Positions 1-64,000 of a DNA stretch of 64,000 nt are shown piece by piece. This DNA comes from Lepidurus packardi. Lineage: Eukaryota > Arthropoda > Branchiopoda > Notostraca > Triopsidae. How positions within the stretch are numbered: position 1 is the stretch's first letter; each line of letters opens with the position of its first letter. The stretch covers positions 950,565 to 1,014,564 of the forward strand of contig JAKZAN010000001.1 in assembly GCA_023053545.1 (NCBI GenBank). The letters are read 5' to 3'. The position numbers and the translations under genes were made by a program. Under the pieces are notes generated by a model. That model was not told the origin of the DNA, did not search any database, and worked only from the letters and a program-made list of their open reading frames with translations.

Positions 1-316
1 GATATTGTTGAAGGAAGCAATTAAAGCGGGTTGTGAATAGGTGGAATTCCTCTGCCCCAACCCCACAGTTGCGAAAGCAAATAAGATGTTTGCTTTTGCA
101 CACAAAGTTGGCTGTCTTTCACGACTATAGCCGCTGCAGGTGCTGGCCAAGTCATTACCAGGATGTATAGGAAACTGAAACGTATATGAACCAAAGGGCG
201 CAGGACGTCCAACCAAGTGCGGCACACAGAACCCAGAGCTTCTTAAACCCATAAGTAAGGTAAGCAGCTTCACCATTTGTCTGCAAGAACCCAGTGTCTT
301 CAGTTCGACCTCCCAA
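1..316. other. No gene recognised
   Basis: Unique-looking sequence between the window edge and the first minisatellite. Short frames are open on the minus strand (21-227, 155-358), but neither shows a recognisable domain or a convincing splice context. It could be non-coding or part of a gene lying further left. Confidence 0.4.
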
Positions 317-1215
317 GTGACGCCAAATCACTCTTTGGCATCTCTGCTTCACTTGCATTGCAACTTTGGTTCACGCTTCAACTCGCCAATCTTTCCACGT
401 ACTTTCTGTCGAATTTTTAACCTAGCATACTCTTACTCTTTACGTACTTGCACTCTTTGTACTCTACGTACTTGCTCTTTACGTTTACAGTTCAACTCGC
501 CAATCTTTCCACGTACTTTCTTTCGAATTTTTAACCTAGCATACTCCTACGCTTTACGTACTTGCACTGCATCCGATAATGCTTATTCTTTACGTACTTG
601 CACTATGTGTACTCTTTACGTTCTTGCACTGCATCCGATAATGCTTACTCTTTACGTACTTGCACTCTTTGTACTCTTTACGTACTTGCACTGCATCCGA
701 TAATGCTTTCTCTTTAGGTACTTGCACTATGTGTACTCTTTACGTTCTTGCATTGCATCCGATAATGCTTACTCTTTACGTACTTGCACTCTTTGTACTC
801 TTTACTTACTTACTCTTTACGTACTTGCACTGCATCCGATAATACTTACTCTTTAGGTACTTGCACTCTGTGTACTCTTTATGTACTTGCTCTTTGCGTT
901 CACACTTCAACTCGCCAATCTCTCCACGTACTTTCTTTCGAATTTTTAACCTAGCATACTCCTACTCTTTACGTACTTGCACTGCATCCGATAATGCTTA
1001 CTCTTTAGGTACTTGCACTCTGGTACTCTTTATGTACTTGCTCTTTACGTTCACACTTCAACTCGCCAATCTTTCCATGTACTTTCTTTCGAATTTTTAA
1101 CCTAGCATACTCCTACTCTTTACGTACTTGCACTGCATCCGATAATGCTTACCCTTTAGGTACTTGCACTCTTTGTACTCTTTGTACTCTTTACGTACTT
1201 GCACTGCATCCGATA
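317..1215. repeat. Compound minisatellite upstream of CCHamide gene
   Basis: Tandem, partly nested repeats. A short unit contains CTCTTTACGTACTTGCACT and CATCCGATAATGCTT and recurs throughout. A longer unit starting TTCAACTCGCCAATCT and containing TTTTTAACCTAGCATACTC recurs near 379, 490, 907 and 1056. Open frames across it (317-703, 660-842, 861-1100) follow from the repeat and are not genes. It ends about 70 bp before the first coding exon of the neuropeptide gene, so it lies in that gene's promoter or a 5' UTR intron. TGTTAG at 1245-1250 could be a 5' UTR splice acceptor. Confidence 0.85.
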
Positions 1216-1284
1216 ATGCTAGTAAGTTCTAATTATTGTTATTCCTGTTAGGTTATCTTGCTGCCAAATAACCCATTCATAAAC

Positions 1285-2404
1285 ATGCATATGAAAACGA
1301 ACGCGAGCTTAACTTCGTGGGTTTTTCTATTCTTAATTATCGGCGTGGTGTTCGTCACTCCAGTTCGTGGTAAGCATGCACGTCGTTACCTAAATTGTTA
1401 GATGTGTCGATTAAGCGATTCTAAACCATGAAGCTTGCTTCATTAAAGCCAGCGTGTCACCTGTAGTACAATCCTTGGGGACGTTGTCGGGTTATTTATT
1501 GACTTAAATGCCATCCTTGATTTTCACTTAACGGTTCTCGCAGTTCCTTTAATCCAATTTGAGGAATTAGCATTTTTATTCCCTTTTTATTAGTATTCCT
1601 TGCGTACTCGCAAGGAATACTAATAACATTTTTTACCTCGACCGAGAAATTCCGAGGTGAAGCTGGAGGACTTTTGTTAAGAGGAAATTGCGGGAAACAG
1701 TAATATTTACTTTGGGCTCCTTCTACTTAACTGAGTCAATGAAAGTGCTCGTTGTTGATTCTGAGGACTCTAGAAGAAGAAAGGAAGACATAAGAAGCGC
1801 ACAAAAGAGAGATGGAACCTTTAGTAACGAACATGTTTCAGCTTTTTTTCTTATGTGTTTACTAAGGAAATGTGTTATGTGTTCAGTAAGGAAAGGAAAG
1901 TTATCGAGATTGAGAGACAAATAAGGTGTTGCCCTGTCTGTGTTTAGTGAAACATCTCCGAACATGTAATCATTTCTTGTATTGGGTGATAGGTGGATGC
2001 CTCAGTTTTGGGCATTCTTGCTTTGGAGCACATGGGAAGCGATCAGATGGTGTTTACCAGCTTACTCACACCGACAATAATGACAACCCTGATTCGAACG
2101 ATTTTCTAGCTCCTCCCCCTGCTTGGCTCCCTCTCTGGAAAGCTTGGGTAATTGTTTCTCTACATTTCAACTTTGTAAACAATTTTTTTTATACTCGAAA
2201 AGAGACTCCATTGTAAACCTAACCTTTAACAATTATAGGTTGATGCTAATTTAATGAAATCTAACTAATTTCTAATCTAACTACTTTTCTAATTCTAATC
2301 TGACTACTTTTCTAATTCTAATCTAACTACTTTTTTTTGGTTTCTTGTTCCCACAGGCCGAAAGACAAGAGCGATTGCAAAAAAATGTGTACGCTTCGCA
2401 GTAA
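1285..2404 (+). CDS. CCHa1: CCHamide-1-like neuropeptide precursor, 3 exons, complete
   Basis: Secreted prohormone for a C-terminally amidated, disulfide-bridged neuropeptide; in insects CCHamides act on dedicated G-protein-coupled receptors. Exons 1285-1369, 1993-2147 and 2357-2404 join with GT-AG introns (CGTG/GTAAGC, GATAG/GTGG, TTGG/GTAATT, CACAG/GCCG), phases 1 and 0, giving 95 residues. Exon 1 encodes a signal peptide with hydrophobic core WVFLFLIIGVVFV; an ATG two codons downstream is an alternative start. The mature peptide follows at once: GCLSFGHSCFGAH, then GKR, an amidation and dibasic cleavage site. It has the CCHamide pattern of two Cys six residues apart, GH before the second Cys, and a C-terminal GxH-amide; Drosophila CCHamide-1 also lies directly after its signal peptide. 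The remaining acidic and Pro-rich tail (APPPAWLPLWKAW) is a linker with no second CCHamide copy. The exons are too short to be seen as one ORF. Type 1 rather than 2 rests on the GAH ending. Confidence 0.88.
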
Positions 2405-2431
2405 TGACTAGGCTCGCTGCTCATCTTACAA

Positions 2432-2437
2432 ATTAAA
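2432..2437 (+). terminator. Possible poly(A) signal of CCHamide gene
   Basis: ATTAAA, the commonest variant poly(A) signal, lies 28 bp after the CCHamide stop codon. Similar AT-rich hexamers occur nearby, so the choice is uncertain. Confidence 0.35.
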
Positions 2438-4886
2438 CCTCAAATGCCACATTGTACATTAAACAATGTAGATCGTAGACACAATCCGAATCCCTGGTTC
2501 AAAATTGTATGATTCTTTAAAACCTCCTTGAAATTAAACAGTATTAACATATCCCACAAATAACCTTGTCAAATTTGATCACAAACTGCAAACAATGTAA
2601 TCACAAACATTGCATTCTTTAATCACAAACATTGCATTCTTTAATCACAAACTGGAGTGGAGAGAAACACAATGGGTGTTTGGTTCAGTTTTAGGGTTTG
2701 GAATAGAAATTGGATGACAAAGTATGACGTGAGCGTTTAGTAATAGAATTTCACAAAGAATCGCTGGTTGCTAGAGCTCCGAAGAGTTGATTTGTAAATC
2801 GGGGAAACGTGATTCGCTTGTGCCCGGAACCAAGTTGAACTCAGCAAGCGTCCTGATTTGAGCTTTTGATACGCTAACTACTTTCTCCTTTCCTTGTCAT
2901 CTAATTTGGTTGTCGGTCGTTATTAAGTTCAGGTGCTCGCGGTGCTCACTTTTCAGGTTAAAGTCTGTACTTGCTGTCCTGCCTTTTGGCATCACGACCT
3001 GCCAAGTTCGGACTTGAAGTCGGAATGTGTGCCACGCAGGTGCCAAGTACCCCAAGTTTCATTGTTGCTCTTTTATGCTTGTTGGAGCCATATCCGGCTG
3101 TTTATAGAGCTCACATTCATTGTTGGGTCCCATCGTTTAAGGCTAGCGTGGCTAACGCGTAATAGGAAGAACGTTGGGAGGTTGTAAACAATATGAAAAT
3201 GTGAAGTAAAACTATACATTTCCTTCTTTCCCTAGAAACTTTGGGCCTAGAAAGTGTAGATGAGCGAACGTCTTTTTTTGTCAAGGCGGGGAGTTTAAAC
3301 TCGTGCAGAGGCCCAAACCCTTGCAGGGCTCAATGCTAGGAAGCACGCATTCCATATAATTGCGTAGTAGATTGCACGATCATTCAAAAGTAGGCTGTTT
3401 TAGAACTTACCGTGGCCCTTTAATCTTTACTTTAATCTTTACCTTCCAAATTACACTTTGCAGATCGTGACCCGAGTTAATAACTTACGGCCGCCAGAGG
3501 GGATACTGCGACTCTTGTCATTTATGATGTAATGATCTGTGGTTTTAAACACACATTTGGTGCGTTACCCAGGAAATTACAAGAACAACCATGGCCCTTT
3601 ATAGCTTACTCACTTTCAGAAGACGCATTCGATTCCCAGACTTTCTCCTCCATCATTACAGGGTTTGCATCAGCAGTGTACCATGCACCAAACTCGGCTG
3701 GATTGCCTGGGAGCCTTTAAGGTGTTGGGGTGTGGTCATTTTTTTTCTTTATCGGGAAAGATCACCTCACTCCATAGACTTCTCTTTCTTTTTCATTGTT
3801 ATCTTTTTTTCCCTTTTCATGAATCGTGATGTAGCCGTATGGGGTTGTAGGTTGGTACACCTTGTTAATACATCCCGCGCATTGGTTTCCCCTGAGCCTT
3901 TCTAAAATCCCTGTTGGTCCCCCGTTTTCTCCTTTGGAGCCTAATTAACTTTTAGCGTGAAAAACCCGAGATGAGGTTTGCGTCATTGCGTAGGCTTGTA
4001 AACACTGGCAACAATGAAGTTATGCAGTTTCCTTAGTGAATACATGAATGAAGACATGAATGAATTACGCCCGACTGCCTCGCCGAGTGTCGCGCTTCTT
4101 TGGGAAATTCTCCTTGTTGGAATAGGGTAGAGGAGTAACTCAATTAAAATGTGGAGGAATTATCCGGCGAGTCCAAAGAGCCCTTGACGAAAGCCTGCAA
4201 GTTGCCTTAATCCTTGAGTTATCGGTCCATAATCGAGGACCTGTTAGCGAGTACCTCCACCAACGTTTGGGGTCTTAACCACACCCTGTTTTGCATGAAG
4301 TATGCCCCGCTAAGATCAATCCAGTTAGGTGAGTCAATGAGGAGAAGGAACCAAATAGAGTAAAATTAGGTCAGAGACTTAAAGCCAGTATGCGTGTATA
4401 TGTGCGTTTGGTCATATGTGCGTTTGATCGTCCAAGCGTACGGCGTGCTACGATTGAGAAGATTGACTCCACCTTATTGCTGTATGATCGTCACACTATA
4501 ACAAGCAAACTTACTACAATAGGGAGTAGCGTGTCGTTAGGACCACACTACATCGATAGGCTACGTTAGTATGTCGAGGTCAAGTGCTTCGCGGTTCTCG
4601 GGGTGTGTAAGTTTGTAATGGGGCAACGGTTCGTGAGACGCTTTTCACTTTTTAGTGTTCGATAATTGTATCTCGGAAAGTAAGCAAAAAGGAAGGGATT
4701 CTCTTCCTTTGTTTCTACACTTGTTTTGATTAGATTACGCAAGAGTAAACAGACGATTTTTCCTCCTGGTAAGTGTTATTTCTGTTCCCCATGTGTACGA
4801 AAAAGCCTTGTCTATAATTCGAGTCCATCTATCTTTCTCAGCCCTTTTCCCTTACATACCATTTTATACATACCCTTTTTCCTACA
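2438..4886. other. Intergenic, no gene recognised
   Basis: No coding pattern supported by domain and splice evidence. It includes a short repeat of AATCACAAACATTGCATTCTTT (about 2594-2650). ORFs at 2933-3187 and 3591-3905 lack recognisable domains and conserved-looking splice context. Confidence 0.5.
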
Positions 4887-5012
4887 ATGCTACATAACAT
4901 AAATGAAACTAGACACAAAAAAGGAACAAGTTAAATGATTGTTTGGCGAATGCTACATAACATAAATGAAACTAGACACAAAAAAGGAACAAGTTAAATG
5001 ATTGTTTGGCGA
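4887..5012. repeat. 63-bp perfect tandem duplication
   Basis: Two adjacent copies of a 63-bp unit beginning ATGCTACATAACATAAATGA and ending GATTGTTTGGCGA (4887-4949 and 4950-5012). They look identical, so the duplication is recent. Confidence 0.9.
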
Positions 5013-6731
5013 GGGTGGGGGAGAGAGACAGCCAGAAAGTCTGCTATAAATGAAGTATGCATACAGCGGCGTGGCTTTTTGTTACGAGTCATGATACTCA
5101 ACTCAAATTTTGTTGAATCACGATCCATAGCAATCAAGACAAGGAGCTCTTGATCCTTTTATCGTGTGTTCCTTTCTTGAAATTTAGCATAAAAAAAGGG
5201 AAAATTGCGAAGGATTACGGTTTGTTTGTTCGGTAATTGTCATCAGCTTCCAAATTTCCTTGTACGAGTACTTGTAATTGTAACACTTTTTGTCTCTAAC
5301 AGGCTTTCGGTAACGTCTTCGTGAGCCAGATCTGGAACGTGCGCTCAACAACAGAAGAAGGGACGTAATTTTCAACGATGCCGTGGGAATTTGTGATATT
5401 TGAAGAGGATAACACGTTTGGATGGACCTAAAAACGTGTGGGACTCGACTCTTCAGGCCACGTACGCATCAGGCAGTCGGACGAAACGGTGAGTAAGAAA
5501 AATGAGTAAGAGTAAAAATAAGTTGCGAAAGGATGTCTTATAATAAAGGTTGTATCCAAGATTAGGCCACCTGCAAATGCTATAGGTTTGGAAAGGTTAG
5601 CCTCCAGTCTGTATGGGAGATTACGCAAGTTTTGGGTGGAGTTGCATTCTTGACCGGACGATTGTGTCCGGCTAGGTGTTGATAGCCCGGATGTGGCCCT
5701 ATTTTTCCTCCCGAGCGTTTAGCGAGCACTTTTGGAGCTCTCAAAGTTGTCGTAGGTTTCATATGTTGTCTCCCGAAGGAGGCTGAATTGGGTAAAGGTT
5801 GGTGGAACGCATTAGAGCGTTAAAGGCCACGCTTTTCTGCATGGACGCTTCTGGTTTCACATGCTTTTCCGCCAGAGCGAATTTTACCTGTGTGGTACAG
5901 AATGGCTTTCCTAACCATAAACTTGGAAGTTGCTCAAGATCCACATCAAATGAACCTTTTTACGAGCATACCGAGTTCCGCATACCGTCTTTGAGAGGTT
6001 TCCAGACCGTCTGTTCACTTTCCCTAGCGAGCATTTTCGGTTTGGTTTTTCGGTTTGTACACCGAGTACCCCCAAGTCTGAGAAAGCTCATTGTGCACCA
6101 CAAGATTGTCTTTGCTTGACAGCCAAGGGTACTTATGGTTAGCACGCATGCCACGCTTCTCTTTTGATGATATCGGCTTTCTCGGTTAACTCGGTTAACT
6201 TAGGTAACCAAATAAGCATACAGATAACGAAGTAGCAGTAAAAACCGTTAGTCAATGTATGTTAGAGCGTTACGTTAAGCCGTATTCGCACTATAAACAT
6301 CGAACCTTGAACCGCGAATGAAACGGAACCCGAATCGGCCAAGCGCAACGGTTTTCGAACAATTTTGAATTAAGCGTTTCTGTTTCTTCTTTTTTTCTGT
6401 GAATCTAATTGCCTGTCTCTAAGATTATTACTTTTTAATGCATGTTTTCACTATTGTACAGAAGAATGACTCGCGAGAAGTGAAATGGGGAACGAAGGAT
6501 TTGAGCGGGGAGAATTTTGGGCCTGCAAGGCTGTTAGACCCCGCGCTCGTGGACACGCCTTACTGTGGCAGCACCGCCAGACTCCAGCCAACCAATTTTC
6601 TCGACATCTTATTTGCGGGGCTTTTGGTTGTGTTAATATCGTTGGCTCCAAGTCTCTCTGAAAGCCGGCCACAGCAAATAAAAAATGCTCTATTTTCTAG
6701 TGCAAGCAGCAGTTGGGCGTTACCTGCTCTA
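5013..6731. other. Intergenic, no confident gene
   Basis: A splice-acceptor-like site TTGTCTCTAACAG at about 5300 precedes a 22-codon frame (AFGNVFVSQIWNVRSTTEEG) ending in TAA. It could be a terminal exon, but no upstream exon was found. Overlapping ORFs at 5580-6154 on both strands and at 6438-6752 show no known domain. Confidence 0.4.
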
Positions 6732-6763
6732 TATAAAAGCAGCCTGTCCTAGCTCTTCAGTAA
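6732..6763 (+). promoter_or_regulatory. Candidate TATA plus Inr core promoter
   Basis: TATAAAAG at 6732-6739 is followed about 25 bp later by TCAGTAA (6757-6763), close to the arthropod initiator TCAGT at the usual TATA-to-start spacing. Downstream, ATG at 6815 opens a short frame running to a donor-like AA/GTAAGC at about 6872. Splicing that exon to the acceptor at 9743-9744 would be in frame with the peroxidase, so this may be a distal peroxidase promoter. No expression evidence is available. Confidence 0.4.
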
Positions 6764-6872
6764 TTCAGTGTAATTGCGCCGAGCCAACAAGTGTCTTCTC
6801 CGTACCAACTGTCTGGATGTGCCTTAAAGTTGCCGTATTTCTTGTCCGACCGAATTACCAAAACCGTGTTAA

Positions 6873-7292
6873 GTAAGCAATGTTACAAACTTTAACTTCT
6901 AGTTGAGTTAGCTCAAACACTAGTACTATTTACGCATGGCTACTTTGTTTAACGCTAGATTATTTTTTGGCGTGCGTGCGTGGGCTAGGCGATTTAAGTA
7001 GACAACTGGGCCTGCTTACTGCTCCAGTTTCTGTACTGGAACAGTGAAAGTGAATCGCGTAAGGGGAAATTTAATTCAGGTCTTGCCATGACCTGGGGTC
7101 TTCAATAAAGGTACAATAGAGAAAGCTAAGGCCTCACAAACTCGTAAGCTCTAATTTGGTCCATTTTCCCGGAAGCCTTCAATACTAAAAAGAAAATATC
7201 AACTCGTTTGATTCTCGGTACTTTTTCCATTCCAACAAAAGTCTGCATTGTCTAGTGGCGCCATCTAAGAAGTAATCTAACGCAACCTAACT
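6873..7292. other. No gene recognised
   Basis: AT-rich sequence between the candidate promoter/exon and the 82-bp repeat array; nothing recognisable on either strand. Confidence 0.4.
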
Positions 7293-7540
7293 TACTATCA
7301 ACTCTATTTTCAACTCTATTTGCTTCAATAATATCACTAAACTTTTTTGACGGGCAAAAATCTTAGAATCTAAGTACTATCAACTCTATTTTCAACTCTA
7401 TTTGCTTCAATAATATCACTAAACTTTTTTGACGGCCAAAAATCTTAGAATCTAAGTACTATCAACTGTATTTTCAACTCTATTTGCTTCAATAATATTA
7501 CTAAACTTTTCTGACGGGCAAAAATCTTAGAATCTAAGAA
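7293..7540. repeat. 82-bp tandem repeat, three copies
   Basis: Unit begins TACTATCAACTCTATTTTCA and contains TCACTAAACTTTTTTGACGG and AAAATCTTAGAATCTAAG. Starts at about 7293, 7375 and 7457 give a period of 82. The third copy has a few substitutions. Confidence 0.88.
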
Positions 7541-7643
7541 TTGTGAGAATCTTAGAATCTTAGTTTTTGTAGAAACTTCCGTTTTGGAAACTTCCAAGAA
7601 GGAATTCAAACTTGAGTTAAAGTACCCATAATTTCCCTACAAA

Positions 7644-7903
7644 CTAGAGCATTGTAAATTCTTACAAATAATCACAGCGTTAAGACAATAATCAATAAGA
7701 CAGCAATCAATAAGACAATAGACAATAATCACAGCGTTAAGACTTGATAGAAGTTTTTCTATCAAGTCTTAACGCTGAGACTTAACGTTAAGACTTGTAA
7801 GAAATTAAGTTTTAACTTTTAAGTCTTAACGTTAAGACTTGATATAAGTTTTTCTATCAAGTCTTAACGCTGTGATTAGTCGTAAGAATTTACAATGCTC
7901 TAG
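7644..7903. mobile_element. MITE-like element with 22-bp perfect TIRs and internal hairpin
   Basis: CTAGAGCATTGTAAATTCTTAC at 7644-7665 is the exact reverse complement of 7882-7903, enclosing 260 bp. Inside, a 21-bp perfect stem (CAGCGTTAAGACTTGATAG and its complement, about 7732-7777) closes on a 4-nt loop, and GTTAAGACTTGATA(G) motifs recur in both orientations. It has no coding capacity. No clear target-site duplication flanks it, so the family is unassigned. Confidence 0.7.
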
Positions 7904-8319
7904 TCATGAAATTATGTTTCCCAATTGTTTACAACAATGTGTGCCACGCTTTCGAGCTCTAGTGCGTACGGGGAATTTATCTCATGATTATAGGATATGT
8001 ACCTACCACAAGCCCCTACTAAGGTATACTCGTTTTCCGACATTGATACCAAACTTTCAAAAACACGCAACCAGTTTTTGTTCTATTCTAAGATAACTAT
8101 CACAGATTTGGCTGCGAAAGCGAGGGATTACCCCTTTGGTCCAGTTTTTCTTCATCGTTTAAGTGTGTGCCAAGTAGGTTGGTGTTGATCTTTATTCCGC
8201 CTCCAATTTTCTACACACCTTTCAGAAGTCCGCTCAAAAAAGTCTTCCTACGAGAAAGTTAGTTTCTCCAACTCACAAATTCTCTCCTCCTTTTAAAAAA
8301 TCGACTTAAAGCTTAAGGG

Positions 8320-8690
8320 GCATATCTGAAATACATATAATATAAATAAACATAATATACATATAAAATTAAAAAAAATAAGAAAATATACATATAAGTA
8401 TACATATAAAACAAATATACATATAAAATAAACATATAAAACATAAAACATAAATAAAAAAAATAAACATAAAACATAAATAATAAAACATAAACATAAA
8501 ACATAAACATAAATAAAAATAAAAACATAAATATACATATAAAACATAAAAATAATACATAATACATAAAATAATACGTATAAAGCATAAAAATAATACA
8601 TATACAAATATATAATACATAATACATATAAAAATACATATATGAAAGCATATATAAAAGCTTAAGGGGCATATATGACTAATCTTAATT
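8320..8690. repeat. A/T low-complexity block (ACATATAAA-type)
   Basis: About 320 bp of ATACATATAAA and AAACATAAAAC permutations, bracketed by two direct copies of AGCTTAAGGGGCATAT (near 8311 and 8659). Long minus-strand ORFs here (Met/Tyr/Phe-rich, 8293-8672) are composition artefacts. Confidence 0.85.
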
Positions 8691-9589
8691 TTGCAGGGAG
8701 CTATTAGAGCAAGAAGTTTAAGGGTATAGTGGTCACACTTTCCGGTTCTATCTTCCGTCCGTTACACATTCGATATCTAGAGCTTTGAGGCTCCCGGAAA
8801 ACCGTAGTGAAGATTCTAAGGGATTTTATTTCTTGGAACGAATTGTGAGGGACTATAGATCCTACTGAAAACTGACAAACTCAGACCTTTTTGTTTCGCT
8901 TTCCTTCAATAAGAAACGAAACCACTTTCCCTTTCATTATTTAGGCCCTTTCGCTATTGTTTTTCAAATTTTTTTTCTCACCATGTTGCAAGCGAAGGGT
9001 CAGTTCTTCAAGCAACAATGCTTCTAGAATTCCAATAAAATTAGGTACACCGTTCCGACCAGCACGTAGAGCAAGTACCCGGTGGGCTTCTACATGCACT
9101 CGACAACTGACCCAGTTTTACGTCAAGAGTTTTCTATAAAAGACGACAATCTAAGCAGGTGGTTGGTCATCATGACCACGACTTTGAATTTGGCACCAAC
9201 AAAGTAGAGGAAGAAAAAGCGGGCTTGCGGTAAAATTGAACTTCTTTTTAAAAAGGAATTAGGAAGAAGCTAACTGTCGAGTCATTCTTTGTACTTGTGT
9301 AGTTTGGTTTGACGTATGGCCCAAAAGCGCCCCATATAGGTTAAGATTAGCAAACAGCAAAAGCGTGCAGTACAACATTTGAGTGCGGCCGCAAGACAGT
9401 AATAGGCACCAGCGGCGTGTGACATTTTTATCGTGCTGCGTGTCTAAGTACTTGGTTAATAGGAGAAAGCTCCCATAAACTTGTGAACTTTTCCAAGTCG
9501 AGGCATAAACTATAGCGGCCTTCTTGAATAAAACTAGTTTTCTAGTGATCATTTTCGATGCAGTAAAGTAGGATTTTAATTTTATTATT
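8691..9589. other. Upstream region of peroxidase gene
   Basis: TATAAAAGACG at about 9135 is a second TATA-like site. A donor-like TTGCG/GTAAAA at about 9230 could end a 5' UTR exon spliced to the acceptor at 9743-9744. The minus-strand ORF 9259-9552 has no recognised domain. Confidence 0.35.
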
Positions 9590-9712
9590 TCTTTTATTTA
9601 TGTTATTGGCTTTTATTTTTATTTTATATATATGTTATTGGTTATTGCTATGTTATTGTTATGTTATGTTATGCTATGTTATGTTATGTTATGTTATTGG
9701 TTATTAAGACGT
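9590..9712. repeat. TTATG/TTATTGG microsatellite
   Basis: Short repeats of TTATG, GTTATTGG and TTTTATTT directly upstream of the peroxidase 5' splice acceptor. Confidence 0.7.
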
Positions 9713-9763
9713 CCAATTTAACACTTATTTATTTCATTGATTAGGACTGACAAGTATTCCAAG

Positions 9764-14094
<4,331 letters not shown>

Positions 14095-14294
14095 CAGAAA
14101 TAATTTGCATTCATAAAGTGTATTTAATGTGGTTCAAAAATACAGATAGATGTATATAGCTTTGGTAAATTGTTTCTCTTAATAGAAAAGAAAAATCGTA
14201 AAGGCAAAGTTTGTGAATTCGCGGGCAATTCCGATGTTTCACAGCGATTAACCCGTTTTGGATACTCCCAAGAAATTACGTTTCTAGTGTAAAG
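14095..14294. other. Peroxidase 3' flank
   Basis: Probable 3' UTR. CATAAA at 14112-14117 is the only poly(A)-signal-like hexamer noticed. The sequence runs directly into the left arm of the giant palindrome. Confidence 0.4.
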
Positions 14295-15901
14295 CTTTTC
14301 TAGTAGCAGTAATAGCCGTAGAGTAAAGAAATATATGAAATATATAAATATATGAATAAAGAAATATATAAATGTTGTGTTTGTGTTCAAAATCTATCAA
14401 ATGCTGTCGGATGGTATCAAATTGTATCAGTTGTATCAAATCATCTATCAAATGCCATGAAGTTGTATCAAAACTTGTATCACCTGCTATCAAGTTGTAT
14501 CAAAAAGTGCGCGTTACTAGAACGGCCACAAGCGGCGCTTTGTCCAACTTGCAGCGTCAGTCGCGCTCGCAAAGTCGGACAAGCTACATGTTCAGACAGA
14601 AACTATTGTTATACATAAGTTTATATATAAAATAGTGGTGTTTTTAGCTGAATTTACGTAACTTAGTCTGTCTGCAGTTACGAACAACATTCCTGTTAAT
14701 TTATAAGCATGCATTCAGCTGCATTTGTGGATTTTGTGCGTGTTTTCAGTGCCAAGTTTCGTTCAAACGTTTGGGCGTGTACGCCTTTTTTAACGTCTAA
14801 AACGGACGATTTTGTGACATTTGGGCTGGACAAGCTCAAACATGATGCCGCTGGGTTCTTCTTTTTCACCTTTTGCCTGCTCCAGTTGGTAATTATTATT
14901 TGAATTTTTTAGGAGAGACATCCTTATTTGTAATTGTAAGCTTTTTTGCTTATTCCCAAGTGTGGCTAGGAGACGTGGACTTTCCACAAGTTTTGTTCCG
15001 TCCATTTCTTGTGTACAGTTATTTGTTGCCATTTTCCTTCATTTTTTTGGAGGGGAAATAGTATTGCTAGAACGCAGAACGTTTGCCATGGCCTTTGGCG
15101 AAATGGATACTGCCCTCTGTAGGCACTCGCCGCACTTTGCGTAGTGGACGGAATTAATCTCGTCAGCCATTTTGTGAACAGACGCCAAGCCGACTCCACG
15201 TCAGGTAATTTGCTCCCGTTTTATTCAACTTTTTCAACTCCCATCCTACTTTTATCAAACTGAAAGGCAAACAGACCTAAGTGTTATGCAATCAGCTTGC
15301 ATATCATCTCATTTTCTTAATTAAAAGTAACAATATTGATAATGTTCGACATTATTCCCAGGGGTAAGCGTCAGTAGATTTCGAACGTTTTCAAGTTTAT
15401 TCGCTCCCACTGGCTACATATTGCCATTAATTCAATTAACAACTAGTTATCAGTTAGTTATCATATTATGCCTTCCGTTTCCTCTAGTAAGGCGAAGATT
15501 TTGTTTTTCCTATTTTTTCACGAACATGTTCAAAATCCGATTTGAGCAATTTCCAGATTTCTCTTAATTCCTCATTCCTCATGACTACCAACAAAGATAC
15601 ACTCCCGGAGGGTAATCCCGTTTTTGGATTAAAGAAATTATCAATGTAAAGGAATTTAGCAATTTTCCGGTTAAAAAACGTAATATTAAAAATTCCCGCA
15701 TGGTCGCCATTGTCGGTCCCGGTCAAAGCTCCAGCGAACGTTTTTGTCCCCGCCCTGATCCGCCATTTTGATTTTTCTAGTCGGGTGGGATGACGTACTT
15801 TTTTCGAGACTCAAATTCAACTTGTCAAAGCTTAAAACCGTGTTAAGTTGTGTTTAAAGATGAACAGTATTACTAAGAGTTGTCCCTTTTCTATTTATTA
15901 G

Positions 15902-17360
15902 GTGGTGACAAATTTCACAAACAGTTCTATTGTTACAAACAGTTTTATTGTTAGTGTTAAGTGTGTGGTCCTACCGTTCCACTCAGCCAACTTGCTTTTG
16001 CCATCCTTTTGGAGAAGAAAAAGAGACTTTCACTCCGTTTGGTTCCCTTAGCGCTCCGGCTGGGATTTTGCTGTGTTTTCAAGATTGTTGCTGTTTTTTG
16101 CTTGGATCCACGTGTTGGCTCAGTCGAGGTAAGAACTTTTTCGAATTTTTTCCAAAGTGGCTTTCTGGTTTCTTTCCCTAATCGAAGAGTCCATTTTATG
16201 TTTCAACATGGTTAACATGGCCATAGTAGATAGATTACTTTGAAAGCGTTTAAAATAGCTCAGTTTTACAGTTTTTATTCATATTTTATAGTTTTTATTC
16301 TTGTTCTTTTTTCCTAGGACGTTCACGAGACCGGGAGAAAAGGGAGGGCGAAGTCTCGGAAGGCTATTGGTCGTAGGAAAGCAAAGCAAAAAAAAAAAAG
16401 GGGGAGCAGAACCTGCACCTGGTCGACTTTGGGCAAAATCTCCGCCTTTCCCACACTTGCTATGTCTCCAGCCGGGGAAAATGGATACATTTGAGTCTTC
16501 TGAATAAGGGAAGCACACTTTGTGGATTATTCTCTGCTTTCGCCTGCTCTTCGCCATGTAGACCTCGGAAAGAGGGTGGAAGAAGGAAATAACAATTTTG
16601 TGGGTTGTGGAACTCGTCCAATGTATCGAAGCGAAAAGGAAGAGTGAGTAAGTCGACTTGGTCAACGTCGCAATCGTCTGGAACTTGAGCCCTTTCTTTC
16701 AGACCTTTTCTTTTGTGAGTGTTTTTCTCATAATACTTTTGACATTATACTGATGCTTGTCTCTTTTATTCTAGAATTCTCATCGAAAACGAAGTGAAAG
16801 GCTTTCAACTGGATTCACTGGGTTACTACCCAACATTAGCTTCATGGGAAGCCTTTGTGACGCTAAACTCCGCCCACTTTCGAAGAAGCCGAGTATACTT
16901 GTAAGCCGCAGTTACCAGATTCGTCTTTGGTGTTCATTACGCCAGGTACATTCTTTGATTTGAATGAACTCGATCTTTTGTATTAATATCTGCCTTGTCA
17001 TTGTCTAATAGGCTTGAGACAGAGCTCCGTTTGGCTACTATTCCGTATTGGGGAAATACCGCGAGCCCGTTCAGTCTTCATGGTCGTCTGGGGTTTGGTG
17101 GGCGTGGTTGTGGGGCCGGTGGAGGACCAGCAGGCAAGGGACGGTGTTGCGTGTGTGGTGTTGAAGAGGGCGGAGTAAGTTTTGATTTCTTATTTATTTT
17201 TAATTCTCTCTACTAATGTTGTTTTTATTCCAATAGGCTATCCATTATTACTTAACAACATCTCCATGACATTGTGCCTTTATTGTGTCGTTCAATTCCG
17301 TCCATTAGAAGAAAGCGAAGAGTCTTGTGAGCTGCAGTTATCAAATCCCCCAGTTTCGTC
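15902..17360 (+). other. Exon-like module A in left arm
   Basis: Four exon-like segments bounded by consensus splice sites: 15902-16128 (ATTAG/... GTCGAG/GTAAGA), 16775-16945 (TTCTAG/... GCCAG/GTACA), 17012-17174 (TAATAG/... GGCGGA/GTAAGT) and one starting 17236 (CCAATAG/). Segment 2 is open in one frame, but joining it to segment 3 in that frame gives a stop, so a long protein is unlikely. It may be a spliced non-coding RNA or a decayed gene. The mirror copy is at about 27.29-28.74 kb on the minus strand. Confidence 0.55.
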
Positions 17361-18235
17361 CTTGGCGTCCGCAACTGGAGCTGTGCGATGCTTTCCCTCC
17401 TCCGATTTGTTAATTTTTTGGTAAGTGATTTTTATATTTGTATTTTCCTTCATTTTATTTGTATTTTCCTTCGTTTTATGCGTATTTTCCTTCAAATTAT
17501 TTGTATTTTCCTTCATTTTATGCGCATTTTCCTTCAAATTATTTGTATTTTCCTTCATTTTTTAGGGGGTGGGAATAGTATTGCTAAGACGCAAAATGTC
17601 AGAATATGGAGTTTAAAGACACTCACCCAACGCAGTGCCCAATCAGGATGCTCGTAATGTTGCCATGGTTTCTGGCGAATGGGTACAGCCCTCTGTCGGC
17701 GCTTGTCGGTGCTTGTCGATGACGACGGAATTAATCTCGTCTGCGAACAAAACTAGAACCTTCTACACGTCAGGTATTTTGCTCCCGTTTTATTTCAAGT
17801 TTATCGACGCCCATCCGACTTGTATCAAAGTGAAAGCATCCAACACTTGTATAGTATGCAAGCAGCATGCATATTCTCACAGTTTGCTCATTAAAAGTAG
17901 CAATATTGAGCATTTTCGACATAATTCGACATTAGTTTCTTCGCTCCCCGTTGGCTATTATATTGCCATTAGTGTCAAGTTCCCGCAGTGCCTTCCATTT
18001 CCTCTAGTCAGACAACGATTCGTTCTTTCTATTTTTCACGAAATCCGATTTTCTTTTTAGCAATTTTCCAGTGGCTTTTTTGATGTGTCAAGTCGGGTGG
18101 GGTGACTGTTTTAGTGACTCAACTTAAACAGGACAAAGCTTACAAAGTTGTGCTTAAACCTTACAAAGTTTACCCTTACAAAGTTGTGCTTAAACCTGAA
18201 CGGTATTTACTAAGAGTTCCTTTTCTATTTATTAG

Positions 18236-19250
18236 ACGGTGCCACATTTCACAGTGAGTGATAGTATGACAACGTGTTAAGCGTGTAGTGCTCATCCATT
18301 CCCTCTTCCTGTTCTGCTAAGCTGAGGCTGTGGGGAGCTATTATTTCATGTGCTGTGCTGGTGGAATCCGGCTGCGATTTTGCCGTGTTTTCAAGATTGT
18401 TGCTGTTTTCGGGGGGATCCACGTGTTCGCTCAGTCGAGGTAAGAACTTATTTGAATTTTTTCCAAAGTGGCTTTCTGGTTTCTTTCCCCAATCGAAGAG
18501 GCCATTATATGTTTGCAAGCTGTCCCATCTACCAGCTGCACTAAACCCTACAAACTGCGCCATCTATTATCAACTAGTAGAGACTCACTGAACACCCCCA
18601 AGGCACAAACGAACCAGCAGAAGGGTGTTTTTCTCCTGATACTTTTGACGTAATACTGATGCTTGTCTCTTTTGTTCTAGAATTCTCGGCGAAAACGAAG
18701 GGAAGGCTTTCAACTGCATTCACTACGTGACTACCCAAGATTAGAGCCATTTGAAGCCTTTCTGACGCTAAACTCCGCCCACTTTTGAAGAAGACGAGGA
18801 AACTTGTGAGCCGCAGTTACCAGATTCGTCTTTGATGTTCGTTACGCAAGGTCCATTTTTTAGTTTGAATGAACTCGATCTTTTTGTATTAATATCTGCT
18901 TTGTCATTGTCCAATAGGCTTGAGGTAGAGCTCCGTTGTGCTAATATTTCGCATTGGGAAATACCACGAGTGTGTTAAGTCTTCAACGGTACCAACGGAC
19001 CTTCTCTGGGTTTTGGAGGGCGTGGTTCGGGTGCATTGTGGGGCCTGTGGAGGACCAGCAGGAAATGGGCGTTATATTCTGGTGTGGTGATGAAGAGGCG
19101 GAGTAAGTTTTGACTTGTTGTTTTATTTTATTCTGTGTACTAGTGTTGTTGTTTTTATTCAAATAGGCTATCCATTGGAACTCCTGCGTTGCTACTTAAC
19201 AACATCTCAATGACATTATGAATGTATGTTGTTAAATGCCGTCCATTAGA
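18236..19250 (+). other. Exon-like module B in left arm
   Basis: Diverged copy of module A with the same splice borders: 18236-18439 (/GTAAGA), 18681-18850 (/GTCC), 18918-19102 (/GTAAGT) and a segment starting 19167. In one frame segment 2 reads GFQLHSLRDYPRLEPFE and ends LNSAHF-stop. The mirror copy is at about 25.4-26.4 kb on the minus strand. Confidence 0.55.
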
Positions 19251-20189
19251 AGAAAGCGAAGACATAAGAAGTGGCTCGGTTCTGGCCCTCGAATTCGCCA
19301 CAAGTTTCGGTTTGGCAAGCCGTTCTCTGATTCGCTACCATGGATGGACGAACCCGAACCGAAGCTGCGTAGCACTGCATGTGTTTTCGTATAAACACCA
19401 AACCGTGTCCGGATAGTTTCAAGAGTTTGTTGCCTTTGAACGGATGTCCACCCTGAAGAACCCTATAACGTCAGTTGCTCCCTAGCAAGCAGTCAGTGCT
19501 CACCTGCTTCTCTCCAGCGATGTTGTGAAAGCTAGTAGTGAGTTTATAGTTAAACATTACCAAGCATGTTGAACATTAACAATCGGATTAAGCGTTAACT
19601 TCGAAAACATTACCAATTGGATCTTCGAAAACCTGGAATCAATTCAAGTGCGCGTTTAAAGTGTTACGTGTGGTGTTTGGCAAAAGGCTTGTCAGGCCTA
19701 TGCCAGTACAAAAATATGTGTTGGTGTTAAGTGTGCTCTCTACTTCATCCCTGCATTACACCGGAAATGCAAAAGTGAGGACGAACGTCTCAAACGTGTG
19801 TTGTTGTGTTTTAGTTGTGTGTCGGGAGTCTACAAACACAAAATTCGGCAAGTTTTCTCCTCCTCCAAAGTCCTCCTCCTTTTCATACGTTTCTGTTTTC
19901 ACTCGTTTTGGGAGCCTTCCTCTGCGGATGTGTTCACACTTATTTGTAAGTTTTAAACATTTTGTTAATGAATTGATTTCATGCGTGCTAATATTTTTCT
20001 ATTTTCTTCTAGTTTTCGGTGGCGAAATGAAGGGGAAGAGTAATCCTGTGACAAGAGGTCAATCTAACGAATCCGATTTCAGTTTCAGTTTTGTGTTGAT
20101 TTCTTATTTTTTTTTTAATTCTCTTTTTAATGTTGTTTTTATTCCAATAGGCTATGCATTTATCCATTATTACTTAACACATCTCCATG

Positions 20190-21290
20190 ACTGACACATC
20201 TCCTGTTCTGCTAAGCTCAGGCTGTGGGGAGACAGCTATTGTTTCGTGTGCTGTGTGAGCCGCCAGGAGAACCAGATATGCCCGGAGTTGAAGAGTGTGG
20301 TGGAATCCGGCTGCGATTTTGCCGTGTTTTCAAGATTGTTTGTTTTGGGGGGATCCACGTGTTCGCTCAGTCGAGGTAAGAACTTGTTTGAATTTTTTTC
20401 AAAGTGGCTTTCTGGCTTTTTTCCCCCAATCGAAGAGTCCATTATATGTTTACAAGCTGCACTAAACCCTACAAGCTGCGCCTTCTACACACTACAAGCT
20501 GCAATAAACCCTACAAACTGCGCCATCTAGTATCAACAAGTAGAGACTCACTGAAAAACCCCAAGGCACGAACGAACCAGCAGAAGGGTGTTTTTCTCCT
20601 AATACTTTTGACATAATACTGATTCTTGTCTCTTTTGTTTCTAGAATTCTCGGAGCGAAAACGAAGGGAAGGCTTTCAACTGGATTCACTGCATGACTAC
20701 CCAAGACTAGAGCCATTTGAAGACTTTCTAACGCTTAACTCGGCCCACTTTTGAAGAAGACGAGGAAACTTGTGAGCCGCAGTTACCAGATTCGTCTTTG
20801 ATGTTCGTTACGCAAGTTCCATTTTTAGTTTTAATGAACTCGATCTTTTTGTATTAATATCTGCTTTGTCATTGTCTAATAGGCTTGAGGTAGAGCTCCG
20901 TTGTGCTAATATTTCGCATTGGGAAATACCACGAGTAGGCCCGCTCCTTTTCAGTGTGTTAAGTGTTCAACGGTAGCAACGGAGCAGCTTCTCTGGGTTT
21001 TGGAGGGCGTGGTTCGGGTGCATTGTGGGGCCTGTGGAGGACCAGCAGGAAAGGGGCGTTATATTCTGGTGTGGTGATGAAGAGGCGGAGTAAGTTTTGC
21101 CTTGTTATTTTTTGTAATTCTCTATACTAGTGTTGTTTTTATTCAAATAGGCTATCCATTGGAACTCCTGCGTTATTGCTTAACAACATCTCAATGACAT
21201 TATGAATTTATGTTGTTAAATGCCGTCCATTAGAAGAAAGCGAAGACATAAGAAGTGGCTCGGTTCTGGCCCTCGAATCTTCCTCTGCGG
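20190..21290 (+). other. Exon-like module C, left arm only
   Basis: Third, partial copy: first segment ends 20375 (/GTAAGA), second starts 20645, third 20883-21089 (/GTAAGT), fourth starts 21151. In one frame segment 2 reads GFQLDSLHDYPRLEPFED and ends LNSAHF-stop, closely matching module B. It has no counterpart in the right arm, which explains the 1.34-kb length difference. The junction near 21275 returns to sequence also found near 19920. Confidence 0.55.
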
Positions 21291-22286
21291 ATGTGTTTGT
21301 TCACACTTATTTGTAAGTTTTAAACATTTTGTTCATGAATTTGTACTGATATTTTTCTCTTTTCTTCTACTTTTCGGTGCCAAAATGAAGGGAAGAGGAA
21401 GTAGTCCTGTGCCAAGAGGTCAGCATCTCCTAACGAATCAGATTTCAGTGTAACGTCATGGGGACCTTCGGAGTGATGGTAGTAACGCTTTAAATTGACA
21501 TTTATAGGTTTTTGCTACTCATTGTTTCTTTCAGGCTAGCAAATAGAAGGCTATTTGGATTGAAGTCGAATATGGATGACAAGATTTCGAAGCGGGTAGC
21601 AAAAAGCCGATTTACATGCAGTTTGTATTGTTGAGATTTCTTTTACATTTTAATTTTCTTCACTTTTCCCCAAGTCACGCTTTAGATTCGCCGCTTCTTC
21701 ATTCGCCGTTCTCCTAGTACTTCAGGATTTCAGTTGACTGAGTTTCAACTGACTTGACTTTTAATTTATTTTCTTAATTTTAAGTTTTATTTATTTGTTT
21801 GTTTTGTTTATTTGTTCGCCTTATTTGTTGTACCAAAAAGTTCCCCGTAAAATCTAGTTTCCAAAAATATCCTTTTTGTATTATTTGCCAATTTTTCAAT
21901 AAAAATTAAAATTTTAAATATTTTTGCGTGAATTTTCAAAAAATCCGCTAAAAAAGGGGCGTGGTTTCCGAAATGGACGAATCCTATTGGTGGATTGGAC
22001 CAAAAAGGGGGCGTGGCTCCTTTTCGAGATTTCGAAGCGTTTTCTGGGCTATTTTCCATAAGGATCCCTGCACGATCAAGGGGGTCCCCTTGAAAAATCG
22101 TCAAAAATTGAAGCCTCGCCCCTTTCCCTGTACCCAACTCCCCTGCTCGGTTTCCTATGCACGATATTCGAGCTCGTAATGCCGAAGCATCACAATTTCG
22201 AATATGCGAATAGGAACCTTGCCAGGAAGGCATATGGTACAGGGAAAGGGAGCCAATTAATATTTCGTTTATTCGACGAAATAAAG

Positions 22287-22356
22287 TGCCACGACCGGGA
22301 ATCGAACCGAGGACCTTTGGGTCCCCAGTCATGCGTGTATCCACGCGGTCATGGGC
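22287..22356 (-). tRNA. tRNA-like module (likely SINE head or tRNA pseudogene), left copy
   Basis: On the minus strand it reads GCCCATGACCGCGTGG ... GGTTCGATTCC ... GTGGCA. The B box matches the Pol III consensus exactly (22298-22308), and an A-box-like TGACCGCGTGG lies near the 5' end at normal spacing. The acceptor stem and anticodon arm do not fold canonically, so a working tRNA is unlikely. It abuts a small hairpin ATTTCGTTTATTCGACGAAAT. Confidence 0.45.
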
Positions 22357-22407
22357 TTATATATAAAAGGCGTTGAGGCAGGTATATAAACAACATAGGA
22401 ACCAAGG

Positions 22408-22515
22408 TGTATGTATATGTATGTATGTATGTATGTGTGTGTATGTGTATGTATGTATATGTATGTATGTATGTATGTGTATGTATGTATGTATGTGTAT
22501 GTATGTATGTATACA
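22408..22515. repeat. ATGT microsatellite, left
   Basis: TATGTATG/TGTATGTA repeats interrupted by GTGTGT; mirror of the longer array in the right arm. Confidence 0.9.
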
Positions 22516-23340
22516 TGGAGTACGTGGAGTCAAAGGTGTACGTGCAAGGTTGCGAGAAGGTTATTTAAAGGTTATTGAGGTCATTTGAAGGTTATTTGAA
22601 GTCCGGGTAGCTAAAGGTGTACGTGCAAGGTTGCCTGAAGGTTATTTGAAGGTCATTGAGGTCATTTGAAGGTTATTTGAAGTCCGGGTAGCTAAAGGTG
22701 TACGTGCAAGGTTGCATGAAGGTTATTTGAAGGTTATTTGAAGGTCATTGAAATCCAATTCAATGACCTTCGAATAACCTTGAAGTAACCTTCAGGCTTC
22801 AAGGTTATTTGAAGGTCACTGAATTGGATTTCAATGACCTTCAAATAACCTTGAATGACCTTCAAATAACCTTCATGCAACCTTGCACGTACACCTTTAG
22901 CTACCCGGACTTCAAATAACCTTCAAATGACCTCAATGACCTTCAAATAACCTTCAAATGACCTTCATGCAACCTTGCACGTACACCTTTAGCTACCCGG
23001 ACTTCAAATAACCTTCAAATGACCTCAATGACCTTCAAATAACCTTCAAATGACCTTCATGCAACCTTGCACGTACACCTTTAGCTACCCGGACTTCAAA
23101 TAACCTTCAAATGACCTCAATGACCTTCAAATAACCTTCAAATGACCTTCATGCAACCTTGCACGTACACCTTTAGCTACCCGGACTTCAAATAACCTTC
23201 AAATGACCTCAATGACCTTCAAATAACCTTCAAATGACCTTCATGCAACCTTGCACGTACACCTTTAGCTACCCGGACTTCAAATAACCTTCAAATGACC
23301 TTTAAATAACCTTCTCGCAAACTTGCACGTACACCTTTGA
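22516..23340. repeat. Central 92-bp repeat array, orientation switching at the palindrome centre
   Basis: Right of centre, TTTAGCTACCCGGAC recurs at 22896, 22988, 23080, 23172 and 23264, exactly 92 bp apart. Each unit is mostly built of 11-mers TTCAAATAACC and TTCAAATGACC plus TTCATGCAACC and TTGCACGTACACC. About three units in the opposite orientation lie left of centre (22530-22750). The turn-over (22740-22860) is a run of shorter inverted repeats, e.g. TGAAATCCAATTCA and TGAATTGGATTTCA. Confidence 0.92.
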
Positions 23341-23356
23341 CTCCACGTACTCCATG

Positions 23357-23575
23357 TATACATACATACATACATACACATACATACATACATACATACA
23401 TACATACACATACATACATACACATACATACACATACATACACATACATACATACATACATACACATACATACATACATACACACACATACACATACATA
23501 CATACATACATACATACATACATACATACATACATACATACATACATACACACATACATACATACATACATACAC
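23357..23575. repeat. ACAT microsatellite, right
   Basis: About 220 bp of CATACATA with occasional CACATA; roughly twice the length of the left mirror. It is open in several frames (Tyr/Val/Cys/Met or Thr/His/Ile repeats), which is an artefact. Confidence 0.93.
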
Positions 23576-23625
23576 TTTGGTTCCTATGTTGCTTATATAC
23601 CTGCCTCAACGCCTATTATATATAA

Positions 23626-23696
23626 GCCCATGACCGCGTGGATACCACGCATGACTGGGGACCCAAAGGTCCCCGGTTCGATTCCCGGTCGTGGCA
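23626..23696 (+). tRNA. tRNA-like module, right copy
   Basis: Mirror partner of the left copy, with TGACCGCGTGG at 23631-23641 and B box GGTTCGATTCC at 23675-23685. It differs at a few bases (GATACCACGC against GATACACGC; CCCCGG against CCTCGG). The anticodon region is a strong GGGGACC/GGTCCCC hairpin rather than a normal 7-nt loop. Confidence 0.45.
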
Positions 23697-25399
23697 CTTT
23701 ATTTCGTCGAATAAACGAAATATTAATTGGCTCCCTTTCCCTGTACCATATACCAAATTCCCGCAAGGTTCCTATTCGCATATTCGAAATTGTGATGCTT
23801 CGGCATTACGAGCTCGAATATCGTGGATAGGAAACCGAGCAGGGGAGTTGGGTACAGGGAAAGGGGCGAGGCTTCAATTTTTGACGATTTTTCAAGGGGA
23901 CCCCCTTGATCGTGCAGGGATCCTTATGGAAAATAGCCCAGAAAACGCTTCGAAATCTCGAAAAGGAGCCACGCCCCCTTTTTGGTCCAATCCACCAATA
24001 GGATTCGTCCATTTCGGAAACCACGCCCCCTTTTTTAGCGGATTTTTTGAAAATTCACGCAAAAATATTTAAAATTTTAATTTTTATTGAAAAATTGGCA
24101 AATAATACAAAAAGGATATTTTTGGAAACTAGATTTTACGGGGAACTTTTTGGTACAACAAATAAGGCGAACAAATAAACAAAACAAACAAATAAATAAA
24201 ACTTAAAATTAAGAAAATAAATTAAAAGTCAAGTCAGTTGAAACTCAGTCAACTGAAATCCTGAAGTACTAGGAGAACGGCGAATGAAGAAGCGGCGAAT
24301 CTAAAGCGTGACTTGGGGAAAAGTGAAGAAAATTAAAATGTAAAAGAAATCTCAACAATACAAACTGCATGTAAATCGGCTTTTTGCTACCCGCTTCGAA
24401 ATCTTGTCATCCATATTCGACTTCAATCCAAATATTCGATCCAAATAGCCTTCTATTTGCTAGCCTGAAAGAAACAATTAGTAAAAACTTATAAATGTAA
24501 ATTTAAAGCGTTACTACCATCACTCCGAAGGTCCCCATGACGTTTACACTGAAATCTGATTCGTTAGGAGATGCTGACCTCTTGGCACAGGATTACTTCC
24601 TCTTCCCCTTCATTTTGCCACCGAAAACTAGAAGAAAAGAGAAAAATATTAGCACGCATGAAATCAATTCATTAACAAAATGTTTAAAACTTACAAATAA
24701 GTGTGAACACATCCGCAGAGGAAAGCTCCCAAAACGAGTGAAAACAGAAAACGTATGAAAAGGAGGAGGACTTTGGAGGAGAAAACTTGCCGAATTTTGT
24801 GTTTGTAGACTCCCGACACACAACTAAAACACAACAACACTCGTTTGAGACGTTCGTCCTCACTTTTGCATTTCCGGTGTAATGCAGGGATGAAGTAGAG
24901 AGCACACATAGAGATGAAGTAGAGAACACATATTTTTGTACTGGCATAGGCCTGACAAGCCTTTTGCCAAACACCACACGTAACACTTTAAACGCGCACT
25001 TGAATTGATTCCAGGTTTTCGAAGATCCAATTGGTAATGTTTTCGAAGTTAACGCTTAATCCGATTGTTAATGTTCAACATGCTTGGTAATGTTTAACTA
25101 TAAACTCACTACTAGCTTTCACAACATCGCTGGAGAGAAGCAGGTGAGCACTGACTGCTTGCTAGGGAGCAACTGACGTTATAGGGTTCTTCAGGGTGGA
25201 CATCCGTTCAAAGGCAACAAACTCTTGAAACTATCCGGACACGGTTTGGTGTTTATACGAAAACACATGCAGTGCTACGCAGCTTCGGTTCGGGTTCGTC
25301 CATCCATGGTAGCGAATCAGAGAACGGCTTGCCAAACCGAAACTTGTGGCGAATTCGAGGGCCAGAACCGAGCCACTTCTTATGTCTTCGCTTTCTTCT

Positions 25400-26410
25400 A
25401 ATGGACGGCATTTAACAACATACATTCATAATGTCATTGAGATGTTGTTAAGTAGCAACGCAGGAGTTCCAATGGATAGCCTATTTGAATAAAAACAACA
25501 ACACTAGTACACAGAATAAAATAAAACAACAAGTCAAAACTTACTCCGCCTCTTCATCACCACACCAGAATATAACGCCCATTTCCTGCTGGTCCTCCAC
25601 AGGCCCCACAATGCACCCGAACCACGCCCTCCAAAACCCAGAGAAGGTCCGTTGGTACCGTTGAAGACTTAACACACTCGTGGTATTTCCCAATGCGAAA
25701 TATTAGCACAACGGAGCTCTACCTCAAGCCTATTGGACAATGACAAAGCAGATATTAATACAAAAAGATCGAGTTCATTCAAACTAAAAAATGGACCTTG
25801 CGTAACGAACATCAAAGACGAATCTGGTAACTGCGGCTCACAAGTTTCCTCGTCTTCTTCAAAAGTGGGCGGAGTTTAGCGTCAGAAAGGCTTCAAATGG
25901 CTCTAATCTTGGGTAGTCACGTAGTGAATGCAGTTGAAAGCCTTCCCTTCGTTTTCGCCGAGAATTCTAGAACAAAAGAGACAAGCATCAGTATTACGTC
26001 AAAAGTATCAGGAGAAAAACACCCTTCTGCTGGTTCGTTTGTGCCTTGGGGGTGTTCAGTGAGTCTCTACTAGTTGATAATAGATGGCGCAGTTTGTAGG
26101 GTTTAGTGCAGCTGGTAGATGGGACAGCTTGCAAACATATAATGGCCTCTTCGATTGGGGAAAGAAACCAGAAAGCCACTTTGGAAAAAATTCAAATAAG
26201 TTCTTACCTCGACTGAGCGAACACGTGGATCCCCCCGAAAACAGCAACAATCTTGAAAACACGGCAAAATCGCAGCCGGATTCCACCAGCACAGCACATG
26301 AAATAATAGCTCCCCACAGCCTCAGCTTAGCAGAACAGGAAGAGGGAATGGATGAGCACTACACGCTTAACACGTTGTCATACTATCACTCACTGTGAAA
26401 TGTGGCACCG
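25400..26410 (-). other. Exon-like module B', mirror in right arm
   Basis: Reverse-complement counterpart of module B with the same splice-like borders, e.g. donor complement TTACCTCGACTGAG near 26205-26218 and acceptor complement CTAGAACAAAAGAG near 25967-25980. It appears identical to the left copy over long stretches. Confidence 0.5.
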
Positions 26411-27289
26411 TCTAATAAATAGAAAAGGAACTCTTAGTAAATACCGTTCAGGTTTAAGCACAACTTTGTAAGGGTAAACTTTGTAAGGTTTAAGCACAAC
26501 TTTGTAAGCTTTGTCCTGTTTAAGTTGAGTCACTAAAACAGTCACCCCACCCGACTTGACACATCAAAAAAGCCACTGGAAAATTGCTAAAAAGAAAATC
26601 GGATTTCGTGAAAAATAGAAAGAACGAATCGTTGTCTGACTAGAGGAAATGGAAGGCACTGCGGGAACTTGACACTAATGGCAATATAATAGCCAACGGG
26701 GAGCGAAGAAACTAATGTCGAATTATGTCGAAAATGCTCAATATTGCTACTTTTAATGAGCAAACTGTGAGAATATGCATGCTGCTTGCATACTATACAA
26801 GTGTTGGATGCTTTCACTTTGATACAAGTCGGATGGGCGTCGATAAACTTGAAATAAAACGGGAGCAAAATACCTGACGTGTAGAAGGTTCTAGTTTTGT
26901 TCGCAGACGAGATTAATTCCGTCGTCATCGACAAGCACCGACAAGCGCCGACAGAGGGCTGTACCCATTCGCCAGAAACCATGGCAACATTACGAGCATC
27001 CTGATTGGGCACTGCGTTGGGTGAGTGTCTTTAAACTCCATATTCTGACATTTTGCGTCTTAGCAATACTATTCCCACCCCCTAAAAAATGAAGGAAAAT
27101 ACAAATAATTTGAAGGAAAATGCGCATAAAATGAAGGAAAATACAAATAATTTGAAGGAAAATACGCATAAAACGAAGGAAAATACAAATAAAATGAAGG
27201 AAAATACAAATATAAAAATCACTTACCAAAAAATTAACAAATCGGAGGAGGGAAAGCATCGCACAGCTCCAGTTGCGGACGCCAAGGAC

Positions 27290-28745
27290 GAAACTGGGGG
27301 ATTTGATAACTGCAGCTCACAAGACTCTTCGCTTTCTTCTAATGGACGGAATTGAACGACACAATAAAGGCACAATGTCATGGAGATGTTGTTAAGTAAT
27401 AATGGATAGCCTATTGGAATAAAAACAACATTAGTAGAGAGAATTAAAAATAAATAAGAAATCAAAACTTACTCCGCCCTCTTCAACACCACACACGCAA
27501 CACCGTCCCTTGCCTGCTGGTCCTCCACCGGCCCCACAACCACGCCCACCAAACCCCAGACGACCATGAAGACTGAACGGGCTCGCGGTATTTCCCCAAT
27601 ACGGAATAGTAGCCAAACGGAGCTCTGTCTCAAGCCTATTAGACAATGCAGATATTAATACAAAAGATCGAGTTCATTCAAATCAAAGAATGTACCTGGC
27701 GTAATGAACACCAAAGACGAATCTGGTAACTGCGGCTTACAAGTATACTCGGCTTCTTCGAAAGTGGGCGGAGTTTAGCGTCACAAAGGCTTCCCATGAA
27801 GCTAATGTTGGGTAGTAACCCAGTGAATCCAGTTGAAAGCCTTTCACTTCGTTTTCGATGAGAATTCTAGAATAAAAGAGACAAGCATCAGTATAATGTC
27901 AAAAGTATTATGAGAAAAACACTCACAAAAGAAAAGGTCTGAAAGAAAGGGCTCAAGTTCCAGACGATTGCGACGTTGACCAAGTCGACTTACTCACTCT
28001 TCCTTTTCGCTTCGATACATTGGACGAGTTCCACAACCCACAAAATTGTTATTTCCTTCTTCCACCCTCTTTCCGAGGTCTACATGGCGAAGAGCAGGCG
28101 AAAGCAGAGAATAATCCACAAAGTGTGCTTCCCTTATTCAGAAGACTCAAATGTATCCATTTTCCCCGGCTGGAGACATAGCAAGTGTGGGAAAGGCGGA
28201 GATTTTGCCCAAAGTCGACCAGGTGCAGGTTCTGCTCCCCCTTTTTTTTTTTTGCTTTGCTTTCCTACGACCAATAGCCTTCCGAGACTTCGCCCTCCCT
28301 TTTCTCCCGGTCTCGTGAACGTCCTAGGAAAAAAGAACAAGAATAAAAACTATAAAATATGAATAAAAACTGTAAAACTGAGCTATTTTAAACGCTTTCA
28401 AAGTAATCTATCTACTATGGCCATGTTAACCATGTTGAAACATAAAATGGACTCTTCGATTAGGGAAAGAAACCAGAAAGCCACTTTGGAAAAAATTCGA
28501 AAAAGTTCTTACCTCGACTGAGCCAACACGTGGATCCAAGCAAAAAACAGCAACAATCTTGAAAACACAGCAAAATCCCAGCCGGAGCGCTAAGGGAACC
28601 AAACGGAGTGAAAGTCTCTTTTTCTTCTCCAAAAGGATGGCAAAAGCAAGTTGGCTGAGTGGAACGGTAGGACCACACACTTAACACTAACAATAAAACT
28701 GTTTGTAACAATAGAACTGTTTGTGAAATTTGTCACCACCTAATA
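27290..28745 (-). other. Exon-like module A', mirror in right arm
   Basis: Reverse-complement counterpart of module A, e.g. CTTACCTCGACTGAGCC near 28508 and CTAATAAATAG near 28740. A small difference from the left copy is a missing ~7-bp segment at TATCTGC(CTTGTCA)TTGTC before the third segment. Confidence 0.5.
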
Positions 28746-30465
28746 AATAGAAAAGGGACAACTCTTAGTAATACTGTTCATCTTTAAACACAACTTAACA
28801 CGGTTTTAAGCTTTGACAAGTTGAATTTGAGTCTCGAAAAAAGTACGTCATCCCACCCGACTACACAAATCAAGATGGCGGAACAGGGCTGGGACAAAAA
28901 CGTTCGCTGGAGCTTTGACCGGGACCGACAATGGCTGCCATGCGGGAATTTTTAATATTACGTTTTTTAGCCGGAAAAATGCTAAATTTGTTTGCATTGA
29001 TATTTCTTAAATCCAAAAACGGGACTACACTCCGGGGTGTATCTTTGTTGGTAGTCATGAGGATTGAGGAATTAAAAGAAATCTGGAAATTGCTCAAATC
29101 AGATTTTGAACATTTTCGTGAAAAAATAGGATAAACAAAATCTTCGCCCAACTAGAGGAAACGGAAGACAGAATATGGTAACGTCCTAGTAGTTGTTAAT
29201 TGAATTAATGGCAATATGTAGCCAGTGGGAGCGAATAAACTTGAAAACGTTCGAAATCTACTGACGCTTACCCCTGGGAATAATGTCGAACATTATCAAT
29301 ATTGTTACTTTTAATTAAGAAAATGTGATGATATGCAAGCCGATTGCATAATACTTAGGTCTGTTTGCCTTTCAGTTTGCTAAAAGTAGGATGGGAGTCG
29401 AAAAAGTTGAATAAAACGGGAGCAAATTACCTGACGTGGAGTCGGCTTGGCGTCTGTTCACAAAATGGCTGACAGGATTAATTCCGTCCGCTATGCAAAG
29501 TGGCGGCGAGTGCCTACAGAGGGCAGTATCCATTTCGCCTTGGACTCTCCCACGTGGCATGCCATGTTTTCAATCAGCTTCATTTGAATAACAGGCGAAG
29601 AAATAAGGATGTCTCTCCTAAAAAATTCAAATAATAATTACCAACTGGAGCAGGCAAAAGGTGAAAAAGAAGAACCCAGAGGCATCATGTTTGAGCGTGT
29701 CCAGCCCAAATGTCACAAAATCGTCCGTTTTAGACGTTAAAAAAGGCGTACACGCCCAAACGTTTGAACGAAACTTGGCACTGAAAACACGCACAAAATC
29801 CACAAATGAAGCGGAATGAATGCTTATAAATTAACAGGAATGTTGTTCGTAACTGCAGACAGACTAAGTTACGTAAATTCAGCTAAAAACACCACTATTT
29901 TATATAAAAACTTATGTATAACAATAGTTTCTGTCTGAACATGTAGCTTGTCCGACTTTGCGAGCGCGACTGACGCTGCAAGTTAGACAAAGCGCCGCTT
30001 GTGGCCGTTCCAGTAACGCGCACTTTTTGATACAACTTGATAGAATTTGATACACTTGATTGAGTTTGATACAACTTGATGGCATTTGATAGATGATTTG
30101 ATACAATCAAATAATAATTACAAACTGGAGCAGTCAAAAGGTGAAAAAGAAGAACCCAGCGGCAGCTCGTTTGAGCTTGTCCAGTCCAACTTGACAACGT
30201 CCTCCGTTTTACACGTTAAAAAACGCCTACACGCCCAAACGTTTCAGTGAAATTTCCACTGAAAACACTACGGTAGCCTACGGTTCTGCATTTCTCTATA
30301 TTTCTTTACTCTACGGCTATTCGCGCCACCTACTGTACTAGAAAAAGCCGAATTGCCCCTAAGTTAGACGCAAAAGGCAGTCTTTGTCACAACACGTGAC
30401 TGCGCGATCCCAAACAAAAACACTGCTGTGAACATAACATAACCCAAAACCCTAAAATCCGAAAA

Positions 30466-32649
30466 ATGTTACCACTGACATGGTGCACAGTAAAGTCTTA
30501 CAAACACTTTAATTATAGTCTACTAAAAAGTATGTGTTTACTTACCACATTTTCTCAGAAAGCCACAAAACCAGCTTTAGCGCCTACTATATTTGCCCTA
30601 GCTTCCGGTGAGTAAGTTAAGTAACGTAATGCGCTAACAGATGGCACTACTGTTTCTCAGTAAGCGCCAATTTTAAATATATTAATAATAATTTTAAGTA
30701 TAATCAATCCGAATTCCACTGTTTAGGTCAAGGCAGATGCGCAGTAAGTGTTATACGAATAACAGGACCCCATACAAAGCTAGCCTTATCTAAAATAGCG
30801 AGAATAATCCCCGAACCTAGGACAGCTGTCTTGCGAAAATTACGGGACCCAGAAACTGACGAAATTCTCGACAAAGGCTTAGTGCTCTGGTTTCCAAGTA
30901 CTGTACTTCATCCTTTCAAAAAATGTTTCTCTTCTATCTTTATACTGATCAGGTCCCCAAAGCTACACGGGGGAAGACATGTGCGAATTCCAAATCCACG
31001 GTGGTCCTGCCGTTGTAACAGCTGTCTTAGGAGCCCTTCATCGTCTTCCAAACTATCGTCCTTCCCAACCCGGTATACCATACATGCGTTTACTGAATTG
31101 TCCAGCCAACAGCCCAGGAATTAAATTATTCTCCCCCCAAAGGCGAGTTCACAAAGCGAGCTTTTTTTTCTGGGAAGATGGATCTGACAGAGGTGGAAGG
31201 GTTAGCTGATCTCTTGCAAGCAGAAACCGAAGCCCAACGCCGACAAGCTGTGCGACAAGCAGACGGCGCTCTATACAAACTTTATAGTCAATGGAAAGAA
31301 GACATAATCAAAGTTAAACTCTGATTCTTTAAAAACTTTCATCTTTCAATGTTGTCTATTCCACTACAGGTATTAGCCCACATTGAAGCTTTTATCGACT
31401 TTGGCGAAGACCAGGATCTCGGAAATGACGTTTTGGCGGGTGTCAATCTCCAAGTGACAAAGCTAATCACCGCTATAACAGTAACTACCTTCTTTACTTG
31501 CTAAAGCAGTGCATTTCCAATTGAACTGAATGTTTATTGTTTATCTTTATTGTTTGTCTTTATTGTTTATGTTTGTTGTTTATATTTATTGTTTGTCTTT
31601 ATTGTTTATGTTTGTTGTTTATGTTTATGAATTGAATGGTACTTACATTCAATTACATATTATTTTCTTAACTTGACAGTCTCATTTGGATGACGGAAGA
31701 AGAGGAGAACGACTTAGGAACGGTGTGAACGTAGCAATCGTGGGCGAGCCGAATGTGGGGAAAAGCAGCTTACTAAACATCCTCTGTAACAAGCTAAAAG
31801 TTCGCCTTCTCTAAGCCGTAAAGCCTTAACTTCTTTGTTCTCTGTTTGATTCACCCAATGTGTCAGGCCAGCGCCCAGCAGCCATCGTTTCCCCCTATGC
31901 TGGCACCACAAGAGACGTACTGGAAGTGCCTTTGGATATAGGAGGCTTTCCGCTTCTGCTGTGCGATACTGCTGGCATCCGAGAAACCCATGACCCCGTC
32001 GAAAGCGAAGGTTTGCTGCGAGCCAAACGCAAAGCTGAGCAAGCAGACCTTGTTATCCTAATGATGGATGCCTCGCAGGCTCCCCATGACGCCTCAGCGT
32101 ACGTCAGTACGCAACGTCAAGCACTCAACCTCTCCCAAGGTGAAAATGCACTTAAGAATTTCATTTGCATAACTCATCCGTGTACCAACCACAGATACAG
32201 AGCTCATCTTGCTCCTCAATAAATTGGATCTATCCACAAGAGACCTTCACCTTCCAGTTGAGCAAGCCAAGCTCCGCACGTGCCTCATTTCGTGTAAAAC
32301 GGGAGCAGGAATGGACCAGTTTCTCTCCACTTTGGCTCAGACCCTCAAACAACTGTAACTTTCTAATTATGATGTGAGAATTGAAACTAAATTCTCAAAA
32401 AAATGAATCTCCCTTAGGTGCGCTGATCCTTTAGCTGAAACTCCAAGTGTGACCCAAGCTCGACATCGTCAGCATCTCCAGAATTGCTTGTTTCACTTAA
32501 ACCACTACTTGCAGCAGACCCCGGGCGATCTCTCATTAGCCGCTCATCAACTGCACTTGGCTGCTCGACAAATTGGCCACATCCACGGTAGGATTTACAC
32601 GGAAAACATCCTCGACGTGCTCTTCAGCTCGTTCTGCATTGGCAAATAG
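30466..32649 (+). CDS. GTPBP3: Mitochondrial tRNA-modification GTPase GTPBP3/MnmE, 9 exons, complete
   Basis: With MTO1/MnmG this GTPase installs the C5 modification on the wobble uridine of certain mitochondrial tRNAs. Exons: 30466-30607, 30727-30897, 30953-31072, 31143-31312, 31370-31480, 31680-31785, 31867-32139, 32195-32354, 32418-32649; 494 residues, all phases consistent. Residues 1-38 form a basic presequence-like leader, then [18 protein letters not shown] starts the folate-binding N-domain; SYTGEDM and GEFTKRAF are family hallmarks. G domain: GEPNVGKS (260-267), TTRD (287-290), DTAG (307-310), NKLD (373-376), SCKTG. The C-terminus is CIGK, the conserved catalytic-Cys tail of MnmE. 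The upstream ATG at 30466 was chosen because it is in frame and extends a mitochondrial leader; ATG at 30532 is the alternative. The gene is convergent with the semaphorin gene. Confidence 0.95.
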
Positions 32650-32767
32650 GGAGGAAGCAAGTAAAGGAGCATAGAAACGCGAAATTCAAATTCCTTTTTG
32701 TTTATCCGAAGGGAGTCAAAGTGTTATAGAGGACCATTACAGCTGGAATGTTAAAGCTTAACTAAAA

Positions 32768-32773
32768 AATAAA
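32768..32773 (+). terminator. Poly(A) signal of GTPBP3
   Basis: AATAAA about 120 bp after the stop codon, in an A-rich stretch; the most likely 3' processing signal. Confidence 0.5.
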
Positions 32774-33469
32774 AAGCTTTTCTCCACACTCACATCTGTA
32801 CATGTAAAAAAAGGTCCTTTCCATTTCAAAAAATAGAGAATTGAGATTACTTCCAACTTAAACTAAAATAAAAAAAATAAAGATTACAAATCCGCCTTGC
32901 TCACTTTTAAAACATGGTCAAAACGCCAAAGAAAAAAACACAAATGAACTCAGATAAGAATTGTTCGGCTGCCTTTTGTCAAAAATACTGCAATCGTTTT
33001 TCACCCCAATCCTTCCATGGTTTCTCTGTCACGAAGTTCTCCAAGTTACACAAACAGAAGGATTTTCTTCCTCGATCAGTTCCACGATTGGCACGGAAAC
33101 GCGTTCCAAGAAATTCGATCCAAGTTTTATGTACACGCACACCGAAGACACGGAAAGTTCAAGTCGGCGTACACGTTCCACAATCGAAAGAGACCACACA
33201 CACTCCAACAATCTCCATACACGCCCCTCTTGGGAAATAGATCCTAAATTCGCCGCTCACTTTGCCTCCCAGAACAAAAAAACTCATACATGGCAAGATT
33301 CTTCCTTAAATCTTCTTGTAAATTACTCTTCAAGTCTTAAAAAAAGGAGAAATAAAAAGGAAACAAAACGGACAGCACAAAAGCTCCCTGCCATCTTGAA
33401 CAGTTGCACTTGAGATATGATTGGAGGGTATACACACAATGGACGACGCCATTTTCATGGGCGAGTCCA
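32774..33469. other. Region between convergent genes
   Basis: AT-rich DNA followed by overlapping open frames on both strands (32914-33413). None has a recognised domain. It is best read as 3' flank of GTPBP3 and semaphorin. Confidence 0.4.
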
Positions 33470-33475
33470 TTTATT
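33470..33475 (-). terminator. Poly(A) signal of semaphorin gene
   Basis: TTTATT on the plus strand, AATAAA on the minus strand, about 100 bp beyond the semaphorin stop codon. Confidence 0.5.
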
Positions 33476-33577
33476 GCCGTCAAGGCCTTGGAAGGTAAAC
33501 TCTTGGACAGAAGAAAAGCTGCCTTTGTAGAGGGGAAAGGAAGGCTCCATATCCACATTCTTTACAGAATCATCAAG

Positions 33578-36500
33578 TCACACCAGAGGACTTCGCTTAT
33601 AGATTTCGTTCGGCAGCGTGTTCTGGTTCGAACTGTCGTTCAATCTTGTGCATTGCTACAAAAAGAAACATAACATTAAGCGTGTTTCGTTCCCCCTAAC
33701 TCGATAGTAAACTCGATAGTAAACTCGATAGTGAACTCGATAGTAAACTCGATAGTAAACTCGATAGTAAACTCGATAGTAAACTCGATAGTAAACTCGA
33801 TAGTAAACTCGATAGTAAACTCGATCGTAAACTCGATCGTAAACTCGATAGTAAACTCGATAGTAAACTCGATCGTAAACTCGATAGTAAACTCGATAGT
33901 AAACTCGATGATAGAATCGATGATAAACTCGATAATAAACTCGATAATAAACTCGATAATAAACTCGATAGTAAACTCGATAGTAAACTCGATAGTAAAC
34001 TCGATAGTAAACTCGATGATAAAATCGATGATAAACTCGATAATAAACTCGATAATAAACTCGATAGTAAACTCGATAGTAAACTCAATAGTAAACTCGA
34101 TAGTAAACTCGATAGTAAACTCGATAGTAAACTCGATAGTAAACTCGATAGTGAACTCGATAGTAAACTCGATAGTAAACTCGATAGTAAACTCGATAGT
34201 AAACTCGATAGTAAACTCGATAGTAAACTCGATAGTAAACTCGATGATAAAATCGATGATAAACTCGATGATAAACTCGATAGTAAACTCGATAGTAAAC
34301 TCGATAGTAAACTCGATAGTAAACTCGATGATAAAATCGATGATAAACTCGATAATAAACTCGATAGTAAACTCGATAGTAGACGTGCTGTATGAAGGAA
34401 GGTTCCAGACCAACTTACTGCTTGTTTCTTCTCCCACGTCTTCATTGCCATTTTGTACTTTTCAAACTCGTGACACCAGTCGGAATACACGCGTTGATAA
34501 TCATGCGTCTTGGCAGGTGCTGCGCATCGTTGCGCATCCACGGTAATATTATACGAGCAGAGAGTATCCGCTCCTAGACGACAATCGTAACGACCAGCTT
34601 CCGCTTCGCGTACGCCCAAAATGACCAAGCCTTGTTCCACTGTCTGAATGTATTTATCCGGCCTGGGGGGGAAAAGAAATAAGTTTTTAAATCTTTCGAA
34701 TGACTGAAGAATTATCGAACGAGAACCGTTAGGAAGGTAGGGAGAGACAAACGTTCGTTTTTCGTATTACCTGAACGTTAATTGGTAGAGTCCTTTTTCG
34801 CGGTTATAATGATGCCACGTGATGGGGACATTGGTGAGGGATTCTGGCAGCTTGACAGCACACGGCAAATGGACACTCTGGCCCCAGGTCACGAGCAACC
34901 GTTTTTTGGCTACATTAGAATCACAGATGCCCGGCGTGACATTAGACACGTCTTGCAGCAATCTAACGCAGAAAAAACACAGAAAAAATACAGAGAAATT
35001 AGGATGCACATCGCTCAACGTGCCGAAATAAAAATGCAAAACCGCAGAAGAAGATTTAAAAAAAAGAAAAGACAAAATCCTTTTTCGTTCAAGAGAACGT
35101 TTTTTACCCATCAGCGTAGGGTTTGCAGGTGTTGGTATCCTTATCCCACCCACAGTAAGGGTCTTTTACGCATCGTAAGCAGTTATCATAACGGCCATTG
35201 CACATAACGAGGTTGACTTGCTTGACTCGATGGTCGGAGGCTACGTAAATCGACTTGTGCTACAAAAAAGGGGAAAATGCAATACGATATTGAAAGAAGA
35301 ACTTGGATTTGAAGAAGAACCTGCAAGATTTCACAATCTTGCAGAATAATCCTGTTTTTCAAGCGTACTTTCGTGGAAATCTCCATAATACGAACAGGTT
35401 CAGGCGTAGTGACCTCAAAAACGTCCAATAACTCGGATTTTTGCTGGCTTTCTTCGTCGAACCATTGAACCACTTTGTAAACTCGTCCGTCAACTACAAT
35501 ACAAACGCAGAGGATCAATAATGACTTCTTTCTGTCTTTCTGTCGAGCTTTTCTCTCTTTTTTTTTACGAAAAGGAGACGAAAGGTGTATTCGATTTACT
35601 TGTCCCAGCATAATAGATGGTGTAGTGTTTGTCGTCATCCAAGACCCCCTCGATCCGGACTCGATCCACGACTAATGAGGTGAAACTGAGATCGCCCTTG
35701 AAGAAGACGGGCGCTCCGCTCTGGTGCGCCACAGCTTCGTCCATTAAGGGATGGCTTCTCAGGAAATTCAACACAGTGTCTGTAATAGGAAACCGGGAAA
35801 CAAAGAGATTATTAGACTCGTGAATGCGTTAATGCGTTAGAGCTTAGAGTGATTCACACCTGGCAATGTTTGTGTATCGTTGACGCATTGACCCGGACGC
35901 GGCTCAGGAACTTTGGACGAAAGCACGGGCAACCAGGCGGAGGAGGACGTTGCCTGCTCCTTGAACTTGCCCAGAAAGGCGTTCTGGATGTCAGCGGTGG
36001 TGAAGACGCAAATAGCCGAACCCGTTAAGCCGTTTTGACATGTCGTGAACACGGCGTAAAAACGAGTGTCATCCCCAGGAATCTTGTACACGCTTTCTGC
36101 ACCCCAAGAAACCCCACAAAAACATTTTTAATAATGATCTATTCATTTCCAAAACTCGCTTCAATTTTTCTCTCCATAAAACTACTTCTTTATTTAGTCT
36201 TTTTGCTAGGAATCCAACTGAAGCTCAAAACAAATTAAGGAAATCTCTTTTTCCTCCTTTCCCTGATTCGTCTAACTCGATTTTTTCGTAGAATCATAAA
36301 AAAAGATGCCAAAGGAAAGAAACGGTAATGCAGTTAACATCAGGAATACAGGAAGTATGAAGAAGGAACTAAAAAAATGGAAATATATAAGAAAACTTAC
36401 GGATTTCGTTAAAGTAGAAAGGAAATTCTCCTGGTATGGAGCAGTTGAGTCTGGCTTTGAGGAAAGTGGCCCAATTCTGGGACAGAATATTCTTGCCGCC

Positions 36501-39500
36501 ATTATCCTTCTTGCAAACTCGTGCTACACGCGAGTACACGTTCTTGCCGCAGTTAATGTACTCGACGGCAGTTTCCCGGAAGAAAAAGTACACGTAATCG
36601 CCAATATCATACGATCCCACAAAGTTCGGTTCTAAAATGTTGAAAAAATACGAAATTAGACAATTCATTCACGAGAGAATTAAAAAGCACCTAAACAAAT
36701 TCAATGGTTAAAGAATTTAAGGCTCCTTTTAATTTAAAATTAAATTTTAATTTTAAAATGTAATTTTAAATTTTACATTTTAAACTTAATTTTAATTTTT
36801 TAAATTTAAGTACACCTTAGCTTAAGAAGATGGGAAAGAGTCACAGATGGCACTGATGTTTGTTATTGTTTTTGCAACAAGTTCTCCAGTTCCAGAACTC
36901 GGAGATAAAAGTGACATTAGTATGTATTATTGTTGCACAACGTTCTCCGGAACAAGCATGACAAACGGGTGTCACTCGAGTTGAAACTTGGTAGTTGGAT
37001 TGGAAATGCATTAGGTTAGGTTCGGTTAAGTTAGGTGAACGATTCTAATCAACTTTCGTTGATGAGAATCGTTCAAACTTGTACTTTTTTTTACTCTATT
37101 AGATGAAAAAAAGAAAAATTCGTTGTTCGAAACTGACAAAGTAACAAGACACACTAGTGTCTTTTTTGACAGCGGGATACAGTACATACGTTTGTCACTA
37201 AATCCGGAGAACGTGTTCTATTTCTGCGAAGCCTTGCGTATAAAAGTAAGAAAAGAAATAAATAGCTAATTGCCGGCAAAGTTTCTTCGCTTGTTTTCTG
37301 TCTCAAAAGTACCATTTGTCACCATAGTTTGCTGTAAAAAAAACATCGCAATGTCCCAAACCAAGTCGTCAAACTTTCGGAACAAGATTTCTCGGAAACG
37401 GCTTGCTAGATTTGAAAGCAAACTAAAACCAAAGTTTTCTTTTCTTAGCAGCTAGCGCACAACCAATACACACATTCTTAGGTAACCTATTTCTTATACT
37501 TGTAAACTTCCTTTGCATATTGTTAATTCACTACTCACTGGAAAAGCATTTGCATTGGTTGTGCACTACCTGTTAGCAAGCTCAAGAATCCTGTCGAAAA
37601 TTTTTTCATTAAATGCACTAGTTTTCTCAAAACGTTGTTCCGAAAAGTTGTACCTTTGCTCGGTATAGGCTAATATCTTTATAATCTTTATATCATATTA
37701 TTTATATCTTTATATCATATTATCATATTATTTATATAATATTTATATCTTAATATCTTTGCTCGGTATAGGCCTATACCGAGCAAAGGTAGACGGGAGC
37801 CTTGAAATAACTATAATTATAAAAGAAAGAAAGAAACAACAGCAAAATGAACTTACTATCAAGCCACATGGAATCATATTTCAAGGTTCGTCGGAAAGAA
37901 TACTCTCGTTTGCCCGTGGAGTAGTTGTAGAGATCCGTCCGGAAAATCACCGCATCTGCCTTGGTGAATTCCGCATTCGTGCCGGAATATAAGGCAGGCA
38001 AATCAGCCGGATTGCCTTTCTCGACCCACACAGCCGTTGAGTTATCATTCGGATCAAAAGGGCATTTGGCTATTCCCATTCCGACCCCTGGAACGTGCTC
38101 GTTGCGCCCCAAGTGCGTTAAATTGGACTAGAAAAACGAAAAACAACCAATATCAGCATGAAAACTTCCAAGAAATTCACACAATCTCCACCAACAAGAT
38201 TCGAATTGTTAAGCAGACAATGACGCAGCAAGAATTACTCCAACATCTCCTATCACACTCTTAAAAGAAGTATTTTCACACTACCACCAACAAGATGCTG
38301 CATGGAAATTATTTTTTATTTTCCTACAAAAAAAGTTTACTTTAACCATACCCAAAACGGAGCCGTGACTTTTCTCTTTTGTCGAGTTGCATGAGAAAAG
38401 GCGACAAGGACACGTCTGACTCGCACAGAAAATAAAAGACTTGAGAAAATGGCCCTTTTCGCTCGAAACCTGTGGTTGCTTGCTTTAATGAGTTGAGCTA
38501 ACACATCTCGAGGCACAGCGAGAAACCTTAAAAATATACAAATTACTTGAGATAACCTTCCTGGGGTTTGCAGCCTCCCCGCTGATCCGAAAAGAGGACT
38601 TGAACGAGCTTTTAACACGTCAAAATAGAAAATCCCAACGGTTTGATGTGAATTTGTGAGGAGTTTCTCAAGGTTTTCTTCGCTCTTTACCAAAAAAATT
38701 AAATAAAAAAAAAAGCAAGCGGTGGTGTTTTCAAATTATTACATTTCTGTGAAGGGTCAGGTCAACGAAGAATCACCCAATACGTTATAAAACAGCTCAA
38801 AGGGAGGCGCTTTCATCCCAAGTCTCACTTGTGTTAAACACAGGATGAAATCGGAAAAAATAGATCGAAAATTGGACCAATGTTCCGTATTTTTCCGGTT
38901 TTTCAAGCAAACTAAGGGTGCGTTCCAATTGGCGGCTCAACCCGGGTGGAAGTGGGTTTTCAACCCGGGTTCCAGAACTCGAATGTTTCAATTGGCCAAA
39001 ATCGGGTTCAAAGCAGAGTTTGGGGAAGGGTTGTTCGACTCCACTTTGGATCAGGGTTGAACACAGCAGAAGCGAGTTGGGGGACGTTTCGCGTCTGGGT
39101 GCTAGGTGGAGTCGTGGTTCCATGTAAACAAAACAAAGCTTTTCAAGCATTTTCACGCTTTTCGTTTACAGTTATACAGTTTACACAGTATACAGTTATA
39201 TTATCTTATTGTATCGTCACATAAAAAGGTATTTTTTAGATATATTATCCTTTCCTTAAATTTTCACTTTTAAATTTTAAGGAATGAATGAAGTATTGTA
39301 TCATTAAGTGCAATACAGCGATTCATTGTCTCCGATTACAAGTTATATCGATTCCAACCATAACCCGATTGAATAGTACATGTGCCTATTGGGACGCGGG
39401 TTTACTCAGCCCGCAACTTGGCCTGTCGTGTACAGTGACGGATCCGTCAGTCTCCTGAAGGGAGCTGAGGCAAACTTGACTGAAAACCGTATCAAGTTAA

Positions 39501-42500
39501 GACCGAATAGCACTTCACACCCCTGATGGTGACGCCAGATAAACACAAAACGAGCTATTCACTTTATGTTGGCACAAACAAAAGAACGGTAGGTTAAGTT
39601 AGGTTAGTTTGAGCAATCTCGTAACGTTCTTATCTTCTTCGGAAGTCTACTTTCATTGTTGTTTTCTTCATGTTCGCCATGTTCGTTTTCACTAGTCGTC
39701 AAGTTCATATTGAAAGTAACCAATGGTTTCGATATAAACCGATAAATCGATTAAAAATTATAAATCGATTAAAATCATAATCGATTAAAAATCGGTTATA
39801 AATCGATTTGCCACCAGCGAATCAGGGATGTGAAGAAGTATTCGATCTGGACTTGATATGGTTTTCGGTCAAATTTGCCTCAGCTCCTAAACTAACGGAT
39901 CCGTCACTTTACACGACAGACCAGGCTGCGATTGAATAGTACATGTGCCTATTGGGACGCGGGTTTACTCAGCCCGAGTCCAGAAAACTCAACTCCGTAG
40001 TCGAGTTCGCAATTGGAACGTACCCTAAGACACTCCTTAGAATCGTAGTGGAATCCTGGACATACAAAAAGCATTCCTAAGGTAGAATGAGATTATAAGA
40101 TTCTACCAAGAGTGGTGCGGTCTCTGGAACCTTGGAAGCGACTACTCTCAGTTCCTAATGCATTTCTTATGAGTTTTCTTAAAGCGTTCGGAGAGGGGAG
40201 GAAGGTAATCATTTCTTTAGTATCAGATATAAAAGGTGAATTAAGAACACTGCTATCAAACCAACAACGGGCTATTGAAGCGTTTCGACTTGTATTTTGC
40301 GAATCAACTTCTCCTTTTTCAAGATTAGTTTCTTGGTTCAAGTTGAACCTTTCTGGCTCACCTTTCTGGCAGTACTGTCGGCTGAAGCTGAATAGTTGCT
40401 GTAAGTTGTCAAGCGTTACTTAACAAACAACTTTGGAGGCATGCAGACCCTCATCAGGCATTCCAAAGTGCCAATCAAAAGTTGGATTAAGGGAACTCAA
40501 GAACAGACATTCCCCGGATACAAAGTTTCAAGTCCTGGGGAATTGGTACACGCAAATGACAAGATGGTTTCTTAGTGTGTTGATAAGATCCCCCTTAATG
40601 GAGCAATTTTCCCGAGGCCGGTGGCTACTACGCAAAACTTGCAACTTGAAATTCAAGTTTACAAGTCTTGGGGTTAAAGGCACAGTAAACTTGGCGTACA
40701 ATCTTGGCCCAGATCCTCAGTTGACGCTTCATCATCAGATAACGTGCCCCGAAAGTTTTGCTTATTTTTCTGCTCCCGGGAAACTTCCTCCCTCGTTTGT
40801 CCTGAACTCCTAAAAGAAAGCGGGGGAAAAAAGAATGAACGGACAAAAGTTGGAGATCATTTCCCTATTTCACCCTTGAATGCACCTCGTCAAAGTCAAA
40901 AGGCTTTCACATCTAACAAAACTCAATCTCTGCGGCTTTTCGGAGGAGCTGGAGCTTCTACACAACACACAAGAAATTGACAAACGGGGTGACGCATGAT
41001 ACCGACCCGCCAACATCATTTGTCACCTCAAACTCACTCCCATTGTTAAATCCTGGGGTGTCATTCTCTGCAGTAATGAATCACGTTGTGGTAGCCAAGA
41101 TGTCAAAGGCACAAAGCTACACACAAACTCTCCTGTACAAAGGACTCGGAACTCCACTGCAGATTAACCAATCTCCTCTGCAAAAACACGAGTTCCCAAA
41201 CTTTCATCTAGGATCTGCCAACCGAGTCGTTCCAAACCTAAAAATCCCACCCACGTAGCCTCCCTTAGTCATTCAATGATCTACCACTTATTCTAACCAG
41301 AATCTTTCAGGTAAATTCTCTGACAACGCACTTTTTTCTAAACTGCAAGTTAATTTTAATGAAAATTCCATTCAGTTTTCATAAAACCAAAATTCATGAT
41401 ATTGACTCCTAGTTTCCTATCACTCAAGGTTGTCATGACTCGGAGAAACGTTGAAAGCGACTCGATTCGGCTTAAATCGCAGCGTTCTCTCATTCAAATG
41501 GCGTAGTTTAGAAACGCAGAAAAAACTGCATTGAAGATGTCGACTTTTTCAAGAACTTCCGCTGGAGAAGTGAATCTCTTTCCTTGCAAACGACTCTATC
41601 ACGCCTGGAGCCCCTTAACGGAAACGTTAACCACTAAAAACTGTTCGGGTTCACCTTTCTGGAGTTCATTGATCGTTTAAAAGCCTCGCAAATTCTCCGG
41701 CTCCTCCCACTGCTACTTCGTAGTGAAACCCCACAAGTTCCTTACGTGATTAATAGCATCAATCCGACCTCAGTGGTACCCGGATCAGACCTATAGACTG
41801 AACCTAATGAATCACACAATCCAATGAATCTAATGAAGCTAACGAATGGTATATATTAGAATAACGAGTCTATCGTTCCGACTTGAAATCCGCTATGGGT
41901 GTGTACCAAATTGGAGGTAATTTAGGTAGAAAAAATGGACCTTTTAGGAGGGGTGGGTTCCCATCCTATACATCATAACTAAAAGCTTGACTAAAAGATA
42001 AGAAAGGGTTACGACTCTATTATAAAAGGTAGACTTACGTAGATGACCCAATCCTTCGGGTTGTGTGCATTGGTGCCGCAAATATACAGTCGCTGTCCAT
42101 CGCCCAGCGGTTGGATCACGCGGATGTGGTTTCGGCAATCATAAAACTGTCAACGAAAAACAAAACGCGCCCGCGTTATCAATATCATCTCAATCGCTTT
42201 CCTTCTTCTGTAAACAATGAAGAACATGGCAGCTATAAAATTCCCTTTCCCATCTTGAGGGCTTTATTCTGGTCCATGTTAGCTTTTTTTTTTGTCTTCT
42301 TTCCCTTTATTTTTTCCTCTCTCTAAAAAGGTATATGTACAAGGCTATTAATGAACACGCTCTGGCTTCAGAACTCGCGGCAGGTGGCTGTTATTTCTAT
42401 TTTATTTTTTGCTTTTTTTAGAGTCGTGCCAAAAAACCTTACCTCGTCACGTCGCCAAACGTGCATAGATTGCCCTTCACGCTAAATGATCAACTAATAC

Positions 42501-45500
42501 CCGCCTACTTTACAACCGTCCTTTCTTTCCAACATCTTCATAACTCTAATAAACCAGTTCACGCCTGAATTTCGTCCCTAAAACTAACTTATCATTCTTG
42601 GGGGAACGAATGTAAAAGAGGAATCCATAAATAAAACTGAAAGACTGCTGAAAACGAACAAACTCGAATAGCAAACGGAATTTTTCAAATTTCACTGTTG
42701 ACCACACAAAGCTATTCAAGATGGCGTCAACACGATCGTCGTATATCTTTACACACTGTGTACACACACTTGAGTGCACAAAATATGGCACCCGTCTAGT
42801 CAGTGGAACGCGGAATAAGTCGTCAAATTTTGACAACAAGAGGCTTGAAGCTAAACCCGAAAACGTTCGAAAACCCTACAGTGAGTCTAAGTCGCGCCCC
42901 TAAAATATTCGATTTTGACAAGACTAGAAGCTGAACGCCAAAACGTTCGAAAAACCCTACAGCTCTAATTCGCCGTTCACTATTCGCCAAGCTGTTGATT
43001 TGGAAGTTTGAATATATTGTCTCAAGAGGATGAAATCAAACAGCAGAAACTACTATGATGCAAAAAGGAGATATGCAAAATCAAGAGGAGACGAGTGTTA
43101 TAAACCTTGTTGCCACAACAAGAGACGAGATTAAGTTGAACAAAAGACCTCGTTCACGGAAGTATACAGCATCATAAAAGCATGTCTGTGTCGTGCATCA
43201 CAATCTCTTTTCTTTTTATTTCCTATGTTGTTCAATGTAAGCGCCTTCTTTTTGCTACTCTGCTCAATAAACGCTATAAGAAAATCCGATTCACTGAACA
43301 ACTACAACTATATTACTGTCCCGTTCTAAAAAAAAGAAACACGAGAGAGAGAATATGTTTAGAAAGCTTAACTTTTTCTACGACTATTTAACAATCCGAT
43401 ACAATGGTTCCCTCTGTAAGAAAAGGAAACTTCCTGTAAGTTTCTTTAACTTCATGATCAAGTTGTAAACATCTGCTAAATCCTCCAGGGCCGGTGAACC
43501 GTGGTCAAACTCGCATTTTCGGTTTTTTACCTAATGCTTTAATACCTGGCTACAAGTTCCCTACGTTCCCACTGAAAAGCCGAGACTATTACTTCTAGCA
43601 TTGGCCACCAAAAGGCTATTCATGTAGTACCCAACAGTAAAGCTCCCCCCATTACAAAAGAAAATCCTGAAAAAAAGTAAAACGGGTAAGAGCAAAGTGA
43701 TTGCCATGGATCGGTAACCAACAATGAGCCTGACAGATTAGTCGCCCTTAAAAAAAGGTTCAGTTCGGTACGCGTTTGACAGATCCTAAAAGCGTTAGGT
43801 TTCTATGTGCTAATGCTTCCTAATACCAATTGATCCTTTTTGGCGTGGCGGCGAACTTGTAAAGACTTCAACTTGTAAACTTGGAATAAAAGCTTCCCAA
43901 GGTTCTCCAGTATTCAAAGTGTGAATATAATACAACGTATCTTTAACCTTCAGGAGATAACGCAACTTTCCTAACTCCCCTCGCAGCAATTGCACAAAAC
44001 ACACAAGAATGTGCCTCGACATAAGATAACTAAAAAAGAAAGAAAAAATCTTGACAACACGTCCTTTTTTATTATTATTATTATATTATTATTATTTTTT
44101 TTACCTCGCTTTTGCCTTTGGAAACACAGTTGGGAACTTGGGACGGCTCCAGCATCAAAGAATCCACCTGGTGAGATAAGAAAAGGGGAAAGAATTAGCG
44201 ATTCTATTTGTCTGGTTGGAGTTGAGACATCACGCATCCTCTTCATTATACGTCTATCTTTTGCTCCTGCCAAAATAAACATTCTCTTTATCTTTAAAAG
44301 CTCTTCCCTTAAAAACGTCGTACTCGGTAGTGAACTTAATCTTGCCAAGAATGGTTGGAATGGTCACGGAATCTTCTTATTCCTGGCTGAAGTAAATGAC
44401 GGAAATTTCTTTTTTTTTTCTTCACTTTTTTTCCACACAGAAAGGAAAAGTCATTAGTGGATAGAGCAAAGAGCATCGGGTACCTCTACTTCATTCGTTT
44501 CCCCTTTTTGTAAAAAAAAAATCTGGGAGGTGGGGCAAACGAGATGCTGGGGAAAGGAGAACAAGGGAGTTATTTCCATTTTGCAAAATGGGGAATTTCA
44601 TTAATGAACAATTCTCAACCTCACGTCGCCATGGCTCTTGTCACGTCCATGGCAGTAGCGTCTGGTGAATTTCGTTTGGCCTTCGCTTTTAGTTTTTTCG
44701 CAAAGCTCCCTTTCTTCTGCGTGATCCGTTTTTCCACCTTGCGGGAAACCTTGCAGGAACCTTGCAGGACCCTTGCAGGAACCTTGCAGGAACCTTGCAG
44801 GAACCTTGCAGGGAAGTTGGTGTTCTTTCGCCAGCCAAGATTGGACTCGAGGAGCTTCAAGACTTCGGGTCGGACTTTCAATTTGGCATTAGACTTTCAA
44901 CCTAACCTAACGTTCTGCTCAGACAAGGATCATTAGTCAAGGGGACCAAGGACTGGACATGAACTTCTCCCGTCCATCGTTCCGCATGTTAATTTGCTCT
45001 TGTCTCCACACATCCCGCCTTCACCATTCTTGTTCCTCGTGTGTAGTTTTGGAAACTCTTTTGATCCCGAACGAACTGAAAGAAAACTGAAACAAAGCTT
45101 CATCCAGCGTGACAAGTTTGCTTACCCTTTATCATTCCCTTGCACTACGACCCAACTGAATCACTAGAAAAACATACAATCCAACAATCCCCACCCAAAA
45201 TAAGACAAAAAAATATGATAAAAATAAAATAAATAAATACAGTTTTAGAAACCCGTTGTCGAATTTGCATACGGATGGAATGGAGATTTTTGGCTACTGT
45301 ACTAGCATTACGCGTGCATGGTCCTTGTTGACTAGTGCTGGAACTCAAGTCCGCCCTTCGAGGAAAAGGGTCCAGGTTTCTCAACTTATCATTTTCCATT
45401 CCATTTTTTTTTCTTTTTATTATTCGAGCTCATAAAACCTTCCGCTATAAATGGAAATGAGCTCGGACTTACTTCACAATTGGTAGTGGAGACATTATGC

Positions 45501-48500
45501 AAACTGACACGTATCACTCGATCCCTGTAATAGAAAGAAAAACCCAAGAAAAGGCATTAGTTTTATACGGCCCGAAATCTTCCTTCTGTCAACATCGTCA
45601 ACGATCTCAAGAAGGGTCTAGCTTAGGATCTAGAGTAAATAGAACCCCCCTCTAACACAAAAAAAAGGGTTCATATAAAGCCTTTATGCAAATCCAGGAC
45701 CAGGTGCTGACAATCTTTGAAGCAGGCGTTGAGACTTTATCACTTTCCTAGCCTCTCCCCCCCCCTTTCGTTTTTTTTTTGGTTTTTCTTCTTCTAAATT
45801 CTTCCGCCCCAAAAACAGGTTGACAATACGTATATGCATATGGTCCTTGTGCTCCTTGTGTAAGGAAAAAAAGTGGAACACCATTCACGGTCCAGTCGTT
45901 CCATTAATTTGGCATTATGCAATAAAAAGGACCGTCGATACTGCGATAAGCTTGTTTCGTTACTTTTAACTTGTATGGTAATGTGCTGACTTTTTTTTTT
46001 TCAGGACAAAAAATCTTAACGACACTGTCTCTAAAATTTAGTTTAGTTTCTGAGAAAAAACACGGGAATTAGGGAGAATCCAGGGGAATTTATGGCTGAC
46101 ACGTTCGAAACCTTTCTTACTATTTCACCGAAGAAAAATTGCACGATTAAATATTGAAAGGTTTCAGTTTGGGTTTGAATTTTGTTCAGCTGCCCTGTTC
46201 TGCTAAGGATTTCCAAACACGTGAACTGTTAATGCTTAGTTTTGGGAGATAAAAGGCTGTATTTCATCTAGATTCTTTGCCAAAAAAAGCATTCATATTA
46301 AGGCTCCCGTATAGCTTTAGCTTAGTGATGCCAAAGAGTCACAGATGGCGCTGATGTTTGTTATTGTTTTTGCGAAAGCCTTGCGTAAGGAAGAAAAGAA
46401 AGTGCTAGCTCACTGCGGCCTTCGTTTGCGTATTACTAATTTCTTATTCATTGGAAAAAGGGTGAAGTAGCTGTTTGAATTCTCAAGCTTACTGTCGAAG
46501 AATTTTGTCATGAAATGAAGTGGTTTTCTTAAAAAGTTGTTCCGAAATTCCCGACGCTAAGGTATACGGGAGCCTTAAAAGATAACGCCTAAAGTTTACT
46601 TTTTATGAATTATAATTAAAAACATCTAAATTCTATAACACAAATTCCGGGAAATTTAACTAAAAATGGTGCAACTTCGTTTCTAAATGTTCCAAATGTA
46701 TATATTTGGTCATTTTATAGCACCGTATACTTTATTGCATTTGATTTCACATTTTGCTTAGTTTCTGCAGATAAAAGGCTGTATTTCATCTACATTCTTT
46801 GCAAAAAGACATTTTTATTAAGGCTCCCATATACCTTTAACTTAGTGATGCGAAAGAGTCACAGATGGCGCTGATGTTTGTTATTGTTTTTGCGACAGCC
46901 TTGCGTAAGAAAGAAAAGAAAGAGATAGCTTACTGCGGCCTTCATTTGCAGATTACTAATTTATTATTGAGTGCAAAAAAGGGTGAACTAGCTGTTCGTA
47001 GTCTCAAGCTTACTGTCAAAGAATTTTGTCATGAAATGAAGTGGTTTTCTCACAAAGTTGTTGCGAAATTCCCCACGCTAAGGTACACGGGAGCCTTAAA
47101 AGATAACGCGTAAAGTTTACTTTTTATGAATTGCAATAAAAAAAACTTGTAAATTCTAACACAAATTCCGGAAAATCATAACTAAAAATGGTGCAACTTT
47201 GTTTCTAAATGTTCCAAATTTATTTATTTAGTCATTTTATAGTACCGTATACTTTATTTAATTTTATTTCCTTCTATTTCGTATTGTATTTCAATTTCCA
47301 TGTTATGGTATACTTTTCATAAACTGTAACTAGAACGCTATAAAATCCTAACAAATTCTAGGGAATCCTAATTCAAATAGCGTAATTTCGCGTCTAAAGG
47401 TTCCAAATTTATTTGTAAAAAATTGAGCAATGTGATCTTTTTGTGAATAATGGCAGTCATTTAGCTTTACGAGGCATAAGGAGTCACCACTAACAGTTAA
47501 AGAACCTTTTACAACAAAATAAACCCTTTCCTACTAAAAACCACCCTCCTGGGAGTCCCTGGGAGTTCCTGGGAGTAGTTTTATAAACTTTTAAAATAAT
47601 ACTAACTTTTTTTCGCCCGTTATTTGAAATGTGATGCCTTATTTTTCGCTTTCTAGCACCCACTATGTGAAAAAAAATAAACTTTCTTTCGTCGTAAACA
47701 ACTTTCAATTTTTTACTAATTTTAATAGTCAAATGTCCGTCAAAGTTTACAAGTTCTTCGCCTGAAAACTTCTGTTAGGTTCACTTACGTGGGCCTTACG
47801 ACTATTTACGATTATTACGATTATTTTTACGCTTATTACGATTACGATTATTACGATTTTTACGATTATTTTTACGCTTATTAAGATTACGATTATTACG
47901 ATTGATTACGATTTTTACGATATTTTTACAATTATTACGATTACGATTATTACGATTGATTACGATTTTTACGATTATTTTTACGCTTATTACGATTACG
48001 ATTATTACGATTGATTACGATTTTTACGATATTTTTACAATTATTACGATTACGATTATTACGATTGATTACGATTTTTACGATTATTTTTACGCTTATT
48101 ACGATTACGATTATTACGATTTTTACGATATTTTTACAATTATTACGATTACGATTATTATGATTGATTACGATTTTTACGATTACGATTATTACGATTA
48201 TTTACGATTATTTTAAATAAAAAACGGTGAAAAAAGTCAAACAAAAGCTGGCGATTAATGTCCCAAAATAAAGTTATCTTAAAAGGCACTGGTCAGAAAC
48301 CCAATTGCAGCCGGGACATTTAGCATTCCCCAATTTAGCGTGACAGTATGACAGTTTACACGCCTGAAATGACAGTGTAAAATGGTTCCAGTTTGGCAGT
48401 AATGAATACTTACATGGCCCCGACGTAGAGAACATCACGCTTGGCGTCCATGTGAAACGTTCGGTAGTAGAGTTTCCCGCAAGTTAAGCTCCGTATATGT

Positions 48501-48501
48501 T
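33578..48501 (-). CDS. Sema2a: Secreted class-2 semaphorin (Sema2a type), 13 exons found, N-terminal exon missing
   Basis: Axon-guidance ligand; in insects Sema-2a signals through PlexinB. Exons in gene order: 48501-48414, 45524-45473, 44167-44105, 42146-42039, 38127-37857, 36631-36401, 36096-35860, 35779-35600, 35493-35321, 35259-35108, 34962-34771, 34662-34419, 33655-33578; all phases agree, 688 residues. Sema domain landmarks: CGKLYYRTFH, LYVGAMDRV, NCVSKGKSE, YICGTNAHNP, VGMGIAKCPFDP, FVGSYDIGDYVYFFFRE, FNEIQSVY, PGQCVND. The PSI segment has NCLRCVKDPYCGWD, then one Ig domain (GRYDC). The tail WCHEFEKYKMAMKTWEKKQ continues as AQCTRLN and ends KRSPLV, as in Drosophila Sema-2a; there is no transmembrane segment, so the protein is secreted. 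The signal peptide and first ~50 residues were not found and may lie beyond 48.5 kb or outside the window. Confidence 0.93.
33700..34385. repeat. 12-bp minisatellite (AACTCGATAGTA) in last Sema2a intron
   Basis: About 57 tandem units, mostly AACTCGATAGTA, with clustered variants (GATCGTA, ATAATA, GATGATA) forming blocks that recur, which indicates higher-order duplication. Because 12 is a multiple of 3 and the unit has no stop in several frames, very long open frames (up to 314 aa) appear on both strands; these are not separate genes. It lies in the intron 33656-34418. Confidence 0.95.
36717..37805. mobile_element. TTAA-flanked GGCTCC...GGGAGCC element, diverged or expanded copy
   Basis: Starts TTAA-GGCTCC (36717) and ends GGGAGCC-TTGA (37805). 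It contains GAGTCACAGATGGCACTGATG (about 36838) and GCCTTGCGTA, as in the two short copies at 46.3 and 46.8 kb, but is about 1.09 kb long with extra AT-rich inverted sequence and a hairpin GAACGATTCT.../...AGAATCGTTC (37038-37075). It fills most of the Sema2a intron 36632-37856. Confidence 0.5.
37757..37788. repeat. 32-bp perfect palindrome
   Basis: CTTTGCTCGGTATAGG followed immediately by its exact reverse complement. A single half-site copy GCTCGGTATAGGC also lies about 100 bp upstream (near 37658). It is near the right end of the TTAA element. Confidence 0.85.
38912..40029. mobile_element. DNA-transposon-like element with 20-bp TIRs and nested inverted repeat
   Basis: Left end CTAAGGGTGCGTTCCAATTG (38912-38931) matches the reverse complement of the right end (40010-40029) at 18 of 20 positions. 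Inside, two perfect 47-bp direct repeats (39367-39413 and 39930-39976) flank a secondary element whose ends (about 39421-39505 and 39850-39926, containing GACGGATCCGTCA) are inverted repeats. An ATCGATT-rich patch lies at 39730-39805. No transposase is encoded, so it is non-autonomous. It lies in the Sema2a intron 38128-42038. Confidence 0.65.
40030..42038. other. Rest of a long Sema2a intron
   Basis: Apparently unique sequence. Plus-strand frames at 40112-40423, 40433-40813 and 40977-41258 show no recognised domain. They may be chance or remnants of an old insertion. Confidence 0.4.
42838..42965. repeat. Short direct duplication
   Basis: AAGAGGCTTGAAGCTAAACC...AAAACGTTCGAAAACCCTACAG recurs about 82 bp later as AAGACTAGAAGCTGAACGCC...AAAACGTTCGAAAAACCCTACAG, inside the Sema2a intron 42147-44104. 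Confidence 0.6.
44745..44815. repeat. 11-bp repeat AACCTTGCAGG
   Basis: Six to seven tandem copies with one variant (ACCCTTGCAGG), inside the Sema2a intron 44168-45472. Confidence 0.9.
46298..46578. mobile_element. TTAA-flanked MITE-like element, copy 1
   Basis: TTAA-GGCTCCCGTATAGC ... GTATACGGGAGCC-TTAA, with terminal inverted repeats extending into CTTTAGCTTAG / CGCTAAGG. The interior carries AGTCACAGATGGCGCTGATG. A TTAA target is typical of piggyBac-type insertion, but no transposase is present. Confidence 0.65.
46818..47099. mobile_element. TTAA-flanked MITE-like element, copy 2
   Basis: Same structure as copy 1 with scattered substitutions (GGCTCCCATATACC ... GTACACGGGAGCC). The shared flanks show it arose by tandem duplication rather than a second insertion. 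Confidence 0.65.
47805..48215. repeat. TTACGA/ATTACG repeat array
   Basis: About 400 bp of TTACGATTATTACGATT and TTTTTACGATATTTTTACAATT in larger recurring blocks of about 110 bp, in the Sema2a intron 45525-48413. The 104-aa Tyr/Asp/Ile frame is an artefact. Confidence 0.9.
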
Positions 48502-49474
48502 CTATAAACGCGGACAAAAAAAAAACGAGAAAAAAAAAACAAAGACATGAAACACCCAAGCCAAACGTTCATTACAAAATGCGAGTTTGGGCATACACTT
48601 TCGCTTTGAAAACACACGCAAATCACAACAATGCCTCAGATCACGCCACGGAGAGGATTTGGACAATTACCGTTCATTTCAGTATTTCCGTCTCCATTTA
48701 TCTTCCGCTTTTTACATAACCACCCCACCATCCCCCCACCCATAAACCTCCCCTAACCTTACAGGAGTTATTGATTTCTCGTACACAAGCTTTTCCGGCA
48801 GTTCAAGAAACTTAAGCTTTCGCGGTAGCACATATACAACTATACAGCCAAAACCTTATTGCCCCGACATGCCCCGCCCAATCGAGTCACGCATGTTACC
48901 AGTACCGGCAGCTATAGACTCCTGTCCCCCAACTCCTCCCCCTTTCCCACCCGAAAACGCAAAATCGAACGTTTCCTCCCGTCAAGGTATTTTTATTTTA
49001 TTTATTTTATTCATTTTATTCTTTTTATTAGGGTTTACGATTGCCCAAGCAGAAAACCCAATACTGAGCGACTTTTGCACTGCTTTGGCAACCATATAGA
49101 TTGCTTTCTACTAGGCGCTCTTTGCTTCTAGCTACAGAAATCTTCAAGTGTAACCAAGCAAAGAAGACACGTTCACAAATTCGCTCAACCACAAGAAAAA
49201 AAAAAAACCTTCCACTCGTCTTCCTACACCAGGCGCTTTTTACCCCTTTTCAGAACTTTTCATTGAACCAACTTTTCCTAGTATTTCGCGATTAAAAGCT
49301 TGGATCCACTACTAAATTCCCATGTCTATGGCTAAGTTCTCTTTTAATTTCTCTCGTCCAATTTGAACGAACTTTAAAAGAGGCAAATAAACGTTTAAAA
49401 CGCAAACGTTTAAAAAACGTTTAAAACACATTTAAAACGCAATAAGTGCTACTCAACGCACTATAACTTAGGAC
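48502..49474. other. Upstream of last identified semaphorin exon
   Basis: Expected to be intron or 5' region of Sema2a. I searched by eye for an exon encoding the usual PCC-containing N-terminus on the minus strand and did not find it. ORFs at 48859-49131 have no domain. Confidence 0.4.
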
Positions 49475-50110
49475 ACAGTTTGAAATGTTCACTTCAATTG
49501 AATTAAAAAGCAAAAAAAGTTCTCAATCCTAAAAGATCCTCCAACAAGATCCAGAACCTTCCATATGCGATTTGAATGTGTTGTACTCAGGCAGAAATCT
49601 TATTACGCCTTATTCCAAAAAATTATTAAATCATTACACCAGACAAAAAAAGACGCCCAATTGGAACGAACTAGTTTTCCCAAATGACTCAAAATGAAGG
49701 AAAATTTTCCCCAAAAAACCAAAAATACGAATAAAAAATTTCCCAAAAAGAACTTTCCAACCCGAAATTGTAAGGAAAATTTGTCGAAAGAGACACCTAG
49801 TTTGAAATGTTCACTTCAATTGAATTAAAAAGCAAAAAAAGTTCTCAATCCTAAAAGATCCAGAACCTTCCATATGCGATTTGAATGTGTTGTACTCAGC
49901 CGGAAATCTTATTACGCTTTATTAACAAAAAATTATTAAATCATTACACCAGACAAAAAAGGACGACCAATTGGAACGAAACTAGTTTTCCCAAATGACT
50001 CAAAATGAAGGAAAATTTTCCCTAAAAGCCCCAAAATATGAAGGAAAAAAAATTCCCAAAAAGACGTAAAATGTCAAACCCAAAATTGTAAGGAAAATGT
50101 GTCGAAAGAG
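49475..50110. repeat. Tandem duplication of about 324 bp
   Basis: TTTGAAATGTTCACTTCAAT begins units near 49478 and 49802. Both include CTTCCATATGCGATTTGAAT, TCATTACACCAGACAAAAAA and CCCAAATGACTCAAAATGAA. The copies differ by small indels. Confidence 0.85.
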
Positions 50111-50429
50111 ACGCAAAATTTGAATGGGTTGTATTGAGGTTTTAATGACGCTTAATCTCAACAGCGATCAACATGGACTAACGCATTCCACAAAGGAAGA
50201 ATTACACGTCAGCTCCATCGAAAGTATATGAAGCTTTTTCACTTGGCTGAAGGAAGGATCCAAAACATATCCCATTCCCTAGTCCGAAACAAAGGTCCCA
50301 GTCCTTTCCACGCAACTGCTCAATCTCACACGCGCTTTCCGAACGTTTCTGAGCAGAACGTGAAAAACAGTCGACAGTAATCCCAGAATCTAAACCAGCC
50401 TACTCCTGTTTTGACCACGTTTTCCTTCC

Positions 50430-51090
50430 TAAAGCCTCCCATAGCTTTCCCAGTACTTTCCTTTTCGTTTACCAACCCCAAACCGAACCTTTCGTGAGTT
50501 CCCTTCTTGGTTTTGCCCCATTTCTGCAGTATTTCTGCCCTGTACCCGAGCTCCGAGGCAGCAACGTTCGCCGAAAGCCTCCCATAGCTTTCCCAGTACT
50601 TTCCCTGTCGTTTACCAACCCCAAACCGAACCTTTCGTGAGTTCCCTTCTTGATTTTGCCCCATTTCTGCAGTATTTCTGCAGCATTCTGCCCTGTACCC
50701 GAGCTCCGAGGCAGCAACGTTCGCCAAAAGCCTCCCATAGCTTTCCCAGTACTTTCCTTTTCGTTTACCAACCCCAAACCCAACCTTTCGTGAGTTCCCT
50801 TCTTGATTTTGCCCCATTTCTGCAGTATTTCTGCAGCATTCTGCCCTGTACCCGAGCTCCGAGGCAGCAACGTTCGCCGAAAGCCTCCCATAGCTTTCCC
50901 AGTACTTTCCCTGTCGTTTACCAACCCCAAACCGAACCTTTCGTGAGTTCCCTTCTTGATTTTGCCCCATTTCTGCAGCATTCTGCCCTGTACCCGAGCT
51001 CCGGGGCAGCAACGTTCGCCGAAAGCCTCCAATAGCTTTCCCTTTCGTTTAGCAACCCAAAAAACCTTTCGTGAGTTCCCTTCTTTTTTT
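50430..51090. repeat. About 153-bp tandem repeat, 4-5 units
   Basis: GCCTCCCATAGCTTTCCCAG or a variant starts units near 50434, 50577, 50730, 50883 and 51025 (spacing 143, 153, 153, 142). Two shorter units lack part of TTTCTGCAGTATTTCTGCAG. The 153-bp spacing keeps frames open, giving minus-strand ORFs of 228 and 268 aa with a GYRAECCRNTAEMGQNQEG repeat. The 142-143-bp units break the frame, so this is not a credible gene. Confidence 0.88.
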
Positions 51091-51160
51091 TTGCCCCATT
51101 GCTGTGATGCAGCAATGGGGCAAAAAATGTCTGCCATGTGGGTACATGGCAGACATGCTC
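51090..51160. repeat. Two adjacent perfect hairpins
   Basis: TTTTTTGCCCCATTGCTG-TGATG-CAGCAATGGGGCAAAAAA is followed at once by TGTCTGCCATGT-GGGT-ACATGGCAGACA. They interrupt the end of the 153-bp repeat array. Confidence 0.8.
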
Positions 51161-51599
51161 CGGGGCAGCAACGTTCGCCTGATTTGCGAACATTTTCCCG
51201 TTTCACATGCAACTGGAGCCGTTTGCTAACCTTTCCAACCCTTTTCGAGCTCACCTTTCCATGTTTCCTACACAAACAGGATTGCTCTGCTTATTTATGC
51301 TTCCACCTACTCCATGCTCTCTAATTCTTAAATAAAGGAACAGATTCTCTTCCTACCACGTCTGCTCGGGCCAAAAATTCCCTATTTTTTTAAGGAACGA
51401 GACGAGATTAGAAGCGCCAGTTGTTTTTCATGTTCCTCCTTCCCCAACGTAATCGTGCTTGTCTTCCTAGCATCAGGCTTTAGACACTTGATACCATCGC
51501 CAAACCTAGCACAAGAAATAAACTTGTCTACTCCCCACCAGTCGTGATGACAAGGACGCTCCTCTTTTAGCATAGTACCCAATTCGTGATCTTGTCCCA

Positions 51600-51900
51600 A
51601 AAACATCGTTCTAATAACAAAACTCAACATCCTCTCGCATAAGCATCATCGTCCCAACTCATCCTGATGCCCAGCCAGAAAACGTGTAGGCGTTTAACCT
51701 CCGACTTCACTTTAGAACTGAACCACCGTAACTTCGTACACCAAGGAACAGAGTTACGCACCGCCAAATAACAAAATTCAACATCCTCTCGCATAGGCAT
51801 CATCGTCCCAACTCTTCCATCCTGATTGCCCAGCCAGAGACCGTGTAGGCGACTTCACTTTCGAACTGAACCACCGTAAGTTCGTACACCAAGGAATCGA
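51600..51900. repeat. Direct duplication of about 150 bp
   Basis: AATAACAAAACTCAACATCC and CTCTCGCATAAGCATCATCG occur near 51612 and again near 51767 (AATAACAAAATTCAACATCC). Both are followed by the shared blocks CCTGAT(T)GCCCAGCCAGA and GACTTCACTTT(A/C)GAACTGAA. Confidence 0.75.
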
Positions 51901-53080
51901 GCCTCATCTTGTTCTTTGGTCCCCATTGAGCCTCCAAACGCTATTATGTATAGGTAATCATCTCATTAGCGATTAACATCTCCCCCTCTGAACCGAGCAT
52001 CTCCATCTCCATCCCCCCCCCCACATTGGGTCCAACTACCACTAACAAGTCTAGCTAGTTCCGCCCCCTTTCCTCCACCCAATGGGTCAAGTTCGTCCCA
52101 TTGGCGTCTATCACGGACACCAAGCTTTCTTTTTCTTTTCCATTCCACGTTATTGTCGCCCTTAACAGTCCCTATAAGGGTGACAAGAACGAGCCAAAGA
52201 CGTGTTCAAGTACACTCTTCCTTTTCCCTCTTAACGGCCCCCGCTCTCTCAAAGTCTGGCTCTCCTGCCCAATCCAATCCACCACGCTAATTACGAGAGA
52301 CGTGTCAAGTGCAACCTGCTTCGTCCAGAGTACCAAATACAGAGCAGGGAGAAGTGCCACGTCCCAACAACAGCAACGTCTTGAAGCTCATGAAACATAG
52401 AAACAGGACTTTCAAATTCCGCAGTTCTTTTCAGCTACTCATTCACAAATTGGTTTAGACTGACACTTGGAACATACTTAACCCTGAACTCCCCAGCAGC
52501 GCTGGAGCCAAAGTATGCAAGAGGCACTTTTGGAAGCGATTTCCTTCTTTAATTAGAAGTATTTTGTAGTTTTCGATTTGTATAATTCAATATTTCATTA
52601 TAAATAGTTTGTATTCTTAGAAATGCCCAAGAATTCAATCTCCGTAGAATGAAGAGAGCGTTTAAAATCGTAATTTTTGAAAAATTAGAATAGATTGTAA
52701 AAATTGATTTGATTTTTTTAAATTAAATTAAATTTTTAAATGTGATTTTTTTAAATTCATAGGAAAGTGAATTTCTCTATACATTTCTAGTTACAAAGCT
52801 CAAACAAACCTGGTAATATTAGAAGCAAATATTGCCCTTTTCTAAAGTTAATGAAGCATTTAATCTATCTTAAAATACACAAAGGCTGCTAGTAAATAAA
52901 CAAAAATAATAAAAAAATCAGATTATTTTTTTCCATTTTCTCTTCAAGTTCGAGACACGAAGTTTTCCCTTCATTCTAAGAAGCAACTTCGGAGTGCGTT
53001 CATTCTATTGCGCTTTTCAGCTTTGCACTCGGAGGAAATGTCCAATCATCAAACCCATCCTACTTTAGACGGCAAATCAA
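51901..53080. other. No gene recognised
   Basis: A moderately GC-rich stretch with an unrecognised plus-strand frame (52101-52400), then AT-rich sequence (52550-52930). No domain or splice evidence. Confidence 0.4.
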
Positions 53081-53084
53081 CACA

Positions 53085-53240
53085 AGGACGCCGGACCCCG
53101 ACATAAGGACGCCGGACCCCGACAGAAAGACGCCGGACTCCGACACAAGGACGCCGGACCCCGACACAAAGACGCCGGACCCCGACACAAAGACGCCGGA
53201 CCCCGACAGAAAGACGCCGGACCCCGACATAAGGACGTCA
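53085..53240. repeat. 20-bp minisatellite GACGCCGGACCCCGACAnAA
   Basis: About seven or eight tandem GC-rich units, giving a minus-strand (V/L)SGSGV repeat frame. A related motif (GTCCTTCTGTCCGGGTCC, CCGGCGTCCTTATGTCGAG) recurs near 53385-53545 in the opposite orientation. Confidence 0.88.
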
Positions 53241-53949
53241 GTCTTCATAAGTTTTTAAGGGATCAATAGAAATTCGAGTTTAAAAAGCCTCTGTTCATTG
53301 GTCAAGTACCGTGCTCATTGGTTAATCGTGTACGAAATTGCAAAGTGCGTAAGCCGTACTAAGAATATGTCATAAGGTTGGGCGTCCTTCTGTCCGGGTC
53401 CGAAGTCCTTGTGAGCTATTTCTGAATACGGCTTAGCACTTTCTAATCTCGTAGCAGCTTAACCAATGATCAGAGGCTTTTTATACTCGAAATTCTATTG
53501 GTTTTTAAAAGAGTATGGGCCCGGCGTCCTTATGTCGAGTCGTCCTTGTATCTCCATCCCAGTTAGGCTTCTTTATCCAAATAAAGCTACAAGTGATGTA
53601 AGCAATCTATTTAGAACTCCCAGATTCATCTCCCAGCAAAGTAGTTAACATTGCAACACAACCTTCACAACATTGCAACACTCTTCACTGTCATACTAAT
53701 TTCATCGAATTTGGAAAAGTACTGAAGAAATAAAAAAAAAAATAATAAAGAACCTGCAGTTTACTCAGAAAAACCATGACAAATCTAGAAGGTAAACTTG
53801 GGTTCTTAGTATGAATCAAGTTTCAATTGTTCTACCCAATCCCTTACCCAAGCTTGGGCCTTCAATCGTACAAAAAAATTGGGTTATTCGGAACTTTTGG
53901 GTTCACCTAGCAGGTTTTGCTTGTACAGTACCTTGTATTCCCACTACAG

Positions 53950-54095
53950 TAATCTCGTCCGCCAATAGCCCTGTTTCCAAAGATTCGGTAAGGTTAGGAA
54001 CTAACTATTTGGAACGCCAATAGCCCTGTTCCAAAGATTCGGTTAGGTTAGGAACTAACTATTTGGAACGCCAATAGCCCTGTTCCAAAGGTATG
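53950..54095. repeat. Tandem repeat around GCCAATAGCCCTGTT
   Basis: GCCAATAGCCCTGTTCCAAAG and GGTTAGGAACTAACTATTTGG alternate about three times (53961, 54016, 54070), period about 54 bp. Confidence 0.85.
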
Positions 54096-55729
54096 GATGT
54101 TATGAGTGGAGATCAGTAAACTTGTCGAAAAACCCCAAACTACCCTCGCCCCTTACCCAATCTTGTTAATGTTGTTAACTCTTACCGATTCCTCTCCCCA
54201 GCTTCGCCCTAGAGTCGAAAATCCGCCCTCCCCCACGCAAACCTGAACCCCCCCCCCCACCTCGCATTAATTGAATAACGCTGTTAGCAGCCTCACTACA
54301 TGCAGATGATTTTGTCCCACAAGATAAGGCGACAGTGTCCGTCCATCGCCAGACAAATGGTTTCCGAACCCCCAAAAAGGTTCCCAAAAATGCATGAAAA
54401 AGGCTGTGGTGGTCAAGACATGCAACTCCAACGTCGACTACGCCTTTTCGGAGCCCACCAAAAACCAGACCCTTAACATAATATGACACTTTGCTGCAGA
54501 CCCCCCTGGATATTTGACAGGCTCCAATCTTGAATGGTTTTCCTTCATTTGTCACCTGGTGGACGGTCAATATTCTGCTAGAAATTCCAGGAAAATGGCA
54601 GAAATACACGGCCGCACACGTAACCACAAAGCGCCCCACCCTATTCAAACACTGTGTAGTGTGCCTTTCCTTTTCCTCGTCTTTTGTGGGGAAAATAACA
54701 GAAATTGAAAAACGAGAGGCTCAAAGCCATTTTTTTTTTCCTCTCTTCCCAAAAAGGCTAATGGAATTGGACAAAATGGGAAGCCGCAGACCATCTGTGT
54801 CACGCTGTTGTGTGAGTGCTCGGGAAATTTCGATTCCAGTCGCCATTTCCATGGCTATTAGACTATTGAAAGGAGAGCAGCACAGACGCCAACGCCAGAG
54901 CGGCCGGGAGGCGAACCAAAGCAAACCCCAAGACAAGACGAGACAGAACAACCGACCTGACGACCTCCTGTATCCTTTTAGACCAAAGTACCCCGGGGAG
55001 ACCTATTTGCTCTTGCATTATTCAGTGGAAAGAGAGACTTAACTCTCAGGCCGAGTCCTAACAATTTTTCCAATCTCGCCCCTACCATTTTTTGGGGTCT
55101 TTTTCCTTCTTCAATTGCAAGATTTTCAATTGCAAGGTCGGATCTACAACCGCGACTCTCGTTGGTCGTATGGAAATCAACTGTGGAATGGTCAGTGGAG
55201 TCGACTCGAGTTGTCCCTGGTACTTTGTGTGTTGGTTTGGCGTATCAATACCTTAACGGGTTTCTTGGCAATCCTAAGTCAATACGCGGTAATGGTGGCA
55301 AAGAGGCAAAGAGCCTGTTCTTTCAAACTTGAGCGGAGTCGGTTTCAATGCTAATGTGCTTGAGTTTAAGGCGTTGCTACAGTCAATAGATGCACACTCA
55401 GAGACGCCAGCATATTTGCAGCATTGAAATGCAGAGCGTCAAAAGGACCGGTATTGGGCACACGCCAATTGGGAATTGCGAGACAAAAGGTGGTAAAGAC
55501 CCCGGCTGAAAAGAACCGAAGAGCTTGAGTATGAAAATAAGAAAACAAATCAGAAGAAAACAGGAATTTGAGACAGTATTCGCTTTAGGGGCGCCTTAAA
55601 CAAAACCTTACTGAAAATACGACAAATATAAAAAATAACGAGCAAATCTGAGAAACGTTCACAGTTCTCAGTCTAATTGCGTAAAAGATGGTTTTCGAGT
55701 GGAATCGTGGAAATGTGAAGATTTTACTC
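54096..55729. other. Unrecognised open frames, no supported gene
   Basis: Overlapping frames on opposite strands (54175-54648 minus, 157 aa; 54530-55042 plus, 170 aa). Neither has a recognisable domain. The plus frame has a basic Gln/Arg-rich tail and the minus frame a Gly-rich tail. Splice sites were not resolved. Confidence 0.35.
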
Positions 55730-57130
55730 TGAAATTGTCAGCGTTTTCAATTCAAGGAATAGTAGCTTTCGACTGTAAGAAATGTTCAGATTTCGAGCGC
55801 AAAAAGTGTTAGAATTTGGTGTTGAAATCTTGGAAATGGGAAAAGTTTGTACTCGTACTTTTTTGTACTCGTACAAAGTTTGTATTTGTACGGAAAAAAA
55901 AAGTCCAGTGCTAGCTTTCGACTGTAAGAAGTTTCCAGTTTTCGAGATTCGCAAAAAATTTCAGAATTTTGTGTTGAAATCTTGGAAATAGGAAAAGTTT
56001 GTACTCGTACTAAGTTTGTACTTGTACGGAAAAAATTGTCCGAATTTGAATTCAAGAAGCGTTAGCTTTCGACTGGAAGAAATGTCCAGATTTCGGGATT
56101 CGCAAAAAATTTCAGAATTTTGTGTTGAAATCTTGGAAATAGGAAAAGTTTGTACTCGTACTAAGTTTGTACTTGTACGGAAAAAATGGTCCGAATTTGA
56201 ATTCAAGAAGCGTTAGCTTTCGACTGGAAGAAATTTCCAGATGTCAAATTTCAAGCGCAGAAATTGTAACGTTCTGAATCCAAGAAACGTTTAAACTTAT
56301 CCGTCTATTTTTGAAACTTTTTTCCAAGTAATTCAAGTCCTATTTTTTTAAGTAATTTCCAGTTGGAAGCCTGCAAATCTGAAAAGTATTCACTGGAAAA
56401 TTGTAAGAATTTTCAATTCAGGAAAAAATAGCTTTCGAATGTAAGAAATGTCCAGATTTCGAGCGCAAAAAATTGTAAGTATTTTGCGTTGAAATCCTGG
56501 AAATAGGAAAAGTTTGTACTCGTACTAAGTTTGTACTTGTACGGAAAAAGAATTGTCCGAATTTGAATTCAAGAAACGTTAGCTTTCGACTGTAAGAAAT
56601 GTTCAGATTTCGAGATTCGCACAAGTTGTCAGAATTTTGTGTTAAAATCCTGGAAATAGGAAAAGTGTGTACTTTTTTGTAAAAATTGTGAAAAAAATGT
56701 GTAACATTGTGTAAAAATTGTCCGAATCTTGAATTAACGAAGCGTTAGCTTTTGACTGTAAGAAATGTCCAGCTTTCGAGATTCGCAAAAAATTTCAGAA
56801 TTTTGTGTTGAAATCCTGGAAATAGGAAAAGTGTGTACTTTTTTGTAAAAATTGTGAAAAAAATTTGTAAAATTCTGTAAAAATTGTCCGAATCTTGAAT
56901 TAACGAAGCGTTAGCTTTCGACTGCAGATTTCAAGCTTCAAGCGCAGAAATTGTAACGTTCTGAATCCACGAAACGTTTAAACTTATCCGTCTATTTTTG
57001 AAACTTTTTTTCCAAGTAATTCAAGTCCTATTTCCAGTCATTTCCAGTGATTTCCAGTAGGAATCCTGGATATCCGAAAAGTTTTCACTGTAAAATTGTA
57101 AGAATTTTCAATCCAGGAAAGAATAGCTTC
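55730..57130. repeat. Complex tandem repeat (about 145 bp and longer units)
   Basis: Recurring blocks: GCTTTCGACTG(T/G)AAGAAAT, CAGATTTCGAG, AAAATTTCAGAATTTTGTGT, TGAAATC(T/C)TGGAAATAGG, and TACTCGTACTAAGTTTGTAC with TTGTACGGAAAAA. Two outer copies of GTAACGTTCTGAATCCA/ACGTTTAAACTTATCCGTC lie near 56265 and 56950. ORFs inside are shadows of the repeat. Confidence 0.85.
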
Positions 57131-58097
57131 CAAACCAACAAGCAACGTTCAGATTTCGAGGACAAACACTGCAAGAATGTTCAAGTCCATCAAATTTTCC
57201 ATGTTTTCCCCTCAACGACGATGTTCGTTGCGTAAAACTTATCCTAGTACATACAATTTCAGACTTTGAACCAATTTTGCGCGTAAGTACCCTAAAGACC
57301 TCTTTTGTTTCCGTTTCTCTGTCTTAACTCTAAGCCTTTAATAGGGTTTTGAAGCCATACCCTTTTCAGAACCTCTAGTTTTCCTGCCATTTACCAACTG
57401 CTCTTTTCCTAAAAAAATATCAACTGTCTTTTTCCAACGTGTTCTTCTTGTTCCCTTTTTCTAGTTAACAAGTCCTTCTGAGTGACTGTATAAAGCATAA
57501 ATCGTCAGTCTGTTAAGTGAATGACAAGACAGGTTCGAAGGAACTTGGCAAAAAACCTTGCTTTCTGAATTGAAAATAACGACCAAGAAGACCGTTTGAA
57601 TACCTTAATAGGTCCTACGTGCGGCTTACGACCCGCTTGTGCATTGCTAAAGCCTTACATTTGAATAATTTCCCCATGTTGACAGGTCGCCAAACAAGAC
57701 CCCCTCATTAGTACTTGAATTTGCCAATCTCCCGTTATTAATCCAGGCAAAGCTGGATTACTCTCAACTGTAACGTGAGTTGACAAACAGGAAGTTCCCA
57801 ATTATGCATGGAACGGGTTCAGAGAACCTAACGTGGGTGATCTAAACCCCCCAAACTCTGCATAAGCCGGGCATTTCGAGATCGTTTCAATTTACATTGA
57901 GATCGGAAAGAGAGTCATGCTAAATCGATCGCCGAACAATACCTTTATGTAACCCCAACGTTTTTTATACACAACGTGGGAGCTGGCGCACTTTACTTCC
58001 ATTTGGTGTCGAATTTTCCCATACAACAAAAGGCCCATGCTTCACACTTTCCAAAATCTCTCTCTCAATTCATTCCCATCCCGGGAAACGCCAAACC
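57131..58097. other. No gene recognised
   Basis: Apparently unique sequence without supported coding or RNA features. Confidence 0.4.
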
Positions 58098-58680
58098 GGA
58101 TAAAAAGCCTTCACTTCGCTACACTAAACCTCAATTCTTTAGGCTTACGCTTGCAAACCTCAATTGCACACCCCAAAAAATGACAAAAATTTCAGTCAGA
58201 ATGCCAATTTTTTTATGCTTATGCTTGCAAAAAAATGACAAAAAATGACAAATTTCACCCAAAAAAATTTGCAAAAAAATGACAAAATAAAAAAAAAAAA
58301 TTCGCCAAAAAATGATAAAATTAAAAAAAATAATAATTCGCCAAAAAATAACACAATTAAAAAAAAAAATTTCGCCAAAAAATGACAAAATTAAAAAAAG
58401 AAAAAAAATTTCGCCAAAAAATGACAAATTTCAACAAAAAAAATTTCGCCAAAAAATGACAAAATTTCAGTCAAAATGCCAATTTTTTAATGCTAATTTT
58501 TTAGGCTTATGCTTGCAAAAAAATGACAAAAAATGACTAATTTCACCAAAAAAATTTCCAAAAAGCCTTCACTTCGCTACACTAAACCTCAATTCTGTAG
58601 GCTTAGGCTTGCAAACCTCCATTGCACACGCCCAAAAATGACAAAACTTCACTCAAAATGCCAATTTTTCTCTCCAACGA
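58098..58680. repeat. A-rich TTCGCCAAAAAATGACAAAA repeats within a direct duplication
   Basis: AAAAGCCTTCACTTCGCTAC...ACTAAACCTCAATTC flanks both sides (58099 and 58562). Between them are many TTTCGCCAAAAAATGACAAAA and AAATTAAAAAAAA units. Confidence 0.85.
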
Positions 58681-60721
58681 AAATTCTGTCTCATTCATTT
58701 TCTTTTACAGTCCTCCTCAAATCTCCTTTCTATTACCGTATTTGCATTCTAGAACATGGCCCTAATTAGACTGTCGGATACAATTCAAACTTCATTACTC
58801 ATTATTAGTAGTAATTATTTTTTTTAAATATTAATCGGCGTAGGCAATAGCCTATTGCCAATCTATATATTAGTCGCTTGGTGTACACAACTTAACAACA
58901 TTGAGATAAATTACAGGGGGGGGGGGAGGGAAGAAGGTAGGGAAAGGGAGGGTATGTTGAAGGCGAAAATTGCTGTGGCGAAAATTTCGATGTTGCAGAG
59001 TAGTAATTATTATTATTAGCATTTAACCTCAACTTCCCAAACAATTATCGCGTAATTTCAGTTAGTAAACATAGATTAAGCACTAATAGAATGAATGAAT
59101 TCGACCCAAAGCCTCACTAAATCCGATTATTCTACATGAATAACGTTCATCATTCAAAAATCATAAGATTTCAATAAAATCACTCATAATAATAATAATT
59201 ATTATTAATTATATTTTTTTTATTATATTGGCGTATAGACATAAGCCTGTTGCCAAAGTTTATTATTCAAAATGTACATTTAAAACCGGGTAGGGGAAAG
59301 GGATATAACAGAACTATATAATATAACAGAATAATTATTATTTATAATTATCATTTATTTATTTATTTTATTATTACTTGTATTATTTATTTTATTAATT
59401 TATTAATTATTATTAATAACTATTAATTATTATTTATAATTATTATTAATTTAGAGATAAATAAATTGAGATAGATAAATAAATATTATGATTCATTTAG
59501 AGATAAATAAATCTATACCGCAAAGTCATGTTATGAAGAAATCAACAGGCCTAGAAGCCGGGGGGGGGGGGGGGGGAATACGAACTCCAGAATGTCAAAA
59601 TGAAAGTAAATAATTCCAGTTATCAAGTCATATTTGAACTTTTCCTATAGAACGCTTCTTATCCATTCTAATCTCAAAAAAACTTTGATTTGAAACAAAA
59701 CTTTTGATTTGAAACAAAACTTTGATTTGATTTTGTTTGATTTTATTTTATTTTATTTGATCAAACTTATGGTTTGATGTTTGGGACCTTTGGATTGGCC
59801 GACTGGACAAGGGAAGTTCTTACCCAAGCCCCGCCCCTTTGTTAAAAGACCCCTTGGGGCCATTCCCCGACTGGTGGGGGGGGGGGGGGGAAATCCAGAA
59901 AATTCTACAATTCTAGCTAATTTAGATGTCTGGCCAAGTTTGCAAGTTCCCGCTTGTTAATTATTCCTCCTCCCTGGACGATTTTAACTTTCAAAAAGTC
60001 CTCCTCCTTCAAAAACAAAACAACACCTTGACAACTGCGTCCCAAACCCCTTTAATGAGCCCATCCCAGTGCTTTATCATCCTCATTGCAAATTCCCCCG
60101 CTTGCTAAAACTGCGTGCTTCGTCTCCAAAGCTGGGATGAGCATCAGACAACCTCCACTAATGAAGCCATGCAGCAACAGTTCCAGGCGGAAAAGAGTTG
60201 TGCGCCCGTGATGCCCCGCGAAGTTGATGGCTGGCAGATGCTGCAGAAATACAAGCCCAATTGAGTAACTCTGCAACGCTTTTCGGAACCCCATGACCAT
60301 CTTCAGGCGCCCCAACTCCTCCTTTTTTTTCTCCTCGACAGCTTTAGCTTCTTCCCCTCGGCAAGAAAATCCTCTTCAAGCATTTAACTTTATCTGTGGG
60401 TGGCAGAAATAGATTCCACATCGCTGAACATGCCCCAAGTAGTGTGTTCTTTTTTTTATATTATTTCTTCCGCCGTCTAAAAAACTAAGCTTCCCCCCCT
60501 TTCCACAATGTCAGTCTTTCGCTTCACTGCGTGATGTAATAGCGCCCAGCATGCTTTTTTTTATAAGCTCCATTTCTTAGACCCAAACCTTCCCTTCCAG
60601 ATTCCAAAGACAGATTCCCAAAGACAGTACAGGAGCAGCTCTTCCCATCACTGATATCAATATGCATATGCAACTTGCAACGCCTCATTAAACAGTCACG
60701 GCCGACCCAAAAATACAATGG

Positions 60722-60768
<47 letters not shown>

Positions 60769-61480
60769 AGTTGATGACGTCACCCGAAAAACGCACACAT
60801 GCAAGTCATTTAATCGCTTTTAGGGGTTCCAGTGCATACAAATATCCAGAGTGTACACATGTTTTCCCACACATGAGTAGTAAACATTAGAGAACCTACA
60901 TTCAAGTCTTTTCATCTCAAAAAAAAAAAAAAAAATAAAAAAAAAAAAACTAACGCGAATCGACACTCTAACTCTCCCTTGCGTCGCTTTGAAACTTTGC
61001 CCGTTTTGCAGTTGTTCGTCTTGGTGAGCGGTGCGACTGTCTCATTTCCAATTTGCACATCACACCATACACTGTGTATGCAAATGTCACGCAAAACCCC
61101 CAAACCCCAATTCGGAAATTGGTTCCTTTCCCTTTTGCGTTTCGTTTCGTTTAATTCGATCGACTCGAGCACGAATTTACGAATGAATACTAAATACGAT
61201 TTACGAATGAATAGAGTAAAAATCTTTAATACTTTAAGACTCTCGTCTCCTTTTTTTGGGGCGCCTAATTATAGGGCTCCCAACAATGGAAATCAGGCAA
61301 TTCATGTGCGAGAAAAACTGGGCTGGGTACGGGGACATTAACATAATATTCGAGTAATCGCATAACGGAATATCAGTCAAGTGTAACATGGAATAGTAGT
61401 CACGGCCAAATGTTACTAAAGGCAAAGAATAAATATAAAAAAAATAATAAATAAAAATAAAAACAGAAGTCAATCAAACA
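58681..61480. other. AT-rich region with homopolymers, no gene recognised
   Basis: Contains G-runs (about 58916-58925, 59560-59576, 59876-59890), an A-run of about 39 (near 60727), another interrupted A-run (60919-60949) and ATT/TTA simple repeats (59190-59470). The minus-strand frame 60052-60315 has no recognised domain. Confidence 0.45.
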
Positions 61481-61489
61481 GGGTTCTGT

Positions 61490-62500
61490 TTGGCAAAAGT
61501 ATGTCCCTAATAAGGGCAGTTACTTCCATTACTATCTTGGAACAGGGTATGAATAATAACAGTGGAATATAATAGTAATATGTTAAATATAACGTAATAG
61601 TTAAACGGAATATCAGTACAGAACAAGCAATAGGGAAAAAAATGAATCAATACAAAATAAATAAAAAAGAAATAAACTGAAGTCAATCAAAAATGTTCAC
61701 TTTTGCCATGCTTATTTCCCTAATGAGGCCAGTTCCATCATTCCGACATCATCTCGGAATAGTTGAACTGATTAAAAAGGTCAAAGCATTGAACATAATT
61801 TTGTAATATTTTCATATTTTGATTGAAGTTTTTAACATAATTTTTTAATATTTTGATTGAAGTTTACATTAAGGCTGCAAGACTATGAAGAATCCTAGTG
61901 AGAAGAACGAAATAAAATCAATGAAATAAAAACAGATGATCAAAATATAGGAGTCAATGAAAAAAAAAATGAAGTTAATCAAAACTATGTTTAATTTTTT
62001 GGTATGCTTATTTCCCTAATGAGGCCAGTTCCATCATTTCGACAGTATCTCGGAAGAGTTGAACTGATTAAAAAGGTCAAAGCATTGAACATAATTTTGT
62101 AATATTGTAATATTTTGATTGAAGTTTCCATTAAGGCTAAACTATGAAGAATCACTATGAAGAATCCTAGTGAGAACTAAATAAAATTCAATAAAAACAG
62201 ATCATCCAAATAGAAAGAGACTGAAAATAGGGTGATTTTTGGTTGGTTATTTCCCTAATGAGGCCAGTTACATCATTTCGACATCATCTCAGAATAGTAA
62301 TAGTTAATTAGTTTTAAATGATTAAAAAGGTCAAAGCATTTAACATATTTTTTAAATTATTTTGATGGAAGTTTACATTTAGGCTGCACGACTATGAAGA
62401 ATCCTAGCGAGAACTAAATAAATTCAAATAAAATCAGATCATCCAAATAGAAAGAGATTGAAAATAGGGTGATTTTTGGTACGCTTATTTCCATAATAAG
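61490..62500. repeat. Diverged tandem repeat of about 270-300 bp
   Basis: CTTATTTCCCTAATGAGGCCAGTT(A/C)CATCATT recurs near 61708, 62008 and 62247, with related copies near 61500 and 62490. Shared downstream blocks are AAAAAGGTCAAAGCATTGAA, GATTGAAGTTTACATTAAGG and ACTATGAAGAATCCTAG. Confidence 0.85.
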
Positions 62501-62700
62501 TAATTACTTTTACTAATACTATTACAAATATTAATATTATTCTATTACTAATTATTACTCAATACTATTATTATAATATTATTCAATAATATTATTATAA
62601 AATTATTCAATAATATTATAACAATATTATTATTACTAATATTATTTTATTACTAATTATTACTTAATTACTAATAAGTAATTACTTCTAAAGCTAAGCA
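62501..62700. repeat. ATT/AAT low-complexity block
   Basis: Nearly pure A/T with TTACTAATATTATT and ATTCAATAATATT permutations. Confidence 0.85.
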
Positions 62701-63237
62701 CTGAACCCAATTTTTGCCTATTTTTTTAAGTTGTCTCGAATCGTCGTATTATTTTTGGAAATAATCATAGGGAATTTGGCGCAACTAGGGTTTTTATCTT
62801 AACAGATAACAGAGCATAACAGAGTCGCAATGCAGTGTTCCAAGCGAGTCCAACTTTTAGTGTAAATAACGCCGGATCTATAAAATAACAATGTGAGACA
62901 GAACTCGGCCGTTTCCGCACATTTTGTCCGTTTTTTTTTGGCGGATTTCAGAACCCCGAAAAGATGTGCAGGATTTTTTTTCTTCGTATTTCACGGATAC
63001 ATAAACACGGTCGTTGATTCTGACCTAATATCGCACCAATTCCTTGGAATTTCAATTCCATCCCTCAGCCAAAAATACACGTTGAAGCTAGTTACGACTG
63101 GATCCCGATAAGCAATGGAGGCTGCATGCAAAACCATAGACACAATTAGGGATTTCACGCTTTGGCCAGAAACGCAGTTACCCATCGAGAATAATAGTTC
63201 CCGAGCGCTTCCTCGAATTTCAATGCCCAATTTTCTG
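62701..63237. other. No confident gene
   Basis: Overlapping frames on both strands (62893-63111 plus, 62991-63248 minus). GAATTTCAATTCCATCCC and CGAATTTCAATGCCCAA form a weak internal similarity. No domain recognised. Confidence 0.35.
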
Positions 63238-63600
63238 AAAAATGGCAATAATTTCCATTTCTTAATAATTACTATAATTCTTTTAATTCTATAATATAAT
63301 TCTATATATAATTATTTAATATATTTAAGAATACATTTAATTAATATAATTCATATATTTAATAATTGGCCATGTACACAGTTTCATGATGAAAATGTAC
63401 ATGTACATGTACATGAAAATGTACATGTACATGAAAATGTACATGTACATGAAAATGTACATGTACATGAAAAATGGCAATAATTTCCATTTCTTAATAA
63501 TTACTATAATTCTTTTAATTCTATAATATAATTCTATATATAATTATTTAATATATTTAAGAATACATTTAATTAATATAATTCATATATTTAATAATGG
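63238..63600. repeat. Direct repeat of about 128 bp flanking a GTACAT array
   Basis: AAAATGGCAATAATTTCCAT and the AT-rich sequence to TTCATATATTTAATAAT occur at about 63238-63366 and again at 63470-63598. Between them lies GAAAATGTACATGTACAT in four units, each self-complementary around GTACATGTAC. The two copies look almost identical. Confidence 0.88.
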
Positions 63601-64000
63601 GCCATGTACACTGTTTCAGTAAAGAAGGTTACCCGGTATCCTATAAGCGGGAGAAGTATCAACCTACAAGCACAGCGAAACGCTTTGCAATCATCAAATT
63701 TGGTATCACATCAGCAAATCCAAATCAAATCCCAACTTTCAAACGGAATAAGGACGCTACAAGTACATTATTTACAACCACCAGGTAACGTACCTTCCTA
63801 TTTCTAATGAAATTCACTAACACTTTAAAGCTTCCAAACTTGCGAACTTAATCAAAATCCAATTCTAACTTGTAGACGGAATAAGGACTTGTTTAGTTAC
63901 ACTTGGAATTTACCAGTACTTCCATAATTATAAGGAAATTCAATTCGATGTACAAATTCGACCGTTCACCGCAACAGGCGTCAGCCTACGCGGGTTAAAT
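63601..64000. other. Right edge, no gene recognised
   Basis: Two overlapping plus-strand frames (63597-63807) run to a donor-like CCAG/GTAACG near 63784. This could be an exon of a gene continuing to the right, but no domain is visible. Confidence 0.3.

What the first reader, a model, noticed from the sequence alone, without database searches (positions are those of the whole stretch)
14295..30350. A ~16-kb imperfect palindrome between a peroxidase gene and GTPBP3
Two arms of about 8.5 and 7.6 kb are reverse complements, with frames in one arm reappearing identically in the other over several kilobases. No standard protein-coding gene explains it. Perfect or near-perfect arms this long are rare and unstable. 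It resembles an extreme foldback element, a sex-chromosome-type ampliconic palindrome, or an inverted assembly join.
Basis: seen in the sequence. Interest (0 to 1): 0.88.

Follow-up and report, generated by a model that had tools for sequence, protein, structure and literature searches.

The report
Linked giant palindromes, probably tadpole shrimp
A real 16-kilobase mirror-image stretch of apparently non-coding DNA, most likely from a tadpole shrimp, is one of eight such palindromes packed into about a megabase of one chromosome whose arms appear to overwrite one another, an unusual case of repeats being kept identical where no sex chromosome is known.

Summary
The palindrome is real. Its arms align over 4,980 bp at 98.5%, with 2,724 bp identical in both, plus outer (96%) and inner (91-95%) blocks. 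It is neither perfect nor an assembly fold-back: the left arm carries about 1.2 kb that the right lacks, the window has no N, and both flanks hold genes. The genome is most likely Lepidurus (Notostraca). The arm belongs to a dispersed repeat family; the left arm has no Pfam match in six frames. On this scaffold 15 of 16 arm-end matches lie in 0.3-1.46 Mb, in eight palindromes with unrelated flanks. All eight share a central minisatellite: of 68 matches of its 19-base word, 64 are in these centres, 4 on one other scaffold. Three share an identical 199-bp pivot, which suggests one origin and spread. Arms are mosaics: tracts identical to the sister arm (kilobases long in six of eight) alternate with tracts nearer another palindrome, a gene-conversion signature. 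Foldback-like in build, but fixed ends and target duplications were not found, nor a transposase in the left arm, so membership is not claimed. Sex linkage is untestable here. New variant of a known kind; function unshown.

The parts
14431..22751 (+). left arm of the palindrome, read from outer end (A) to centre; modules (my names) A 14431-14929, B 15083-15938, C 16027-16547, D 16719-17321, second B-C-D round 17571-19294, E 19309-20061, third C-D round 20201-21278, F 21279-22400
   Evidence: self-alignment and alignment to the other C1 palindromes
23117..30106 (-). right arm, inverted copy of the left arm without the third C-D round
16999..19722 (+). 2,724-bp tract of the left arm identical to the right arm
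24925..27648 (-). the identical partner tract in the right arm
20084..21279 (+). left-arm-only segment (extra C-D round) without its own partner in the right arm; argues against a fold-back artefact
23492..24723 (-). 1,232-bp tract of the right arm identical to the left arm of the palindrome at C1:787-802 kb
15012..15858 (+). 847-bp tract of the left arm identical to the right arm of the palindrome at C1:787-802 kb
22270..22352 (-). stretch that looks tRNA-like by eye (B-box-like word; label recalled) inside module F; the 21819-22363 part of F is a high-copy repeat
   Evidence: sequence; fold (z -2.55, no full cloverleaf); ARAGORN calls no tRNA
22408..22513 (+). TGTA microsatellite at the inner end of the left arm
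23358..23574 (-). the mirror microsatellite at the inner end of the right arm
22532..22749 (+). centre minisatellite H, 81-bp units built from 11-bp words, forward half
22833..23301 (-). centre minisatellite H, 92-bp units, inverted half
22697..22895 (.). 199-bp pivot between the two H halves; identical at C1:1.15 Mb and, reverse-complemented, at C1:795 kb

Best explanation
The feature is an inverted dimer of a dispersed, apparently non-coding repeat unit (roughly 8 kb) of a notostracan crustacean, most likely Lepidurus. Two units lie tail to tail around a minisatellite centre. Shown: eight such palindromes sit at unrelated sites in about 1.15 Mb near one end of the 14-Mb scaffold C1; they share a centre found almost nowhere else; their arms are mosaics, with kilobase tracts identical between sister arms in six of the eight and shorter identical tracts between different palindromes. 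Inferred: the palindrome formed once, when a unit was copied back on itself at the 11-bp-word minisatellite. The finished palindrome was then copied to nearby sites, either by foldback-like local transposition or by break repair that used a neighbour as template, which would explain the ragged, varying ends. Since then arm-to-arm and palindrome-to-palindrome gene conversion overwrites the arms. It is most likely selfish or neutral repeat DNA; no host function is shown.
For: Arm family dispersed in the genome. Of 67 arm-end matches, 16 are on C1 and 15 of those lie in 0.3-1.46 Mb; of 16 neighbour pairs within 40 kb 14 are tail-to-tail, 0 head-to-head, 2 direct (binomial P 2.6e-7 against 1 in 4; within 20 kb 9, 0 and 2, P 1.3e-4). 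Centre minisatellite word: 64 of 68 matches in the eight C1 centres, 4 on scaffold C16. Identical 199-bp pivot in three palindromes and a shared 26-base core in all eight. Exact runs between sister arms 2.7-4.9 kb in six of eight palindromes, beside parts of the same arms that differ by about 2% or more in five of them (the 309-kb copy has only the one block); exact runs between different palindromes up to 1,232 bp. Step-by-step nearest relative among the 16 C1 arms is the sister arm in some tracts and another palindrome in others. In trees of modules E and F sister arms are identical in four palindromes each. Flank homology between copies ends within about 50-600 bp of the arm-end word. No Pfam match in the left arm; 1- and 2-base indels among copies inside the best conserved blocks argue against a protein frame.
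Against: No target-site duplication or constant terminus was seen, so how copies reach new sites is not shown. The shared pivot could itself have been spread by conversion, so it does not prove a single origin. Two of eight palindromes (309 kb, 1.43 Mb) adjoin assembly gaps, so their arm identity is less secure. The palindromes at 541 and 625 kb have no long identical sister tract (378 and 225 bp), and in the tree of module B the window's two arms do not pair (few branches are well supported). Conversion is inferred from one assembled genome; very recent duplication of arms could mimic part of it. Palindromes and solitary copies also occur on other scaffolds, so the C1 cluster is a subset, not the whole family.
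Confidence: 0.7

Rival explanations
1. It is an ordinary non-autonomous foldback-type (long terminal inverted repeat) DNA transposon with unusually long arms that hops locally. (Overlaps with the best explanation, which leaves the mode of spread open.)
For: Long inverted arms, internal tandem repeats, no recognised coding sequence in the left arm, seven inverted pairs on C2, C3, C5 and C6, unrelated flanks at each C1 site. Published foldbacks such as Tetris are non-autonomous, modular and rearranged (PMC4079207, passages seen).
Against: No target-site duplication recognised, no constant outer end: end types, sorted by eye, differ between the two ends of the palindromes at 419, 541, 795 and 1430 kb; no transposase in the left arm. 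The one copy with a long coding frame in its centre (C5) owes it to what its 1,229-bp direct repeats mark as an LTR retrotransposon; that frame was not scanned.
Confidence: 0.35
2. It is an ampliconic palindrome array of a sex-linked or otherwise non-recombining region, kept by arm-to-arm conversion as on mammalian Y or willow W.
For: Eight palindromes in 1.15 Mb of one chromosome, sister arms identical for kilobases in six of eight, tracts shared between palindromes. Triops cancriformis, another notostracan, is described as ZW (PMC12527168, passages seen).
Against: No recognisable gene in the left arm; inverted copies occur on four other large scaffolds; nothing here links C1 to sex.
Confidence: 0.12
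3. It is an inverted assembly join or fold-back read artefact.
For: Two sister copies (309 kb, 1.43 Mb) adjoin 100-N gaps and have near-identical inner arms; at 1.43 Mb two back-to-back inverted pairs flank the gap, as overlapping contig ends would.
Against: In the window copy the arms differ by 47 mismatches, 16 gap openings and a 1.2-kb segment; no N; genes on both sides; the same architecture at seven other sites, five of them without a gap.
Confidence: 0.04
4. The palindrome is a transcribed hairpin locus that makes double-stranded RNA and small RNAs.
For: Arms face each other; mirror-image AT skew (minus 0.14 to minus 0.25 left, plus 0.10 to plus 0.25 right); GC-rich outer ends that look promoter-like by eye.
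Against: Splice-donor counts are not above shuffles; no Rfam match at gathering scores; no RNA data.
Confidence: 0.12

Closest known systems
Foldback elements (FB of Drosophila, Galileo, Tetris)
   Same: long inverted arms with internal tandem repeats, modular rearranged copies, dispersed in the genome
   Different: complete arms of about 6-14 kb here (19 kb as assembled at 1.43 Mb, where the assembly is doubtful); ends vary and no target duplications were recognised; a cluster with one private centre; kilobase-scale identity between arms and shorter identity between loci
Sex-chromosome palindromes with arm-to-arm conversion (primate Y, willow W)
   Same: several palindromes on one chromosome, identical tracts between arms, exchange among arms
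   Different: no recognisable gene in the left arm; sex linkage unknown; family also present on other scaffolds; arms far shorter than the large Y palindromes (recalled)
Gene palindromes of Adineta vaga and Folsomia candida
   Same: inverted duplications on one chromosome or scaffold of an invertebrate (PMC7953838 and PMC5490193, passages seen)
   Different: those are collinear gene blocks; the Folsomia authors conclude that concerted evolution does not explain them, whereas here the tracts point to it

Membership tests
Foldback / long-TIR DNA transposon | long inverted terminal repeats | tested here: met
Foldback / long-TIR DNA transposon | internal tandem repeats in or between the arms | tested here: met
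Foldback / long-TIR DNA transposon | constant outer termini | tested here: not met
   among the C1 palindromes end types vary between copies and between the two ends of one palindrome; a constant end lying further out and lost by truncation is not excluded
Foldback / long-TIR DNA transposon | target-site duplication | tested here: inconclusive
   none recognised by eye in the ends printed; true ends uncertain
Foldback / long-TIR DNA transposon | transposase in the family | tested here: inconclusive
   none in the six frames of the window's left arm; other copies and an autonomous partner were not searched
Ampliconic sex-chromosome palindrome | sister arms more alike than copies elsewhere, in identical tracts | tested here: met
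   kilobase tracts in six of eight palindromes, not at 541 and 625 kb
Ampliconic sex-chromosome palindrome | genes in the arms | tested here: not met
   no Pfam match at E<=1 in the six frames of the window's left arm; arms of the other palindromes not scanned
Ampliconic sex-chromosome palindrome | lies in a sex-linked, non-recombining region | not testable with these tools
   no male, female or recombination data
Assembly artefact | arms identical but for sequencing error, one flank missing or a gap at the join | tested here: not met
   window copy: asymmetric arms, genes on both flanks, no N; the 309-kb and 1.43-Mb sister copies do adjoin gaps

The most novel reading that the evidence does not exclude
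The eight palindromes, with a centre minisatellite all but private to 0.3-1.45 Mb of one chromosome, mark a special chromosome region: either a young non-recombining (sex-determining) block of a tadpole shrimp in which palindromes are maintained by conversion, or a chromosome-specific recognition site (pairing or chromosome-wide regulation) whose working part is the inverted array of 11-bp words.
Probability: 0.1. Interest if true: 0.85.

Novelty: new variant of a known kind. Interest (0 to 1): 0.57.

Why it matters
Conversion-maintained palindrome arrays are best known from sex chromosomes and are usually explained by the rescue of genes there. An array of eight, with no recognisable gene in the one arm scanned, in a small crustacean genome that also holds solitary and inverted relatives of the same unit on other scaffolds, lets one ask whether palindromes homogenise simply because they are palindromes, how long the tracts are, and how a palindrome spreads. 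If C1 proved sex-linked it would be a new independent case in an order noted for its labile sexual systems (PMC3585860, title and abstract start seen in the listing).

Tried and rejected
Protein-coding content: six-frame Pfam scans of the left arm with X at stops gave nothing; a protein search with the longest frame of the high-copy F repeat gave no hit at E<=0.001 among 77 candidates. Known RNA: no Rfam match at gathering score in the window; 15 relaxed hits in 14295-23400 were all below gathering and mostly in the microsatellite or the centre; ARAGORN found no tRNA. Spliced-gene reading: GT-AG pairs with 60-190-bp spacing looked convincing by eye in the D and C modules, but donor counts were not above dinucleotide shuffles (left arm 1 against a mean of 2.0; acceptors 16 against 10.5 in the left arm and 14 against 8.4 in the right, reached by 9 and 2 of 100 shuffles), so it is not used. 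Segmental duplication of the region: not supported, flanks of different copies share at most short pieces up to about 600 bp beyond the arm-end word (hits of 40 columns or more, and only 0.9-1.7 kb of flank was held at 1150 and 1430 kb). Target-site duplications: none convincing. First guesses of Daphnia and then Triops were replaced by Lepidurus after the mitochondrial-copy search.
Full report
OBSERVATION. The inverted repeat is there. Within the window, 15097-20083 matches 29539-24548 in reverse complement at 98.4% over 5007 columns, flanked by an outer block (14431-14929 with 30106-29601, 96%) and an inner block (21280-22751 with 24723-23209, 91%) (re-aligned). The longest exact inverted match is 2,724 bp, 16999-19722 with 24925-27648; in 20 crude shuffles of the window the longest inverted BLAST hit had 52 columns. 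The left arm holds about 1.2 kb, 20084-21279, without a partner of its own in the right arm.

GENOME. The window is C1:950565-1014564 of a 108.6-Mb assembly in 344 contigs. Six scaffolds (C1-C6) are 10.7-14.0 Mb; of fourteen other contigs whose length was read (C7-C15, C17, C18, C38, C100, C344) none exceeds 0.24 Mb, while C16 is 2.05 Mb; the rest were not looked at. A mitochondrial COX1 copy inserted in C6, read in the invertebrate mitochondrial code, is closest to Lepidurus apus apus and L. couesii (98% over the 403 residues), with other Lepidurus at 97% and Triops at 96-97% (best 120 of 7999 listed). That makes the source a notostracan, most likely Lepidurus; it rests on one nuclear copy of one gene.

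THE FAMILY. DNA searches with four pieces of the left arm find relatives on all six large scaffolds (each call scored 40 of 165-342 candidates, so counts are lower bounds). The 18 highest-scoring places for the inner piece, of 66 rows, are all on C1. A 25-base word from the outer end of the arm, up to two mismatches, occurs 67 times, with 0 for the reversed control. Sixteen matches are on C1 and 15 of these lie between 0.317 and 1.450 Mb; they make seven plus-then-minus pairs and one right end whose left partner is missing next to a 100-N gap (305001-305100). Of 16 neighbouring pairs within 40 kb in the genome 14 are tail-to-tail, 2 direct, 0 head-to-head (P 2.6e-7 if one in four were expected). 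So the unit occurs alone, in direct tandem, and among close neighbours above all as inverted dimers. Off C1, tail-to-tail pairs lie on C2 (two), C3 (two), C5 (one) and C6 (two). Two of these seven were read almost whole: C3:4454/4463 kb has arms 98.7% alike near the ends and 88-93% further in; C5:8243/8263 kb has arms 85-94% alike and an LTR retrotransposon in its centre.

THE EIGHT ON C1. They are centred near 309, 419, 541, 625, 795, 973 (the window), 1150 and 1427-1437 kb. Sister-arm identity over the main aligned blocks: 99.9% (309 kb), 99.1% (419 kb), 87-94% (541 kb), 92-96% (625 kb), 99.1% (795 kb), 94-98.5% (973 kb), 97.7-99.7% (1150 kb), 97-99.9% (1430 kb) (blocks within tandem arrays left aside). 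The flanks are unrelated: homology between different copies stops about 50-600 bp outside the arm-end word (the flank held is under 1 kb for one end each at 1150 and 1430 kb). A 19-base word of the centre minisatellite, up to one mismatch, occurs 68 times in the genome, 0 for the reversed control: 64 in the centres of these eight palindromes, forward on the left and reverse on the right, and 4 on scaffold C16 beside plus-strand arm modules. The pivot between the two halves is the same 199 bp in the window and at 1150 kb and its exact reverse complement at 795 kb; all eight share the 26-base core GGTCATTGAAATCCAATTCAATGACC or its complement. A shared pivot suggests that palindrome formation happened once and was copied, although conversion between palindromes could also have spread it; the flipped centre is what crossing-over between arms would give (inference). 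Caution: the 309-kb copy begins at an assembly gap, and the 1.43-Mb copy has a 100-N gap between two back-to-back inverted pairs, the second without the minisatellite, which looks like two overlapping contig ends.

CONCERTED EVOLUTION. Sister arms share exact runs of 3936, 4921, 4446, 2724, 3787 and 4216 bp at 309, 419, 795, 973, 1150 and 1430 kb, but only 378 and 225 bp at 541 and 625 kb. Between palindromes exact runs reach 1,232 bp (window right arm with the 795-kb left arm) and 847 bp (window left arm with the 795-kb right arm). In overlapping 300-bp steps, compared with the other 15 arms of the C1 set only, the nearest relative of the window's left arm is its sister in 23 of 55 steps, tied in 3, another palindrome in 28, none in 1; for the right arm 24 of 48, 2, 21 and 1. 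The steps fall into blocks: in both arms the outer part matches mainly the 795-kb palindrome and the middle the sister; the inner part of the right arm matches the 795-kb palindrome, that of the left arm several. At 541 kb the sister arm is almost never nearest (2 of 92 steps left, 0 of 41 right). In the trees of modules E and F the sister arms are identical in four palindromes each (309, 419, 795, 1150 kb in E; 309, 419, 1150 and one pair at 1430 kb in F); in the tree of module B only those at 1150 kb are identical and the window's two arms fall apart; few branches are well supported. Long identical tracts beside divergent ones in the same pair of arms are what gene conversion leaves. It is inferred from one genome; a second species is needed to prove it.

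WHAT IT IS NOT. No protein family matches any frame of the left arm (Pfam, E<=1) and indels of one and two bases separate copies inside the best conserved blocks. No known RNA family reaches its gathering score in the window. An exon-intron reading that looked good by eye failed a shuffle test. Ends are ragged: three kinds of outer sequence were told apart by eye (two of them related, about 81% over 118 bp), and the two ends of one palindrome differ in kind at 419, 541, 795 and 1430 kb; no target-site duplication was recognised. For these reasons it works like a foldback element in several ways but is not filed as one. Sister-arm sharing resembles sex-chromosome palindromes, but no gene was found in the left arm and no sex data exist here.

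LITERATURE. The search for palindrom, Triops, Lepidurus and Notostraca (at least three of four) gave 29 papers; the 15 listed hold the word palindrom 0 times. The listings for Daphnia with palindromes, Triops or tadpole-shrimp genomes, Lepidurus genomes, foldbacks and palindromes with conversion show no title that describes such an array; most of these lists are capped. Passages were seen in PMC7953838, PMC12527168, PMC4079207, PMC4168063, PMC4815504 (reference-list lines only), PMC7023750 and PMC5490193; none was read whole. Subscription papers are not held, so this is not proof of novelty.

VERDICT. Shown: structure, number on C1, near-private centre, shared pivot, mosaic arms. Inferred: conversion as the cause, single origin and local spread of ready-made palindromes, selfish or neutral nature. 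Not shown: how copies insert, any transcription, any link to sex.

Noticed in passing
G000 C2:2986991-3018528 and C2:3601057-3624862 (places): Two large tail-to-tail pairs about 0.6 Mb apart carry the same variant words in mirror order (left end of one like right end of the other), as if one palindrome had been copied or the segment between inverted. The stretches could not be fetched.
   Followed up: partly
G000 C5:8251557-8258266 (L032/L033): A stretch with 1,229-bp direct repeats 99.8% alike and a long open frame (LTR retrotransposon, by structure) sits in the centre of a C5 inverted copy: a recent insertion.
   Followed up: no
G000 C1, C2, C4, C5, C6, C21, C38: Many nuclear fragments of mitochondrial COX1, with several on C4 between 0.79 and 1.54 Mb.
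   Followed up: partly
G000 C52, C214, C43: COX1-family frames without stops in the standard code, probably bacterial contigs of symbionts or contaminants.
   Followed up: no
window 33698-34381: Array of tandem repeats in a 12-bp register, about 90% alike or more, after the GTPBP3-like gene.
   Followed up: no
G000 C2:4326456, 4330985, 4335515 and C2:12737001-12743000 (L031): Partial units of the same family in direct repeats of about 4.3-4.5 kb; L031 has an 80-bp minisatellite that also forms a long array in the palindrome at C1:1.15 Mb.
   Followed up: partly
G000 C16:98107-110189 and C5:62618-80000: Plus-strand arm modules with the same word variant in both places; C16 is the only place outside C1 with the centre minisatellite word, so C16 may belong near the source of the C1 subfamily.
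   Followed up: no
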